A DNA stretch of 64,000 nucleotides from Mesorhizobium opportunistum WSM2075 (GTDB lineage Bacteria > Pseudomonadota > Alphaproteobacteria > Rhizobiales > Rhizobiaceae), in the NCBI RefSeq assembly GCF_000176035.2, contig NC_015675.1, positions 4,220,001 through 4,284,000 of the forward strand, given 5' to 3'. The position numbers were made by a program, and so were the translations under genes. The notes under the pieces are model-generated. The model made no database searches. It was not told the DNA's origin and saw only the letters and a list, made by a program, of their open reading frames with translations. Positions 1-64,000 of this stretch are shown piece by piece. How positions within the stretch are numbered: the first letter of the stretch is position 1; each line of letters opens with the position of its first letter.

Positions 1-136
1 GCGTTTCCAGGATGACGCTGAGCAACGGCATGCCGAGGCCGATGGCGATGCCGACGACGCTGATCGACGAGATCGCCGCCACCATCGGCAGCCAATGTAC
101 GCGTTCGTCGCCCTGTTGTTGGGTATCGACCGTCAT
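1..136 (-). CDS. MFS transporter, N-terminal fragment
   Basis: Reading from an ATG at 136 toward base 1 gives 45 codons that stay open to the window edge, so only the N-terminus is present. After a short polar start (MTVDTQQQGDERVHW) comes a hydrophobic, glycine-rich stretch containing GIAIGLGMPLLSVILE, which looks like the first membrane segment of a major facilitator carrier. The family is inferred from this one helix, and the substrate cannot be told. Confidence 0.5.
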   Translation of the reverse strand, partial: MTVDTQQQGDERVHWLPMVAAISSISVVGIAIGLGMPLLSVILET

Positions 137-169
137 GAGATGCTGAATACTCTGTCTTTTTGATCTTAG

Positions 170-216
170 GCAATTCCGGACGAAAACCGCGTCACGCTTT
201 TCCTGGAAGTGCTCTA
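170..216. repeat. Dispersed imperfect hairpin repeat, copy A
   Basis: Imperfect inverted repeat with arms near GCAATTCC..GAAAACCG and CTTTTCC.TGGAAGTGC. It runs into the TAG stop of the NUDIX gene. Its sequence closely matches the reverse complement of the element at 15478-15519 and shares a core with 55164-55206, so it belongs to one intergenic repeat family. Confidence 0.6.
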
Positions 217-954
217 GAGAAGTTCGCGGGTGAAGCGGTTGCCGACAAGCCGGTAGAAGGGGACGGAACCGCCCGGACGCAGCAGCGGATCATGGGCGAG
301 GCGCTTTTCCAGCTCGTCCAGGATCATTCGCGTGATGTCGGGGATGTCGGCTTCCCTTGCCTTGGCAAGCGGCAGCCAGACCAGTTCCTCGAGTTCGTTG
401 GTCGGGCCGCCGCCAGCCAATTCGACGGCGACATCGTCGCGCCAGGCGCTGAAGAAGCGCGTATCGAAGCGGCGCACCCGGTTGGGCGGGGTGATGGCCC
501 GCGCGATAAAGCGCAGCATGTCCAGGGAGGGCTGCACGCCATGTTCGGCAAAGCCTTGCCAATCGCGCCTGGCGGTGGCGAAGACGCCTTTACGGCCGAT
601 CAGCAGCCCGGCTTCCTCATAGGTCTCGCGGATCGCCGACAGGGCGATGGCGCGGGCGCGCGCCGCGCTCGTGCGACCGGGACCGGCAAGCAGCTTTGCT
701 TCCTGCTCAGCGTGCAACGCGGCGGCGACCGGGATGCGGCTGTCGGCAGGGTCGGTGCGGCCACCGGGAAAAACGAATTTTCCGGGCATGAAGGCATGGC
801 CGGCGTGGCGGCGGCCCATCAGCACCAGCACCTCATCGCCCTTGCGGTCGAGAAGGATCAGGGTCGCGGCATCGCGCGGACGTATCGGCCGATCGCTATG
901 GGCGACCATGCTCCGCTCGATCCCATCGACTTGCGCCTTGGTCATACCATCCAT
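214..954 (-). CDS. NUDIX hydrolase
   Basis: A 246-residue NUDIX-family hydrolase. The NUDIX helix shows as RETYEEAG near residue 110, and a long insert separates it from the upstream glycine motif (FPGG near residue 65), an arrangement seen in NUDT19-like enzymes. Family members cleave nucleoside diphosphates linked to another moiety; the substrate here is unknown. I chose the ATG at 954, with AGGTCG a few bases upstream; a GTG two codons earlier and an ATG at 945 are alternatives. It follows the DUF983 gene after 73 bases on the same strand and may be the last gene of the topA-rnr-DUF983 run. Confidence 0.85.
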   Translation of the reverse strand: MDGMTKAQVDGIERSMVAHSDRPIRPRDAATLILLDRKGDEVLVLMGRRHAGHAFMPGKFVFPGGRTDPADSRIPVAAALHAEQEAKLLAGPGRTSAARARAIALSAIRETYEEAGLLIGRKGVFATARRDWQGFAEHGVQPSLDMLRFIARAITPPNRVRRFDTRFFSAWRDDVAVELAGGGPTNELEELVWLPLAKAREADIPDITRMILDELEKRLAHDPLLRPGGSVPFYRLVGNRFTRELL

Positions 955-1027
955 GCGCACGACCTAGCGGAAACTTCTTGCATGCGAAAGTGGCCTTGAC
1001 CATTGGCGTATTGCGCCAGCCTGCACC

Positions 1028-1483
1028 TCAGGCCCCGGGATGCGGCTCGATTGCATCCTTTTCGCCACCGAATCCGTGCATATAGAACGCCCATTGCAGT
1101 CCGATGACGGCACCTTTGACAGGCTGCAGCAGCGCAACCGACAAAAGGATGGTCAAGGGCACCCAGATGACGATGTGCTGCCAGGTCGACAAGGTCGACG
1201 TCGCTTCCACACCCATGAAGGCACCGAGAATGATGTGGCCGACAATGACGATGACCAGATAGGCGGGCAGGTCGTCGGCGCGATGGTGGTGGATCTCCTC
1301 GCCGCAGACGCTGCAGGTCTCGACGGTCTTGGTGAAGCCGCGGAACAGCTTGCCTTCGCCGCAATTCGGGCAACGGCCCAGCAGGCCGCGCTTCATCGCC
1401 GTCCACAATGGGCGGGCAACGCGGCCCGAATGATGTTCGCCGCCGAAAACCTGTTCTTGCATCCCTAATTCTTTTGGCATCAT
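1028..1483 (-). CDS. DUF983 family membrane protein
   Basis: A 151-residue protein with the DUF983 layout: a short N-terminus, a zinc-ribbon-like pair (CPNC near residue 38 and CSVC near residue 57), a His-rich stretch (EEIHHHRADD), then two membrane helices. The family is widespread in alphaproteobacteria and its function is not established. The ATG at 1483 overlaps the TGA of rnr by four bases, so the two are probably translationally coupled. A second ATG follows directly at 1480. GGAGACG just upstream serves as ribosome binding site. Confidence 0.85.
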   Translation of the reverse strand: MMPKELGMQEQVFGGEHHSGRVARPLWTAMKRGLLGRCPNCGEGKLFRGFTKTVETCSVCGEEIHHHRADDLPAYLVIVIVGHIILGAFMGVEATSTLSTWQHIVIWVPLTILLSVALLQPVKGAVIGLQWAFYMHGFGGEKDAIEPHPGA

Positions 1484-3798
1484 CGTCTCCTGCCGCGCGA
1501 ACCCGGTCGCGATTGCGATGCGCGGGCGCGGCCCTTGGCCTTGTGAAACGACTTGACGGAGCCTGGCAGGGGCTTCGGGTCGGTCAACATCTCGAAGCGC
1601 ATCGCGCCGGCCATCGGTGCCACCTCGACGAGCCGGACCTCGACCCGATCCGCGAGCTGGTAGCCTTTACCCGAGCGTTCTCCAAACAGGGAGCGGGCCG
1701 CTTCGTCGTATATATAGTAATCGCCGCCCAGAGTTGACACCGGGATGAAACCATCGGCGCCATACTGCGGCAATTGGACAAATAGTCCCGATTTGGTGAC
1801 GCCGGAGATGCGGGCGTCGAAGCGGTCGTCGATGCGCTCGGCAAGATAGGCGGCGATCAGCCGGTCGACCGTATCGCGTTCGGCAGCCATTGCGCGGCGT
1901 TCCGTGCCGGAGATCAGCACAGCGACGTCTTCGAGCCGGGCTTCTTCGTCGCGCGTCAGCCCGCCCGGGCCGAGGCTGAGTGCGGCGATAAGTCCGCGAT
2001 GCACGATGAGGTCGGCATAGCGGCGGATCGGCGAGGTGAAATGGGCGTAGCGCCTGAGGTTCAGGCCGAAATGGCCGATATTCCCAGGCGAATATTCGGC
2101 CTGGCTCTGCGAACGCAGCACCACTTCGTTGACCAGCCCTTCATTGTCGGCGCCGCGCACGCGCTCCAGGATGCCGTTGAACTGGCTGGGCCGCATCTGC
2201 GCGCCGCGCGCCAGCGACAGCCCCAGCGTCTGCAGGAATTCGCGCAGCGATTCCTGCTTGGCGAGCGATGGCGCGTCGTGGACGCGATAGACCAGCGCCT
2301 GCTTCTTCGCCTCGAGCGACTCGGCGGCGGCGACATTGGCCTGGATCATGAATTCTTCGATGAGCTTGTGGGCATCGAGCCGTTCGGGCACGATGACGCG
2401 GTCGACCGTGCCGTCCGGCTTGAGCAGGATCTTGCGCTCCGGCAGGTCGAGTTCGAGCGGCTGGCGGCCGTCACGTCCGCGCTTCAGGATCGCATAGGCG
2501 TCCCACAGCGGCTTCAGCACCGTGTCGAGGATCGGGCCGGTCTTGCCGTCCGGCACGCCGTCGATCGCCGCCTGCGCCTGCGGGTAGGCGAGCTTCGCCG
2601 CCGATTTCATCATGATGCGATGGAAGGAGTGCCTGATCTTGTGGCCGTCGGCGGCGAAGGTCATGCGCACCGCCAGCGCCGGGCGGTCCTGGCCCTCGCG
2701 CAACGAACAGAGATCGTTGGAAATGCGTTCGGGCAGCATCGGCACGACGCGATCGGGGAAATAGACCGAATTGCCGCGCTTCAGCGCTTCGCGGTCGAGC
2801 GCAGTGCCATAGCGCACATAAGCGGCGACATCGGCGATCGCGACGGTGGCGATCACGCCGCCCGGATTCTTCTCATCGAGGTCCGGCGTGGCGAAGACGG
2901 CGTCGTCATGGTCCTTGGCGTCGGCCGGGTCGATGGTGACCAGCGGCAGGTCTCGCCAGTCCTCGCGGTGATCGAGCGTCGCCGGCTTGACGGCCTCGGA
3001 TTCGGCGATGACGTCGGCCGGGAAAATGTGGGGAATGTCGTGGGCGTGAATGGCGATCATCGAGACCGCCTTTTCGCTGGTCAGCGAACCCAGCACATTG
3101 AGCACCTTGGCGTGGGGCAGACCGTAGCGCGAGGCGCGCGCGGGCTCGACCTCAACCAGATCGCCGTTTTTGGCGCCGTTCTGGAATTCCTTGTCGACGA
3201 TCAGTTCCGGCTGGCGCCGTTCCACCGGTTCGATGCGAAAGGTGCCGTCCTTGAGCACGCGGAAGACGCCGAGAACGGCATCGGTGCGTTTCTCGAAGAT
3301 CTTCATCACCCTGCCGGTATAGGCAGGGCCGCCCAGGGCGACATTCGTCTCGTCGGCGGGAAAGGTCTTGGCCAGCACGCGGTCGCCGATGCCGGGCGCT
3401 GGTCCACCACCACTGCGCGACAGGCGGATGGAAACGATGGGCGGCGGTCCATTGGCCGTGTGTTCGATGGGACGCGCCAACAGCACGCCGTCGGCGTCAC
3501 GGTCGAAAATATCGAGGACCGTGACGTGGGGCAGGGCGCCGACGCGGGCCAGCCCCTTGCGCTCCTTGGTCAGGACACCTTCGTCCTGCAGGTCACGCAA
3601 AATGTCCTTCAGCCAGATGCGGTCGTCGCCGCGCAAGGCGAACGCCTTGGCGATGTCGCGCTTTCCGGCGCGATCGGGATTTTCGGCGATGTAGCGCAGG
3701 ATCTCGTCACGCGAGGGCCGGTAGTCGTCCTTGACCTTGGCCCTGGTGTCGGCGGTGCGCGGATCGCCGTGGCTTCTTCCGGTGATCTTGCGCGCCAC
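1480..3798 (-). CDS. rnr: Ribonuclease R
   Basis: A 772-residue exoribonuclease of the RNase II/R family, which degrades structured RNA 3' to 5'. An N-terminal winged-helix and cold-shock region leads to the RNB catalytic domain, whose acidic motif DPADAKDHDDAV lies near residue 290. An S1 RNA-binding domain sits near residues 655-740 and a basic tail ends the protein. Length fits the family. Translation starts at GTG 3798, six bases after the topA stop, with AGGATAGGA overlapping the end of topA, so it is very likely cotranscribed and coupled with topA. Confidence 0.95.
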   Translation of the reverse strand: MARKITGRSHGDPRTADTRAKVKDDYRPSRDEILRYIAENPDRAGKRDIAKAFALRGDDRIWLKDILRDLQDEGVLTKERKGLARVGALPHVTVLDIFDRDADGVLLARPIEHTANGPPPIVSIRLSRSGGGPAPGIGDRVLAKTFPADETNVALGGPAYTGRVMKIFEKRTDAVLGVFRVLKDGTFRIEPVERRQPELIVDKEFQNGAKNGDLVEVEPARASRYGLPHAKVLNVLGSLTSEKAVSMIAIHAHDIPHIFPADVIAESEAVKPATLDHREDWRDLPLVTIDPADAKDHDDAVFATPDLDEKNPGGVIATVAIADVAAYVRYGTALDREALKRGNSVYFPDRVVPMLPERISNDLCSLREGQDRPALAVRMTFAADGHKIRHSFHRIMMKSAAKLAYPQAQAAIDGVPDGKTGPILDTVLKPLWDAYAILKRGRDGRQPLELDLPERKILLKPDGTVDRVIVPERLDAHKLIEEFMIQANVAAAESLEAKKQALVYRVHDAPSLAKQESLREFLQTLGLSLARGAQMRPSQFNGILERVRGADNEGLVNEVVLRSQSQAEYSPGNIGHFGLNLRRYAHFTSPIRRYADLIVHRGLIAALSLGPGGLTRDEEARLEDVAVLISGTERRAMAAERDTVDRLIAAYLAERIDDRFDARISGVTKSGLFVQLPQYGADGFIPVSTLGGDYYIYDEAARSLFGERSGKGYQLADRVEVRLVEVAPMAGAMRFEMLTDPKPLPGSVKSFHKAKGRARASQSRPGSRGRRR

Positions 3799-3804
3799 GC
3801 CGTC

Positions 3805-6417
3805 CTATCCTTTTTTCTTCGCGGCCGGCTTCTTGGTCGCCGCTTTCTTGGTTGCCGGGGACGCTGCCTTGCGGAACGGCTTCTTGCCGCCGCCGCCCTT
3901 GGCTTCTCTCTCGGCGATCAGCGCCAGCGCATCCTCGATCGTCACCGATTGCGGATCCTTGCCCTTGGGCAGCGTGGCGTTGACCTTGCCGAAATTGACG
4001 TAAGGCCCGTATTTGCCGTCGCGAACGACGATCTTGCCACCGCCGTCCGGATGGTCGCCGAGCTCTTTCAAGGCAGCGGCGGTGCCGCCGTTGCGGCCGC
4101 CCTTGGCCTTCGATTGCTTCTCGGCAATCACGGTGACGGCGCGGTTGAGGCCGATCGAGAACACGTCCTCGATGCTGTCGACATTGGCGTAGGTGCCGTC
4201 ATGCAGCACGAACGGACCATAACGGCCGAGCCCGGCCGAGATCATCTTGCCAGATTCGGGATGTTTTCCCACATCGCGCGGCAATGACAGCAGTGCCAGC
4301 GCCTTTTCATGGTCGATGGATTCGGGTGTCCAACCCTTGGGCAGGCTGGAGCGCTTGGCTTCCTTGCCGTCGCCGCGCTGGATGTAGGGGCCGAAGCGGC
4401 CTGAGCGCAGCGTGATTTCCTCGGCCGTGTAAGGATCCTTGCCGAGCACCTTGGTGCCGTCCTCGCCGCCGCCATTCTCGCCATTCGGGTTGGCGGCGTC
4501 GCCGAGCTGGCGGGTGAAGGAGCATTCCGGATAGTTCGAACAGCCGACGAAAGCGCCGAACTTGCCGAGCTTGAGCGACAGATTGCCGGTGCCGCATTTC
4601 GGGCAGATGCGCGGGTTCGAGCCGTCTTCCCGCGCGGGAAACACCAGCGGCGCCAGTTCCTCGTTCAGCGCATCGAGCACGTCGGTGACGCGCAGTTCCT
4701 TGATATCAGCGACGGCGCCGGAAAAATCCTTCCAGAAGTCGCGCAGCACGTCCTTCCAGGCGAGCTTGCCGTCGGAAATCTCGTCGAGCTTTTCCTCGAG
4801 CGAGGCGGTGAAGTCGTATTCGACATAGCGCTCGAAGAAGCTTTCCAGGAAGGCGGACAGCAGGCGACCCTTGGCCTGCGGCACCAGCCGGCGCTTGTCG
4901 ATCGTGACATAGTCACGGTCTTCGAGCGTCTTCAGGATCGCGGTGTAGGTCGACGGGCGGCCGATGCCGAGCTCTTCCAGCTTTTTGATCAGCGTCGCCT
5001 CGGAGTAGCGAGGCGGCGGCTCGGTCGTGTGCTGGGTGGCGTTGATCGCCTGGCGGGCGAGCTGCTCGCCGACACGGATCTCGGGCAGGCGGCGGTTTTC
5101 CTCGTCCTCCGCGTCGTCTTCCTTCTGGTCGGTGTAGGCGGCGATGAAGCCGTCGAAGCGGACGACGGAACCGACGGCGCGAAGCTCGGCGGTGCGCGAG
5201 CCGTTTACCGCCTCGATCTCGACGGTGGTCCGCTCGATCTCGGCCGGCTGCATCTGGCTGGAGATGGCGCGCTTCCAGATCAGCTCATAGAGCCGCATCT
5301 GGTCGGAATCGAGGTACTGCCTGACCGATGCCGGGGTGCGCATGAAATCCGTCGGACGGATCGCCTCGTGCGCTTCCTGGGCGTTCTTGGCCTTTGTTGT
5401 GTAAACGCGCGGCTTTTCCGGCAGGTATTTCGGACCGAATTCCTTGGCGATCGCATCGCGGGCAGCGTCGATCGCTTCCGGCGCCATCTGCACGCCGTCG
5501 GTTCGCATATAGGTGATCAGGCCGGTGGTTTCGCCGCCGATCTCCATGCCTTCATAGAGCCGCTGCGCCACCTGCATGGTGCGGGTAGCGGAGAAGCCGA
5601 GGCCCGAAGAAGCCGCCTGTTGCAGCGTCGAGGTGGTGAAGGGCGGGCCCGGATTGCGCTTGGTCGGCTTGGCTTCGACGGACAGCGCCTTGAAGGCGGC
5701 CCCCTCGAGCATCGCCTTGACGTCGTCGGCCTGCGCCTTGTTGGAAATATCGAGCTTCTGCAGCTTCTTGCGCTCGAACGCGGTGAGCCGGGCTTCGAAA
5801 GCCTCGTTACGGGGCGTGCCGAGGATGGCGGCGATCTGCCAATATTCCTCGCGGATGAAGCGCTCGATCTCGGATTCGCGGTCGCAGACAAGGCGCAACG
5901 CCACCGACTGGACGCGGCCCGCCGAGCGGGCGCCCGGCAATTTGCGCCACAGAACCGGCGACAGCGTGAAGCCGACGAGATAATCGAGCGCCCGGCGGGC
6001 CAGATAGGCATCGACCAGCGGCGCATCGATCTGGCGCGGATTGGCCATCGCTTCCAGCACCGACGACTTGGTGATGGCGTTGAAGACGACACGGCTGACC
6101 GGCTTGTCCTTCAGCGCACGCTTCTGCTTCAGCACTTCCAGCACGTGCCAGGAGATGGCTTCGCCCTCGCGATCCGGGTCGGTGGCGAGGATCAGGCCAT
6201 CGGCATCCTTGACTGCCTTGGCGATGTCGGCGAGGCGCTTGCCCGAAGCGGTGTCGACCGCCCAGGACATGGCGAAATCCTCGTCCGGACGCACCGAGCC
6301 GTCCTTGGCCGGCAGATCGCGGACATGGCCGAACGAGGCCAGAACCTTGTAGTTCTTGCCGAGGTATTTGTTGATTGTCTTTGCCTTGGCCGGCGATTCG
6401 ACGACGACGACGTCCAT
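3805..6417 (-). CDS. topA: DNA topoisomerase I
   Basis: An 870-residue type IA topoisomerase that relaxes negative supercoils. The Toprim domain begins at once (VVVESPAKAKTI) and carries DPDREGEAISWH near residue 80. The catalytic tyrosine is in GLITYMRTDG near residue 304. One four-Cys zinc ribbon (CPKCGTG and CSNYPEC) lies near residues 602-633, followed by several topoisomerase C-terminal repeat modules and a Lys/Ala-rich tail (ATKKAATKKPAAKKKG). It heads the topA-rnr-DUF983 run. In many rhizobia dprA precedes topA; here the upstream 338 bases hold no clear gene. Confidence 0.97.
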   Translation of the reverse strand: MDVVVVESPAKAKTINKYLGKNYKVLASFGHVRDLPAKDGSVRPDEDFAMSWAVDTASGKRLADIAKAVKDADGLILATDPDREGEAISWHVLEVLKQKRALKDKPVSRVVFNAITKSSVLEAMANPRQIDAPLVDAYLARRALDYLVGFTLSPVLWRKLPGARSAGRVQSVALRLVCDRESEIERFIREEYWQIAAILGTPRNEAFEARLTAFERKKLQKLDISNKAQADDVKAMLEGAAFKALSVEAKPTKRNPGPPFTTSTLQQAASSGLGFSATRTMQVAQRLYEGMEIGGETTGLITYMRTDGVQMAPEAIDAARDAIAKEFGPKYLPEKPRVYTTKAKNAQEAHEAIRPTDFMRTPASVRQYLDSDQMRLYELIWKRAISSQMQPAEIERTTVEIEAVNGSRTAELRAVGSVVRFDGFIAAYTDQKEDDAEDEENRRLPEIRVGEQLARQAINATQHTTEPPPRYSEATLIKKLEELGIGRPSTYTAILKTLEDRDYVTIDKRRLVPQAKGRLLSAFLESFFERYVEYDFTASLEEKLDEISDGKLAWKDVLRDFWKDFSGAVADIKELRVTDVLDALNEELAPLVFPAREDGSNPRICPKCGTGNLSLKLGKFGAFVGCSNYPECSFTRQLGDAANPNGENGGGEDGTKVLGKDPYTAEEITLRSGRFGPYIQRGDGKEAKRSSLPKGWTPESIDHEKALALLSLPRDVGKHPESGKMISAGLGRYGPFVLHDGTYANVDSIEDVFSIGLNRAVTVIAEKQSKAKGGRNGGTAAALKELGDHPDGGGKIVVRDGKYGPYVNFGKVNATLPKGKDPQSVTIEDALALIAEREAKGGGGKKPFRKAASPATKKAATKKPAAKKKG

Positions 6418-6555
6418 GAGGTCTCTTATTCAGCTGTGATGCGCCAGAAGAATTCCGCTGCGCGCGACGAAATCTCGTTCCTGTTGCCGCTCACATGGCC
6501 GCGCTTTCGCATCCGGTCAAGGGGAAGCGCCCAAATTGCGGAGATGCCGGCAGCA

Positions 6556-6574
6556 ATACACTCTTAGAGTGTAT
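6556..6574. promoter_or_regulatory. 19-bp dyad, candidate operator
   Basis: ATACACTCT-T-AGAGTGTAT reads almost identically on both strands: nine-base arms around one central base. It lies about 140 bases upstream of topA and 34 bases before a small plus-strand reading frame. Arm length and AT-rich ends suit a dimeric repressor site. No family is assigned, and no T tract follows it, so a terminator is unlikely. Confidence 0.35.
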
Positions 6575-6607
6575 GGAGAAAATCACAGAATTGGCCGAGG
6601 AGAGACG

Positions 6608-6721
6608 ATGGTCGCAAATTGGCGAAAACGACCGGGCCTCGTTTCGATGAGTCGAGGAGTGCCGTCCTCGATCATGAGGCCGGCCGCCGGCGGTATCGAA
6701 GGATGCCCGGCGACCAGCTGA
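6608..6721 (+). CDS. Possible small protein, 37 aa
   Basis: A short frame starting at ATG 6608 with a good GAGGAGAG ribosome binding site at the right spacing. The product is basic, Pro/Gly/Ser-rich, with no recognisable motif (it starts MVANWRKRPGLV). The dyad at 6556-6574 lies just upstream. It could equally be a chance frame in the topA upstream region. Confidence 0.2.
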   Translation: MVANWRKRPGLVSMSRGVPSSIMRPAAGGIEGCPATS

Positions 6722-6755
6722 TGCCCCGCCAACAGGCGGGAAGCGGGAAGGAGGC

Positions 6756-7133
6756 TCAGTCGGCCTTGACGATGTGCCAGACGCCGGCGACACCGTCACC
6801 GCTCATGTCGCCAGCCTTCTTGTCCTTGACGAAGGTGTAGACCGGCTTGCCGTCATAGGCCCACATCTTGGTGCCGTCGGTGCGTTTGACAACGCTCCAT
6901 TCGTCGTCCGCCTTGGCGCTGGCCGCGGCCTTCAGCGGCGGCCAGTTGGCGGCGCATTTGTCGTAGCAGTTCGACTTGCCCTTGCTGTCCTTGTCATAAG
7001 TGTAAAGCGTCATGCCCTTGGCATCGGTGTAGATCTTGGTGCCGCCGACGTCGGCTTCCTTCCACGCCTCGGCGGCGAAGGATGCGGCGGTGCTGAGCAG
7101 AAGTGCGGCCAGCCCTGCGGTTATGATTTTCAT
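6756..7133 (-). CDS. Secreted COG4315-type repeat protein
   Basis: A 125-residue exported protein with a signal peptide (cleavage likely after AASFA). The mature part has two copies of the short 'secreted repeat' seen in COG4315 proteins: one around TLYTYDKDSKGKSNCYDKCAANWP, and one around KMWAYDGKPVYTFVKDKKAGDM. The two Cys of the first copy could form a disulfide. Function is unknown; the family is periplasmic or lipid-anchored. GGGAGG lies seven bases before the ATG. It appears monocistronic, with a weak hairpin downstream. Confidence 0.8.
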   Translation of the reverse strand: MKIITAGLAALLLSTAASFAAEAWKEADVGGTKIYTDAKGMTLYTYDKDSKGKSNCYDKCAANWPPLKAAASAKADDEWSVVKRTDGTKMWAYDGKPVYTFVKDKKAGDMSGDGVAGVWHIVKAD

Positions 7134-7414
7134 GGAAACCTCCCTGATATGTGGAGACGCGCGGGAAATCGCGGTCTCGTTGTGTCAACGCCTGCCGGCC
7201 GGAGGTTCTTCCCGAAAGGGCTTGTGGGACATCGGTAGCCGGGGCTTGGCTGCCTAGTAACAATTCCCTCGGTTCGGTCGTACTTAGTTGGGTGGGGTCA
7301 GGGAGATTGCCCGAACAGCGACTGGTTGCCACACATTGGTGATTGGCGCACAGGCCAGGGCTTCGCTATATCGGCGCCAAAACGGTATCGTCGCCGAAAC
7401 AGCAGGGCTTTGGA

Positions 7415-8161
7415 ATGGCATTGGACATCGGCTATGTCAGCGCGGTCGGGGCGGGCGCCATCTCGTTCCTGTCGCCGTGCGTGCTGCCGCTGGTGCCGCC
7501 CTATCTCTGCTACATGGCCGGCGTCTCGGTCGACGATTTTCGCGGCAATGCGGGTGCGACGGCGCGTGAAGGCACGCGCGGCGCGCTGCTCTACTCCTCG
7601 ATTGCCTTCGTGCTCGGTTTCTCGACCGTGTTCGTGGCACTCGGCGCCGGCGCCTCGACCATCGGCCGGCTGCTGCGCGTCTGGCAGGAGCCGCTGGCGA
7701 TGGGCGCTGGCGTGCTGATCATCCTGATGGGCCTGAATTTCCTCGGCATCCTGCGCATTCCGCTGTTGTCGCGCGAGGCGCGCTTCCAGTCGCAGGGCAA
7801 GCCGGCAAGCGCTGTCGCCGCCTATGTCATGGGACTGGCGTTTGCCTTCGGCTGGACACCTTGCATCGGCCCGGTGCTGGGGCCGATCCTGACGCTGGCC
7901 GGTGGGCGCGAAACCGTGGGCGAGGGCGCGCTGCTGCTCGCCGCCTATTCGCTTGGGCTTGGCATACCGTTCCTGATCGCGGCGCTGTTTTCCGGCGCCT
8001 TCATGCGTTTCCTCGGCAAATTCCGCGTCCATCTCGGCCGCGTCGAAAAGGCGATCGGCGCGCTGCTGGTCGTCGCCGGCGTGTTTTTCCTCACCGGTGG
8101 CGTGCAGGCCGTCTCCTACTGGTTGCTGGAGAATTTTCCGGTGCTCGGACGGCTGGGGTAG
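7415..8161 (+). CDS. ccdA: CcdA-type cytochrome c biogenesis protein
   Basis: A 248-residue membrane protein of the CcdA/DsbD transmembrane family, which carries reducing equivalents from cytoplasmic thioredoxin to periplasmic thiol partners. The two redox Cys are in FLSPCVLPLVPP (near residue 20) and GWTPCIGPVLGP (near residue 150), and about six hydrophobic helices are visible. I chose ATG 7415 because the protein then begins just ahead of the first helix and AGCAGGG lies upstream; an earlier in-frame start would add an unrelated polar leader. No thioredoxin-like partner gene lies next to it. Confidence 0.9.
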   Translation: MALDIGYVSAVGAGAISFLSPCVLPLVPPYLCYMAGVSVDDFRGNAGATAREGTRGALLYSSIAFVLGFSTVFVALGAGASTIGRLLRVWQEPLAMGAGVLIILMGLNFLGILRIPLLSREARFQSQGKPASAVAAYVMGLAFAFGWTPCIGPVLGPILTLAGGRETVGEGALLLAAYSLGLGIPFLIAALFSGAFMRFLGKFRVHLGRVEKAIGALLVVAGVFFLTGGVQAVSYWLLENFPVLGRLG

Positions 8162-8244
8162 TCCACTTCAGCACGGGAACGATGCATGGCGGCCTGCATT
8201 TGCAGTGCCATTGACCGACACTTTTTTCGAGCCGGGAGGCGAGA

Positions 8245-8682
8245 ATGGTAGCCAAGGCGGATGTGCGAAAGTTCTTCAAGGCCTATGAGAAGGTCTACAA
8301 TGACGCGATCGCCGACACCGTCGATCCCAACGACGTCGCGGACATGTATTCGGCTGGTTTTGTCTCGGTGACGCCGGCCGCGGTCATGGTCGGCGAGAAT
8401 GGCCAGCAGTTGAAGGCCATCATGAAAAAGGGTTTTGAGGCCTATCGTGCCCTCGGCAGCAAGAGGATGACCTGTAAGGATGTCTCTGTGACACCTATCG
8501 ACCAGGACCATTGCGTGGCTGAGGTAAGCTGGTCCGGTGATTATGAACGCAAGGACGGGAGTCCCGTGACCATCGACTTTGCGATCAACTATCTCGTCGA
8601 AAAGCGCGATGGCAAGCTGAAGGTGTTTGGCTGGATATCAGGCGACGAGCAGGCGGAATTCAGGAAACATGGCCTGTTGTAG
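8245..8682 (+). CDS. NTF2-like / SnoaL-like protein
   Basis: A 145-residue soluble protein with the alternating helix and sheet pattern of the NTF2-like fold: an N-terminal helix (VRKFFKAYEKVYND), a second helical block around residues 45-65, then strands such as DHCVAEVSWSGDYERKDG and INYLVEKRDGKLKVFGW. No catalytic residue set can be named. GGGAGGCGAG provides a strong ribosome binding site. It lies 83 bases after ccdA and could be read through from it, but no functional link is apparent. Confidence 0.7.
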   Translation: MVAKADVRKFFKAYEKVYNDAIADTVDPNDVADMYSAGFVSVTPAAVMVGENGQQLKAIMKKGFEAYRALGSKRMTCKDVSVTPIDQDHCVAEVSWSGDYERKDGSPVTIDFAINYLVEKRDGKLKVFGWISGDEQAEFRKHGLL

Positions 8683-8829
8683 GTGTGCTGACTGTCGGAT
8701 TCCGTCTCAAGCCCCGCTGATCAAGAGTCATCTGCTCCGCCATCTCACCGGAATTTAACCGCATTGGTCCAGCATGGCGCCACTGCTAGCATGTTTTGAT
8801 TCCCAACGCTTTCATATGGTTGTCCTTCC

Positions 8830-10188
8830 ATGAGCCAGAGATCCTGCCTGTCGATCATCCTCGCCGCCGGCGAAGGCACGCGCATGAAGAGTGCACTGCC
8901 GAAGGTGCTGCACCAGATCGCGGGCCTGCCGATGGTCGCGCATGTGGCGAAGGCGGCCGAAGCCGCCGGAGCCGGCGACCAGGCGCTGGTGATCGGCCAT
9001 GGGGCGGAGGAAATGCGCAAGGCGGCGGCGAAATTCGCGCCTAAAGCAGAGATCTTCGTCCAGGAAAAACGGCTCGGCACCGCGCATGCCGTGCTGGCCG
9101 CGCGCGAAGCGATATCAAGGGGTTACGACGATGTCCTGGTGATGTTCGGTGACACGCCGCTGATCGATCCGGGGGCGCTGACCGTGGCGCGACTGAAGCT
9201 GGCGGAAGGCGCTGCCGTCGTCGTCATCGGCTTTCGTACACCCAATCCAACTGGCTATGGCCGGCTGATCGAAAAGGGCGGCAAGCTGGTCGCCATCCGC
9301 GAGGAGAAAGATTGCAGCGAGGAAGAGAAGAAGATCACATTCTGCAATGGCGGGCTGATGGCGATGGCCGGCAGCCAGGCGCTGAAGCTGCTCGACGCGG
9401 TCGGCAACACGAACGCCAAGGGCGAATATTACCTCACCGACATTGTCGAGATCGCCAGCGGGCAAGGCCTCGATGTGGTTGCGACCGAAGCCAGCTTTGA
9501 AAATGCGCTCGGCATCAACAACCGCGCCGAACTGGCGCAAGCCGAGGGTATCTGGCAGCAGCGCCGGCGGTACGAGGCGATGCTTTCGGGCGTGACGCTG
9601 ATCGCGCCGGAGACTGTTTTCTTCTCGCACGACACCGAAATCGGTGCCGACACGATCGTCGAGCCCGATGTCTGGTTTGGTCCAGGCGTAAAGATCGCCG
9701 GCGGCGCCAAGATCCATGCCTTCAGCCATATCGAAGGCGCAACTGTAGCGGCCAATTGCGATGTCGGTCCGTTCGCACGGCTGCGGCCGGGCGCCGATCT
9801 GCGGGAAAAAGCCAAAGTCGGCAATTTCTGCGAGGTCAAGCAGGCTGTTGTCGAGGAGGGCGCCAAGGTCAACCATCTGACCTATATCGGCGATGCCCGG
9901 GTCGGCGCGGGCGCCAATATCGGCGCCGGCACCATCACCTGCAACTATGACGGCTACTCGAAATTCTTCACCGACATCGGCGAGGGCGCTTTTGTCGGCT
10001 CGAACTCTTCGTTGGTGGCGCCGGTCACCATCGGCAAGGGTGGATACATCGCCTCCGGCAGCGTCATCACTGAAAGCGTGCCCGACGACGCACTGGCCTT
10101 CGGTCGGGCGCGCCAGAAGACGATCCCCGGCAAGGGCAAGGAATTGCGCGAGCGCTTTGCCTCGGCCGCGGCTGCCAAAAAGAAGTAA
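8830..10188 (+). CDS. glmU: Bifunctional GlmU acetyltransferase/uridylyltransferase
   Basis: A 452-residue two-domain enzyme that acetylates glucosamine-1-phosphate and then makes UDP-GlcNAc, the precursor of peptidoglycan and lipid A. The N-terminal pyrophosphorylase half carries [18 protein letters not shown] (residues 11-28). The C-terminal half is a left-handed beta helix with hexapeptide repeats ([17 protein letters not shown]) and the acetyltransferase loop around [21 protein letters not shown]. Length matches the family. It stands 173 bases before glmS, so consecutive steps of amino sugar synthesis are adjacent. Confidence 0.97.
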
Positions 10189-10361
10189 GACCGGCCTTCA
10201 AAAACTGAACGATTGCAGTAACCGGATTGCAAGTGCGCTATGTCATGATGCATGCGTGCAGAAGCGTCCGTTACAGCGGACGAAATGCAATGTGACTTCC
10301 GCGGCGGACCGGCTATCCCTAAATAACGCTGGTTTTCCACGGGGAATTGGGGGCTGTCTGC

Positions 10362-12185
10362 ATGTGCGGTATCGTTGGAATCGTTGGCCACTCGCAGGTT
10401 GCGCCGCTCATTGTCGATGCGTTGAAGCGACTTGAGTATCGCGGCTATGACTCGGCCGGAGTCGCCACCGTCGAGAAGGGTGAGCTTGGCCGCCGGCGCG
10501 CCGAGGGCAAGCTGGTCAACCTCGAACGCCGGCTCAAGGATGAGCCGCTTGAAGGCACCATCGGCATCGGCCACACACGCTGGGCGACCCATGGCGTGCC
10601 CAACGAGACCAATGCGCATCCGCATTTTTCCGCCGGCGTCGCCATCGTCCACAACGGCATCATCGAGAATTTCGCCGAATTGCGCGACGAACTGATCCGC
10701 GACGGCTATTCTTTCTCGTCGCAAACAGACACCGAAGTCGTCGCCCACCTGGTGGCGCGTGAACTCGCCAAGGGGCTGAAGCCGGTCGAGGCCGCCCATC
10801 AGGCGCTGAAGCGGCTGGAAGGCGCCTTTGCGCTGGCCATCATGTTCAAGGGCGACGAGGATCTGATCGTTGGCGCCCGCAACGGCCCGCCGCTGGCCGT
10901 CGGCCATGGCGATGGCGAAATGTTCCTGGGCTCGGACGCCATCGCGCTCGCGCCGTTCACCAATTCGATCACCTATCTCGAAGACGGCGACTGGGCGGTG
11001 GTGCGCCGCGACAGCGTCGCCATCTTCGACATCGACGGCAAAAAGGTTGCCCGCAAGCGCCAGCAGTCGCTGTCGACCAGTTTCATGGTCGACAAGGGCA
11101 ATCGCCGCCATTTCATGGAGAAGGAAATCCATGAGCAGCCCGAGGTGATCTCGCACACGCTGGCCCACTATGTGGATTTCGTCTCCGGCGTCTCCAAGCC
11201 GCTCGACCTGCCTTTCGATTTCGCCAAGATCGACCGGCTGGCGATCTCCGCCTGCGGTACCGCTTACCTCGCCGGCCTGATCGGCAAATACTGGTTCGAG
11301 CGCTATGCGCGGCTGCCGGTCGATATCGATGTCGCCTCGGAGTTCCGCTACCGCGAAATGCCGCTGTCGGCCAACGATGCCGCTTTCTTCATCTCGCAAT
11401 CGGGCGAGACCGCCGACACGCTGGCCTCGCTGCGCTACTGCCGCAAGGCCGGCATGAAGATCGGCGCCGTCGTCAATGTGCGGGAATCGACCATGGCGCG
11501 CGAATCCGACGTCGTGCTGCCGACACTTGCTGGCCCCGAGATCGGCGTCGCCTCGACCAAGGCCTTCACCTGCCAGTTGTCCGTGCTGGCCGCGCTTGCG
11601 GTGCGCGCCGGCGTGGCGCGCGGTACGATCTCGAAAGAGCAGGAGAAAACCCTGGTGCGGGCGCTTTCGGAAGCGCCGCGCTATGCCAACCAGGTGCTCA
11701 AGCTCGAAGAACAGATCGAGCGCATCGCACGCGAACTGTCGCGCTACAAGGATGTGCTCTATCTCGGCCGCGACACCAATTTCCCGCTGGCCATGGAAGG
11801 CGCGCTGAAGCTCAAGGAAATCTCCTACATCCACGCCGAAGGCTATGCCGCCGGCGAGCTGAAGCATGGGCCGATCGCGCTGATCGACGAGAACATGCCG
11901 GTCATCGTCATCGCGCCGCATGACCGCATCTTCGAGAAAACCGTTTCCAACATGCAGGAAGTGGCGGCGCGCGGTGGCAAGATCATCCTGATCACCGACA
12001 GCAAGGGCGCGGCACAGGTAAGCGTGAAGACGATGGAAACGATCGTGCTGCCCGATGTGCCCGAAATCATCTCGCCGATCATCTATGCGCTGCCGATCCA
12101 GATGCTGGCCTATTTCGCCGCCGTCTTCATGGGCACCGACGTCGACCAGCCGCGCAATCTGGCGAAATCGGTGACGGTGGAGTAG
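10362..12185 (+). CDS. glmS: Glutamine-fructose-6-phosphate aminotransferase
   Basis: A 607-residue isomerizing GlcN-6-P synthase. It starts MCGIVGIVG, so removal of Met exposes the Cys nucleophile of the glutaminase domain; this fixes the start at ATG 10362. Glutaminase motifs HTRWATHG and HNGIIEN follow. Two SIS domains make up the C-terminal half (ACGTAYLAG and SQSGETADTL, then LGRDTNFPLAMEGALKLKE), and the C-terminus ends NLAKSVTVE as in the family. No glmS ribozyme is visible in the 173-base leader. It works with the neighbouring GlmU to supply UDP-GlcNAc. Confidence 0.97.
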   Translation: MCGIVGIVGHSQVAPLIVDALKRLEYRGYDSAGVATVEKGELGRRRAEGKLVNLERRLKDEPLEGTIGIGHTRWATHGVPNETNAHPHFSAGVAIVHNGIIENFAELRDELIRDGYSFSSQTDTEVVAHLVARELAKGLKPVEAAHQALKRLEGAFALAIMFKGDEDLIVGARNGPPLAVGHGDGEMFLGSDAIALAPFTNSITYLEDGDWAVVRRDSVAIFDIDGKKVARKRQQSLSTSFMVDKGNRRHFMEKEIHEQPEVISHTLAHYVDFVSGVSKPLDLPFDFAKIDRLAISACGTAYLAGLIGKYWFERYARLPVDIDVASEFRYREMPLSANDAAFFISQSGETADTLASLRYCRKAGMKIGAVVNVRESTMARESDVVLPTLAGPEIGVASTKAFTCQLSVLAALAVRAGVARGTISKEQEKTLVRALSEAPRYANQVLKLEEQIERIARELSRYKDVLYLGRDTNFPLAMEGALKLKEISYIHAEGYAAGELKHGPIALIDENMPVIVIAPHDRIFEKTVSNMQEVAARGGKIILITDSKGAAQVSVKTMETIVLPDVPEIISPIIYALPIQMLAYFAAVFMGTDVDQPRNLAKSVTVE

Positions 12186-12275
12186 GGGTTTTAAACAGGC
12201 GCCTTTAAAAACTTCGCAGTTCCAAACGGCCTTGCTGTTCACTAATGTTGCGCTGCAACCCACGGCCGGTGAACC

Positions 12276-13031
12276 ATGTCCGACGCTCCGAAGACTTCTG
12301 GCATGACCCGGCTGAGGAACTATTTCCTCACGGGCTTCGTCGTCTGCGCGCCGCTGGCGATCACCGCCTATATCGCCTGGTCGTTCATCGGCTGGGTCGA
12401 TTCCTGGGTAAAGCCTTATATTCCAGCGCGTTACAACCCCGATACCTACCTGCCGTTCCCTGTGCCGGGCTTCGGGCTGATCGTCGCCCTAATCCTGATC
12501 ACGCTGATCGGCTTCCTGACGGCCAACATCGTCGGCCGCGCCATCGTCAATTTCGGTGAGCGCATGCTTGGCCGCATGCCGCTGGTGCGCGGCATCTATG
12601 GCTCGCTGAAGCAGATTTTCGAGACCGTGCTGTCGAACAAGGGCGACATGTTCCGCCAGGTCGGGCTGGTCGAGTATCCGCGCAAGGGTGTCTGGTCGCT
12701 GGTCTTCGTCGCCAGCGAGAAAGAGACCGAGATCAACCAGAAGCTTGATCAGCAAGGCGATCCGCTGATTGCCGTGTTCATGCCCTGCACGCCGAACCCA
12801 ACCACCGGCTTCCTGATGTACGTGCCGAAGTCGGACATCGTGCTGCTCGACATGACGATCGAGGACGGTGCCAAGCTGATCGTTTCGGCCGGACTGGTGG
12901 CGCCCGAGGTCAAGCAAATGGTTGTCGTGAATGGTGAGCCGATCGAGGGAATGCTTGCCAACCCATCGGTTGCTGCCTTGGCTCAACCGGCGCGCAAGAG
13001 CCGGACGGCTTCGTCGCGTCCGAACAAGTAA
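12276..13031 (+). CDS. DUF502 family membrane protein
   Basis: A 251-residue member of DUF502. An N-terminal cytoplasmic stretch is followed by two membrane helices (near residues 20-40 and 65-88) and a soluble domain with GVWSLVFVASEKE and FMPCTPNPTTGFLMYVP, motifs typical of the family. Its function is not established. It lies 90 bases after glmS on the same strand. The last 49 bases overlap the 3' end of convergent recG, so its C-terminal tail is coded opposite the RecG C-terminus. Confidence 0.85.
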   Translation: MSDAPKTSGMTRLRNYFLTGFVVCAPLAITAYIAWSFIGWVDSWVKPYIPARYNPDTYLPFPVPGFGLIVALILITLIGFLTANIVGRAIVNFGERMLGRMPLVRGIYGSLKQIFETVLSNKGDMFRQVGLVEYPRKGVWSLVFVASEKETEINQKLDQQGDPLIAVFMPCTPNPTTGFLMYVPKSDIVLLDMTIEDGAKLIVSAGLVAPEVKQMVVVNGEPIEGMLANPSVAALAQPARKSRTASSRPNK

Positions 13032-15091
13032 AGCAGCAGGCGCAGCGCCTCGCCGCGGTCGGACTGAAGTTCGGGGTCGCGTGACAGGATCAACCTTGCA
13101 TCGTCGCGGGCAGCTTCCAGAAGATCGGCATGCGCCTCGATACGCGCCACCTGGAAACCCGGCGTGCCGGACTGGCGGGTGCCCAAAAGCTCGCCTTCAC
13201 CGCGCAATTTCAGGTCTTCCTCGGCGATCAGGAAGCCGTCCTCCGTCTCGCGCATCACAGACAGCCGGCGTTTAGCGGTCTCGCCGAGCGGATCCTTGTA
13301 GAGCAGCACGCAGGAGGACGGCTTGTCGCCGCGTCCGACACGGCCGCGCAGCTGATGCAACTGCGCCAGGCCAAAGCGCTCGGCATGCTCGATGACCATG
13401 ACGGTGGCATCAGGCACGTCGACGCCGACCTCGATGACCGTGGTGGCGATCAGGATGCGTGTCTCGCCTTGCTTGAAAGCGCGCATCGCCTCGTCCTTCT
13501 CCGCACCCTTCATGCGGCCATGGACAAGGCCGATACGATCGCCGAACAGCGGCTTCAGCGAGGCGAAACGATCTTCCGCCGACATCAGCTTGATCTCTTC
13601 GGACTCTTCGACCAACGGACAGATCCAGTAGATCTTCTGGCCGCCGGCGACGGCGTCCTCCATGCGGCCGACCAGTTCGTCCAGGCGCTCCAGCGGCAGC
13701 GTGACGGTTCGGATCGGCTGGCGGCCGGCCGGCTTTTCCGTCAATTTCGACACGTCCATGTCACCGAAGGCGGTCAGCACCAGCGTGCGCGGGATGGGGG
13801 TCGCCGTCATCACCAGCATGTCGGGCGCATCGCCCTTGGCGGTGATGGCAAGCCGCTGGTGGACGCCAAAGCGATGCTGCTCGTCGATGACGGCCAGCAC
13901 CAGGTCGTCGAAAGTCACCGTTTCCTGGAACAGCGCGTGGGTGCCGACGACGATGTCGATCTCGCCGCTGGCCAGGCCGGCCAGCGTGTCGGCGCGTTCG
14001 CGGCCTTTCTCGCGCCCGGTCAGGATGGCGATGCGCAGGCCTATGCTGTCGGCAAGCGGGGCGATCGTCGCCAGATGCTGGCGGGCCAGGATTTCGGTCG
14101 GCGCCATCAACGCCGCCTGGCCGCCAGCCTCGACGGCGCGCGCCATGGCAAGCAGCGCGACGACCGTCTTGCCGGACCCGACATCGCCTTGCAGAAGCCG
14201 CAGCATGCGCTCGGGGTCGGCGAGATCGGCATTGATTTCGGCCAGCGCGAATTCCTGGGAAGCGGTCAGCGAATAGGGAAGCGCTGCGCGCAGTTTCTCT
14301 ACGATGCTGCCGTCGCCGACCAGGGGACGGCCAGACAAGCGGCGGATCTTTGCCCGCACCAGCGCCAGCGAGACTTGGCCCGCCAGCAATTCGTCATAGG
14401 CGAGGCGCCGCCAGGCAGCGCCGTCGATGGAGACGTCGATCGGATCGGCCGGGTTGTGGATGCGGGCGAGCGCGTCGCCAAAGGTCGGAAAGGTGTGCCG
14501 GCGCATGAGGGCGCCATCCTGCCACTCGGGCAATTCGGGCAGGCGCGCCAGCGCCTGGCCGATCGCCCGGCGCAGCACCTTGCCGGACAGCCCCGCGGTG
14601 AGCGGGTAGACCGGTTCGACCAGCGGCAGGTTTTCCGCCTCGCTGGCCAGGGCGATATGGTCGGGGTGGACCATGGTCGGGCGGCCGTTGAACCATTCCA
14701 TGCGGCCCGAGACGACGACATGCTCGCCGACTGGCATCGCCTTTTCGAGATAGGAGGCATGGGCATGGAAGAAGGTCAGCCCGATTTCGCCGGTATCGTC
14801 ATGGGCAAAGACCCGGTAGGGCACCGACCGGTTGCCGCGCGGCGGCGGCTGATGACGGTCGATGCGCACCTCGAGCGTTACGATCGCGCCCTCGGCGGCG
14901 AGCGCGATGCCCGGCCGGTTGCGGCGGTCGATGACGGTATGTGGCAGCACGAACAGAAGGTCGCCGGCGCGCGCCGCGCGATCGCCGAGATCGGCGGCGA
15001 CGACTTTCTCGATCAATGCGCCCACCTTCGGCCCGACGCCGGCGAGCGAGGTGATCGGGACAAAGAGGGGGTCGAGGATGGAAGGACGCAT
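12983..15091 (-). CDS. recG: ATP-dependent DNA helicase RecG
   Basis: A 702-residue superfamily 2 helicase that remodels stalled forks and branched DNA. An N-terminal OB-type wedge domain (to about residue 250) precedes the helicase core: Walker A LLQGDVGSGKT, the DEQH box (VIDEQHRFGV), motif III TATPIPRT and the C-terminal arginine motifs near LHQLRGRVGRG. Length is normal. The ATG at 15091 is 92 bases from divergent sdhE. The TGA at 12983 lies inside the DUF502 gene on the other strand. Confidence 0.96.
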   Translation of the reverse strand: MRPSILDPLFVPITSLAGVGPKVGALIEKVVAADLGDRAARAGDLLFVLPHTVIDRRNRPGIALAAEGAIVTLEVRIDRHQPPPRGNRSVPYRVFAHDDTGEIGLTFFHAHASYLEKAMPVGEHVVVSGRMEWFNGRPTMVHPDHIALASEAENLPLVEPVYPLTAGLSGKVLRRAIGQALARLPELPEWQDGALMRRHTFPTFGDALARIHNPADPIDVSIDGAAWRRLAYDELLAGQVSLALVRAKIRRLSGRPLVGDGSIVEKLRAALPYSLTASQEFALAEINADLADPERMLRLLQGDVGSGKTVVALLAMARAVEAGGQAALMAPTEILARQHLATIAPLADSIGLRIAILTGREKGRERADTLAGLASGEIDIVVGTHALFQETVTFDDLVLAVIDEQHRFGVHQRLAITAKGDAPDMLVMTATPIPRTLVLTAFGDMDVSKLTEKPAGRQPIRTVTLPLERLDELVGRMEDAVAGGQKIYWICPLVEESEEIKLMSAEDRFASLKPLFGDRIGLVHGRMKGAEKDEAMRAFKQGETRILIATTVIEVGVDVPDATVMVIEHAERFGLAQLHQLRGRVGRGDKPSSCVLLYKDPLGETAKRRLSVMRETEDGFLIAEEDLKLRGEGELLGTRQSGTPGFQVARIEAHADLLEAARDDARLILSRDPELQSDRGEALRLLLYLFGRDEAVRLLRAG

Positions 15092-15183
15092 GATGTCAGC
15101 TTATGTCGCGACGGCAGCAGCGCAAGGCTGACAGCCCCTTCTATCCACGCTATATGCGCCGCAGCAAGTGAGGATGCGCAACA

Positions 15184-15471
15184 ATGACCGGAACGAAACG
15201 ATCAAGCGAGGGGCTGGACGTCCACCGCCGCAAGCTCTTGTTCCGCTCCTGGCATCGCGGCTTGCGCGAGATGGATCTGATCCTCGGCACCTTCGCCGAT
15301 GCCGAGATCGGCGCCTTGACGGCCGAGGAGATCGACCAATATGAGAGGCTCCTCGACATTCCCGACACCGAATTCCTGCCGCTGATCACTGGCGAACGCC
15401 CGGTGCCGGCGGATATCGACTGCGCCGTCCTGCAAAAGATCCTGGCGTCCCGCCGGACCATGATTTTCTGA
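15184..15471 (+). CDS. sdhE: FAD assembly factor SdhE
   Basis: A 95-residue SdhE/SDHAF2-family protein that helps attach FAD covalently to the flavoprotein subunit of succinate dehydrogenase. The conserved signature is present as RSWHRGLREMDLILG (about residues 21-35), where the RGxxE core contacts the flavoprotein. Length fits the family. GAGGA lies about nine bases before the ATG. The gene is divergent from recG, and a dispersed hairpin repeat begins seven bases after its stop, between it and mfd. Confidence 0.92.
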   Translation: MTGTKRSSEGLDVHRRKLLFRSWHRGLREMDLILGTFADAEIGALTAEEIDQYERLLDIPDTEFLPLITGERPVPADIDCAVLQKILASRRTMIF

Positions 15472-15477
15472 ACACAA

Positions 15478-15519
15478 GCAATTCCAGGAAAAGTGCCAAG
15501 CGGTTTTCCTGGGAATTGC
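15478..15519. repeat. Dispersed hairpin repeat, copy B
   Basis: A near-perfect inverted repeat: GCAATTCCAGGAAAA pairs with TTTTCCTGGGAATTGC across a ten-base loop, with one bulged G. It fills most of the 69 bases between sdhE and mfd. Its reverse complement closely resembles the element at 170-216. No T tract follows on either strand, so it is better read as a dispersed repeat than as an intrinsic terminator. Confidence 0.65.
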
Positions 15520-15540
15520 GACAAACAAGACCGTGATTTG

Positions 15541-18500
15541 ATGAGCCTCATTCCCACCATTGGTCTGCCGAAAGGCCGTGCCGGCCAGTTCATCGTCGAC
15601 GGTGTCGCCGATGGCTATGAAGCCTTCGCGCTGGTGCAGGCCGCGCTAGAGATCGCGCCCGACAAGCCGGTATTGTTCGTGGCGCGTGACGGCCAGCGCC
15701 TGCCGGCAATCATCGAGGCGTTGTCCTTCGCGGCCCCCGGCCTTCCGGTGCTCGAATTGCCGGCCTGGGATTGTCTGCCCTATGACCGCGTTTCGCCCGG
15801 TTCGGATGCCGCCGCCAAACGCCTCGATGCGCTGACCGCCATGATCGCGCTGGCGAGGAAGCCACACCGTGCCGTCATCCTCACCACTGCCAATGCGCTG
15901 CTGCAGCGCATTCCGCCGGCCGAGCTTGTCGAGGCACAGACTTTTCATGCCAGGCCCGGCAACCAGATCGACATGAACGCGCTGGTGTCGCGGCTGGAAA
16001 CGTCGGGCTTCGAACGGGTGCCGACGGTGCGCGGTATCGGCGAGTTCGCCGTGCGTGGCGGCATTCTCGACCTCTTCGCGCCGGGCTGGACCGAGGCGCT
16101 GAGGCTCGATTTCTTCGGCGACACGCTGGAATCGATCCGCGTCTTCGATGCCGCTACGCAGCGCACCACCGGCCAGCGCAAGTCGATGGCGCTGCAGGCG
16201 ATGAGCGAGGTGGCGCTGACGCCCGAAACCATCAGCCGCTTCCGCCGCGCCTATATCGAAGCCTTCGGCGCACCGCAGCGTGATGACGGCCTCTATGCGG
16301 CGGTCAGCGAGGGCAGGCGTTTCGCCGGCATGGAGCACTGGCTGCCGTTCTTCTACGAACGGCTGGAGACGGTTTTCGATTATCTGCCGGACACGCCTGT
16401 TGTCTTCGACCACCTGGCGCACGAGGCGTTGGCCGAACGCCATACGCTGATTCTCGACCACTACGAGGCGCGCAAGAAGCAGGCGGACGCGGCTTTGAAG
16501 GATGCCGCGCCCTACAAGCCGGTGGCGCCGGATCTGCTTTATCTCTCGCCGGAAAACCTGATCGCCTCGCTCGGGCCGCGCGAAGCGATCGACTTCACGC
16601 CGTTCGACGCGCCCGATGCCGGCGCCAAAAAGGTCTACCACGCCGGATCACGCCATGGCCGCAGCTTCGTCGAGGAGCGCGCCGATCCGAACGTCAATGT
16701 CTTCGATGTCGTCGTCAGGCATATCGCCGATGAGCGCGCGGCCCGTCGCCGCGTCGTCATCGCCGGCTGGACCGAAGGTTCCCTCGACCGGCTTGGCCAG
16801 ATCCTGGCCGAGCATCATCTCGGCAATCTCAAGCAGGTCGAGACGCTTGCCGAAGCCGATCAGCTCGAGCCAGGGCAGGCGGCCTTGGCCGTGCTGCCGC
16901 TGGAATCCGGCTTCGAGACCGAAAGGCTGGTCGTCGTCGCCGAACAGGACATTCTGGGCGACCGGCTGATCCGGCGCTCGAAGCGCAAGAAGCGTGCTTC
17001 CGACTTCATCGCCGAAGCGTCGGCCTTGTCGGCCGGCGATATCGTCGTCCATGCCGACCACGGCATCGGCCGCTTCATCGGCCTGCGCACCATCGAAGCG
17101 GTCGGTGCGCCGCATGATTGCCTGGAAATCCACTATGCCGGCGACGACCGGCTGTTCCTGCCGGTGGAAAACATCGAGCTCCTGTCGCGCTACGGCTCTG
17201 ACACAGCCGAGGCGACGCTGGACAAGCTCGGCGGCGGCGCCTGGCAGTCGCGCAAGGCGAAGCTGAAGAAGCGCTTGCTCGACATGGCCGGGCAACTGAT
17301 CCGCATCGCCGCCGAGCGGCAGATGCGCGCCGCACCGGCGCTGGTGCCGGCCGAAGGCCTTTATGACGAATTCTCGGCCCGTTTCCCGTATGAGGAAACC
17401 GACGACCAGCAGACGGCGATCGACTCGGTCAGGGATGACCTCGGCGCCGGCAAGCCGATGGACCGGCTGATCTGCGGCGACGTCGGCTTCGGCAAGACCG
17501 AAGTGGCGCTGCGCGCCGCCTTCATCGCGGCCATGGAAGGGTTCCAGGTCGCCGTGGTGGTGCCGACGACGCTGTTGTCTCGCCAGCACTTCAAGACGTT
17601 TTCGCAGCGTTTTTCCGGCCTGCCGATCCGTGTCGCCCAGGCCTCGCGGCTGGTTGGCGCCAAAGAACTGGCGGAAACCAAAAAGGGCATCGCCGAGGGC
17701 CAGGTCGACATCGTCATCGGCACCCATGCGTTGCTCGGATCTGCCATCTCGTTCAAGAATCTCGGCCTGCTGATCATCGACGAGGAGCAGCATTTTGGCG
17801 TCAAGCACAAGGAACGGCTGAAGGATCTGAAGACCGACGTCCACGTGCTGACGCTGTCGGCGACGCCGATCCCGCGCACGCTGCAGCTGGCGCTGACCGG
17901 TGTGCGCGAACTGTCGCTGATCGCCACGCCGCCGGTCGACCGCATGGCGGTGCGCACCTTCATCTCGCCCTTCGATCCGCTGGTCATCCGCGAGACGCTG
18001 CTGCGCGAGCGCTATCGCGGCGGGCATTCGTTCTATGTGGTTCCGCGCATCAGCGATCTCGCCGAAATCCATGATTTTCTGCGTGAATCCGTGCCGGAAC
18101 TGAAAGTCGCCGTGGCCCACGGCCAGATGCCGCCAGGCGAACTCGACGACATCATGAATGCCTTCTACGACGGCCAGTACGACGTGCTTTTGTCGACGAC
18201 CATCGTCGAATCCGGCCTGGACATCCCGACCGCCAACACGCTGATCATCCATCGCGCCGACATGTTCGGCCTGTCGCAGCTCTACCAGCTGCGCGGCCGC
18301 GTCGGCCGCTCGAAAGTGCGCGCCTATGCGCTGTTCACCTTGCCGGCCAATCGCAAGCTGACCGACACGGCCGAGCGCCGGCTGAAAGTGCTGCAGTCGC
18401 TCGACACGCTGGGCGCCGGCTTCCAACTCGCCAGCCACGATCTCGATATCCGTGGCGCCGGCAATCTTCTGGGCGAAGAACAGTCCGGCCACATCAAGGA

Positions 18501-19038
18501 GGTCGGCTTCGAGCTTTACCAGCAGATGCTGGAAGAGGCCGTGGCCGAGGTGAAGGATTCCGGCGAGGTCCAGGATGGCGGCTGGTCGCCGCAGATCGCC
18601 GTCGGCACCGCGGTGATGATCCCGGAAAGCTATGTGCCCGACCTGCAGCTCAGGCTGGCGCTCTACCGCCGCCTCGGCGATCTCGAAAACACCGAGGAGA
18701 TCGACGCTTTCGGCGCCGAGCTGATCGACCGTTTCGGCCCGCTGCCGGACGAGGTGAAGCATCTCTTGAAGATCGTCTTCATCAAGGCGCTCTGCCGCAA
18801 GGCCAATGTGGAAAAACTCGACGCCGGGCCGAAAGGCGTCGTCATCCATTTCCGCAAGCGCGAATTCTCCAACCCGGTCGGTCTGGTCAAGTTCATTGGC
18901 GAACAGGGGTCATTGGCCAAGATCAGGCCTGACCACAGTGTCGTCTTCACTCGCGACTGGCCGACGGCCGAGAAGCGGCTTGCCGGCTCCGCGGTCGTCA
19001 TGACGCAGCTGGCGCGGCTGGTGGAGAAGGCCGCCTAG
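15541..19038 (+). CDS. mfd: Transcription-repair coupling factor Mfd
   Basis: A 1165-residue translocase that removes stalled RNA polymerase and recruits UvrA. The N-terminal part is UvrB-like (residues 1-350). The RNA polymerase interaction domain shows as AGDIVVHADHGIGRFIGL near residue 500. The helicase core has Walker A CGDVGFGKTEVALRAA, a DEEQHFG box and SATPIPRTLQLAL, then a TRG region with LYQLRGRVGRSK and a C-terminal regulatory domain. Length fits. ATG 15541 was chosen because MSLIPTIGLPKGRAG begins the conserved part; the upstream in-frame start would translate the repeat. Confidence 0.97.
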   Translation: MSLIPTIGLPKGRAGQFIVDGVADGYEAFALVQAALEIAPDKPVLFVARDGQRLPAIIEALSFAAPGLPVLELPAWDCLPYDRVSPGSDAAAKRLDALTAMIALARKPHRAVILTTANALLQRIPPAELVEAQTFHARPGNQIDMNALVSRLETSGFERVPTVRGIGEFAVRGGILDLFAPGWTEALRLDFFGDTLESIRVFDAATQRTTGQRKSMALQAMSEVALTPETISRFRRAYIEAFGAPQRDDGLYAAVSEGRRFAGMEHWLPFFYERLETVFDYLPDTPVVFDHLAHEALAERHTLILDHYEARKKQADAALKDAAPYKPVAPDLLYLSPENLIASLGPREAIDFTPFDAPDAGAKKVYHAGSRHGRSFVEERADPNVNVFDVVVRHIADERAARRRVVIAGWTEGSLDRLGQILAEHHLGNLKQVETLAEADQLEPGQAALAVLPLESGFETERLVVVAEQDILGDRLIRRSKRKKRASDFIAEASALSAGDIVVHADHGIGRFIGLRTIEAVGAPHDCLEIHYAGDDRLFLPVENIELLSRYGSDTAEATLDKLGGGAWQSRKAKLKKRLLDMAGQLIRIAAERQMRAAPALVPAEGLYDEFSARFPYEETDDQQTAIDSVRDDLGAGKPMDRLICGDVGFGKTEVALRAAFIAAMEGFQVAVVVPTTLLSRQHFKTFSQRFSGLPIRVAQASRLVGAKELAETKKGIAEGQVDIVIGTHALLGSAISFKNLGLLIIDEEQHFGVKHKERLKDLKTDVHVLTLSATPIPRTLQLALTGVRELSLIATPPVDRMAVRTFISPFDPLVIRETLLRERYRGGHSFYVVPRISDLAEIHDFLRESVPELKVAVAHGQMPPGELDDIMNAFYDGQYDVLLSTTIVESGLDIPTANTLIIHRADMFGLSQLYQLRGRVGRSKVRAYALFTLPANRKLTDTAERRLKVLQSLDTLGAGFQLASHDLDIRGAGNLLGEEQSGHIKEVGFELYQQMLEEAVAEVKDSGEVQDGGWSPQIAVGTAVMIPESYVPDLQLRLALYRRLGDLENTEEIDAFGAELIDRFGPLPDEVKHLLKIVFIKALCRKANVEKLDAGPKGVVIHFRKREFSNPVGLVKFIGEQGSLAKIRPDHSVVFTRDWPTAEKRLAGSAVVMTQLARLVEKAA

Positions 19039-19105
19039 CCGCCGGCCATCATTCGCCAGCGCTGAAATTCCGGTCTAGAATAGAAAATCGGCTTCGTGTA
19101 TGGAG

Positions 19106-19136
19106 CCGCCACCCCTATAGGGGCTGGAAATGGCGG
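19106..19136 (+). promoter_or_regulatory. Structured leader before DAHP synthase gene
   Basis: Nested inverted repeats: CCGCCA (19106-19111) with TGGCGG (19131-19136), enclosing CCCC-TATA-GGGG (19112-19123). It lies about 40 bases upstream of the DAHP synthase start and 68 bases after mfd. No T run follows, so it is not a typical terminator. It may be a leader hairpin. Confidence 0.3.
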
Positions 19137-19173
19137 GCGAGGGTGCTTGCCGGAAAGAGCGTTGGGTGCAGCG

Positions 19174-20547
19174 ATGACGAAATGGTCGCCGAATTCGTGG
19201 AGAGCAAAGCCGATCAAGCAGGTTCCTGCTTATCCGGATCTTGCTGCGCTGAAGAACACGGAGACCCAGCTCGCCACCTTTCCACCGCTGGTCTTTGCCG
19301 GCGAGGCGCGCAAGCTGAAGAAGCAGCTCGCGGCTGTCGCCGCCGGCGAGGCCTTCCTCCTCCAGGGCGGCGACTGCGCCGAGAGTTTCGCCGAGCATGG
19401 TGCGGACAATATCCGCGATTTTTTCCGGGTCTTCCTGCAAATGTCGGTGGTGCTGACCTTTGCCGGCGCGCAGCCGGTGGTGAAGGTTGGCCGTGTTGCC
19501 GGCCAGTTCGCCAAGCCGCGCTCGTCCGACAATGAGACCAAGGGCGAGGTGACGCTGCCGAGCTATCGCGGCGACATCATCAACGGCATCGAATTCGATC
19601 AGAAGTCGCGCATCCCCGATCCCGCCCGTCAGGAAATGGCGTACCGCCAGTCGGCGGCGACGCTGAACCTCCTGCGCGCTTTCGCACAGGGCGGCTATGC
19701 CAGCCTGGAGAACGTGCATCGCTGGATGCTCGGTTTCGTCTCTGACAGCCCGCAAGGCGAGAAGTACGAGTCGCTCGCCAACCGCATCACCGAGACGATG
19801 GACTTCATGAAGGCCGTCGGCATCACCTCGGAAACCAACTATGCGCTGCGCGAGACCGATTTCTACACCAGCCATGAGGCGCTGCTGCTCGGCTATGAGG
19901 AGGCGCTGACCCGTGTCGATTCGACCTCCGGCGACTGGTACGCCACGTCAGGCCACATGATCTGGATCGGCGACCGCACCCGCCAGCCCGACCATGCCCA
20001 TGTCGAGTATTGCCGCGGCATCAAGAACCCGCTAGGCCTGAAATGCGGCCCGTCGCTGACGCCGGACGGCTTGCTGGAGCTGATCGACCTGCTCAATCCG
20101 GACAATGAGCCCGGCCGGCTGACGCTGATCGCGCGCTTCGGTTCCGACAAGGTCGCCGACCATCTGCCGAAGCTGGTGCGCGCGGTGCAGAAGGAAGGCC
20201 GCAGTGTCGTCTGGTCGTCGGACCCGATGCACGGCAACACCATCGAGGCCGCCGGCTACAAGACGCGGCCTTTCGACCGCATCCTGAAGGAGGTGCAGAC
20301 CTTCTTCGAGGTGCACCGCGCCGAAGGCACGCATCCGGGCGGCATCCATGTCGAGATGACCGGCAAGAACGTCACCGAATGCACCGGTGGCGCACGCGCC
20401 ATCACCGCCGAGGAACTGCAGGACCGCTACCACACGCATTGCGACCCGCGCCTCAATGCCGATCAGGCGATCGAACTGGCGTTCCTGGTGTCGGATCTCC
20501 TGAAGAAGAGCCATCCGGTGCGGCACAAGCAGGTTGTGAACGGCTGA
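19174..20547 (+). CDS. Class II DAHP synthase
   Basis: A 457-residue class II (plant-like) 3-deoxy-7-phosphoheptulonate synthase, which condenses phosphoenolpyruvate and erythrose-4-phosphate as the first step of the shikimate pathway. Class II signatures are clear: KQVPAYPD near the start, QGGDCAESF (the metal-binding Cys) near residue 67, and later [18 protein letters not shown] and [16 protein letters not shown] 19174 gives a family-like N-terminus ([10 protein letters not shown]) with GGAAAG upstream. A strong hairpin terminator follows at 20577. The symbol varies between genomes (aroF/aroG), so none is given. Confidence 0.95.
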
Positions 20548-20576
20548 TTGCTGCCAGGCTGGACTGACGCAAAGAA

Positions 20577-20611
20577 AAGGCGCCTGGGAAATCCCGGCGC
20601 CTTATCTGTTT
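20577..20611 (+). terminator. Intrinsic terminator after DAHP synthase gene
   Basis: AAGGCGCC and GGCGCCTT form the outer stem, GGGA and TCCC continue it inward, and TATCTGTTT follows. It begins 30 bases after the plus-strand stop at 20547. Confidence 0.75.
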
Positions 20612-20648
20612 ATGGTCGAATGCTTGCCGAGCCGACAGGGCGGGGATG

Positions 20649-20688
20649 GAAGGCTTCAGTCCTTCTTATGAAGGCTTAGTCCTTCTTG
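20649..20688. repeat. Short tandem direct repeat at end of GGDEF gene
   Basis: GAAGGCTTCAGTCCTTCTT and GAAGGCTTAGTCCTTCTT occur back to back. The second copy encodes the last codons and the stop of the diguanylate cyclase gene on the minus strand, and the first lies just 3' of the stop. It looks like a local duplication of the gene's 3' end. Confidence 0.5.
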
Positions 20689-21746
20689 TAGAGCAGCCAG
20701 CTCTTGCCGGCGCGGCCGGCCATCGTCGAATGCCTGGTGACGCGGTTGCGCCCGCTGACCTTGGACCGGTAAAGCGCCCGGTCGGCCTTGGTATAGAGGT
20801 CTTCGGGGCCATCGGCCTCGGATGCCATGCAGATGCCCATGGAGACGGTGACGGTGCCGTAATTGGCGCCGGTCTGGCTGCTGGTGAACGGCGTCTGCTC
20901 GATCAGCGCACGGATGCGCTCCGAGATATCGTAGGTGGCGTCCTCGCTGGCGCCCTCGATGATCAGCGCGAACTCCTCGCCGCCGGTGCGGGCGACGAAC
21001 ATGTCGCCGCGAATGCTGGTCTGGAAAATCTCGGCGATGATCTGGATGATCTTGTCGCCGACCGGATGGCCGTAGCGATCGTTGATGTCCTTGAACCGAT
21101 CGATATCGGCAAGGATCAGGGCATTGAACAGGATGCCCTTGTTGCTGTTGTAGATCCTGGTGATTTCCTTGTCGAAGGCGCGGCGGTTCCAGATATGGGT
21201 CAACGGGTCGGTGTCGGCCAGCCGCTTGTACTCCTCGAGCTTCGACTTGACGCTCTCGAGTTCGGCGGTCTTGTCACGGAGTGTCGATGCAATCTGCCTG
21301 CCATGATCAATCGTCGAACTGGTGGCGACCGACATGGCGCTGGCGATCTTCTGCAAGAGGTCCTGCGACAGCAAGCTGCGGCCGCTCAGACCGCTCGATG
21401 TCTCGTCGAGGATCCTGCCGTATTTCTCGATGTGGCTGCGCTCGCTCCGCAGGAGTGATGCGACTTCCTCGAGCTCCCTGGCGATGACGTCCCGCGCATG
21501 CTCAACGATGCCGGGGCCATGGTTGTGGGCAAAGAAGGTGCGCCCGATCTGATCCAGCTCATCCTGCGTCGGCCGGCTACTCAGCGACACGACGGCGAGA
21601 CTGAGCTCCCGGTTGGTGCCGCTCAATGCCTCGTAGAAAATCTCGTAGTTGCGCGGCAGGCCGAGCACGCCAAGCTGGCGCATGGTCGTGACGACGGTGC
21701 TGGCGATATCGGTGTTTCTTTCGGTCTGGGTGGCTGCCGGCTGCAT
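20676..21746 (-). CDS. Diguanylate cyclase (GGDEF)
   Basis: A 356-residue cytoplasmic protein. Residues 1-175 form a helical domain of unknown type, and a coiled-coil linker (SVKSKLEEYKRLADTDPLTHIWNRR) leads into a GGDEF domain. The active loop is GGEEF (VARTGGEEFALI), an active form, so it should make c-di-GMP from GTP. The inhibitory I site, usually RxxD, reads RGDM at the matching place, so product feedback may be absent. No membrane segment is visible. ATG 21746 (MQPAATQTERN) is preferred over an upstream in-frame start that would add a basic, unconserved leader. Confidence 0.88.
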   Translation of the reverse strand: MQPAATQTERNTDIASTVVTTMRQLGVLGLPRNYEIFYEALSGTNRELSLAVVSLSSRPTQDELDQIGRTFFAHNHGPGIVEHARDVIARELEEVASLLRSERSHIEKYGRILDETSSGLSGRSLLSQDLLQKIASAMSVATSSTIDHGRQIASTLRDKTAELESVKSKLEEYKRLADTDPLTHIWNRRAFDKEITRIYNSNKGILFNALILADIDRFKDINDRYGHPVGDKIIQIIAEIFQTSIRGDMFVARTGGEEFALIIEGASEDATYDISERIRALIEQTPFTSSQTGANYGTVTVSMGICMASEADGPEDLYTKADRALYRSKVSGRNRVTRHSTMAGRAGKSWLLYKKD

Positions 21747-22141
21747 GTCTGATCCACTCTTCCCCTCGGATCCCGGCGAAGATTTGCGGGTCCACTTATC
21801 GCCGACATGGGGGAATGCTACCGACATTCCAGAACGAGACGCGAAGAGGCGCGTCCCCACCCGCAACCTTTGCACGACGTGACCATAAATGCGCTAGCGC
21901 TAAAGTTTCCTTAATTCGCATAAAATCCGCAGGTTTTCTCCGGCTGCGGCTGTAAAGGCTTCATCCTGCCACCAACAACAATGCCGGTTCGGCAGCCTGA
22001 GTTCGCAGGCCTGTTACGCTGTTGGAGAAACCAAATTTCGGATTTTCTGCACCAGAGCATGTCGCATTTTCTTGCGTGCGGGCGCCGCAAAGCTGGAATC
22101 CTGGCGGTGAGGACGATGCCGCGTTTTCGGAGGAGGTTGGA
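21747..22141. other. Divergent intergenic region, GGDEF / GFA genes
   Basis: 395 bases between two divergent genes, with no convincing reading frame. It should contain both promoters. A perfect ten-base palindrome, GCGCTAGCGC, lies at 21891-21900 followed by an AT-rich stretch (AAAGTTTCCTTAATTCGCATAAAAT). GGAGGTTGG at 22133-22141 is the ribosome binding site of the GFA-family gene. Confidence 0.45.
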
Positions 22142-22558
22142 ATGAGTGACAGTCACCAGGGATCTTGTCTGTGCGGAGCGGTCCGCTTCCGGACGCGCGG
22201 CGCGCTGCGCGGCGTTGTCTATTGTCACTGCTCGCAGTGCCGCAAGCAGAGCGGCCATTTCTACGCCGCGACCAATGTTGCCGACGCCGACATCGTGATC
22301 GAAGGTTCGGAAAGCATCACATGGTATGAGGCTTCCTCCTTCGCCAGGCGTGGCTTTTGCAAGGCATGCGGGTCGGTGCTTTTCTGGAAGCGGGGGGATC
22401 AAGACTACATTTCGGTCATGGCGGGATCGTTCGACAGGCCGACGGGCCTCAAGGGCGACTGTCATATCTTCGTTGGCGACAAGGGCGACTATTATTCGAT
22501 CGACGATGGGCTGCCGCAGTTTGAGAAGTCGACGCCATCGATACCTGTCGCTGAATGA
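22142..22558 (+). CDS. GFA family (Mss4-like fold) protein
   Basis: A 138-residue member of the glutathione-dependent formaldehyde-activating enzyme (GFA) family. The zinc ligands are all present: CLCG near residue 9, CHCSQC near residue 31 and CKACG near residue 75. Family members bind zinc; many named after formaldehyde activation have no proven activity, so a function beyond a zinc fold is not claimed. GGAGGTTGG fixes the start at ATG 22142. dgkA begins 78 bases after its stop on the same strand. Confidence 0.85.
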   Translation: MSDSHQGSCLCGAVRFRTRGALRGVVYCHCSQCRKQSGHFYAATNVADADIVIEGSESITWYEASSFARRGFCKACGSVLFWKRGDQDYISVMAGSFDRPTGLKGDCHIFVGDKGDYYSIDDGLPQFEKSTPSIPVAE

Positions 22559-22636
22559 ATTTTGGACGAGGCGCCTTATTCCATTGATCGGGCCATTGCT
22601 TTATCCCGTGCCGGTGATTCGGAGAGGGATTTGGGC

Positions 22637-22996
22637 ATGCAGCGGCTGATCGACGCTTTTATCAATTCGGTGCGGGCGTTTCGCAAGCTGGCCGCCAACG
22701 AGAAGGCATTCCAACAGGAGTTGACGCTCCTTGCGCTCGCCTTGCCGGCAGGGTGGTTCGTTTCCGTCTCGTGGCGCGGTTACGCGTTGCTGATCGGCGC
22801 GGTTCTGCTGCTGATAATGGTCGAGGTCTTGAACACCGGCATCGAGGCGGCCTGCGACGCCTTCAGCCGCGAGTTCAATGTCGACATCCAACTGGCCAAG
22901 GATTGCGGTTCGCTGGCGGTTCTGATTTCGGTGGTCATCGTCGCCGGCGTCTGGGGCATTGCCCTCATCGAGCGGCTCACCGGCTTTCCCATCTGA
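22637..22996 (+). CDS. dgkA: Diacylglycerol kinase, prokaryotic type
   Basis: A 119-residue small integral membrane kinase that phosphorylates diacylglycerol to phosphatidic acid, recycling lipid released when membrane-derived glucans are made. The family pattern is present: an N-terminal amphipathic part (FRKLAANEKAFQQE with catalytic Glu), three membrane helices and the signature VEVLNTGIEAACD (about residues 56-68). GGAGAGG lies before ATG 22637. The 3' end faces the DedA gene across 20 bases. Confidence 0.93.
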   Translation: MQRLIDAFINSVRAFRKLAANEKAFQQELTLLALALPAGWFVSVSWRGYALLIGAVLLLIMVEVLNTGIEAACDAFSREFNVDIQLAKDCGSLAVLISVVIVAGVWGIALIERLTGFPI

Positions 22997-23016
22997 CCCA
23001 TCTGACGTCCGCGACA

Positions 23017-23604
23017 TCACTGCTCGCGGCCACGCTCCTGCTTGGCGATATGGTGGGCGACCAGCCAGGCAAGTACGGCCACGGCGAGGCCGATGCCAAG
23101 TCCGATGAACAGCCGCTCGTGGCGCATCAGCGCCTGGCCGATCAAATGCTCGGCCCCCAGTCCAAAGACATAGCCGATCGAGCTGAACAGCAGCGCCCAG
23201 ATCATCGACGAGATGGCATTGAGGATGACGAAGCGCGGTGCGGCTATGGTCGAAAGGCCGGCCGCGATGCCGCCGACCAGGCGCATGCCGTAGACGTAGC
23301 GGTTCGACAGCACGAAGATGTTGGGGTGGGTGTTGAGCAGGCGGTAAGCGCGGCGGAAACCGGGCCGCTCGCGCAGCCTGACGACATGGCGATTGTCGGC
23401 GAAACTTCGGCCCAGGATGAAGAAGAAGGTGTCGCCGGCGAAGGCCCCGAGGGCTGCCGCGACAACGGCATGCCACAGCACGAAAACGTCCTGGTGGGCG
23501 AAGAAGCCGCCGAGGATGGCAGCACTTTCCCCTTCGGCAACGCAGCCGAGAAAGACGGCAAGCAGGCCATACTGTTCGATGAAATGATGGATCGCGTCGG
23601 TCAT
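23017..23604 (-). CDS. DedA family membrane protein
   Basis: A 195-residue DedA/VTT-domain membrane protein. The domain signature is visible: E in CVAEGESAAILGG near residue 25, the conserved GD in FAGDTFFFILGR, and the Arg-containing YVYGMRLVGGIAAG near residues 104-117. DedA proteins are linked to lipid flipping and proton-motive-force balance. It overlaps the DUF1003 gene by four bases (ATGA), so the two are cotranscribed, with DUF1003 first. Confidence 0.88.
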   Translation of the reverse strand: MTDAIHHFIEQYGLLAVFLGCVAEGESAAILGGFFAHQDVFVLWHAVVAAALGAFAGDTFFFILGRSFADNRHVVRLRERPGFRRAYRLLNTHPNIFVLSNRYVYGMRLVGGIAAGLSTIAAPRFVILNAISSMIWALLFSSIGYVFGLGAEHLIGQALMRHERLFIGLGIGLAVAVLAWLVAHHIAKQERGREQ

Positions 23605-24173
23605 GAAGCCGACTGTTGCGACAGCCTCTCGTCGATCCGCTTGACGAGATCGGCCAGCCGCGCGATCTCTTCGCGCATGCCGAGGATCTGGCTGTGGCGC
23701 AGCTCATCCAGCTTTTCGTGCAGCGCCATGATCTCGATCTCGGCCTTCAGGTTGACCTCATAGTCATGGGCGGCATCGATGCGGTCGCGTTCGGTCTGGC
23801 GGTTCTGCGCCATCATGATCACCGGCGCCTGCAGGGCGGCGACCATCGACAGCACCAGGTTGAGGAAGATGAACGGGTAAGGGTCGAAAGCATCGCGAGA
23901 CAGCAGCCAGACATTGCCGGCGGTCCACAGGGCCAGAAAAGCCAGGAAGGCCAGGATGAAGGACCAGGAGCCGCCGATGCGGGCGATCGTATCGGCAAGG
24001 CGGTCGCCGAAGGTCTGGTGGAAAGCCACCGCCTTGTTGGTGTCCCTGGAGATCGTGGTGCGCTCGAGCGCCGATTGCAGCACCCGGCTTTCCAACGGGC
24101 TGAGGCCGTCCGGCCGACGCTTGAGCCAGCGGTTCGCCAGTTCATCGATCGTCTTGTTCATGGCCATCTCCAT
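23601..24173 (-). CDS. DUF1003 family membrane protein
   Basis: A 190-residue DUF1003 protein: a cytoplasmic N-terminus (NRWLKRRPDGLSPLE), two membrane helices around residues 70-115 with the conserved FDPYPFIFLNLVLS between them, then MMAQNRQTERDRIDAAHDYEVN and a coiled-coil tail. The family function is unknown. An ATG two codons inside (near 24167) is an equally good start. Coupling to the DedA gene suggests a shared membrane role. Confidence 0.85.
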   Translation of the reverse strand: MEMAMNKTIDELANRWLKRRPDGLSPLESRVLQSALERTTISRDTNKAVAFHQTFGDRLADTIARIGGSWSFILAFLAFLALWTAGNVWLLSRDAFDPYPFIFLNLVLSMVAALQAPVIMMAQNRQTERDRIDAAHDYEVNLKAEIEIMALHEKLDELRHSQILGMREEIARLADLVKRIDERLSQQSAS

Positions 24174-24247
24174 CGTCGGTGGAGATAGACGTAGAGGCTG
24201 CCGGCCCTGACGGGAAGTGGTACATTCAGCCGGACAGCGAGGGACCG

Positions 24248-24964
24248 ATGGCCGATTTCAAGAAAATTCGCCTGCGCGCGGCAAAACGCAAGGGCGGCGA
24301 GGCGGAGCTTGCATCACTGCTGGGGCCTGTGCCCGACAATGCAGCCGTGGCCGACATACCGGACGATCGCATCCTCTCGACCATGGCCGAGCGCGTTTTC
24401 GCGGCGGGTTTCGTCTGGCGCGTCATCGAGCAGAAGTGGCCGGGCTTCGAGGAAGCGTTCCTGCGTTTCGAGCCGAAGCGGCTGTTGTTCCAGCCTGACG
24501 ATTTCTGGCACGAGCTGACCTCCGACCAGCGCATCGTGCGCAACCCGCAGAAGATCAGGTCCGTCCGGGAAAATGCGGCCTTCGTCGAACGCGTATCCAG
24601 GGAACATGGCGGCTTCGGCAATTTCCTCGCCGATTGGCCAGCCGATGATCAAGTCGGGCTGATGGCCTATCTCGGCAAGCACGGCAGCCGGCTCGGCGGC
24701 AACACCGGCCAGTATTTCCTGCGCTGGCTGGGCTGGGACGCTTTCGTCATTTCGGCCGATATGGCCGCAGCCCTTCGCGATGCCGGCCTCGACATCGCCG
24801 ATAGTCCGACCTCGAAGCGGGACCTCGACAAGATCCAGGCACAGATCAATCAATGGGTGGCGGACACCGGCCTGCCGCGCCGGCACATTTCGCGCATCCT
24901 GGCGATGTCGATCGGCGAGAACCATTCGCCGCAGTCGTTGCGCGAGTATGTGGGCGACGATTGA
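24248..24964 (+). CDS. DNA-3-methyladenine glycosylase I-like protein
   Basis: A 238-residue protein resembling TAG (Adenine_glyco) glycosylases, which excise 3-methyladenine. The helical core matches the family: ERVFAAGFVWRVIEQKWPGF, DQRIVRNPQKIRSVRENAAF and a C-terminal GNTGQYFLRWLGWDAFV in the place of the family's GST..Y motif. The Cys and His zinc ligands of E. coli Tag are not evident, so this is a divergent or zinc-free branch. GAGGGACC before ATG 24248 supports the start. nadE follows after 75 bases. Confidence 0.75.
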   Translation: MADFKKIRLRAAKRKGGEAELASLLGPVPDNAAVADIPDDRILSTMAERVFAAGFVWRVIEQKWPGFEEAFLRFEPKRLLFQPDDFWHELTSDQRIVRNPQKIRSVRENAAFVERVSREHGGFGNFLADWPADDQVGLMAYLGKHGSRLGGNTGQYFLRWLGWDAFVISADMAAALRDAGLDIADSPTSKRDLDKIQAQINQWVADTGLPRRHISRILAMSIGENHSPQSLREYVGDD

Positions 24965-25039
24965 ACGCCAAAGCCTGGCCCGAATTGGTCCAAACGAACG
25001 CCATTGCGAGGCCAATTCCGCCGCGCTAAACCGGAAAGC

Positions 25040-26716
25040 ATGACCAAGAAGCTCGACATACTGCGCATCGCGATCGCCCAGCTCAACCCGACCGTCGGCG
25101 ATGTCGCCGGTAACCTTGCCAAGGCGCGCGAGGCGAGGGCGGATGCCGCGCGCCAGGGCGCCGACCTCGTGCTCTACACCGAACTTTTCCTCGCCGGTTA
25201 TCCGCCGGAGGATCTGGTGCTGAAGCCGGCCTTCCTGAAAGCCTGTGAGAAGGCCGCGCAGGACTTTGCCGCCGACACCGCCGATGGCGGCCCCGGCGTC
25301 ATCATCGGCACGCCGCTGAAGCGCAAGAGCGGCACCCACAATTCGATCGTCTTCGCCGATGGCGGCAAGATCATCGCCGAGCGCTACAAGCTCGACCTGC
25401 CGAATTACGGCGAGTTCGACGAAAAGCGCGTCTTCCAGGCCGGGCCGGAGATCCAGGGGCCGGTCAACTTCCGTGGCGTGCGGCTGGGCATTCCGATCTG
25501 CGAGGACATCTGGGGCGAAGTCGGCATCTGCGAGACGCTGGCTGAAAGCGGAGCGGAAATCCTGCTGGTGCCGAACGGCTCGCCCTACTACCGCGCCAAG
25601 ATCGATGTCCGCCACCAGGTCGTCATCCGCCAGGTCATCGAATGCGGGCTGCCGATCATCTATGCCAACCAGCTCGGCGGCCAGGACGAACTGATCTTCG
25701 ACGGCGCGTCGTTTGCCATCGGCGCCGACAAGACGCTCGCCTTCCAGATGAGCCAATTCGAGGACGCGGTCGACGTCACGACCTGGAAGCGCACGGACGA
25801 CGGCTGGGCCTGCGCGGAAGGGCCGATGTCGAAGATTCCCGAACGGGAAGAGGCAGACTACCGCGCCTGCATGCTTGGCCTGCGCGACTACGTCAACAAG
25901 AACGGCTTCAAGAATGTCGTGCTTGGCCTGTCCGGCGGCATCGATTCGGCGATCTGCGCCGCCCTTGCCGTCGATGCGCTCGGCGAGGAGCGGTTACGCG
26001 CGGTGATGATGCCTTACCGCTATACGTCGAAGGATTCGCTGAAGGACGCCGAGGACTGCGCCCGCGCGCTCGGTTGCCGCTATGACATCGTGCCGATCTT
26101 CGAGCCGGTCGAGGGCTTCCTGCACGCGCTGACACAGCTTTTCGAGGGCACCAAGGAAGGCATCACCGAAGAAAACCTGCAGAGCCGCGCGCGCGGCACC
26201 ATCCTGATGGCGATCTCCAACAAGTTCGGCTCGATGGTGGTGACGACAGGCAACAAGAGCGAGATGTCGGTCGGCTATGCCACGCTCTACGGCGACATGA
26301 ATGGCGGCTTCAATCCGATCAAGGACCTATACAAGATGCAGGTCTACGCGCTGTCGCGCTGGCGCAACAGCCATGTGCCGCCAGGCGCGCTCGGGCCTTC
26401 CGGCGAGGTGATCCCGAAGAACATCATCGACAAGGCGCCGTCGGCGGAGTTGCGCGAGAACCAGACCGACCAGGATTCGCTGCCACCCTATCCGGTGCTG
26501 GACGACATCCTCGAATGCCTGGTCGAGAACGAGATGGGGGTCGACGACATCGTCGCGCGCGGCCATGACCGGGCGACGGTGACGCGCATCGAGCACCTGC
26601 TCTACATCGCCGAGTACAAGCGCCGGCAGGCGGCACCGGGTGTGAAGATCACCAGGAAGAATTTCGGCCGCGACCGCCGCTATCCCATCACCAACCGATT
26701 CCGGGATCGCGGCTAG
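25040..26716 (+). CDS. nadE: Glutamine-dependent NAD+ synthetase
   Basis: A 558-residue two-domain enzyme that amidates nicotinic acid adenine dinucleotide to NAD using glutamine. The N-terminal nitrilase-type domain carries its triad: Glu in YTELFLAGYPPED, Lys in ERYKLDLPNYGEF and Cys in GIPICEDIWGE. The C-terminal synthetase domain has the pyrophosphatase loop GLSGGIDSAICAA near residue 300 and later TGNKSEMSVGYATLYGDMNGG. Length is typical of the shorter glutamine-dependent form. ATG 25040 was chosen because the conserved part begins directly after it (KLDILRIAIAQLNPTVGD). Confidence 0.96.
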   Translation: MTKKLDILRIAIAQLNPTVGDVAGNLAKAREARADAARQGADLVLYTELFLAGYPPEDLVLKPAFLKACEKAAQDFAADTADGGPGVIIGTPLKRKSGTHNSIVFADGGKIIAERYKLDLPNYGEFDEKRVFQAGPEIQGPVNFRGVRLGIPICEDIWGEVGICETLAESGAEILLVPNGSPYYRAKIDVRHQVVIRQVIECGLPIIYANQLGGQDELIFDGASFAIGADKTLAFQMSQFEDAVDVTTWKRTDDGWACAEGPMSKIPEREEADYRACMLGLRDYVNKNGFKNVVLGLSGGIDSAICAALAVDALGEERLRAVMMPYRYTSKDSLKDAEDCARALGCRYDIVPIFEPVEGFLHALTQLFEGTKEGITEENLQSRARGTILMAISNKFGSMVVTTGNKSEMSVGYATLYGDMNGGFNPIKDLYKMQVYALSRWRNSHVPPGALGPSGEVIPKNIIDKAPSAELRENQTDQDSLPPYPVLDDILECLVENEMGVDDIVARGHDRATVTRIEHLLYIAEYKRRQAAPGVKITRKNFGRDRRYPITNRFRDRG

Positions 26717-26745
26717 TGGATCGATGCCGGATGAGTGTTGGCGGA

Positions 26746-27276
26746 TCAGGCAGGAACGTAGGTCAACCTGATCACGTCATCGTCAATCAGATCGCTGGCC
26801 ACAAAGCGAAGCGGCGGCCGAGGGCCGGCGAAGAACGGCTTGCCGTGACCAAGCACGACCGGGTGGAAGTAGAGTTGGTACTCGTCGATCAGACCAAGGT
26901 CGGTCACGCTTCGGGCAAGGTTGGGGCCAGACAGCGAAATCTCCCCAGCAAGATCAGCCTTCAGCCCACGGATCACCGCCTCGACGTCGTCCTGGACAAG
27001 TGTGGCATTGGGGCCGACTGACGTCAGCGAGCGCGACACGACCCATTTCGGTTGGTTTCGCCACGCCGCCGCGAACTCGTGTCCTTCCGCGCTCCACTCG
27101 GGACGGTCTTCGTCCCAATAACGCATGACCTCGTACATGCCGCGACCGTACACGCTGCCGGCAAGGTCGCGCACTTGCTCTGTCCAGTGACGGAAGAGCG
27201 TGGGGCGTGGGGGCATTGCCAGGTGGTCGACGTAGCCATCGAGGGACTGGTTCATCCTGAAAATGAGCTTGGCCAT
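26746..27276 (-). CDS. Dihydrofolate reductase family protein
   Basis: A 176-residue member of the DHFR/RibD C-terminal superfamily of NADPH-dependent reductases. It begins FRMNQSLDGYVD, as such proteins do, has the mid-region VYGRGMYEVMRYW, and a nucleotide-binding GEISLSGPNLARSVTDLGL followed by ELYFHP-like EYQLYFHPVVLGHG. Many homologues are accessory genes of unknown substrate; it is not the housekeeping FolA. ATG 27276 fits the conserved N-terminus. It converges on nadE with 29 bases between stops. Confidence 0.82.
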   Translation of the reverse strand: MAKLIFRMNQSLDGYVDHLAMPPRPTLFRHWTEQVRDLAGSVYGRGMYEVMRYWDEDRPEWSAEGHEFAAAWRNQPKWVVSRSLTSVGPNATLVQDDVEAVIRGLKADLAGEISLSGPNLARSVTDLGLIDEYQLYFHPVVLGHGKPFFAGPRPPLRFVASDLIDDDVIRLTYVPA

Positions 27277-27751
27277 GCTGCAAGGTCTCCAACCCGGGCC
27301 TTCAGGATAATCCGAGCCACCGTTATGCAGAAGGGAGATCGGAGGCAAACCGTGTGCCGGCGAGCACGCGGCCAAGCGTCCACCAGCCGTTGTTGCAAAA
27401 TAACCTCAGTAGCTGGACCAGATACACTTTCGGGCATGGGTCGGTCTTGGCGATGCGTCAGGCCGTCACTATAAGGACCATTCCGCGATTCATTTGCGGG
27501 AGGTCCGAATGGCAGTATTTCAAATGGTAATGCGAGGCCGCGAAGCTTAGGTCTCATCCGGCGCTCCGCGAGGGTCTGTCCCTCGTGCCGAAGCCGGATC
27601 GAGCTCAGGCTTATGCCGATGCCGGTCGCCGCCCTCCGGGGGGCCCGACGCCAATATGCCACTCCGCATCCCGGGCACCATCTGCCCTAGCGCGGCTTCT
27701 TCAATTTTCGACTTTACTGGGATCGGGCTCGTTTTGCGCCCGAATGACATC
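27277..27751. other. Intergenic region upstream of ABC exporter
   Basis: 475 bases with no gene I can support. It must hold the divergent promoters of the DHFR-like and ABC exporter genes. It contains a 13-codon frame with an ideal GGGAGG ribosome binding site (27509-27550). A longer minus-strand frame crosses the region but has no recognisable motif. It could be a decayed gene or a long untranslated leader. Confidence 0.4.
27509..27550 (+). CDS. Possible 13-aa leader peptide
   Basis: ATG 27509 follows GGGAGG with five-base spacing and encodes MAVFQMVMRGREA before TAG. It lies about 200 bases upstream of the ABC exporter. It may be a leader peptide, a truncated gene start or a coincidence. 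Confidence 0.15.
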   Translation: MAVFQMVMRGREA

Positions 27752-29557
27752 ATGGCTCGTTTTAAGATCGATCTGCGCGCGAGCGCCTTTCGCAGCGTTC
27801 TTGGCTTCACGCTCACCCATTGGCGGCGCCAGCCGTGGCGGCTTTCGCTCATCATGGGCGGTTTTCTGCTGTCGACTCTGGCCGACGTGCTGACGCCGCT
27901 CTACTCCGGCCGGCTGGTCGACGCCGTCGCCAGCAGCGCCGGCGCGGATGCCATTGCCTGGAATGCCGCGATGACGGCGTTTTCCGTCCTGATGGCGCTC
28001 GCCCTGACCGGCGTCGTGCTGCGCAACCTGGCCTTCATGGGAATCGTCGAGCTGACGCTGAAGATGATGGCCGACATCGCCGCCGATGCCTTCCATCGCG
28101 TCCAGCGCTTTTCCACCGACTGGCACGCCAACTCCTTTGCCGGCTCGACGGTGCGCAAGGTGACGCGCGGCATGTGGGCGCTCGACCTGCTCAACGACAC
28201 GATCCTGATCGCACTGCTGCCGTCGGTCGTCATGCTCGTCGGCTCGACGCTGCTGCTTGGCTGGTTCTGGCCGCTGATGGGTGCGGTCGTCGCGGCAGGC
28301 TCGGTGCTGTTCATCATGGTGACGGCGATGCTGTCGCTCGGCTATGTCGCGCCGGCGGCAAGGCTTGCCAACACCTGGGACACGCGCCTCGGCGGATCGC
28401 TGGCCGACGCGGTGAGCTGCAACGCCGTGGTCAAGGGTTTTGGCGCCGAGGAGCGCGAGGAGCACCGCCTCGCCAAGGTGGTTGCCAAATGGCGTGCGCG
28501 CACGCGGCGCACCTGGGTGCGCGGCACCATCAACGGCACCACGCAAGGGGCGCTGCTGCTTATCATGCGCGCCGCGGTGATCGGCCTGGCGCTGATGCTG
28601 TGGTCGTGGGGGCAGGCGAGCGCCGGCGACGTCGCCTTCGTGCTGACTTCGTTCTTCGTGCTGCAGGGTTATTTGCGCGATATCGGCACGCATATCCGCA
28701 ATTTGCAGCGCTCGATCAACGACATGGAGGAACTGGTCGATTTCCAGTCCGAGCCGCTCGGCATCGAGGATCGGCCCGGCGCCAGGCCGATCCGGATCAC
28801 GCAAGGGGCGATCGGCTTCGACAACGTCACCTTCCATTATGGCAGCCACCGGTCGCCGCTCTATCGTGACTTCTCGGTCGACATCGGACCGGGTGAACGT
28901 GTGGGGTTGGTCGGCCATTCGGGGTCGGGCAAGACGACTTTCGTCAAGCTGATCCAGCGGCTCTACGATGTGAACGCCGGAAAGATCCTGATCGACGGCC
29001 AGGATATCTCGCAGGTGGCACAGGCGTCGCTGCGCGGGCAGATCGCGATCGTCCAGCAGGAGCCGATCCTGTTCCACCGGTCGCTGGCCGAAAACATCGC
29101 ATATGCCAGGCCAAGCGCGACGCAGGATGAGATCGAGCATGCCGCACGCCTGGCGAGCGCGCACGACTTCATCACCAGCTTGCCGAAGGGGTACGGCACG
29201 CTGGTGGGCGAGCGCGGCGTGAAACTGTCGGGCGGCGAGCGGCAACGCGTGGCCATCGCACGTGCCTTCCTCGCCGATGCCCGCATCCTGATCCTGGACG
29301 AGGCGACATCGAGCCTCGATTCGGAATCGGAGGTGCTGATCCAGCAGGCGATGGAACGGCTGATGGTCGGCCGCACCACGCTGGTCATCGCGCACCGGCT
29401 CTCGACGGTGCGGGCGCTCGACAGGCTGCTGGTCTTCGATCGCGGCAAGATCGTCGAGGAAGGCTCGCATGACGAGCTGATCCGGCTGAAGGGCGGCATC
29501 TACCGCCGCCTGTTCGAGCGCCAGGCGCTTGAACTGACCAAGGGCCTGGTCGTTTGA
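27752..29557 (+). CDS. ABC exporter, fused permease/ATPase
   Basis: A 601-residue type IV ABC half-transporter. Residues 1-330 hold six membrane helices. The ATPase part carries Walker A GHSGSGKT near residue 391, Q-loop IVQQEPILF, signature LSGGERQRVAIARAF near residue 492, Walker B ILILDEATSSLDSESE and switch IAHRLSTVR. It probably acts as a homodimer exporting a lipid, peptide or drug; the substrate is unknown. ATG 27752 (MARFKIDLRAS) gives a normal N-terminus. A stable hairpin with a TTCG loop follows the stop. Confidence 0.92.
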   Translation: MARFKIDLRASAFRSVLGFTLTHWRRQPWRLSLIMGGFLLSTLADVLTPLYSGRLVDAVASSAGADAIAWNAAMTAFSVLMALALTGVVLRNLAFMGIVELTLKMMADIAADAFHRVQRFSTDWHANSFAGSTVRKVTRGMWALDLLNDTILIALLPSVVMLVGSTLLLGWFWPLMGAVVAAGSVLFIMVTAMLSLGYVAPAARLANTWDTRLGGSLADAVSCNAVVKGFGAEEREEHRLAKVVAKWRARTRRTWVRGTINGTTQGALLLIMRAAVIGLALMLWSWGQASAGDVAFVLTSFFVLQGYLRDIGTHIRNLQRSINDMEELVDFQSEPLGIEDRPGARPIRITQGAIGFDNVTFHYGSHRSPLYRDFSVDIGPGERVGLVGHSGSGKTTFVKLIQRLYDVNAGKILIDGQDISQVAQASLRGQIAIVQQEPILFHRSLAENIAYARPSATQDEIEHAARLASAHDFITSLPKGYGTLVGERGVKLSGGERQRVAIARAFLADARILILDEATSSLDSESEVLIQQAMERLMVGRTTLVIAHRLSTVRALDRLLVFDRGKIVEEGSHDELIRLKGGIYRRLFERQALELTKGLVV

Positions 29558-29563
29558 CCAAAA

Positions 29564-29591
29564 GGGGCCTCCGGCTTCGGCTGGAGGTCCC
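29564..29591 (+). terminator. Hairpin terminator after ABC exporter
   Basis: A 12-pair stem (two G-T pairs) with a TTCG tetraloop: GGGGCCTCCGGC pairs with GCTGGAGGTCCC. It starts seven bases after the exporter stop. The following bases are only weakly T-rich. Confidence 0.6.
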
Positions 29592-29633
29592 TCTCAGGCA
29601 TCGGTCAGCCGGAGCGACGTACGCGGCATCTTT

Positions 29634-29933
29634 TTGCGGCCCCGGTTTCGAGGCGTTTTGTTTATAACGCAGGCCGCGACATGTCGTTTCTACCGGGTCG
29701 CGGCACTCTTCCTGGCCAAGTTTCGCCGGCGGCGTCACCTCCGCGATCGCGCGATCGCAGAGACGGCCGAGTATATGAGGGAGATCTATCTCGACCCTGC
29801 CGGCCAGTCGGGTGCGATGGTCCGCTCTCGAATTGCGGAGGTCACGGAAGCGGTCCGCTCCGGCGACATCTTTATCGGTGGGCTGATGGGCGACCGCTGG
29901 ACCCGGCTCGGTTCCGACGACTTCGGCCACTGA
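29634..29933 (+). CDS. Hypothetical small basic protein
   Basis: A possible 99-residue protein from a TTG at 29634. An ATG at 29775 would give 52 residues starting [14 protein letters not shown]. The N-terminal half is very Arg-rich ([13 protein letters not shown]); the C-terminal half reads like a normal acidic helix plus [14 protein letters not shown]. No family is recognised. It occupies an otherwise empty 566 bases between the ABC exporter and gltX. The C-terminal half looks more protein-like than the N-terminal half, so the shorter form is slightly favoured. Confidence 0.35.
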
Positions 29934-30123
29934 TCGGCTTCGACGACACGTTCGCCGGCGCCGGCCCCGACAAGTTGACTTATCGCGGCAGGAAAAGGCG
30001 ACCTATGTGCCGCTTGAGCGCACGCCACCCCGGTCTTTTCATTGCTTGCGCCATGTTCTATGTCTGCCGCACGGCGCGGGGGCGCATCTTGTCAATCACC
30101 AAGGCATCCGGTACGCCCCGCTC

Positions 30124-31497
30124 ATGACAGTTACCGTTCGTTTCGCCCCGTCACCGACCGGCCGCATCCATATCGGCAATGCGCGCACCGCTCTGTTCAA
30201 CTGGCTGTTTGCGCTCAACAACAAGGGCCGCTTCATCCAACGCTTCGACGACACCGACATCGCCCGCTCGAAGCAGGAATTCTCCGACGCCATCCTCTAC
30301 GACCTGCATTGGCTGGGCATTTTCCCGGATGCCACCGAATATCAGTCGCGGCGCTTCGAGATCTATGACGCGGCGGTCGAGCGGCTGAAGGCGGCGGGCG
30401 TTCTCTATGCCTGCTACGAAACGCCGGAGGAACTCGATCTCAGGCGCAAGGTGCGCCGCACGCGCGGCCTGCCGCCGGTCTATGGCCGCGAGGCCTTGAC
30501 GCTGACGCAGGAGCAGGTGGCCGAATACCAGGCCGACGGCCGACGGCCGCACTGGCGCTTCCTGTTGCCCAATTTCTCCGGCGATCCGCTGCAGCCGGAG
30601 CGTACCGAGATCCATTGGAACGACCTGGTGCGCGGTGAGGAAACGGTTGACCTGGCCTCTCTGTCAGACCCGGTCCTGGTGCGCGAGGACGGCACCTATC
30701 TCTACACGCTGCCTTCCGTCGTCGATGACATCGAGATGGGCATCAGCCATGTCATCCGCGGCGACGACCACGTTACCAACACGGGCGTCCAGATCGCCTT
30801 GTTCCGAGCATTGGGTGCTGAACCTCCGGTATTCGGCCACCACAATCTGTTGACCACCGTCTCGGGCGAGGGGCTGTCGAAGCGCACCGGCGCGCTCTCC
30901 ATTGAAAGCCTGCGCGAGGATGGCATCGAGCCGATGGCGGTTGCTTCGCTCGCCGTGCTGGTCGGCACTTCGGAAAATGTCGCTGCCGCGCACGACCTCG
31001 GCGAACTCGCCGGCCACTTCGACCCGGCCGCGACGTCGAAATCATCGGCCAAGTTCGATCCGGACGAGCTTTTCGTGCTCAACCGCGTGCTGCTGCACCA
31101 TATGCCGTTCGATGAAGCGCGCGACCGGCTGATGGTGCTTGGCATTTCAGGCGAGCAGGCCGAGCCGTTCTGGCTGGCGGTGCGCGGCAATCTCGACCGG
31201 CTGGCGGATGCCGTGGCCTGGTGGCGGATCCTGCGCGAGGGGCCGCAAGAGAAACCCGAATTTTCCACGGACGACCGCGATTTCCTTCACCAGGCATTCG
31301 ATGTCCTGCCTGAAGATCCCTGGAGCGGGACGGTCTGGAAGGATTGGACGGGCAAGATCAGGGAAGCGACCGGGCGCAAGGGCAAGGCATTGTTCATGCC
31401 GCTGAGGCTTGCCCTTACCGGGCTGCCTTCGGGGCCGGAGCTTGCAGATCTATTGCCGCTGATGGGTCGGGAAGGAACGCTGGCCCGACGACCCTGA
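30124..31497 (+). CDS. gltX: Glutamyl-tRNA synthetase
   Basis: A 457-residue class I aminoacyl-tRNA synthetase that charges tRNA with glutamate. The HIGH motif appears as HIGN in [17 protein letters not shown] at the N-terminus and the KMSKS loop as LSKR in [12 protein letters not shown] near residue 250. Size and motifs fit the bacterial GluRS group; rhizobia often carry two copies, and this may be the one also acting on tRNA-Gln. ATG 30124 directly precedes the conserved start. The last 83 bases overlap the convergent DUF2865 gene. Confidence 0.95.
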
Positions 31498-32638
31498 TCT
31501 TGCGCTGCTCCGGCGGCAAGGCGGACACGGGCGACGTCACCGGCTTGGCGGACAGACGCTTGATGGCTTCGCGGTCGAGCCCGCCCTCCATATTCGCCAG
31601 GGTCTCCGGATCCGCGCCCGGATCGGGCTTGGAAGGCGGAACCGGGATGAACGGTGCCGCCTCGGTCTCGGGTTGGGATTGCTGAGGGGCGGGCGGGTTG
31701 CCGCCGATGATCTGGAAATTCTGCGCGGCATTGCAACCGCATGCCGGCGGCCGCGCCACGTTGGACTGCTTGTAGAGATAGGCGGTCGGCAATTCGCTGT
31801 AGGGCCTGCCGGTGACCGATGACGTCATCGACGCCGAATCGTCGTCCATGCCGCGCGAATAGAAAACCTGCATCTCGGTGCCGGGGCAGCTCGATTCGCA
31901 ATTCTTCTGGTCGCGCTCGAAGTCGCTGGTCGAGGCGGCGTTCGACATGGGGAAGAAATAGCCGTCGCAGGTGCGCACGCAGGTGGTGTGGAATTCACCG
32001 CCGGTGCCCGGAAAGTCCGGAATGTCGGGCCGGTTCAGGACGCGGCTTACACCGCGCTCCTCGTCTGCATCGCCAGGCTGGTTCCTCGTATCGTCAAGCT
32101 GGTCCGATCTGCCGCCCTGCCGGTTGTCGCCGCCGAAAAGCTGCTCGAACAGGTTTGCGTTGCCGTCTTCACGGCTTGCTTCCCGCAAGGGTTCCCGGCG
32201 CGGCGCAACCGGGTCGTCGCGGCAGCCATTGGCGTCGAGCGCGGCCAGGATGCGGCCACGGTCGCGGCGCGATCCGCCGCCGCCGGCGAGCTGTGCTCGC
32301 TTGGCCTGCAGGCTGTCGAGATTGGCGTTCATGCGGTCGATGGTGGCGTTGAGGCCGGCGCATTGGTTGACGTTGCGGGAAAACAGCGAAAACCCGCACC
32401 CGGCGCCGTTCGCCTGGCCGCGAGCTTTTGAAATCTGCTCACGCTGCCGTTCGATCGCGGCGTCGTATTTGCGGATCATTGCCGGACCGCCGCCACCGCC
32501 GCGCGAGGCAGCGGCAAGATCGGCTTCCAACTGGCGGCAAACCCGAGAGGCAGCCTGCGGCTCGGTGATTGTGGCGCCGGACAGCAAAAGGCCAAGCAGC
32601 ACGGCAGCATGCGCCTGCTTCAACCCTCCGACTGTCAT
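31415..32638 (-). CDS. DUF2865 family exported protein
   Basis: A 407-residue exported protein of the DUF2865 family, known mainly from Hyphomicrobiales and without assigned function. A signal peptide (cleavage likely after EPQA) precedes a helical, Arg/Gly-rich first half. The conserved centre carries Cys-rich motifs: [33 protein letters not shown] and CGCNAAQ. The Pro-rich C-terminal 100 residues look disordered and are coded partly opposite the end of gltX. The paired Cys suggest disulfides in the periplasm. Confidence 0.8.
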
Positions 32639-32694
32639 CCGTCCAACTCCGCCTGATCGTCCGCAAGGCTATCGTATTCGCGGTTAACCGCAAT

Positions 32695-35037
32695 TTACTG
32701 CGAAAGCTGCGTTCCGCCCAGATCGACGATCGCCTGTGCCTTGTGCGCGGCTTCGACGACGGCCAGCGCGGTCATGTTGACCACGCCACGCGACGTGACC
32801 GAAGGCGTCAGGATATGCGCCGGCTTGTCGGTGCCGAGCAGGATCGGCCCGACATGCAGCGCATCCATCATGGCACGCAGCGCCGTCAGCGTGATGTTGG
32901 CCGAATCGAGGTTCGGGAAGACCAGGAGATTGGCTTCGCCCTTCAGCCGCGAATGCGGATAGACGCGCTGGCGCAGATGCTCCGACAAAGCGGAATCGGC
33001 ATGCATTTCGCCGTCGCACTGCAATTCCGGCGCGATGCGCGCCAGGATCGCCGCTGCCTGCCGCATCTTGAGCGCGCTCGGCGAATCGCGCGAGCCGAAA
33101 TCCGAATGCGACAGCAGTGCCGCCTTCGGCTCGATGCCGAAGCGCTGGATTTCCTCGGCCGCCAGCACGGTCATCTCGGCGATCTCCTCGGCGGTCGGGT
33201 CGACGGAGACGTGGGTGTCGGTGAGGAAGATGATGCCGCGCTGCGAGATCAGCATCGACAGCGTCGATAAATCGTAATCCTTGATGCCGGCGCGCGGCCC
33301 GATGATCAGCGTCACGTTGCGCAGATGCCGCTCGAAGCGGCCTTCGAGGCCGCAGACCATGGCGTCGGCGTCGCCGCGCTTCAGCGCCAGAGCGGCGATC
33401 ACCGTATTGTCGGTGCGCACCATGGTGCGCGCGGCCTCCGTCGTCACGCCGCGCCGGCCGGCGAGCTCGATCAGGAGGTCGACATAGTGGCGATAACGCG
33501 GATCGTCTTCCGGGTTGATCAGTCCGAAATCGACACCCGGTTTGATGCGCAGGCCGTAGCGCTTCAGCCTGACTTCGATGACATGCGGACGGCCGATCAG
33601 GATCGGTTCGGCTATGCCTTCCTCGAGCACCACCTGGGCGGCGCGCAGCACGCGCTCATCCTCGCCGTCGGCGTAGATGACGCGCTTGGCGCTCGAGGCC
33701 TTGGCGGACGAGAACACCGGCTTCATCACCAGGCCGGAGCGGAAGACGAACCGGTTGAGCTTGTCGATATAGGCGGCGAAATCGGTGATCGGCCGTGTCG
33801 CGACGCCGGTGTCGCAGGCCGCCTTGGCGACCGCCGGCGCGATGCGCAGGATGAGCCTGGGATCGAAGGGCGAGGGGATCAGGAACTCGGGTCCGAAGAT
33901 CGGCGTCTCGCCGGAATAGGCGCGCGCGGCGACGTCCGAAGGCTCTTCGCGGGCAAGGGCCGCGATGGCGCGGACCGCCGCCATCTTCATCTCCTCGTTG
34001 ATGGCGCTGGCGCCGCAGTCCAGCGCACCACGGAAGATGTAGGGGAAGCAGAGAACGTTGTTGACCTGGTTGGGAAAATCGGAGCGGCCCGTGCAGATCA
34101 TGGCATCGGGACGCGCCGCGCGCGCCACTTCCGGCATGATCTCCGGATTGGGATTGGCCAGCGCCAGGATCAGCGGCTTCGGCGCCATGTGCTGGAGCAG
34201 TTCCGGCTTCAGCACACCGGCGGCCGAAAGGCCGAGGAAGACGTCGGCGCCCGCAATAACGTCGGCCAGCGTGCGCGCCTCGGTATCCTTCACATAGGGG
34301 TCCTTCCAGCGGTCCATCTCGTCGGTGCGGCCCTTGTAGGCGACGCCGAAACGGTCGGTGACCCAAATATTTTCGACGCGCACGCCGAGCGAGACCAGGA
34401 GGTTGAGGCAGGCGAGGGCCGCGGCACCGGCGCCGGAGGTGACGACCTTGATGTCCGAAATGGTCTTGCCGGCGAATTCCAGCCCGTTGAGCACGGCGGC
34501 GGCGACGATGATGGCCGTGCCGTGCTGGTCGTCGTGGAACACCGGTATCTTCATGCGCGCCTTGAGCCGTTCCTCAACCTCGAAACACTCCGGCGCCTTG
34601 ATATCCTCGAGGTTGATGCCGCCGAAGGTCGGCTCCAGGGCGGCGACCGTTTCGACCATGCGCTCGATTTCGGGCGCGTCGATCTCGATGTCGAAGACGT
34701 CGATGCCGGCGAATTTCTTGAACAGGACCGCCTTGCCCTCCATGACCGGCTTGGACGCCAGCGGGCCGATATTGCCGAGGCCGAGCACGGCCGAGCCGTT
34801 GGAGACGACGCCGACCAGGTTGGCGCGCGCCGTATAGTCGGCGGCGGTCGCCGGATCGTCGCGGATCTCCAGGCAAGGGGCCGCCACGCCAGGCGAATAG
34901 GCGAGCGCCAGGTCGCGCTGGTTGCCGAGCGGCTTGGTCGCCTGGATTTCGAGCTTTCCAGGCGTCGGGTGCTTGTGGAAGTAGAGGGCGGCTTCGTCGA
35001 GGTCCGAACGTGCCGTTTTCTTGCTCTCGCCAGTCAT
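32695..35037 (-). CDS. maeB: NADP-dependent malic enzyme, MaeB type
   Basis: A 780-residue malic enzyme converting malate to pyruvate and CO2. The N-terminal half is the catalytic part ([12 protein letters not shown], the Tyr/Lys region, [15 protein letters not shown] with the metal-binding Asp, and an NAD(P)-binding fold around [15 protein letters not shown]). The C-terminal half, from about residue 440, resembles phosphotransacetylase and probably senses acetyl-CoA. This fusion is standard for the NADP form. ATG 35037 was chosen over an upstream in-frame start with an unrelated basic leader. Confidence 0.95.
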
Positions 35038-35198
35038 TCCGGCCCTCCCTGCGCTCTGCCTGCGACCCTTCTTAGCATGCGGCCGCGGTTTTTCGAGACG
35101 CCAAATGACGCAATCGCGGATCACATTGGCGAGACAGGAATAGCTGATTTATTTCAGCCGCTTGGACAGGGTTTCTTCCGCGTTGCGATTGTCGGGGC

Positions 35199-35978
35199 TC
35201 AGAACGCGCTGACGTAGAGGCCGCCATCCACCGGAATGTTCTGCCCGGTCAGGTAGCCGGCATGAACGGAGCACAGGAAGGCGCAGATCTGGCCGAATTC
35301 CTCGGGCGTGCCGAGCCGCTTGGCCGGCACGTCGGCGCTGATGCGGGTCTTGCGCGCCGCCGCCGCCGCGGGCTCCTCGACGGTGCCTGCCTCATGCGGG
35401 CCGCGCAGCCGGTCGGTGTCGAGCTTGCCTGGCAGCAGGCTGTTGATGGTGACGTTGCGGTCGATCACCGTGCGCGCCACGCCGGCGAGGAACGAGGTCA
35501 GGCCGGCGCGCGCCCCCGACGACAGGTCGAGGCCGGGGATCGGCACGTAGACCGACAGCGAGGTGATGTTGACGATGCGGCCGAAGCCACGTTTGGCCAT
35601 GCCGTCGATGACGGCCTGCACCAGCTCGATCGGTGTGACCATGTTCTGGGTGACGCCTTCGAGGATCTTGCCGCGATCGAGTTCGCGGAAATCGCGCAAT
35701 GGCGGGCCGCCATTGTTGTTGACGAGAATGTCGGGCTCAGGGCAGGCGGCAAGCAGTGCCTTCTGCACTTCGGGTTTCGAGACATCACCGACGACTTCCG
35801 TGACCGTCACGCCGTAGCGCTCGCGCAGCTCCGCGGCGGTCCTCGCCACCAGTTCGGCGTTTCGTCCGTTAACGACGATGTCGCAGCCGGCCTCGGCCAG
35901 TGCCATGGCGCAGCCTTTTCCAAGTCCCTTGCTCGAAGCGCAGACGATGGCTTTCTTGCCGCGAATACCGAGATCCAT
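35199..35978 (-). CDS. SDR-family oxidoreductase, degenerate active site
   Basis: A 259-residue short-chain dehydrogenase/reductase-like protein. The fold is clear (NNNGGPP in place of NNAG, the strand IVNITSLSV, and C-terminal YLTGQNIPVDGG), but the key motifs are altered: the cofactor glycine motif reads ASSKGLG instead of TGxxxGIG, and where YxxxK should be the sequence is SSGAR. This matches the BKR-like SDR subgroup that lacks a full tetrad. It may bind cofactor without classical reduction. It lies 161 bases upstream of maeB on the same strand. Confidence 0.82.
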   Translation of the reverse strand: MDLGIRGKKAIVCASSKGLGKGCAMALAEAGCDIVVNGRNAELVARTAAELRERYGVTVTEVVGDVSKPEVQKALLAACPEPDILVNNNGGPPLRDFRELDRGKILEGVTQNMVTPIELVQAVIDGMAKRGFGRIVNITSLSVYVPIPGLDLSSGARAGLTSFLAGVARTVIDRNVTINSLLPGKLDTDRLRGPHEAGTVEEPAAAAARKTRISADVPAKRLGTPEEFGQICAFLCSVHAGYLTGQNIPVDGGLYVSAF

Positions 35979-36097
35979 GACGATTTCTCCTGTGATTTGG
36001 CCGGCAGGCTAGCTCTTGGGCTGGCCCAATCGCAACTGTCATACGGTTGTTGCATGAATCGGGGCATAGGCTGCGCGAAAGCAACGGTGAAAACGCG

Positions 36098-36913
36098 ATG
36101 TCCGGCCAAGAGCCCCGCACCTTCCGCAGCATGTTCATTTCCGATGTCCATCTCGGCTCGAAGGCTGCCAAGGCGGAATTCCTGATCGATTTCCTTCGCT
36201 ATCACGACGCCGACATCATCTATCTGGTCGGTGACATCGTCGACGGCTGGCGGCTGCGGCGGAGCTGGCACTGGCCGCAAAGCCACAACGACGTCGTGCA
36301 GAAATTGCTGCGCAAGGCGCGCAAGGGCGCCTCGATTACCTATATCGCCGGCAATCACGATGAGTTTGCCCGCCAGTTCCAGGGCGTGCATTTCGGCGGC
36401 ATCGTCGTTGCCGACCGCGCCATCCATGAGACCGCCGACGGCAGGCGCCTGCTGGTCATCCATGGCGACCAGTTCGACACCGTCGTCCACAACCAGCGCT
36501 GGCTCGCCTATCTCGGCGACCATGCCTACGACGCGGCCATGCAGGTCAACCGTGTCATCACGCGTCTGCGCCAGCTGCTCGGCCTGCCTTACTGGTCGTT
36601 CTCGTCCTGGGCCAAGGTCAAGGTCAAGAAAGCGGTAAACTTCATCGGTTCGTTCCAGACCGTGCTCAGCGAGGAAGCGCGGCGTTCGCATGTCGACGGC
36701 GTCATCTGCGGCCACATCCACCACGCCGCGATCGAGAACTATGGCGATGTGCAGTACATCAACACCGGCGACTGGGTGGAGAGCTGCACGGCGGTGGTCG
36801 AACATTTCGACGGCCGCATGGAAATCCTGACCTGGGCGCATGTCCTGCCTGAAGCGCCGGACGAGCCTTTCATCCCGATGCTCATCGAAGATCGGGTCGG
36901 GCAGGCGGCCTGA
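36098..36913 (+). CDS. LpxH-like metallophosphoesterase
   Basis: A 271-residue calcineurin-type phosphoesterase. All five metal motifs are visible: SDVHLGSK, GDIVDGW, AGNHDEF, HGDQFD and CGHIHHA. The closest characterised family is UDP-2,3-diacylglucosamine diphosphatase (LpxH) of lipid A synthesis, but this longer alphaproteobacterial branch may act on another diphosphate, so LpxH activity is an inference. ATG 36098 lies 51 bases inside an open frame and was chosen because the conserved part begins there. It is divergent from the SDR gene. Confidence 0.85.
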   Translation: MSGQEPRTFRSMFISDVHLGSKAAKAEFLIDFLRYHDADIIYLVGDIVDGWRLRRSWHWPQSHNDVVQKLLRKARKGASITYIAGNHDEFARQFQGVHFGGIVVADRAIHETADGRRLLVIHGDQFDTVVHNQRWLAYLGDHAYDAAMQVNRVITRLRQLLGLPYWSFSSWAKVKVKKAVNFIGSFQTVLSEEARRSHVDGVICGHIHHAAIENYGDVQYINTGDWVESCTAVVEHFDGRMEILTWAHVLPEAPDEPFIPMLIEDRVGQAA

Positions 36914-37038
36914 CACGGAATTCACGGAGGCTTTCAGCGTTAATCGGTTAGTCCAGCCGGTTTCGCCTGGTTTTCCGCCATGTTAAGGGATCGATCTACA
37001 TCGCCAGCCGGCCGAGCGCGGCGTAATTGGATCGATTC

Positions 37039-38253
37039 ATGTCCCTGCCGCCGCTTTCGCCAGAACAACTCGTCAAGCCGCGCCATTTCGAGCTGCGCAT
37101 GAGCCTGATCTTCGCGACATTGTTCGTGTCGCAAGGCACCCATCTGCCCTATTTTCCGCTCTGGCTGCAGGCGAAAGGTTTTGGCGCCGAACAAATCGCC
37201 GTCATCCTTGCCGCGCCGATGTTCCTGCGCGTCCTGACGACGCCCATGCTGACGGCACTTGCCGACCGGGCGAAGGACCGCGCCGACGTCTACATCGTGC
37301 TGGTCGCGGCAACGATGGTCATTTCGGCAGGCTATTTCCTGCCGGCGACCTACGCGATCGTGCTGGCCGTATCGCTGATTCTGACGGTCGTCTGGACACC
37401 GCATTCGCCAATGGCCGATTCGCTTGCGTTGTCCGGGGTGCGCCGCTTCGGCTCGAACTACACCGCCATGCGCAAATGGGGCTCGATCTCCTATCTTTGC
37501 GCCAATGTCGTGGGCGGCTTCATCCTGGCGGCGGCCGGAGCCAAAGCCGTACCGGTGATCATTTTCGGGGCGCTCGCAGCAGCGCTTGCCGCAGCCTTGT
37601 TTGCGCCGCGCATGGGGCGGCCGCGCAAGGCTTCGCCGTTGTCGGCCACTGAAATCCAGCACGCGGCGCCGAGCCTGTTCAATGCCTATTTCCTCTATTT
37701 CACCTTTGGCGTCGGCATCATCACCGCCAGCCACGCCTTCCTCTACGGCTTTGTTTCCATCTACTGGAAATCGATCGGCATCAGCGATTCCGTCGTTGGC
37801 CTGCTTTGGGCCTGGGGCGTGGTGTCCGAAGTCTGCATGTTTTTGTTTTTCAATCGCATTTTCGCCTCCGTATCCGTAGTCAAGGTGATGGTGATCGCCG
37901 GCATCGGGTCGATCGTGCGCTGGATCGTCTTTCCGCTGGTATGGCCGCTTGGTCTTGGGGTCGCCGGCTTCTTCGCCGTGCAGTCGCTGCATTCGGTGTC
38001 CGTCGCAATGGTGCTGATCGGGCTGCAGAAAATGATCGGCGAGACCGTCTCCGAAGAGCGCACCGGTGCCGCGCAAGGCATCGCCTATTTCTTCAACGGC
38101 TTCTTCATGGCGGCCGTCACGCTTGCGTCCGGTCCGCTCTATGACCGTCTCGGCGTCGATGGTTTCCTGGCGATGATTCCGATCGCGATCGTCGGCCTTG
38201 TGCTGATCGGGCTTGCGGCGCGCTCAGCCCCAAAGCACCCGGTCCGGGGGTGA
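37039..38253 (+). CDS. MFS transporter, HcaT/LacY-like
   Basis: A 404-residue carrier with twelve hydrophobic helices in the MFS_1-like group that includes the 3-phenylpropionate transporter HcaT. Family features include the early FVSQGTHLPYFPLWLQAKGF, ADRAKDRADVY in loop 2-3 and FGSNYTAMRKWGSISYL in the fourth and fifth helices. The substrate is unknown. ATG 37039 is preferred to a TTG four codons earlier. Its last 30 bases overlap the convergent epimerase gene. Confidence 0.87.
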   Translation: MSLPPLSPEQLVKPRHFELRMSLIFATLFVSQGTHLPYFPLWLQAKGFGAEQIAVILAAPMFLRVLTTPMLTALADRAKDRADVYIVLVAATMVISAGYFLPATYAIVLAVSLILTVVWTPHSPMADSLALSGVRRFGSNYTAMRKWGSISYLCANVVGGFILAAAGAKAVPVIIFGALAAALAAALFAPRMGRPRKASPLSATEIQHAAPSLFNAYFLYFTFGVGIITASHAFLYGFVSIYWKSIGISDSVVGLLWAWGVVSEVCMFLFFNRIFASVSVVKVMVIAGIGSIVRWIVFPLVWPLGLGVAGFFAVQSLHSVSVAMVLIGLQKMIGETVSEERTGAAQGIAYFFNGFFMAAVTLASGPLYDRLGVDGFLAMIPIAIVGLVLIGLAARSAPKHPVRG

Positions 38254-39207
38254 GACGAGCGAACCCCGGTAGGCAAGGCCCGGCTCGCGGTCGCGCGCAA
38301 GCAGCAGCGGACCATCGAGGTCGACGAAATCGGCGTCCTGGGCGAGCAACACCGCCGGCGCCATCGCCAGCGACGTGCCGACCATGCAGCCGACCATGAC
38401 GCCGAAACCGAGTTCCCGGGCGCGGTCGCGCAGGACGAGCGCCGCCGTCAGCCCGCCGGACTTGTCGAGCTTGATGTTGACGGCGTCGTAGAGGCCGACA
38501 AGCAAATCCAGGTTTTTCGCCTCGTGTACGCTTTCATCGGCGCAGATCGGCACCGGATGCGCGATGTGGCGCAGGATGCCGTCGTGGCCGGCCGGCAGCG
38601 GCTGTTCGATCAGCGCGATGTCTTGTTCCGCAGCAAAGGCGAGGTTGGCGACGATGTTGTCGTCGGTCCAGCCCTCATTGGCATCGAGGATGATTCGGCT
38701 CTCGGGCGCGGCCTGCCTTACCGCCTGGATCCGGGCGATGTCGTTGTCGCCGCCGATCTTGACCTTCAGCAGCGGCCGGCTGGCATTGGCGCTGGCCTGT
38801 GCCGCCATCGCCGAGGGTTCGCCGAGCGACAGCGTGTAGGCGGTTTCCAGCGGTCGCAGCGGGGCCGGCCAGATTGCGTTCGCCGCCGGAATGCCGCTGA
38901 TCTTGGCTTCGAGGTCCCACAGGGCGCAGTCGATGGCGTTGCGGGCCGCGCCAGCCGGCATCGCATCGAGCAGGGCGATCCGGTCGATGCCGCCGGCGAT
39001 CCGCCCGCGCATGGCCTCTATCGCCGCGTGCACGCCGTCCATGGTCTCGCCATAGCGCTTGTAGGGAACGCATTCGCCGCGCCCGACATGACCATCCTGG
39101 CTGATCGTGCAGGTGATGACCTCGGCCTCGGTCTTGGAGCCGCGCGAAATGGTGAAGGTGCCGGCGATCGGAAAACGCTCGGCCTCGACCGAAATGACAC
39201 GCGCCAT
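38224..39207 (-). CDS. dgcA: Enolase-superfamily epimerase, DgcA type
   Basis: A 327-residue member of the muconate-lactonizing subgroup of the enolase superfamily, of the kind called L-Ala-D/L-Glu epimerase or N-acetyl-D-Glu racemase DgcA in rhizobia. The active site is complete: the KxK motif in LKVKIGG, metal ligands in LDANEGW, IEQPLP and ADES, and the second Lys in NIKLDKSGG. It may racemise a Glu-containing product of peptidoglycan turnover. ATG 39207 fits the family N-terminus. It is divergent from the mla operon by 77 bases. Confidence 0.85.
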   Translation of the reverse strand: MARVISVEAERFPIAGTFTISRGSKTEAEVITCTISQDGHVGRGECVPYKRYGETMDGVHAAIEAMRGRIAGGIDRIALLDAMPAGAARNAIDCALWDLEAKISGIPAANAIWPAPLRPLETAYTLSLGEPSAMAAQASANASRPLLKVKIGGDNDIARIQAVRQAAPESRIILDANEGWTDDNIVANLAFAAEQDIALIEQPLPAGHDGILRHIAHPVPICADESVHEAKNLDLLVGLYDAVNIKLDKSGGLTAALVLRDRARELGFGVMVGCMVGTSLAMAPAVLLAQDADFVDLDGPLLLARDREPGLAYRGSLVSPPDRVLWG

Positions 39208-39284
39208 ATTTTTCTGCTCCGGCTGTGCGAGAAGGGTTGTCGGCAAATCGACAAGGTCGGACCCATCAGGCTAAACAGGACGCC

Positions 39285-40472
39285 ATGTTGACCATAGGCA
39301 AGCGCGACGCAAGCGGCACGACCGCCTCGGAGGCTGACCACCAGCCGCGCGTCGCTATCGGCGAGGAAGGTGGCGTTCTTGGCTGCGCCTTCTCCGGTGT
39401 CTGGACGACACGGACCGTGGCACTGATCGACGCGGACATGCGCAAGATCGAGAAACGAAGCGGTTTCAAGACTTTGGCCCTCGATCTTTCCAAGATCGAG
39501 AAGATCGACACCGCTGGCGCCTGGCTAATCGACCGGCTGGTCAGCGTCTTCGAGAAGAAGAACGTCGAGGTCCAGCTGCAGGGCCGGAGCGAGATCGCGT
39601 CCATCCTGCTCGATGCGGTGGGGGAGGCTGTCCGCCGCGAGCCCGAATCCGGACCGGCGCGGCCGCCCAACATCGTCCTTCGCGCCCTCGAAGCGGTTGG
39701 CCGGCGCGTCTATGAGATGCGCGACGATTTCCTTGCCTCGATGAATATCCTCGGCGCCACCATCCGCGGCGCGCAGATGAAGCTCGGCCGCGGCCATGCC
39801 GTCAATCCGGCGGCGATCTTCAACCAGATCGATCGCATGGGCGTCGGCGCCATACCGGTGGTGGTGCTGATGTCGGCCATCGTCGGCGCGATCGTCGCCC
39901 AGCAAGGCGCCTACCAGCTCAGCTATTTCGGCGCCGATATCTTCGTCGTCGACCTCGTCGGCGTGCTGATCCTACGCGAACTCGGCGTGCTGATGACGGC
40001 AATCATGATCGCCGGCCGTTCCGGCAGCGCGATCACCGCCGAGATCGGTTCGATGAAGATGCGCGAGGAGGTCGACGCGCTGAAGGTCATCGGCCTCAAC
40101 CCGATCGGCGTGCTGGTCTTTCCGCGCCTGGTTGCACTCGTGATCGCCTTGCCGTGCCTGACGATCATCGCCAATTTCGCGGCGCTCGGCGGCGGCATCG
40201 CCGCGGCCTGGCTCTACTCCGACATTCCGCCGGCCGCCTTCCTCGACCGGCTGCGCGTCGCCATCGATCTCAGCACCATTTTCGCCGGCCTGATCAAGGC
40301 ACCGTTCATGGCGATGATCATCGGCACGATTGCGTCCGTCGAGGGTATGAAGGTCGGCGGCAGCGCCGAATCGCTCGGCCAGCACGTGACGGCCTCGGTG
40401 GTGAAGTCGATTTTCGTCGTCATCATCCTCGACGGGCTTTTCGCCATGTTCTACGCAGCGATCGAGTTCTGA
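39285..40472 (+). CDS. mlaE: Mla-type ABC permease with STAS domain
   Basis: A 395-residue permease of the MlaE family, which moves phospholipid across the inner membrane for asymmetry maintenance. The N-terminal 120 residues form a STAS-like domain (LALDLSKIEKIDTAGAWLI), which in E. coli is a separate protein, MlaB. The membrane part holds the signature region around GSGSAITAEIGSMKMREEVDAL and about five helices. ATG 39285 was chosen because an upstream in-frame start gives an odd polar leader. It is the first gene of a four-gene operon; mlaF begins one base after its stop. Confidence 0.93.
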   Translation: MLTIGKRDASGTTASEADHQPRVAIGEEGGVLGCAFSGVWTTRTVALIDADMRKIEKRSGFKTLALDLSKIEKIDTAGAWLIDRLVSVFEKKNVEVQLQGRSEIASILLDAVGEAVRREPESGPARPPNIVLRALEAVGRRVYEMRDDFLASMNILGATIRGAQMKLGRGHAVNPAAIFNQIDRMGVGAIPVVVLMSAIVGAIVAQQGAYQLSYFGADIFVVDLVGVLILRELGVLMTAIMIAGRSGSAITAEIGSMKMREEVDALKVIGLNPIGVLVFPRLVALVIALPCLTIIANFAALGGGIAAAWLYSDIPPAAFLDRLRVAIDLSTIFAGLIKAPFMAMIIGTIASVEGMKVGGSAESLGQHVTASVVKSIFVVIILDGLFAMFYAAIEF

Positions 40473-40473
40473 C

Positions 40474-41283
40474 ATGGCTGAGGGTAATGGGCTCGCGATG
40501 AAGGAGCAGGACGAGGGCGACCTCGTGCTTTCGGTGCGCGACGTCACTGTCGCCATCGAGGACAAGCTGATCCTCGACAAACTCTCGCTCGACATCAAAC
40601 GCGGCGAGATCCTGGGTTTCGTCGGCGCTTCGGGCGCCGGCAAGTCGGTCCTCCTGCGGACCATTCTCGGGTTGATGCCCAAGCAATCGGGAACGATCAA
40701 GCTGTTCGGTGTCGACGTCGACAAGGCAAGCGATATCGAGCGGCTGCGCATCGACATGCGCCTTGGCGTGCTGTTCCAGCATGGCGCGCTGTTTTCGGCG
40801 CTGACCGTGCTGGAGAACGTGCAGGTGCCGATGCGCGAATATCTCGACCTGCCGAGAAAGCTGATGGATGAACTGGCATTGCTCAAGATCGAGCTGGTCG
40901 GCCTGCCGCCGGATGCGGCGCAGAAATTCCCCTCCGAACTCTCCGGCGGCATGATCAAGCGCGCCGCCCTGGCGCGCGCGCTGGCGCTCGACCCGGATAT
41001 CGTCTTTCTCGACGAGCCGACGTCCGGCCTCGATCCGATCAGCGCGGCCGAGTTCGACGAACTCGTCGTCAAGCTGCGCGACACCATGGACCTGACCGTC
41101 TATATGGTCACGCACGACCTCGACACGCTGTTTACCGCCTGCGACCACGTGGCGGTGCTCGGCAAGAAAAAGGTGCTCGTCGAAGGCAGCATCGACGACA
41201 TGCTGAAAAGCGAGGAACCGTGGGTGAAATCCTATTTCCGCGGAAAACGCGCCCGGCAACTTGATCTTGCGGCGCGCGCATAG
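40474..41283 (+). CDS. mlaF: Mla-type ABC ATPase
   Basis: A 269-residue ATPase that powers the MlaE permease. Walker A is GASGAGKSVLLRTIL near residue 51, the Q loop reads FQHGALFSALTV, the signature is LSGGMIKRAALARAL near residue 157, Walker B is DIVFLDEPTSGLDP, and the switch His is in VTHDLD. A second ATG (residue 9) is a possible start, but the near-zero spacing to mlaE favours 40474. It is followed after 14 bases by the MCE-domain gene. Confidence 0.94.
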   Translation: MAEGNGLAMKEQDEGDLVLSVRDVTVAIEDKLILDKLSLDIKRGEILGFVGASGAGKSVLLRTILGLMPKQSGTIKLFGVDVDKASDIERLRIDMRLGVLFQHGALFSALTVLENVQVPMREYLDLPRKLMDELALLKIELVGLPPDAAQKFPSELSGGMIKRAALARALALDPDIVFLDEPTSGLDPISAAEFDELVVKLRDTMDLTVYMVTHDLDTLFTACDHVAVLGKKKVLVEGSIDDMLKSEEPWVKSYFRGKRARQLDLAARA

Positions 41284-41297
41284 CCATAAGTGAAGCA

Positions 41298-42671
41298 ATG
41301 GAAACCAGAGCCAACTACGTCATTGTCGGGATTTTCACGCTGGTTGCGATCCTGGCGGCGTTCGGCTTCGTCTATTGGACGGCCGCGATCGGTGACAGGG
41401 GCGAGACGACGCTGCTGCGCGTGCGCATCCCGGGTTCGGCTTCCGGCCTCGGCCGCGGCAGCTTCGTGCTGTTCAACGGCGTCAAGGTCGGCGACGTCAA
41501 GCGTGTCTATATCGACGTCGACAATCCGACCGTCGCCATCGCCGACACCGAGATCGACCGGATGACGCCGATCACCAAGTCGACGCAGGCCGATATCGGC
41601 CTTGCCGGCCTCACCGGGCAGGCAAACATCGAGCTCAAGGGCGCCGATCCCAAGGAAGTGAAGCTGCTCGACCAGGCGGAAAAGGAAGGCAAGGTCGCCG
41701 AGATCGTCGCCAACCCATCCGCCGTGACCAATCTGTTGCAGACGGCGCAGAACATCTTCAACCGCGCCGACAAGGTGCTGAGCGAACTCGAAGGCTTCAC
41801 CAAGGATGTCCGCGGGCCGCTGACGCAGACCGTGAAGAATGTGCAGACATTCTCCGACGCACTGGCCAAGAATTCCGACGGCATCGACAAGTTCCTGTCC
41901 TCGGTCAGCGCGCTCTCCGACGAACTGAAGGGTGTGTCCGGCAAGCTCGACGGCACGCTGAAGGCGGCGGAAGGCCTGCTCAATGCCGTCGACAAGGACA
42001 AGATCAAGAGCATCGTGGCCAACGTCGACACGGTAACCGCGAACCTCAAGCAAACCTCACAACAGCTCGACGGCGTCATCAAGAATGTCGACACGGCGGT
42101 CGGGTCCGTCAACGACTTCGCCAAGCAGACGCAGGGCACGCTGGCCAAGGTCGACGGCGTGCTCGACGGCATCGACCCGGCGCAGGTGCGCACGGCGCTG
42201 GCCAACATCCAGAAGGCCAGCGAAAACGCCAACAAGGCCGCCGCCGATATCGCCGTCGTGACCAACAAGTTCGCCAACCGGGCCGACGACATCGACCAGA
42301 CGATCAAGGATGCAAAGCAATTGGCACGACGGCTCAACGATGCCTCGGTGCGTGTCGACGGTATCCTCGCCAGGGTCGACAAATTGCTCGGCTCCGGCCA
42401 GGCGGATGGTGTGATGGCCGACGCAAGGGCGACGCTGAAATCCTTCAAGCAGGTCGCCGACACGCTGAATGCGCGGCTTGGCGTCATCACCGACAATCTG
42501 GCGCGGTTCTCGGGCCAAGGCCTGACAAATGTCGAGGCGCTGGTGCAGGACAGCCGCCGATCGATCAACCGCATAGAGGAAGCGGTGACGGATCTCAGCC
42601 GCAATCCGCAGCGTATCCTTTCGGGTGGCGACGGCGAGGTTCGGCAATTCGATGGCAGGGCGCGGCGTTGA
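41298..42671 (+). CDS. mlaD: MCE-domain lipid-binding protein, MlaD type
   Basis: A 457-residue MlaD/MCE protein that hands lipid to and from the MlaFE transporter in the periplasm. One N-terminal membrane helix (VGIFTLVAILAAFGFVYW) anchors it, the MCE beta-barrel follows (residues 40-115; GSASGLGRGSFVLFNGVKVGDV), and the remaining 330 residues are a long amphipathic helical region rich in Asn, Thr and Lys with weak internal repeats (TAEQ-like LDGVIKNVDTAVGSV). That is longer than E. coli MlaD, as usual in rhizobia. A GTG-start lipoprotein gene follows. Confidence 0.93.
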   Translation: METRANYVIVGIFTLVAILAAFGFVYWTAAIGDRGETTLLRVRIPGSASGLGRGSFVLFNGVKVGDVKRVYIDVDNPTVAIADTEIDRMTPITKSTQADIGLAGLTGQANIELKGADPKEVKLLDQAEKEGKVAEIVANPSAVTNLLQTAQNIFNRADKVLSELEGFTKDVRGPLTQTVKNVQTFSDALAKNSDGIDKFLSSVSALSDELKGVSGKLDGTLKAAEGLLNAVDKDKIKSIVANVDTVTANLKQTSQQLDGVIKNVDTAVGSVNDFAKQTQGTLAKVDGVLDGIDPAQVRTALANIQKASENANKAAADIAVVTNKFANRADDIDQTIKDAKQLARRLNDASVRVDGILARVDKLLGSGQADGVMADARATLKSFKQVADTLNARLGVITDNLARFSGQGLTNVEALVQDSRRSINRIEEAVTDLSRNPQRILSGGDGEVRQFDGRARR

Positions 42672-42750
42672 CTTCGGCGTCGGCTCGCCCCAGAAACATG
42701 AGCTGCAAAAGCGGGTTGATCTTACGATCCGGGGACAACGGGGATCGCGC

Positions 42751-43359
42751 GTGAAGTCTGTGTGGGTGAGAACGGGCGGGTTGACGTCGGCTGCGGCACT
42801 GCTTGTCCTGACGCTGGCGGGCTGCGCGGCGTTAGGCGGCAAGCCTGCGCCGCTCGACACTTTTGAGCTGTCTGCGCCTTCGGTCGACGCGCATGGCCAT
42901 AGCAGCAAGCAGATCCTGATCGCCCAGCCTTCGGCGCTCAAGGCGCTGGACAGCCAGAACATCGTCATCAAACCCTCCGACCGCTCGATCCAGTATCTCA
43001 AGGGCGCGCAATGGGCCGATCGCCTGCCGCTGATCGTGCAGGCGCGGCTGGCCGAGACGTTCCAGCGCTCGGGCAGCTTTGCCGGTGTCGGCAAGCCGGG
43101 CGAGGGTCTGGCGATCGACTACCAGGTCATCGTCGAGGTCCGGTCCTTCGAAGTGCGCGTCGACGGTGGCGAACACGCCGAGGTCGACCTGTTCGTGCGC
43201 TTGCTCAACGACCGCAATGGCGAGGTGCGAGCCTCCAAGAGCTTCAACGCATCCGCACCCGTTTCGGGCAAAGGCAACTCCGCTTATGTCGGTGCGCTCG
43301 ACAATGCGTTCGGCGATGCCGCCAGGCAGATCGTTCGCTGGACGGATTCGGTGATCTGA
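42751..43359 (+). CDS. ABC transport auxiliary lipoprotein (PqiC-like)
   Basis: A 202-residue lipoprotein of the ABC-type transport auxiliary (PqiC/YmbA-like) family that works with MCE transporters. The start is most likely GTG 42751: it gives a clean lipoprotein signal peptide with lipobox LAGC at residue 23. The mature part has the family pattern DSQNIVIKPSDRSIQYLKGAQWADRLP and ends in a helical DNAFGDAARQIVRW. An ATG further upstream inside mlaD would bury the signal peptide. It closes the mla operon and probably anchors the transporter at the outer membrane. Confidence 0.85.
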   Translation: MKSVWVRTGGLTSAAALLVLTLAGCAALGGKPAPLDTFELSAPSVDAHGHSSKQILIAQPSALKALDSQNIVIKPSDRSIQYLKGAQWADRLPLIVQARLAETFQRSGSFAGVGKPGEGLAIDYQVIVEVRSFEVRVDGGEHAEVDLFVRLLNDRNGEVRASKSFNASAPVSGKGNSAYVGALDNAFGDAARQIVRWTDSVI

Positions 43360-43399
43360 GCGCCGGTCTCGTTAGCTAAATCTCGCCAACGCTTTCAAG

Positions 43400-44020
43400 C
43401 TACAGGCGCTCGAAGACATCCGGCCGCAGCTTTCCGGTCAGCATCAGATGCTGCAGCGTGTAGGCCAAGGACAGCGCATCGTCGAGCGCCTCATGCCCAT
43501 GCAATGGCGGGTGCTCGACGCCATAGTAGTCCGCGAGCTTGTTGCTCGGCGTCCTCGCCAGGTCCTCGATCGGCATCCCGGCCGCGATCAGCAGCTTGAC
43601 GGCATTGTCAAACCGGGTGGCCGGGATCGAAGGCTGAATGCCCGCGATATAGCAGCTGATGGCGATCATGTTCAGTTCGTCCTTGCCCCAGGACCAGAAC
43701 CGCGCGCCACCGGAAAAACGATCGACGTTGGCGAGGGCTTCTCCCAGCGCGACCCCTTCGGTCTCGACGTCCTTCTCGGTGATGCCGGTCAGTTTGGTGA
43801 AGAACGGGTCGAGGGCGTATCTTTGACCAAACCGGTCGACCGGTCTGATATAGGCCTTGTGCGTGCCGAGCAGCGGAAAGTCGTCCTCGAGCCCAAGCTT
43901 GATCGCGCCGATCTGCGCGATGACCGGGTCGGGATCGTGGGCCGCGCACCAGAATCGGCGTTGCGAGCCCTCAAGGCAAAGAAACTCGCAGTCGAATATG
44001 ATTGCCGTCTTCACGATCAC
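43400..44020 (-). CDS. DEDD-type 3'-5' exonuclease
   Basis: A 206-residue exonuclease of the DnaQ-like superfamily. The acidic pair is in IIFDCEFL at residues 8-15, another Asp lies in FWSWGKDELN, and the last motif is HEALDDAL near residue 177 in the HxxxxD form of DEDDh enzymes. Family members remove nucleotides from DNA or RNA 3' ends; the substrate here is unknown. It stands alone between the mla operon and the GPR gene, and a strong palindrome lies upstream. Confidence 0.85.
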   Translation of the reverse strand: MIVKTAIIFDCEFLCLEGSQRRFWCAAHDPDPVIAQIGAIKLGLEDDFPLLGTHKAYIRPVDRFGQRYALDPFFTKLTGITEKDVETEGVALGEALANVDRFSGGARFWSWGKDELNMIAISCYIAGIQPSIPATRFDNAVKLLIAAGMPIEDLARTPSNKLADYYGVEHPPLHGHEALDDALSLAYTLQHLMLTGKLRPDVFERL

Positions 44021-44163
44021 ACCCTTTGAGCGTCAGGGCTGCGGCTTTCCGGCGGATTTCCGCGCTGTGGGGGAAGTCGAACCTTGGACGGTCCCCGACG
44101 CATCCATCGGCTCGCAACAGTCGTTGTTGGCAGGTTAAGCGCGTGCCGGAGGTTTGGAGAAAC

Positions 44164-44191
44164 AACAGGCGGGACCATGGTCCCGCCTGTT
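44164..44191 (-). terminator. Perfect 28-bp palindrome, terminator of GPR gene
   Basis: AACAGGCGGGACCA and TGGTCCCGCCTGTT form a perfect 14-pair inverted repeat with no spacer. It lies 12 bases after the GPR stop on the minus strand and is followed by GTTTCTCC. It probably ends GPR transcription before the exonuclease gene. Confidence 0.65.
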
Positions 44192-44203
44192 CAATTCCTG
44201 GCT

Positions 44204-47200
44204 TTAGTGCAGCCGGCCGCTGGCGTGGGCCAGCATTGTGTAGACCTTGCCGGTGTCCGACGTCAGGTAGGTCTGCGCCATGATGTTATCGCGGTCGTTG
44301 CGCGAGACATCCTTGAGCAGTTTTTCGAAGTCGTCGCAGTAGCGGTCGACGGCGGCACGGAATTCGGCCTCGGCCTGGTACTTGCGGCGGATCTCGTCGA
44401 ACGTCTGCTGGCCCTTCAGCGTGTAGAGCCGACGCGTGAACACGTCCCGCTCGCCGCGCCGATAGCGGTTCCACAATTCGATCGAGGCATCGTGGTCGAT
44501 GGCCCGTGCGATATCGACGGAGAGCGAGTTCAGCGATTCCACGACATGTAGCGGCGAGCGCTGGGCAGGGGCCGCGCGTGGTGCTTCCGCGGGCGCGGAA
44601 GGCGCCGTGGGCCTGAGGTCTCCTTCGTTCGATGCCGCGGTCAAGAGATCGCGTACCCAGCCGCCCTGCGGCGTGCGGGTATTGGCGTCAGCGCGAGGGC
44701 GCGGTGCCGCCTCGGCCGGACGATCGAGGTCGAGCGTGCCACGCAGCGCGGTGCCACCCAGCGGCGCCTGAGGCGTGCGCAGCTCCGGTTGCGGCGCCGG
44801 GGCACGACGCGGCGGCTCAGCCGGCCGTGCCGCCGGTGCTTGCGGCGCCGGGCGCAAGGGGCGTTGCTCCGAACCATCGCCGCCGCCACGACCGGACTTG
44901 GCAACGATATCCGAGAGCTCCTTCAGGGCGTTGATCTGCTCCGAAACGGCGCGGCGAATGGCGGAGGTCGATTCCTTTGCCTCTTCCGGCATCTCGATGA
45001 CGCCCTTCTTGAGCTCGGCGCGGGTGAGGTCGAGCTCGCTCTTGATCGAGCCCGCCGTGCGCCGCATCTCCTCGGTCGCATCGGCGAAGCGCTTGGTGGC
45101 CGAATCGACGACGTCGGTGATGGCGTTGCGGATCTTGTCGGCCGACTCCATCGTCTTGCCTTCGGCGTTCTGCAGCGTCTGGCCGACCAGGTTTTCGAAC
45201 GAGCGCATGACCCTTTCGAGATCTTCCGACTTCTTGACCAGGCCGACCGCGAGATCCTCGAGCGACGACTGTCTTTCGAGCGTGTGTTCGAGGTTGCTCT
45301 GGGCCGAACTCAACAGGTCCGAGGCGCTGGCCAGCAGACGGCTGTGTTCGTCGAACTTGGTGGCGATCGAGGCGACTTCACGCAAGGTCGACGAGGACAG
45401 GTCCGTCAGCCTTGTCGTGTTCGAATCGACCAGCCGCGCCGAGCTGGCAAAGGTCTGTGCCGCCTTTTCAGTGGTGGCCGCGAAGCTCTGCGTGCTGCCG
45501 GTCAGGCGTTCGTCGACCTCGCCGAGATTGACCGCGGCCTGCTCGATCAGCTGGCCAAGCTGCGAGCTGGACTTGGTCATGCGGCCGATGAGGTCAGCGA
45601 CGCTGTCGGACAGCGACGAGCGCGCGCCTTCGACCGCCGACAAGGTCTCGGCGGTGCGGCTGGCGAGCGCGTTGACAAGGGCTGCATTCTCGCTGCGCAG
45701 CTTCTCGGTGGCGCGTTCCGTGACCTCTTCCATGCTCTTTTGCAGCTCCGAGCCGCCCTGGGCGAAACGCTCGACCAATGGGCGGGCGGTTTCGTCGAGG
45801 ATCTTCGACATCTCGGCGGAGCGCGCCGCGAGCATGGTGTTGAGCTCACGGGTATTGGCGCCGATCGTCTTGGCGGCGTCGTTGGTGCTCTGGCCGATAT
45901 GCTGGCCGACCGCCGTGAAGGTCTCGGCGATCACATTGGCGCGTGACACCAGTTGTGCCTCGGCGCTCGAGACCTGCTCGTTGAGCCTCTGGCCCATCGT
46001 CTCGGCGGTGTAGGCGAGCCGGTTCTCGACGTTGGCGACCTGCTCCTCGACACGGGCGGCTGCAGCCGCCGCGCTCGATGCGAGACGCTCGTCGGCGCCG
46101 GCAAGCGCCTGCTCGATTTCGCGGGCATGCACGGCCAGTTCCTGGCCGGTCTGCCGCGCACGATCGGCGACCCTCTGCTCGGTGTTGGCGAAGGCGCCGA
46201 CGATGGTCTGCGCGTGCTCGCCGATCGTCGACGTGCTGTCGGCGATGCGCGAAACCAGGCGTTGGTCTGCCTCTTCGAAGATGCGGCCGATCTCGGAAGC
46301 GCGGTTGGACAGCGCGTCCGAACCTTCCGCGATGCGCGACACCAATTGCTGGTCGGCGGCATCGAAGATGCGGCCGAGGTCCGATGCGCGGGCAGCGAGC
46401 GCCTCGGCCGATTCGCCGATGCGCACGCCGAGCCGCTGGTCGGCGCTTTCGAAGTTGCGCAGGATGTCGCCGGCGCGGGCGGCCAGCGACTGTGCCGTCT
46501 CGACGGCGCGGGCGACAAGCTTCTGGTCGGCCGCGTCGAAAGTGCCGGCGATCTCGTTGGCGCGGGCGGAGAGCTGATCGGCGGTCTCCTGAGCGCGAGC
46601 GGCAAGCTTCTGGTCGGCCATGTCGAAGGTTCCGGCGATCTCGCTGGCACGGGCAGCCAGTTGGTCGGCGGTTTCGTGGGCGCGGGCCAGCAGCGTGCTG
46701 GAAGTATCGTCCGCCCGGGCAAGCAAGGCGTTCGAAGTGTCTTCGGCACGGGCATGGAGACGACGATCCGCATCCTCGAAGGTACGGGCGATGTCTTCGG
46801 CCCGCGCCAGCAATGCGGCGGACGTCTGCTCGGCGCGCTCGGCGATCTTGCGATCGGCGTCGCTGAACGCCGCACCCGCCTGCTCATGCAGCGCGCTGGT
46901 GACTTCAAGGACCTTTTCGCGCAAAGCGCCGGCGACGAAGACGGCGCTCTTTTCGAGCACGTTGCGGACGTTGTCGACGCCGGTCGAGAGCGCGCGTTCC
47001 ATGGTGCCTGCGCGTTCCTCGATGATCCCGGTCTGGCGACTGAACGCCTCTTCGATCTTTTCCACGTCGGCCGCGATCGCGGTGGAAATGTCGGTGCTCC
47101 TGGCCGCGATCTGATCGATGTGGCCAGACAGCGAGCGGTCAACGTCCTTGCGGGTCTCAGCGAGCTTGCCGAGATCCTCTTCCAGCGCGCGGCTCAGCAT

Positions 47201-50200
47201 GTCGCGGCCTTCGGCCAGCTTGCCGACATGGCCGGCGATGATGCCGTCGATGTCGCCTCGGCTTTCGGTCAGCTTCTGCAGGTCGGCTTCGAGCGCGCGC
47301 TTGAGAATGTCGCGGCCCTCGGCCAGCTTCTCCACCTGGCCGGCAACCAGGCCGTCGATGCTGGAGCGGCTTTCGGCGAGCTTGGCAAGATCGGCTTCGA
47401 GCGCGCGCTTGAGAACGTCGCGGCCTTCGGCCAGCTTCTCCACCTGGCCGGCGACCAGACCGTCGATGCTGGAGCGGCTTTCGGCCAGCTTGGCAAGGTC
47501 GTCCTCGAGTGCCCTGGACAGGGTCGAACGCTCCTGGACAAGCCTGTCCGCGTGGCTGTTGACAAGGGTGTTGACGCCTTCGAGGTCGTCCTCCAGCGCC
47601 TTCGACAGCGTCGAACGATCCTGGACGAGCCGTTCGGAATGGCTGTTGACAAGGCTGTTGACGCTTTCGAGATCGGCTTCGAGTGCCCTGGCGAATTGCG
47701 CACGGTCATCGACCAGCTTCTGCGACTGGTCGGCGACGGTGTTCTTGATGGTGTTGAGGTCGGCTTCCAGGGCGCGCCGCAGGATGTCGCGGCCTTCCGA
47801 CAGCTTCTCGACCTGACCGGCGACCAGACCGTCGATGCTGGAGCGGCTTTCGGCCAGCTTGGCAAGGTCGTCCTCGAGAGCCTTCGACAGGGTCGAACGA
47901 TCCTGAACGAGCCTGTTCATGTGGTCGGCGATGACGCTGTTCACATTCTGCAGGTCGGCTTCCAGGACCCGCGAAAGCTGTCCACGGTCCTCGGCCAGTT
48001 TCTCCGACTGGCTGGATATGACGCCTTTGATGGTGTTGAGGTCCGACTCCAGCGCCCGCTTGAGGATGTCGCGGCCTTCGGCCAGCTTCTCGACCTGGCC
48101 GGCGACCAAGCCGTCGATGCTCGAGCGGCTCTCGGCCAGCTTGGCAAGGTCGGCTTCGAGCGTCTGCGACAGCAGGCTGCGGTCGTTGGAGAGCCGTCCC
48201 GAATGATCTTCGATCAGGTTCCTTATGCCCGAAAGGTCGTCCTCGAGCGAACGGCCGAGCAGGCTGCGGTCTTCGGCCAGCTTTGCCGAGTGCGACTCGA
48301 TGAGGCTCTTGATGCCGGCGATGTCGCTTTCCAACGCCCTGGCGAGAACGGCGCGGCCCTCGGCGATCTTCTCCACCTGGCCGGCGACGAGGCCATCGAT
48401 GTCGGCGCGGCTGTCGGACAGTTTGCCGAGATCGGCCTCAAGGGCACGCGACAGGATGTTGCGGCCTTCAGCCAGTTTCCCGACATGTCCGGCAACCATT
48501 TCATCAATGATCGTACGAGCTTGCACGAGCTTCCCGGAGTCTTCGTTGAGAGCCAGGGAGAGCCGGTTGCGGCCTTCCTCCAGCCTTTCGAGATGGCTGC
48601 CGAGCGATGCATCGATGGCAGCGCGCGATTCGTTGACCTTGCGCAGATCCTCTTCGAGGGCACGCGCGATCAGGCTGCGGCCTTCGGCCAGCTTCTGCAC
48701 CTGGTTGGTCACCGCGGCATCGATGCCGGCACGGCTCTCGTCGAATTTCGCCAGGTCCGCCTCCATGGCGGCCGCCATACGCTCACGGCTTTCGGACAGC
48801 TTGCGGCTGTGGTTCTCGACGGCTTCCTCGATGCCGACGCGGGCATCGGAAAGGCGCTGGATGTCGGAATCGAACGAACGCGAGACGACATGACGCGCCG
48901 CTTCCATGCGTCCGGCAAAGTCGCTGGCGCGAGCCTCCAGCATGGTCGATGTCGAGTTGACGATGTCGGCCATGTCGGCGCCGATCTGGGTCTTGCCCTG
49001 ATCGATCATCGCGGACAACGTATCCTTGCTTTCGGCGAAGGTGTGGGCGATTTCGCGGGCGCGTTCGACCAGTGTCTCATTGATCTGGCGGGCGCGGGCC
49101 TCGAGCGCCGCGTTGAGCTTCTGCGTGCCGGTGTCGAGCGCCTCGGCGCGGGTCTGGAATTCACTGATCAGCGCCTGGCCGCGTTCGGCCAGCGTGCGCT
49201 CGATGCCGTTGAGGCTGGCTTCGAATTCCGAATTGAGGGTGCGGGCGGCGCCGCCAAGCAGCGACACCATGCCGGTGGTGCGATCGTCGAGCAGGTCGGT
49301 CAGCGACCGGGTCAGGCCGTCCGTCGTGTCCGTCAATTTTGCGATGCGGGTGTCGAGCAGGGAGGCGAAGGCCTCGCCGGAGGTCGACAGCCTGTCGGTG
49401 ATGGTGTCGAGGCGGCCTTCGACCGAATCGAAGATCGACATCGAGCTTTCATTGATGCGGTCGATCAGCGTGTCACCGGAATTCGTGATCGTCATCGACA
49501 GCTTGGTCGACGCGTTGAGGATCGAGTCGCGGATGATGTCGCTGGCGGCGCCGATTTCCTCCTTGAGCGTTTCATGCGCGCCCGAAATCGAGGCGCGGAC
49601 GCGCTCCGCATGGGTGACGACTGCCTCGCGCTCGCTGCCGAGCCCGTCGACGAGCGAGCGGATGCGGGTTTCGTTTTCCGAATAGGAGCGCTCGATCTGG
49701 TTGACCTCGCTATGGACCAGCGTTTCCAGTTCCACGGCGCGGGCGAGCGTGCGTTCGATGCCTTCGCCCATGGCCGCGACCTCGCGGCGAACGGCTTGGC
49801 CGATCATCATGACGCGATCCTGGGCGAGGTTTTCTGGCTCGGTCAGGCGGAAAGCTACTTCGGTCATCGACTGGGCGGCAATGCGCATGTCCTGGGCGCG
49901 ACGGATCATCGCCGCGAAGGCCCAGAACAGGATCACCGGCACGATCGCCGCGACGGCGAGGCCGATCAGCTCGGGACGAGCAAAGAACTGGTCGAGCGTG
50001 CGGATCCGCCAGATGCTCGGTCCGAAAAGCAGGTTGGCCAATCCGCCGGCGCCCGCGATCCAGGCGAGCGAGACAAAGGCAATGACCCAATAGACGGTGT
50101 TGGAGGCGCGCCGGTTGAGGCTGTGCAGGAGTGTCTTGTAATCCTTCTGGCGATCGTCATTGGCCGGGGCGAAGCCCGTCGCCTGTGTGCCGAAGCCTGT

Positions 50201-50497
50201 CGCCTGTGTGCCATTGCCATTGCGCGTCTCAACGGGGCGCAGTTCGGCGGGTTTGGCTTTTGGCGCGGGCTTGGCGGGCTGGGCCTGACTGACGGTGGGC
50301 TCCGACTTCTGGTTGCGTCCCTCTCGTGCCAATTCATCGGCGGCCTGGGATATCTGGGCTTCCAGATCTTCCATCGAAGCTGCGATATCGAGATCGCCGT
50401 CAGTGTCGCTGCTGAGGTCGATATCGAGCGCTTTTTCCAGTTCCCTGGCTACATCGTTGTCGAGAGTTCTCGTCGTCGTCGTTGGTTTCTTCGCCAT
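44204..50497 (-). CDS. gpr: Growth pole ring protein GPR homologue
   Basis: A 2097-residue protein matching Agrobacterium GPR (2115 residues), a ring-forming scaffold for polar growth. An N-terminal Pro/Glu-rich part (1-130) is followed by two membrane helices (133-158 and 176-198), placing the bulk in the cytoplasm. Then comes about 1,650 residues of continuous helix with regular repeats: eighteen 36- or 29-residue units (545-1143) and a second 29-residue array (1217-1470). A Pro-rich stretch (1868-1980) and a conserved 117-residue C-terminal domain (1981-2097) close it. There is no enzymatic motif. ATG 50497 is chosen because the conserved part (MAKKPTTTTRT) begins there; upstream codons look like untranslated leader. 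The Hpt gene is divergent. Confidence 0.92.
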   Translation of the reverse strand: MAKKPTTTTRTLDNDVARELEKALDIDLSSDTDGDLDIAASMEDLEAQISQAADELAREGRNQKSEPTVSQAQPAKPAPKAKPAELRPVETRNGNGTQATGFGTQATGFAPANDDRQKDYKTLLHSLNRRASNTVYWVIAFVSLAWIAGAGGLANLLFGPSIWRIRTLDQFFARPELIGLAVAAIVPVILFWAFAAMIRRAQDMRIAAQSMTEVAFRLTEPENLAQDRVMMIGQAVRREVAAMGEGIERTLARAVELETLVHSEVNQIERSYSENETRIRSLVDGLGSEREAVVTHAERVRASISGAHETLKEEIGAASDIIRDSILNASTKLSMTITNSGDTLIDRINESSMSIFDSVEGRLDTITDRLSTSGEAFASLLDTRIAKLTDTTDGLTRSLTDLLDDRTTGMVSLLGGAARTLNSEFEASLNGIERTLAERGQALISEFQTRAEALDTGTQKLNAALEARARQINETLVERAREIAHTFAESKDTLSAMIDQGKTQIGADMADIVNSTSTMLEARASDFAGRMEAARHVVSRSFDSDIQRLSDARVGIEEAVENHSRKLSESRERMAAAMEADLAKFDESRAGIDAAVTNQVQKLAEGRSLIARALEEDLRKVNESRAAIDASLGSHLERLEEGRNRLSLALNEDSGKLVQARTIIDEMVAGHVGKLAEGRNILSRALEADLGKLSDSRADIDGLVAGQVEKIAEGRAVLARALESDIAGIKSLIESHSAKLAEDRSLLGRSLEDDLSGIRNLIEDHSGRLSNDRSLLSQTLEADLAKLAESRSSIDGLVAGQVEKLAEGRDILKRALESDLNTIKGVISSQSEKLAEDRGQLSRVLEADLQNVNSVIADHMNRLVQDRSTLSKALEDDLAKLAESRSSIDGLVAGQVEKLSEGRDILRRALEADLNTIKNTVADQSQKLVDDRAQFARALEADLESVNSLVNSHSERLVQDRSTLSKALEDDLEGVNTLVNSHADRLVQERSTLSRALEDDLAKLAESRSSIDGLVAGQVEKLAEGRDVLKRALEADLAKLAESRSSIDGLVAGQVEKLAEGRDILKRALEADLQKLTESRGDIDGIIAGHVGKLAEGRDMLSRALEEDLGKLAETRKDVDRSLSGHIDQIAARSTDISTAIAADVEKIEEAFSRQTGIIEERAGTMERALSTGVDNVRNVLEKSAVFVAGALREKVLEVTSALHEQAGAAFSDADRKIAERAEQTSAALLARAEDIARTFEDADRRLHARAEDTSNALLARADDTSSTLLARAHETADQLAARASEIAGTFDMADQKLAARAQETADQLSARANEIAGTFDAADQKLVARAVETAQSLAARAGDILRNFESADQRLGVRIGESAEALAARASDLGRIFDAADQQLVSRIAEGSDALSNRASEIGRIFEEADQRLVSRIADSTSTIGEHAQTIVGAFANTEQRVADRARQTGQELAVHAREIEQALAGADERLASSAAAAAARVEEQVANVENRLAYTAETMGQRLNEQVSSAEAQLVSRANVIAETFTAVGQHIGQSTNDAAKTIGANTRELNTMLAARSAEMSKILDETARPLVERFAQGGSELQKSMEEVTERATEKLRSENAALVNALASRTAETLSAVEGARSSLSDSVADLIGRMTKSSSQLGQLIEQAAVNLGEVDERLTGSTQSFAATTEKAAQTFASSARLVDSNTTRLTDLSSSTLREVASIATKFDEHSRLLASASDLLSSAQSNLEHTLERQSSLEDLAVGLVKKSEDLERVMRSFENLVGQTLQNAEGKTMESADKIRNAITDVVDSATKRFADATEEMRRTAGSIKSELDLTRAELKKGVIEMPEEAKESTSAIRRAVSEQINALKELSDIVAKSGRGGGDGSEQRPLRPAPQAPAARPAEPPRRAPAPQPELRTPQAPLGGTALRGTLDLDRPAEAAPRPRADANTRTPQGGWVRDLLTAASNEGDLRPTAPSAPAEAPRAAPAQRSPLHVVESLNSLSVDIARAIDHDASIELWNRYRRGERDVFTRRLYTLKGQQTFDEIRRKYQAEAEFRAAVDRYCDDFEKLLKDVSRNDRDNIMAQTYLTSDTGKVYTMLAHASGRLH
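46088..46849 (-). repeat. 29-residue repeat array in GPR
   Basis: Residues 1217-1470 read as eight consecutive units of 29 residues of the type KLxARAxETAxxLxARAxEIAxxFxxADQ, except that the second unit carries a 22-residue insert. Each unit is one long amphipathic helix segment with the ADQ/ADR end acting as boundary. Confidence 0.8.
47069..48865 (-). repeat. 36/29-residue repeat array in GPR
   Basis: Residues 545-1143 read as eighteen back-to-back units. Eleven are 36 residues (DLAKLAESRSSIDGLVAGQV, then EKLAEGRDILKRALEA) and seven are 29 (DLNTIKGVISSQSEKLAEDR, then GQLSRVLEA). The order is 36x5, 29x2, 36, 29x2, 36, 29x3, 36x4. The short form lacks exactly seven residues. Confidence 0.85.
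47285..47500 (-). repeat. 108-bp tandem direct repeat
   Basis: Two adjacent 108-base units (47285-47392 and 47393-47500) differ at only about six positions by eye, and encode 36-residue units that differ by one residue (ILKRALEA / VLKRALEA). The other units of the array are more diverged in DNA, so this pair looks like a recent unequal duplication. Confidence 0.75.
50171..50212 (-). repeat. 21-bp tandem repeat in GPR N-terminus
   Basis: Two 21-base units that differ at one base encode GTQATGF twice (residues 96-109), within the disordered N-terminal region just before the first membrane helix. Confidence 0.7.
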
Positions 50498-50770
50498 GCC
50501 TTCGCTACCCTGTACTAGCTGCCGCGGGCTTATAATTGTCTTTGTCGTACCCCCGCGCAGGAGGCTGAAAATGGACCCCTCGTATCGTAATGACACAGGG
50601 GGGTAAAGAAAACATGCATTCCGTGGGATACGTAAAACTTTAAATATAAGGTTAACAGAAGCGTGATTCCGGTGCCGCTTTCGCAACATTTTTCCGGGCC
50701 ACTCATTAACCCGTTGTCCACTGGATGCGCCTAGTTTTTCAGGCGACCGAAGAAAACGGAGTTCGAGTTC
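50498..50770. promoter_or_regulatory. Divergent GPR / Hpt promoter region
   Basis: 273 bases shared by two divergent genes. It contains TAAA-N7-TTAAC at 50641-50656 (also readable as TTAA-N8-TTAA), close to the alphaproteobacterial CtrA consensus TTAA-N7-TTAAC. A lone TTAACC half site lies at 50706-50711. The area around 50631-50656 is unusually AT-rich. No other gene is present. Confidence 0.4.
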
Positions 50771-51139
50771 ATGCGTGGCGAAAGCGGCATTGCCTTCTCA
50801 ATGCCCGGGGGCGACGTATCGGGAACGAGGCAGTCCCGGCCGGTCGATTTGGCACACCTTGCCCGGCAAACGATGGGCGATCGCGCCCTCGAGCAAGAGG
50901 TGCTGGCGCTCTTTGTACAGCAGGCGCTATCTGTGCGCGACAAAATAGTCGACGCCGACGTCAAGGGCCGGCTTCTGCTGGCGCATGGGCTGAAAGGCTC
51001 GGCGCGCGGCGTCGGCGCCTTCGCCATCGCCGATTGCGCCACCGAAATCGAGCGTCGTCCGGAGGACGGTCAGACACTCAAACGGCTTGGCACGCTGATC
51101 GACGAAGTGCGCGATTTCATCGCCGCAATCAATCGCTGA
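50771..51139 (+). CDS. Hpt domain phosphotransfer protein
   Basis: A 122-residue stand-alone histidine phosphotransfer protein. The phosphoacceptor is in AHGLKGSARGVGA (His near residue 74), the usual HxxKG(S/A) pattern inside a four-helix bundle. Such proteins relay phosphate between hybrid kinases and response regulators; neither partner is encoded nearby. ACGGAG lies about ten bases before ATG 50771. It shares its promoter region with GPR, so a cell-cycle or polarity role is possible but is an inference. Confidence 0.85.
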   Translation: MRGESGIAFSMPGGDVSGTRQSRPVDLAHLARQTMGDRALEQEVLALFVQQALSVRDKIVDADVKGRLLLAHGLKGSARGVGAFAIADCATEIERRPEDGQTLKRLGTLIDEVRDFIAAINR

Positions 51140-51236
51140 TCCCGGTTTGCGGAAAAACGTCACCGAGCGGCGCTTTCGCGCGGCAGTTGACTTGTCTGCC
51201 GGAGTGATTATCTCGGCGGAAACTCTCAGGTGACAA

Positions 51237-52671
<1,435 letters not shown>

Positions 52672-52686
52672 CCTCGCTGACCGGCT

Positions 52687-54165
52687 CTACTCGGCCATCA
52701 CCGGCGGGTACTCGGCCTGGCCGCGAAGCGGTTTTTCCGGCATCAACGCAAGCGTGATCAGCGCCAGGAACAGCGTCGCCGCGGCGACAAGGAAGATCAT
52801 CACGAAGGGCTCGGCGGATATGACCTGGCCGACGGCCAGCGTGCCTTCGCCGGCCAGCGGCAGGCCATAGCCGAGGGCGACGGCGCCGAGCATTGCAACG
52901 CCCAGCGCGCTGCCCAGCGAACGCAGGAAGGTCAGCACGCCGGTTGCGACGCCAAGATGCGCCCGGTCGACGGCGTTCTGGACCGATACGGTGGCGACCG
53001 GGAAGGTCGTCCCGCTGCCCAGGCCGATGCAGACCGTCAGGACTTCGACGACCAGCAGCGAAGCGTGTCCGGCGACGAGGGCGAGCAGGCCGAGGCATAT
53101 GATCGAGAAGAGCACGCCCACCATGGCGATCCGCTTGTAGTGGACGAAGCGCGGTATTGTTCGCCCGCTGAATGTCGCGCCGGCCACGGTGCCAAGCAGC
53201 AGCCCCAGCATCGCAAGACCCGACTCGCTGACCGAAAGGCCGACGATCGACTGCAGGTAGACAGGCAGGTAGACCGCCAGGCCTATGTTGGCAGCCTGCA
53301 GAAGGAACATCGACAAGGTGCCGGCGCGGACGATCGGGTTGCTCAGCACCTCAAGCGAGATGAGCGGTTCGGCCGCGCGCAGCAGCCGCAGCGAGAACGC
53401 CGCCCAGAAAACCGCGGACGCCGCCAGCAGCCCGATGATTTCGCCGGACAGCCACGGGTACTCGCTGCCGCCCCAGTTGAGCGCCAGCAGCAGCAAGGCC
53501 GTGGCCGCGACCAGCAGCAGCGCGCCCAGGCCGTCGATGCGATGATGCTTGGCGGCGATCGGCAGCTTCTTGAGCGGGTTGTTGATGATCGCCATCGCCA
53601 GCAGGCCGAGCGGGATGTTGATCCAGAAAATCAGCGACCAGTGAAGATGTTCGGCGAAGGTGCCGCCAAGCAGGGGCCCGGCGATGCTGGCGACGGCCCA
53701 GGTGCCGGAGATCCAGGCGGCGTAGCGCGCTCGTTCGCGTGGCGGGACGAGGTCGCCGATGACGGTTTGCGTCAAGGTGAACAGGCCGCCACCGCCGGCG
53801 CCCTGGATGGCCCTGCCGACGACCAGCACAAACATGTTTGGCGCCATCGCACTGACCACCGATCCGAGGAGAAAGATCAGGATGGCGGCATAAACGGTTG
53901 GCCGGCGGCCATAAACGTCCGAGATCTTGCCGTAGAGCGGTGCCATGGCGGTCGCGGTCAGGAGGTAGCCGGTGACGATCCATGGCAGATATTGCGCATG
54001 GCCGAGCGCGTGGCCGATGGTCGGCATCGCCGGCGCGACGATGGTCTGATCGAGCGCCGCCAACAGCATCGACAGAAGCACGCCGGCGATGATGGCGTTC
54101 TTCTCGCTTTCGGTCAGCGGCGTGGCTGCAGCCGTCATGGTCTGCTTGTCGACAGCCTGGTCCAT
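52687..54165 (-). CDS. DHA2 family multidrug exporter
   Basis: A 492-residue MFS protein with about fourteen helices, of the DHA2 (EmrB/QacA) drug:proton antiporter type. Motif D1 appears as LAALDQTIVAPAMPTI near residue 40, motif A as GKISDVYGRRP, and motif C as SGTWAVASIAGPLLGG. A second in-frame ATG at residue 10 is possible. It has no partner adaptor gene. The 221 bases upstream separate it from the DUF922 gene. Confidence 0.9.
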   Translation of the reverse strand: MDQAVDKQTMTAAATPLTESEKNAIIAGVLLSMLLAALDQTIVAPAMPTIGHALGHAQYLPWIVTGYLLTATAMAPLYGKISDVYGRRPTVYAAILIFLLGSVVSAMAPNMFVLVVGRAIQGAGGGGLFTLTQTVIGDLVPPRERARYAAWISGTWAVASIAGPLLGGTFAEHLHWSLIFWINIPLGLLAMAIINNPLKKLPIAAKHHRIDGLGALLLVAATALLLLALNWGGSEYPWLSGEIIGLLAASAVFWAAFSLRLLRAAEPLISLEVLSNPIVRAGTLSMFLLQAANIGLAVYLPVYLQSIVGLSVSESGLAMLGLLLGTVAGATFSGRTIPRFVHYKRIAMVGVLFSIICLGLLALVAGHASLLVVEVLTVCIGLGSGTTFPVATVSVQNAVDRAHLGVATGVLTFLRSLGSALGVAMLGAVALGYGLPLAGEGTLAVGQVISAEPFVMIFLVAAATLFLALITLALMPEKPLRGQAEYPPVMAE

Positions 54166-54386
54166 AGTCTTTTGTCCATGTGCTTGCGCGCCGTGCGGTT
54201 CACCGACAGGGCCGGCCTGGTGTGTCCGCCACGCGATCGGTCGTGGTGCTCGTGCTCTATGGGTCGTGCGCTGCCAACCCGTGATATGTCGTTCCCTATA
54301 GGCCGATTTCGACCGCCGCTCGCAAATTTTTCGAATCTGGCACTACGCTTCGACCGGGTTGGCGCCATGGATGCGCCGAGGAAAAT

Positions 54387-55010
54387 TCAGGCCGGCGGTC
54401 GCAATTGGCCACTCTCGATGCGCTCGATGCGATAGCGCAGGAGCCGCAGGATGCGGCTTTCGAAATTGACGCTCTCGACGCGGTCGAACTGCACCTGGGC
54501 GCGGTCGTGCTCGGCGAGGACGGTGGCGGTGATTTGGGCCGCCTTGGCCTTTGCCGCATCGCAATCCTTCCGCGGATAGGTCGCCTTCAGCGCCTCTTCC
54601 AGCTTGCGGGCATGGTTCTTGGCAATCTCGACATGGCGCTCCTCATGGCGCTTGATGTCGGCCGACAGCGTGTCCCAGAACAGCTTCACGTCGGCGTCCG
54701 CGTTGCGGGGGCGGCGCCATTCCGGAAGGATCACCTTGACCTTGACGGTCACGGCGGCGTCGGCGATCCGGCAGGAACCTGCCTGCCGGGCGTAGCTGAT
54801 GCGGGTGGTGAAGGCCATCTGGGTGGCGCCGGGGTGACGGGAACCAGTGCTCTTGACCTGTGGCCCGTGTTTGGAAAGCTGCGTCTCGATATCGTCGAGG
54901 GTGCTGCCGCCGATGGAAAAATAGCTGTATGTCTTCACGAGACTGGCCGCGCCCGCCGGGATGGCGGTCATGGCAAGCAGCAGTGCGCAGAGCAGGGATC
55001 GTTTCATCAT
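54387..55010 (-). CDS. DUF922 family zinc protease-like protein
   Basis: A 207-residue exported protein of the DUF922 family. A signal peptide (cleavage likely after AGAA) is followed by the family domain, with the zinc-protease motif HEERH in DIKRHEERHVEIAKNHA near residue 120. The second ATG (55007) directly follows the first, and either may be used. The physiological substrate is unknown. Its upstream region holds a dispersed hairpin repeat. Confidence 0.85.
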   Translation of the reverse strand: MMKRSLLCALLLAMTAIPAGAASLVKTYSYFSIGGSTLDDIETQLSKHGPQVKSTGSRHPGATQMAFTTRISYARQAGSCRIADAAVTVKVKVILPEWRRPRNADADVKLFWDTLSADIKRHEERHVEIAKNHARKLEEALKATYPRKDCDAAKAKAAQITATVLAEHDRAQVQFDRVESVNFESRILRLLRYRIERIESGQLRPPA

Positions 55011-55093
55011 GTTGCCTCTTCGAGCACCTTGCTTTACGGCCGTTGCCGGCGCAACGGAATTGATCCGATGCGGATCACACATCGTTGATGAGC

Positions 55094-55206
55094 CTAGAGT
55101 CGGATGATTTCAGGTCGATTCGACCTGAAATCTGAATCCGCCTCTAAATCAAAGGGGTAGAGCATGATGTCGTCCGAAAACCGCTTCACATTTTTCGGCA
55201 TCATTC
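55094..55206. repeat. Dispersed hairpin repeat upstream of folP
   Basis: Two stem-loops in a row. The first is a perfect 12-pair stem, GATTTCAGGTCG-ATT-CGACCTGAAATC (55106-55132). The second (55164-55206) pairs ATGATG..CGAAAA with TTTTCGGCATCAT and shares its GTCCGAAAACCGC core with the elements at 170-216 and 15478-15519. It fills the space between the divergent DUF922 and folP genes. Confidence 0.7.
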
Positions 55207-55223
55207 TCCAAGGTTGACGAGCA

Positions 55224-56108
55224 ATGACGGCGAGGCGATGGCAACTGGCCCATGGACGCCATCTCGACCTTGGCGAAAGAGCCGTGGTTGCCGGCATCCT
55301 CAACGTCACCCCTGACAGCTTTTCCGACGGCGGCCTGTTTAGTGGGATCGAGACGGCGCTGGCCCAGGCACGCCGCATGATCGCCGAAGGGGCGGGGATT
55401 GTCGATGTCGGGGGAGAATCGACCCGGCCCGGCGCTGGCGCGGTATCGGCCGGGGAGGAACAGGCGCGCGTCCTGCCTGTAATCGAGGCGCTGGCGAGCG
55501 CCGGCGACGTGCTGATTTCCGTCGATACCTATCGTGCCGAAACCGCGCGCCTTGCGGTGGCTGCCGGCGCGCACATCGTCAACGATGTCTGGGGCTTGCA
55601 GCGCGAACCTGACATTGCGCGCATCGCGGCTGAAACCGGTGCCGGGCTCATCATCATGCATACCGGGCGGGATCGCGAGAAGCTGCCCGACGTCATTGCC
55701 GACCAGTTGGCTTTCCTGGGAAAATCGCTGGAGATCGCCCGCGGGCACGGTGTCGCCGACGACCATATCGTGCTCGACCCCGGTTTCGGCTTCGCCAAGG
55801 AGACGGCGGAGGAAAACCTCGACCTGATGGCGCGGTTCTCCGAGCTTCATGGGCTCGGCTTTCCGCTGATGGCCGGCACCTCGCGAAAGCGCTTCATCGG
55901 CACCGTCACCGGCCGCGATGCGGCCGACCGCGCCGCCGGAACGGCGGCGACCAGCGTCATTCTCAGGCTCAAGGGCGCGCATCTGTTTCGCGTCCACGAT
56001 GTCGCAATCAACGTGGACGCACTGGCCATGGCGGATGCTATGCTGGCACGTGAAACCGCCGCATCGGCCCGAAAATCGGGATCGATTTTCGGAAAGCACG
56101 ATGCGTAG
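55224..56108 (+). CDS. folP: Dihydropteroate synthase
   Basis: A 294-residue TIM-barrel enzyme joining p-aminobenzoate to the pterin diphosphate, the sulfonamide target. Signatures are GILNVTPDSFSDGG near residue 25, VDVGGESTRPGA near residue 61, VNDVWG, LDPGFGFAK and the C-terminal GTSRKRFIG. The last dozen residues (ARKSGSIFGKHDA) are coded by a dispersed repeat that runs through the stop, so the tail is not native FolP sequence. folB starts 73 bases later. Confidence 0.96.
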   Translation: MTARRWQLAHGRHLDLGERAVVAGILNVTPDSFSDGGLFSGIETALAQARRMIAEGAGIVDVGGESTRPGAGAVSAGEEQARVLPVIEALASAGDVLISVDTYRAETARLAVAAGAHIVNDVWGLQREPDIARIAAETGAGLIIMHTGRDREKLPDVIADQLAFLGKSLEIARGHGVADDHIVLDPGFGFAKETAEENLDLMARFSELHGLGFPLMAGTSRKRFIGTVTGRDAADRAAGTAATSVILRLKGAHLFRVHDVAINVDALAMADAMLARETAASARKSGSIFGKHDA

Positions 56109-56162
56109 ATTCAAAAGTGTTAGAGCGTACTTTGTGCGTCCAAGTGGACGCACGTCGCTCTA
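56071..56162. repeat. Dispersed hairpin repeat after folP
   Basis: Two stem-loops: GAAAATCG-GGAT-CGATTTTC (56071-56090) inside the folP reading frame, and TAGAGCG..TGCGTCC-AAGT-GGACGCA..CGCTCTA (56121-56162) between folP and folB. It appears to be a rhizobial intergenic repeat that has inserted across the folP stop and now supplies its last codons. Confidence 0.65.
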
Positions 56163-56181
56163 AGGACCGGGACGCTGAGCC

Positions 56182-56541
56182 ATGTATGTCATCCGCTTGA
56201 AAAACTGCGCCTTCTTTGCCCGGCATGGCGTGCTGGACGAGGAGGAGGCGCTGGGTCAGCGTTTCTATGTCGACGCGGTGCTGTCAGTTGACCCTGGACG
56301 CGCCCTTGTCGACGACGCGATCGGGGAAACCGTCAATTACGGCATCGCCTTCATGGTGATCGAGAAGATCATCACCGGCGAGCGGCGCTTCCTGATCGAG
56401 GCCCTGGCAATGGAGGTGGCAAAGGCGCTGACGGAGCGGTTTCCCCAGATCAGGAAGGCCGAAATCACCGTGCGCAAGCCCAACGCACCGGTGCCTGGCG
56501 TGCTCGATTACGTCGAGGTGACCGTTGTCTGGCCAGAATAA
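56182..56541 (+). CDS. folB: Dihydroneopterin aldolase
   Basis: A 119-residue enzyme that cleaves dihydroneopterin to the hydroxymethylpterin used by FolK. The family pattern is present: FFARHGVLDEEEALGQRFYVD (the active Glu lies here), VNYGIAF, and the C-terminal ITVRKPNAPVPG with the catalytic Lys. Its end overlaps the TTG start of folK by 17 bases, which suggests translational coupling. Confidence 0.95.
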   Translation: MYVIRLKNCAFFARHGVLDEEEALGQRFYVDAVLSVDPGRALVDDAIGETVNYGIAFMVIEKIITGERRFLIEALAMEVAKALTERFPQIRKAEITVRKPNAPVPGVLDYVEVTVVWPE

Positions 56542-57037
56542 CACCGTCTATCTCAGCCTCGGCGGCAATCTCGGCGACCCGGCGGCCTCGATGGCCGCGG
56601 CGCTGCGCATTCTCGACGCCGATGCCGATACAAGCGTGGCCGCCGTCTCCTCGCTCTACCGCACGCCGCCCTGGGGCAAGCTCGACCAGCCGGATTTCCT
56701 CAACGCCGCCGCCGAACTGTCGACGCGGCTTTCGCCTCGTGCGCTGCTCGACCTCTGCCTCGACGCGGAGCGCAAGCTGAAGCGGGTGCGCGAGGAGCGC
56801 TGGGGGCCGCGCCTGATCGATATCGACATTCTGGTGTTCGGTGACCGTGTCATCCACGAGACCGGGCTGGAAGTGCCGCATCCGCGCATGCTGGAACGCG
56901 CCTTCGTCCTGGCGCCGCTGGCCGAGATCGCGCCCGGTCTGGCGGTTGCCGGCCGTAGCGTGGCCGAGCGCTTGGGGGCCGTCGACGCATCAGGCATCGA
57001 GCGACTGCCATCCGGCCGCGACTGGTGGCTACCCTAG
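56525..57037 (+). CDS. folK: HPPK pyrophosphokinase
   Basis: A 170-residue 6-hydroxymethyl-7,8-dihydropterin pyrophosphokinase, the step between FolB and FolP. Signatures are VYLSLGGNLGDP at the start, LYRTPPWG, and the metal and ATP region RWGPRLIDIDILVFG followed by VPHPRMLERAFVLAPLAEI. Translation begins at TTG 56525 inside the end of folB; no ATG or GTG lies between it and the first motif. The gene order folP-folB-folK puts three consecutive folate steps together. Confidence 0.94.
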   Translation: MSGQNNTVYLSLGGNLGDPAASMAAALRILDADADTSVAAVSSLYRTPPWGKLDQPDFLNAAAELSTRLSPRALLDLCLDAERKLKRVREERWGPRLIDIDILVFGDRVIHETGLEVPHPRMLERAFVLAPLAEIAPGLAVAGRSVAERLGAVDASGIERLPSGRDWWLP

Positions 57038-57049
57038 GCGGGCTGGGCA

Positions 57050-57595
57050 TCAGCCAGAGAAACCACCACCGTCCAGAAATGCCTTTTCCTCCGGCGTGGT
57101 TTCGCGGCCGAGCATCCTGTTGCGGTGCGGAAAGCGGCCGAAGCGCTGGATGATGTCGCGGTGCTCCTCGGCATATTTGAGGTATTCGGGCGCATTGGCG
57201 GTGGTGAGTGCCACGGACCTTTCCTGATCGGCGAGCAGTTCCGAGTGCTCGAATGGCAGATAGAGGAATACGCGGAGTTCCGGTTCGAGCAACAGATCGT
57301 GGCCGGCCAAAACCGCTTTTTGAGCGAAATGCCTGGCAAGCGGGTCGGTTGCATACATATGGCCGGTGCCGCGAAAGCAATTTCGTGGAAACTGGTCGAG
57401 CAGGATCATCAGCGCCAGCGAGCCTTCGGCATGATCCGACCAGCCGTCGCATTCACGCCGCGCGGCTGCGTAGTGCAGGTCGAGAAAGCGATTGCGGAAG
57501 TCGGTATCGAAGGCCTCGTTCTTCTCGAACCATGCGTCCTCGCCGGCGTCACGCCAGAATTTGCTGACCGACAGGGCTCTGCTGTCCAATTCCAT
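57050..57595 (-). CDS. DUF924 family protein
   Basis: A 181-residue DUF924 protein, a helical TPR-like fold of unknown function. The family motifs are present: FWRDAGEDAWFEKNEAFD near the start, SLALMILLDQFPRNCFRGT near residue 68, LPFEHSE near residue 115 and FGRFPHRNRMLGRETTPEE near the end. ATG 57595 is preferred to a TTG six codons earlier. It converges on folK with 12 bases between stops. Confidence 0.88.
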   Translation of the reverse strand: MELDSRALSVSKFWRDAGEDAWFEKNEAFDTDFRNRFLDLHYAAARRECDGWSDHAEGSLALMILLDQFPRNCFRGTGHMYATDPLARHFAQKAVLAGHDLLLEPELRVFLYLPFEHSELLADQERSVALTTANAPEYLKYAEEHRDIIQRFGRFPHRNRMLGRETTPEEKAFLDGGGFSG

Positions 57596-57622
57596 GCGTG
57601 GTTCCCTATTCAATCGGCGGAT

Positions 57623-59458
57623 TCAATCGGCAGTTTCGGATTTATGCAGGACGCCGGCCGTCTCTTCATTGAGGGCCTGACCGGCACGTCGCGGCGTGGA
57701 CAGCGGCGTCGGAATCGGCGTTCCGATATTGCCCCTGAGGAAACGCTGTCCGGCGCGGATGCCTTCGGCGAGCTGGGTTTCGAAACGGTCGGTGTCGCGG
57801 CGCCTGACATCCTCAATCGTTTCGGCCACGTCCTCCGGATCCACGCCGAGCGATTCCAGGGCCGAGCCGCCGAACACCAGCGCCGATTCGAAGGTCTCGC
57901 GCAGCTGGAAATCGACGCCCGCGCGAATGAGCTGCAGTGCCGTGCCGCGATCGAAGGCGCGGGCCAGTACGGTCAGCAAGGGGAACTCGGCTTTGACAAG
58001 CTCGGCGATGCGAACGGCGGCATCGGCCTTGTCGACGCAGATGAGCACGGCGCGCGCCCTGCCGGCACCCGCGGCATGGAGGATATCGAGCCGCGTGCCG
58101 TCGCCATAATAGACCTTGAAGCCGAAGTCGGCCGCCGCCTGGATCATCTCAACGTCGTTGTCGATGATCGACACATCGATGCCGCGCAGCAGCAGCGGCT
58201 GGCTGGCGATCTGCCCGAAGCGGCCGAAGCCGATGATCAGCACGCTGCCGCTCAGACCGTCGGCGACATCGACCCCATCGAGCGACTGCTCGTCGCGCGG
58301 CGTCAGGTACCGCAACGCCACGATGGCCAGCGGGGTTAGCACCATGGAGATGATGACAATGGCGGTGAGTGTCGCATTGGCCTGGTTGTCGATGATGCCG
58401 ACGGCGGCGGCGGCCGAATAGAGAACGAAGGCGAATTCGCCGCCTTGCGCCATGAAGACCGCACGTTCCAGCGCTTCGCGATGGCCTGTCTTGAGGATTC
58501 GGGCGACGGCATAGATGCCGAACGCCTTCATTGCCATGTAGGCGACGACATAGATGGCGATCAGCTTCCAGTTCGCGGCCACCACATGCAGGTCGAGCGA
58601 CATGCCGACCGCGAGGAAGAACAGGCCGAGCAGGATGCCGCGGAACGGTTCGATGTCGGCCTCGAGCTGATGGCGGAAGGTCGATTCGGACAGAAGCACG
58701 CCGGCCAGGAACGCACCCATCGCCATCGACAGGCCGCTGAGCTGCATGGCGAGCGCCGACCCGAGCACGACCAGAAGCGCGGCGGCCGTCATGACTTCGC
58801 GGGCACGGGCATCCGCCAGGATGCGGAAGAAGGGGTTCAGCAGATAGCGCCCGGCCACCACCAGCCCGACGATCGCGGCAAGGCCTATACCGACCTCTGT
58901 CAGCCGCTCCGACAGGCTGGTATCGGCGCCGCCAGGCGCCAGGAACGCGATCAGGGCCAGCAGCGGCACGATGGCGAGGTCTTCCAGCAGCAGGATGGAG
59001 ACGATGCGCTGGCCTTTCGGCGAGGCGATTTCGCCGCGTTCCTCGAGGAGCTGCATGACGATTGCCGTCGAGGTCAGCACGAATCCGGCGCCGGCAACGA
59101 AGGATTGCGAGACTGGAAACCCGCCGGCCATTCCAACGCCGGTGAGCAGGATCGCGCAGACGCCGACCTGAAACGCGCCGAGCCCGAAAATCTCGCGGCG
59201 CAGGCCCCATAGCCGCGACGGCTGCATTTCCAGCCCGATGATGAACAGGAACATGACGACGCCGAGTTCGGCGACATGGAGGATGGCTTCCGATTCGGAA
59301 AAGATGCGCAGGCCGAACGGTCCGATCACCACGCCGGCGGCCAGGTAGCCGAGAATCGAGCCCAACCCCATGCGCTTGAAGATGGGAACGGCGACGACGC
59401 CGGCAGCAAGCAGCGCCACCACCTGGACCAGATCGCTGCCCGATGCCTCTGCCGCCAT
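57623..59458 (-). CDS. CPA2 family antiporter, KefB/KefC-like
   Basis: A 611-residue monovalent cation:proton antiporter-2 protein. Residues 1-385 hold about twelve membrane helices (early GLGSILGYLAAGVVIGPFG; LEDLAIVPLLAL near the transport site). A Rossmann-type KTN/RCK domain follows, with VLIIGFGRFGQIASQPLL near residue 410 and DNDVE, so it is probably gated by a nucleotide. The C-terminus is Pro-rich. It most resembles potassium efflux systems; no KefF/G partner is nearby. ATG 59458 starts at the conserved region; the upstream in-frame extension looks non-coding. Confidence 0.9.
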   Translation of the reverse strand: MAAEASGSDLVQVVALLAAGVVAVPIFKRMGLGSILGYLAAGVVIGPFGLRIFSESEAILHVAELGVVMFLFIIGLEMQPSRLWGLRREIFGLGAFQVGVCAILLTGVGMAGGFPVSQSFVAGAGFVLTSTAIVMQLLEERGEIASPKGQRIVSILLLEDLAIVPLLALIAFLAPGGADTSLSERLTEVGIGLAAIVGLVVAGRYLLNPFFRILADARAREVMTAAALLVVLGSALAMQLSGLSMAMGAFLAGVLLSESTFRHQLEADIEPFRGILLGLFFLAVGMSLDLHVVAANWKLIAIYVVAYMAMKAFGIYAVARILKTGHREALERAVFMAQGGEFAFVLYSAAAAVGIIDNQANATLTAIVIISMVLTPLAIVALRYLTPRDEQSLDGVDVADGLSGSVLIIGFGRFGQIASQPLLLRGIDVSIIDNDVEMIQAAADFGFKVYYGDGTRLDILHAAGAGRARAVLICVDKADAAVRIAELVKAEFPLLTVLARAFDRGTALQLIRAGVDFQLRETFESALVFGGSALESLGVDPEDVAETIEDVRRRDTDRFETQLAEGIRAGQRFLRGNIGTPIPTPLSTPRRAGQALNEETAGVLHKSETAD

Positions 59459-59704
59459 GCCGTCGTTCCGCTCGTTCGAGGATCGTTTTGGATTGTGAAG
59501 TCGTGTGACAAGGGCGCAAAGATACGGGCTTAGGCAGGGATCGAACAGCCCCGAATCCGGACCAAGGCGATGTTGCAGGCGCGATACACAAGTTGACGCC
59601 GCAACCACGTTGCTTCTTGCCACAATCAGAGGTTAAGGACGCTCGGCTTCGGCCATTGGAGGGCGCGACGATCAAGTCGCGCCCTTTTTGAGGAGATGAC
59701 TGAC
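59459..59704. other. Intergenic region with orphan terminator
   Basis: 246 bases between the minus-strand antiporter and a plus-strand small exported protein. It holds a clear plus-strand terminator at 59660-59689 although no plus-strand gene precedes it. The rest shows no reading frame worth reporting; a small RNA ending at the terminator is possible. Confidence 0.45.
59660..59689 (+). terminator. Orphan intrinsic terminator / attenuator
   Basis: A ten-pair stem, AGGGCGCGAC with GTCGCGCCCT around GATCAA, followed by TTTTT. It sits in the leader of the gene starting at 59705, directly upstream of its GAGGAG ribosome binding site. Either it ends a small RNA or it controls read-through into the gene. 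Confidence 0.65.
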
Positions 59705-59971
59705 ATGAAGAAGTTTTTGTTTGTTGCCGTCGGCCTGGCGGTGCTGGCCGGTTCGGCTTGCTCCAAGGCGCCCGAGTGCACGGCGGAGATCGCCACCAAG
59801 AAAGCGCAGGACATGGCCGCCGCGCTGCAGGAAGCGATCACCAAGGATCCGTCCAAGGCGGCTGACCTGACCGCCAAGGTCCAGGCGGTGACAACGAAGT
59901 ACCAGGGCGCCACCACGCTGGCTGACGCCTGCAAGGCTTATGACGAGTTGACTACGGCGATCAAGGGCTAA
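59705..59971 (+). CDS. Small exported protein, possible lipoprotein
   Basis: An 88-residue exported protein. It begins MKKFLFVAVGLAVLAGSACS, a signal peptide with a Cys that could be lipidated, although the lipobox lacks the usual Leu at -3. The mature part is helical and Lys/Ala/Thr-rich, with two more Cys (PEC and DACKAY). No family is recognised. GAGGAG at 59690-59695 fits ATG 59705; the ATG at 59696 would directly abut it. An intrinsic terminator precedes it and another follows the stop. Confidence 0.75.
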   Translation: MKKFLFVAVGLAVLAGSACSKAPECTAEIATKKAQDMAAALQEAITKDPSKAADLTAKVQAVTTKYQGATTLADACKAYDELTTAIKG

Positions 59972-59997
59972 CGCCTGATTCGATGGGATCAAAACCG

Positions 59998-60030
59998 AGC
60001 GGCGGCCTGATGGTCGCCGCTTTTTTGTTT
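59998..60030 (+). terminator. Intrinsic terminator after small exported protein
   Basis: A ten-pair stem (one G-T pair), AGCGGCGGCC with GGTCGCCGCT around TGAT, followed by TTTTTTGTTTT. It ends the gene at 59705-59971, and the 3' end of the minus-strand gene lies 20 bases further. Confidence 0.85.
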
Positions 60031-60049
60031 TGGGCAAGATCCAGGATGG

Positions 60050-60601
60050 TCAGTTCGGCGCGATGGAACCGACTTCGACGGTGTCGACGCGTTTCAGGCT
60101 CATGCCGATCACCGGGACAAGCTGATCGGCGACGCGGACGGCAACCGTCACCGTCATCGAATTGTCGTCGGGAATGCGCGCCTGCATGACGCCGCGCAGC
60201 TGGTTGCGGTTGATGGTGAAGACCACCTTGCGGGCGTCGACCACATTGCCGCCGATAATGTCGAGGCCGGAACCGGCCGCGCCGCCCATGAAAGAGCCCT
60301 TGTAGTCGCGGCCCTTGCGCTCGATCTTGGCCGACATCTGCTGGGTGAACATGCCGACCCGGCAGCCGCCGTCGAGCGTCATGCCCATCTTGCCGTCGGG
60401 CGTCGAGCCCGTGAAGCTGCAGTTGAACTTCGTGCCCTTGTACTTGCCGGCGACGATCTCGCCCGGGCCAACCCATTTGCCTTCGGCCGAATGGAAGAAT
60501 TGTTTGTCCGGCTCCGCTGCCGACGCCCCCGAGGCGATGCCGGCGACCGCTGTGATCGCGGCGGCGAGAGGCAGGATGCTGGACAGAATTACGCTTTTCA
60601 T
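60050..60601 (-). CDS. Hypothetical exported protein
   Basis: A 183-residue exported protein with a signal peptide (MKSVILSSILPLAAAITAVAG, cleavage likely after ASAA). The mature domain is beta-rich and glycine-rich (FFHSAEGKWVGPGEIVAGKY, then FNCSFTGSTPDGK and MTLDGGCRVG), with two Cys, like a small periplasmic lipocalin-type barrel. No family is assigned. ATG 60601 is used; a GTG three codons earlier is also open. It is 99 bases upstream of the YcjF-like gene end and probably separately transcribed. Confidence 0.72.
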   Translation of the reverse strand: MKSVILSSILPLAAAITAVAGIASGASAAEPDKQFFHSAEGKWVGPGEIVAGKYKGTKFNCSFTGSTPDGKMGMTLDGGCRVGMFTQQMSAKIERKGRDYKGSFMGGAAGSGLDIIGGNVVDARKVVFTINRNQLRGVMQARIPDDNSMTVTVAVRVADQLVPVIGMSLKRVDTVEVGSIAPN

Positions 60602-60700
60602 CGACGACACCCGGCAACAAAGAGGCTGTTTGAAACCGGTTCGACCATGAAGAAGATTGGTTAATGCTTCGTCACTTTCGGTGCTCGAAAGCGCAATCTG

Positions 60701-61810
60701 TCAACCATCTCGAAGGCTCGAACCTTGTTTGCCGGGCTCGGCGGTTTCGGCGCCTTTCCTTGTCGCAAACGATGTCAGCGCCGAGAGGAAATCGCCCAGG
60801 CCCGGGCGCTTCGCGGCGCTGAAGGGCAGGGGACGCGCGGTCTCCATCGCGGCGATGCCTATGCGCGCCGTCATCATGCCGTTGACGACGCCCTCGCCAA
60901 GCTTGGCCGAAAGGCGTGCCGCCAGGCCGTGGCCGACAATCTGCTGGACGAAGCTGTCGCCAATAGCGATCGAACCGGTGACGGCCAGATGCGCCAGCAC
61001 GCTGCGCGCCAGGCGGAAGAACCCCAGCGTTCCCGGCCGCCCGCCATAAAGTTCCGACAGGCGGCGAATGAGGCGCCCGGCCTCGAAGACTACATAGGCG
61101 ACATCGACAAGCGCCCGCGGGCTGACCGCCGTCACCAGCGAGACGCGCTTGGCGGCCTCGAGGATCATCACCTTGGCCCTGGCGTCCAGGGGGCCGAGAA
61201 TCTCCGCTTCGGCCAGGCGCACCAGATTGCCACCGTCGATGATCTCGCCGCGCAGTTCGGACAGGGCGCGGCGGCCGGCCGCCGTCTCGGGCTTGGCCGC
61301 GACGAAGGCAGACAACTCGTCGACCACCGACCGTGCCGCGTTCGGATCGTCGCGAGCGATGGCATCCAACGCCCGCTTCTGCAGCTTTTCGACTTCGGCG
61401 AGGCGGGCGATCGCCAGGAATTCGCGGATGAGGATCACCAGCAGCGCCAGCACGGCGATTGCAGCCATGCCGGCGGCCAGCCAGCCCAGCCATTCGGCGC
61501 GCGCGAACAGATCGCGGATGAGCTGGTCGGTCCACAGGCCGACGGCCAGCGAAACCAGCACGCCAATGGCGCCAAAGAAAATGCTGCCGAACAGCGAGCG
61601 TTTCCTGGGGGCGATCGCCGGCGGCGGTTCGGCGGCGACGATGTCGGGTTCGTCGAAGACGTCGACTTCCGCCGGGATGACAAGCGCGACGCCGGGCTTC
61701 ATCGCTCGGGGTTTGCGCGAGGGCTCGTCCGGGCGCGCCTGTGACGTCTGTTGTCTCGGCGCGGCCTCCGGCTCGATGCGGAAGGCCGCCGGCTTGCGGG
61801 GCGCGGTCAT
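60701..61810 (-). CDS. ycjF: YcjF-like membrane protein (TIGR01620)
   Basis: A 369-residue YcjF/DUF697-type membrane protein. The N-terminal 70 residues are polar and Pro-rich, and two membrane helices follow (FGAIGVLVSLAVGLW and MAAIAVLALLVILI). The C-terminal half has the family pattern LARSVLAHLAVTGSIAIGD and GEGVVNGMMTARIGIAAME. The function is unknown. Its ATG overlaps the stop of ycjX by four bases, so the two are coupled with ycjX first, as in other proteobacteria. Confidence 0.88.
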   Translation of the reverse strand: MTAPRKPAAFRIEPEAAPRQQTSQARPDEPSRKPRAMKPGVALVIPAEVDVFDEPDIVAAEPPPAIAPRKRSLFGSIFFGAIGVLVSLAVGLWTDQLIRDLFARAEWLGWLAAGMAAIAVLALLVILIREFLAIARLAEVEKLQKRALDAIARDDPNAARSVVDELSAFVAAKPETAAGRRALSELRGEIIDGGNLVRLAEAEILGPLDARAKVMILEAAKRVSLVTAVSPRALVDVAYVVFEAGRLIRRLSELYGGRPGTLGFFRLARSVLAHLAVTGSIAIGDSFVQQIVGHGLAARLSAKLGEGVVNGMMTARIGIAAMETARPLPFSAAKRPGLGDFLSALTSFATRKGAETAEPGKQGSSLRDG

Positions 61811-63285
61811 GCCAGATGGTCTCCGATCAAGAACTGCAGGGCACGGTCGAGCCTGATATGCGGCAGCGACAGCGTGACGCCTTCGGCCGTGCGTTCGAGT
61901 TTTGGCGGACGGAACCGGACAAAACGGATTGCCGGGTCGGTGGAGTCCTGTCTGTGATCCGGGCCCGAAACATCGAACACCGCATCAATTTTCTCCGGTA
62001 AGTCGCCGGGAAATATAGCGGTTTCCGTCTTTCCATCGAACGTTTCACCGTTGATCTTCTCGCCGACGATCGGCGTGCCGATGATGACCGGCAAAGTCTC
62101 GCGGCCCTGCTTGACGGTGCCTTCGCGGGTCGCGCGTACTGCCGCCATGGCGACGACATCGACGTCGGCGCCGGTGAAATTCGCCCGCGCCACGGCACGG
62201 TCGGCCAGGCGACGCACGATCGCCTGCAAGCGGTCATGGCTTTCATGGTGCAGGTGATCGGCCTTGGTCGCCGCGACCAGGATGCGGTCGATGCGCCGCG
62301 AAAACAGGTCGGTGAGAAAACTGCCCCGCCCTGGACGGAAACAGGCCAGGATCTCGGTCACCGCCCGCTCCAGGTCGGCCATGGCGCCGGGACCGGCATT
62401 CAGCGCCTGCATGGCGTCGATCAGCACGATCTGGCGGTCGAGACGCGTGATGTGTTCGCGGAAGAAGGGTTTGACGACATGCGTCTTATAGGCCTCATAG
62501 CGCCTTTCCATCATGGCATGGAGCGAGCCGCTACGCGGGCGCCTGTCGCCGAGGCCGGGCAGCGGCGCGAAAGTCAGCGCCGGCGAGCCTTCGAGGTCGC
62601 CAGGCATCAGGAAGCGGCCTGGCGGCAAGGTCGAAAGCGCCCTTTCGTCGAGCTTGCAGGCCTTGAGATAGGCGGCGAAGCTTTCGGCCAGGCGCCGTGC
62701 GGTCATCTCGTCGGCGTCGGCGTTCGGGTCGATCTCTTCGGATATCGCCCGCCAGGCCTGCGACAGGTCCTCACGCACCGGCAAGGTGGCCATTTCAATG
62801 GCCTCGCGTGAAAAATCGGCGAAGGATTTGCCGAGCAGCGGCAGGTCGAGCAGCCATTCTCCGGGGTAATCGACGATGTCGACCGACAGTTTGCCTGACG
62901 AGAACATGCGGCTCCAGCCGGAGGCCGATTCGTATTCAATGGTCAGCCGCAGTTCCGAAATGGCGCGCGTCGAATCAGGCCAGACGCGCTCGTGGACCAA
63001 TGCGGCGATGTGATCCTCGTACTGGAAGCGCGGCACGGCGTCATCCGGCTGTTCTTCGAGGAAGGCGCGTGCGATTCGCCCGGACTTCTGCGCCTCGAAC
63101 AGCGGCAGGCGCCCGCCGTGGATCAGATTGTGGACCAGGGCGGAGATGAACACCGTCTTGCCGGCGCGCGAAAGCCCTGTAACCCCCAACCGCATCGACG
63201 GAGAAAAAAGCCCTGAGGCACGTCCCGACAGCGTATCGAGGGCAATTCTCGCCTCGTCGGTGAAGGTGGTCAGCGATGATGCCAA
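61807..63285 (-). CDS. ycjX: YcjX-like GTP-binding protein (DUF463)
   Basis: A 492-residue YcjX/DUF463 P-loop protein. The nucleotide loop is GLSRAGKTVFISALVHN near residue 35, switch-like DIVDYPGEWLLD near residue 135 and a base-recognition ATKAD in AATKADHLHHE near residue 345. The family is stress-linked in other bacteria, with unknown mechanism. It is paired with ycjF through a four-base overlap. Confidence 0.88.
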   Translation of the reverse strand: MASSLTTFTDEARIALDTLSGRASGLFSPSMRLGVTGLSRAGKTVFISALVHNLIHGGRLPLFEAQKSGRIARAFLEEQPDDAVPRFQYEDHIAALVHERVWPDSTRAISELRLTIEYESASGWSRMFSSGKLSVDIVDYPGEWLLDLPLLGKSFADFSREAIEMATLPVREDLSQAWRAISEEIDPNADADEMTARRLAESFAAYLKACKLDERALSTLPPGRFLMPGDLEGSPALTFAPLPGLGDRRPRSGSLHAMMERRYEAYKTHVVKPFFREHITRLDRQIVLIDAMQALNAGPGAMADLERAVTEILACFRPGRGSFLTDLFSRRIDRILVAATKADHLHHESHDRLQAIVRRLADRAVARANFTGADVDVVAMAAVRATREGTVKQGRETLPVIIGTPIVGEKINGETFDGKTETAIFPGDLPEKIDAVFDVSGPDHRQDSTDPAIRFVRFRPPKLERTAEGVTLSLPHIRLDRALQFLIGDHLA

Positions 63286-63361
63286 AATGTAATCTCTCGG
63301 GCTTCGGTCCGTCCGATATAGGCTCTGGAACCCGGCTTTGAAATGGTGCGGGAAGTCGGGA

Positions 63362-63865
63362 TCAAAGATCGGCCGGTGTCAGAAACGCTTCGAGATAGCC
63401 GGCGTGCTGGGACGCTTTCGCCAGATCGTCGAGGAAACGCACCACCGCCAGGCCCGAGGTCGGGAACCCATGATTGAGCATTGCCCGCGCCGTCTCGTCG
63501 CCGTCGCCCGAAACCGCCATGGCGAGATCCTCCGTCATCGGGTTGTGGCCGATGACCAGCAGCGAACCCGGGCCGCCGTGCTCCCGGATGAGGCGGAGAT
63601 AGCCGGCCGCGTCCTCGCTGTAGAGCGTGTCGAAAAACAGAACCTTGCCGGTGTCGGTCTGGCCGGCCAGACCCTCGAGTGTCTCCTTGGCGCGCTTGGC
63701 ATTGGAGCACAGCGTCAGGTCCGGAACATAGCCCCGTGACCGCATGGCCGCTCCGATGATCTCGGCATCGGCGCGGCCGGATGCGTCGAGCGGGCGATCG
63801 AAATCGCGCATGCCGGGCAGCGCCCAACCGGCCTTGGCGTGCCGTAACAGATAGAGCCTGCTCAC
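63362..63865 (-). CDS. Histidine phosphatase family protein, SixA-like
   Basis: A 167-residue phosphatase of the SixA branch of the histidine phosphatase (RHG) superfamily. The RHG motif reads LRHAKAGW at residues 6-13 and the second catalytic His is in LVIGHNPMTED near residue 100. SixA removes phosphate from Hpt-type histidine in E. coli; here the substrate is inferred only. It lies 76 bases upstream of ycjX on the same strand and may be the first gene of that run. Confidence 0.85.
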   Translation of the reverse strand: MSRLYLLRHAKAGWALPGMRDFDRPLDASGRADAEIIGAAMRSRGYVPDLTLCSNAKRAKETLEGLAGQTDTGKVLFFDTLYSEDAAGYLRLIREHGGPGSLLVIGHNPMTEDLAMAVSGDGDETARAMLNHGFPTSGLAVVRFLDDLAKASQHAGYLEAFLTPADL

Positions 63866-64000
63866 CCAACCTCCATGACGCCGAAAGCCGAAACCGCACC
63901 GCGATTAGCCACGAGAACGGCTTGGCGCACAATGGTTCGTGTTCTCGGCGCGATGAATCACAGGAGACTGCGCGGCAAAGGGTTGACGCACTTTCTCCAT
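63866..64000. other. Window end, no gene supported
   Basis: 135 bases upstream of the SixA-like gene. An ATG at 63951 opens a plus-strand frame to the edge (MNHRRLRGKGLTH), and TTGACG at 63983-63988 looks like a -35 element, but the rest would lie outside the window. Nothing firm can be called. Confidence 0.3.

Follow-up and report, generated by a model that had tools for sequence, protein, structure and literature searches.

The window analysed here, a stretch of 64,000 nucleotides of Mesorhizobium opportunistum WSM2075, carries on its minus strand a gene that we identify, with a probability of roughly 0.9, as the Mesorhizobium orthologue of GPR/RgsE, a scaffold of the growing pole that can be read as a lengthened new-pole landmark of the TipN type. 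Such an orthologue is to be expected here; the wider-family view is the interesting part. A preliminary description had correctly given the coordinates 44204..50497 and the length of 2097 residues, leaving the strand unstated. The gene runs from an ATG at 50497 to a stop at 44204–44206. A second in-frame ATG lies at 50689 and the frame is open upstream; near relatives, however, share the MA-K-K start at 50497. The gene and the parts of its product are as follows.

44204..50497, minus strand: GPR/RgsE orthologue as identified here, complete coding sequence, 2097 aa
50087..50497, minus strand: N-terminal tail, residues 1–137, predicted cytoplasmic (orientation by analogy with RgsE PhoA fusions, PMC7327166)
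50030..50086, minus strand: membrane helix 1, residues 138–156 (hydropathy)
49904..49960, minus strand: membrane helix 2, residues 180–198 (hydropathy)
44906..49903, minus strand: proline-poor rod, residues about 199–1864 (hydrophobic period 3.635; repeat shifts of 29, 36, 94, 18 and 11 residues)
46242..48106, minus strand: tandem DNA arrays within the rod (periods of 87, 108 and 369 bp, and overlapping rows)
44564..44905, minus strand: proline-rich linker, residues 1865–1978
44207..44563, minus strand: C-terminal domain, residues 1979–2097, predicted to fold into seven helices; related to the C-terminus of TipN

The two N-terminal membrane helices and the long core described beforehand are both recovered, the former by hydropathy and the latter as the proline-poor rod; just four prolines (residues 221, 1573, 1837 and 1880) occur between residues 192 and 1880. 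The description of proline-rich ends holds for the N-terminus (6.2% proline in residues 1–130) and for residues 1860–1985 (17.5%); the extreme C-terminus is not such an end, since the last 115 residues hold no proline. The internal repetition of the rod is above chance: its best self-identity, at a 29-residue shift, is 20.8%, while 50 shuffles reach at most 11.2%. Rod length differs among near relatives, as the protein measures 2014–2495 aa wherever both ends could be read (69 of the 80 close loci fetched). A 1521-codon open frame antisense to the rod (window 45953–50518, plus strand) is probably a by-product of the G+C-rich repeats. In a Pfam scan, the 2097-aa protein matched PF01442 (apolipoprotein) over seven stretches with 77.7 bits, below the curated cut-off of 90, along with two weaker matches, and the sole NCBIfam match was a weak one to PspA. 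Neither scan placed an enzyme family over its cut-off, in agreement with the earlier statement that enzyme motifs are absent. PF28217, which is among the precomputed domains of many homologues and is absent from the Pfam scan output here, may cover part of the family.

The nearest genomes fetched were those of Mesorhizobium, and the comparison that carries the identification was made with a 2089-aa gene of Sinorhizobium meliloti (strain Ak57), taken as RgsE on its length, which equals that of the published protein, and on its sequence; its record names it 'kinesin'. Over the full length the two align with 30% identity (600 bits), a value that includes a repetitive rod that is not reliably alignable. 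The C-terminal 116 residues are 81.9% identical and the N-terminal 300 residues align closely, so that, with S. meliloti RgsE as a stand-in for Agrobacterium GPR, a match is found in the conserved regions at both ends. Published work puts RgsE at 42% identity to its A. tumefaciens homologue GPR (PMC7327166). The gene is single-copy in the 6.88-Mb single-contig genome, its locus is syntenic with the S. meliloti rgsE locus (YcjX, YcjF, folK, folB, folP, DUF922, 2Fe-2S, Hpt), and the genome gives no match to MreB (PF06723) at E 1e-30 or at E 1e-20; together with the two conserved ends, these observations support the GPR family identity proposed in the preliminary description. The genome also gives a TolQ match over the cut-off and a match to DUF2497, which we take to be the PopZ family.

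In size the protein lies in the range of the two studied proteins (2,089 and 2,115 aa). RgsE of S. meliloti (SMc00190) shares with it the N-terminal helix region, rod, proline-rich linker, C-terminal domain and gene order, but has different rod repeats and scores 257.8 bits against PF01442, compared to 77.7 bits for the Mesorhizobium protein. GPR of A. tumefaciens (Atu1348, WP_010971556.1, 2115 aa) is, by its published description, similar in size, topology, helical core and proline-rich region before the C-end; it is there that a ring has been seen (PMC8262873). That the gene encodes a generic long coiled-coil protein of the SMC, kinesin or PspA kind, GPR-like in architecture alone, is highly improbable. 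The 'kinesin' annotation of the S. meliloti homologue and the weak PspA match would favour it; against it stand an identity of about 82% to the S. meliloti protein in the C-terminal domain, which is not repetitive, the close alignment of the first 300 residues, and the synteny of the locus. The kinesin, SMC and PspA labels were rejected as noise on helical rods. The S. meliloti record CP090106.1 bears the label plasmid pSymB, yet it includes rgsE, folP and genes for cytochrome bc1, and may therefore be a mislabelled chromosome.

The likely function of the GPR/RgsE orthologue follows from its studied relatives. RgsE is found at the new pole in S. meliloti (PMC7327166) and B. abortus. Its interaction partners include TolQ and RgsA, as well as RgsS with a weaker interaction (PMC7327166), which makes the earlier remark that the partners are largely unknown outdated. 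In S. meliloti, RgsE depletion causes a strong shape defect and RgsE excess causes branching in one medium, and the protein is important, yet not indispensable (PMC7327166). GPR forms a six-focus ring of 200 nm at the growth pole of A. tumefaciens; its loss delocalises peptidoglycan synthesis and rounds the cells, and its excess gives multiple growth poles (PMC8262873). By analogy, we infer that the Mesorhizobium protein acts as its relatives do and that the gene would be central to growth in this organism, as the preliminary description had it. The protein would be an inner-membrane-anchored cytoplasmic scaffold of the growing pole; the parts predicted from its sequence are the pair of membrane helices, a rod some 1,670 residues long with a regular hydrophobic stripe, a proline-rich linker and a seven-helix head. 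The rod may self-associate or lie along the membrane and the C-terminal head may bind partners; as in the relatives, assembly would take place at the new pole with Tol-Pal (TolQ) and the Rgs proteins, and peptidoglycan synthesis would be confined to that pole.

Residues 1961–2097 match 682 proteins at E ≤0.001, and 44 of about 110 positions of the C-terminal domain are invariant in 11 chosen sequences. AlphaFold2 (30 rows) predicts this end, which had been singled out for structure prediction, to be folded into seven helices (mean pLDDT 86.7, pTM 0.81); no confident solved relative was returned by fold or by sequence search. In A. tumefaciens, GPR lacking 10 C-terminal residues is impaired in function, that lacking 221 residues shows the strongest failure to complement, and that lacking 332 residues retains paired foci and more function than the 221-residue truncation (PMC8262873). 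Since paired foci persist in the largest truncation, the C-end is dispensable for ring assembly, though important for function. A fluorescent fusion at the C-terminus disturbs GPR (PMC8262873). The domain, with no solved relative found, and the conserved Hpt neighbour described below are concrete targets.

The domain profile finds 149 of 387 alphaproteobacterial genomes in the class sample (E 0.01), and the domain was found in 146 of 149 genomes of the order Rhizobiales (E 0.001). Open frames at the listed class matches range from 330 to 2752 aa. Among 40 fetched open frames, 28 have two N-terminal membrane helices, 8 have one and 4 have none (own cut-off). An 880-kb Sphingomonas parapaucimobilis record in the plasmid collection (NZ_CP155749.1) also encodes a C-domain protein, annotated hypothetical (37.5% over 96% of the query).

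The gene is flanked by the following features.

50771..51139, plus strand: Hpt-domain protein, 122 aa, divergent neighbour (PF01627, 31.8 bits, cut-off 24.6)
51237..51557, plus strand: 2Fe-2S ferredoxin-type protein, adjoining the Hpt gene (PF00111)
39225..40472, plus strand: MlaE-type permease, first gene of a convergent cluster
40474..41283, plus strand: ABC ATPase of the Mla-type cluster
41298..42671, plus strand: MlaD-type protein
42625..43359, plus strand: ABC-transport auxiliary lipoprotein (PF03886)
54387..55082, minus strand: DUF922 protein, syntenic with the S. meliloti rgsE locus
55224..56108, plus strand: pterin-binding enzyme (folP), syntenic with the S. meliloti rgsE locus

The Hpt protein carries an H-x-LKG motif. 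Between the Mla-type genes and the GPR gene, a 206-aa frame (window 43400–44020, minus strand) gives a partial exonuclease (RNase_T) match of 31.4 bits. Gene neighbourhoods were compared at 32 loci, five of the order and 27 outside it; six of the 32 seeded the neighbour profiles, having first been found by BLAST with the genes of the window and of S. meliloti. A divergent Hpt gene lies 5' at 14 of the 32 loci (5/5 in the order, 9/27 outside), and also at the S. meliloti, Shinella, M. ciceri and Aminobacter loci. The Mla ATPase and MlaD genes are 3' and convergent at 11 of 32 (2/5 in the order and the same 9/27 outside); a 26-bit Hpt match (L158) and lone or weak Mla matches (L165, L184, L185, L194) were left out of these counts. 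The nine outside loci with both neighbours come from five families (f5, f6, f11, f107 and the Pyruvatibacter-like f105), all nine in MreB-bearing genomes. These relatives resemble the Mesorhizobium gene in both ends, the divergent Hpt gene and the convergent Mla-type genes, and differ from it in their open frames of 685–1030 aa; they look like positional orthologues with short rods. Both the Hpt and the Mla neighbours are missing at three TipN loci (f55) and at 15 other outside loci. We infer a role for the Hpt neighbour, possibly as a phosphorelay link to the pole.

The Mla-type genes bear on another explanation, in which the protein is an apolipoprotein-type lipid handler at the growth pole, with the Mla-type neighbours as partners, and not a scaffold for wall synthesis. 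Its PF01442 stretches, shared with S. meliloti RgsE, the weak PDB matches to human apoA-IV (best E = 0.0038), the hydrophobic period near 11/3 and the 11 loci with convergent Mla genes all point this way, and a lipid role has been argued in PMC8262873. However, an amphipathic repeat can yield such PF01442 matches, and the Mesorhizobium protein stays below the family cut-off, sharing with human apolipoprotein A-IV (PF01442) an amphipathic near-11-residue periodicity at the level of a weak match. The Mla genes are convergent, with no co-transcription; S. meliloti and three of the five other loci of the order either lack them or have them displaced or inverted. We therefore regard the lipid handler as unlikely when set in place of the scaffold, although the two are not mutually exclusive.

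The link from the growing-pole scaffold to TipN was reached by a search from the Pyruvatibacter-like member, which gave a protein named TipN. Among the best 120 of 1200 matches to that protein, 16 were named TipN, and the 13 of these not marked partial were tested. A profile built from GPR-type sequences only matched all 13 at the extreme C-terminus with 13.5–24.5 bits, whereas none of 2613 decoys, shuffled or reversed, scored above 4.6 bits. Some of the TipN scores are marginal, with domain E-values reaching 3.5 when a database of a million is assumed. A broader profile, made from the genes fetched, gave 28.9–41.4 bits (decoys 4.2). In profile–profile comparison, GPR and TipN matched with 97.6% both at the C-ends (E 3.3e-12, 109 columns) and at the N-ends, which comprise the helix pair and the region after it (E 4.6e-12, 133 columns), against 0.1–1.3% for exchanged or reversed controls. 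The model of the TipN C-end (pLDDT 88.9, pTM 0.83), compared with that of GPR as helix lists without superposition of the models, has seven main helices of similar spacing and two short extra ones. With Caulobacter TipN as a single query, 38 of 387 genomes were found at E 1e-6, mostly through the same genes as with the GPR profile; three Caulobacteraceae-like genomes (f55, 37–42% identity) were found by this query and missed by the GPR profile.

An unrooted tree of both ends with 38 rows, 17 of whose 35 inner branches are weak, has one branch (99/98) that sets ten rows of the order, seven TipN rows and six syntenic short rows apart from 15 others; in the TipN row L177 just one helix was recognised. 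None of the six neighbour families was found at any of the three f55 loci, two of which (L176 and L177) reach only about 3.7 kb on the 3' side. With the Hpt and Mla neighbours missing there, the basis of the TipN link is the pair of ends together with the tree.

TipN of the Caulobacteraceae has, like GPR, an N-terminal helix pair, a helical rod, a Pro/Ala-rich linker (seen in P0150) and a related helical domain at its extreme C-end. It is reported to interact with ParA and to mark the new pole and the septum. The literature further gives it, as it does RgsE, a Tol-Pal partner (PMC7403779, citing earlier work), and it reports ectopic poles on TipN excess (PMC5347347, citing earlier work). It differs in length (783–894 aa in the 13 tested), in rod period (3.575–3.615 in 115 TipN-like proteins), in the presence of MreB in 3/3 f55 genomes, and in that no Hpt or Mla neighbours were found. 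TipN moves to the septum (PMC7403779), whereas RgsE was not seen there (PMC7327166); for GPR the sources differ, with absence from the septum in PMC7327166 and location at midcell before division in PMC8262873. The related ends, matching predicted helices, shared Tol-Pal partner and similar excess phenotype suggest that GPR and TipN are one family. TipN and the short relatives from genomes with MreB have both ends too, so the best reading of GPR is a new-pole landmark of the TipN type that has been lengthened.

TipN has been called specific to Caulobacter crescentus (PMC4460556), and most alphaproteobacterial genomes have been said not to encode it (PMC5182065). A 2026 paper describes TipN as 'analogous' to GPR, both with disordered N and C termini (PMC13170164); for the C termini, the predicted folds of our C-end models do not bear this out. 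In the accessible, mostly open-access literature we found no statement of homology between GPR and TipN at both ends, the texts giving 'similarity' or 'analogous'; the word TipN is absent from the main text of the RgsE paper (PMC7327166), and no text naming TipN with RgsE was found.

Homology at both ends also raises the alternative that the protein in Mesorhizobium is mainly a polarity landmark, serving chromosome and division polarity as TipN does, with wall growth affected secondarily. This seems quite improbable, because A. tumefaciens cells without GPR become round and their peptidoglycan synthesis is delocalised (PMC8262873), and because S. meliloti cells depleted of RgsE are strongly misshapen (PMC7327166). 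For the growth-scaffold reading, a joint evolutionary account, to which we give about even odds, would derive GPR and TipN from one class-wide landmark of the new pole that had two paired membrane helices and, at its C-terminus, a head of seven helices. Repeat expansion in the Rhizobiales line would have stretched the rod and moved its stripe toward the 11-residue type; this stretching, in a group most of which has lost MreB, would have turned the landmark into an elongation scaffold, and the conserved divergent Hpt protein would feed a phosphorelay signal to the pole. Polar growth is what GPR is known for, whereas TipN is known for polarity; a single family makes the shift from landmark to organiser of unipolar growth testable.

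MreB is present in 363 of the 387 genomes of the class sample, with no match in any of the six genomes of the same order; in the denser order sample, 131 of 149 genomes lack a match. Frames of at least 1500 aa occur there in none of the 18 MreB-bearing and in 92 of the 128 MreB-less genomes with the gene, and the median frames are 1062.5 and 1855 aa, respectively, fragments below 600 aa being kept in (2 MreB-bearing, 7 MreB-less). Rod length thus correlates with the absence of MreB, and no cause is claimed. MreB loss as the cause was set aside: on a tree of 53 chosen rows, with the S. meliloti row scored MreB-less from the literature, there were six independent pairs, and too few of them (1–2) were informative, although every one of these agreed with the expectation (median p 0.5). 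In addition, frames are short in some MreB-less families, f178 and f180 among them, and long rods with MreB occur outside the order (f32, f59).

The rod period is 3.620–3.655 in 120 GPR-like proteins, 3.620–3.635 at 69 close loci and 3.555–3.615 in 34 genes outside the order, a set that includes the ill-fitting frame L148 and from which L150 was dropped, its rod being too short. It thus separates the GPR-like from the TipN-like proteins sampled. As a mark of polar growth the period was nevertheless rejected, since inside the order it changes gradually with the length of the rod, and MreB status gave no separation (p = 0.12) in 40 chosen genes. These comprise 16 of the 18 MreB-bearing genes (the 476- and 452-aa frames were left out) and 24 of the 128 MreB-less ones, a non-random choice with many short ones picked. 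In this set, frames shorter than 1500 aa have periods of 3.595–3.645, and longer frames 3.645–3.655.
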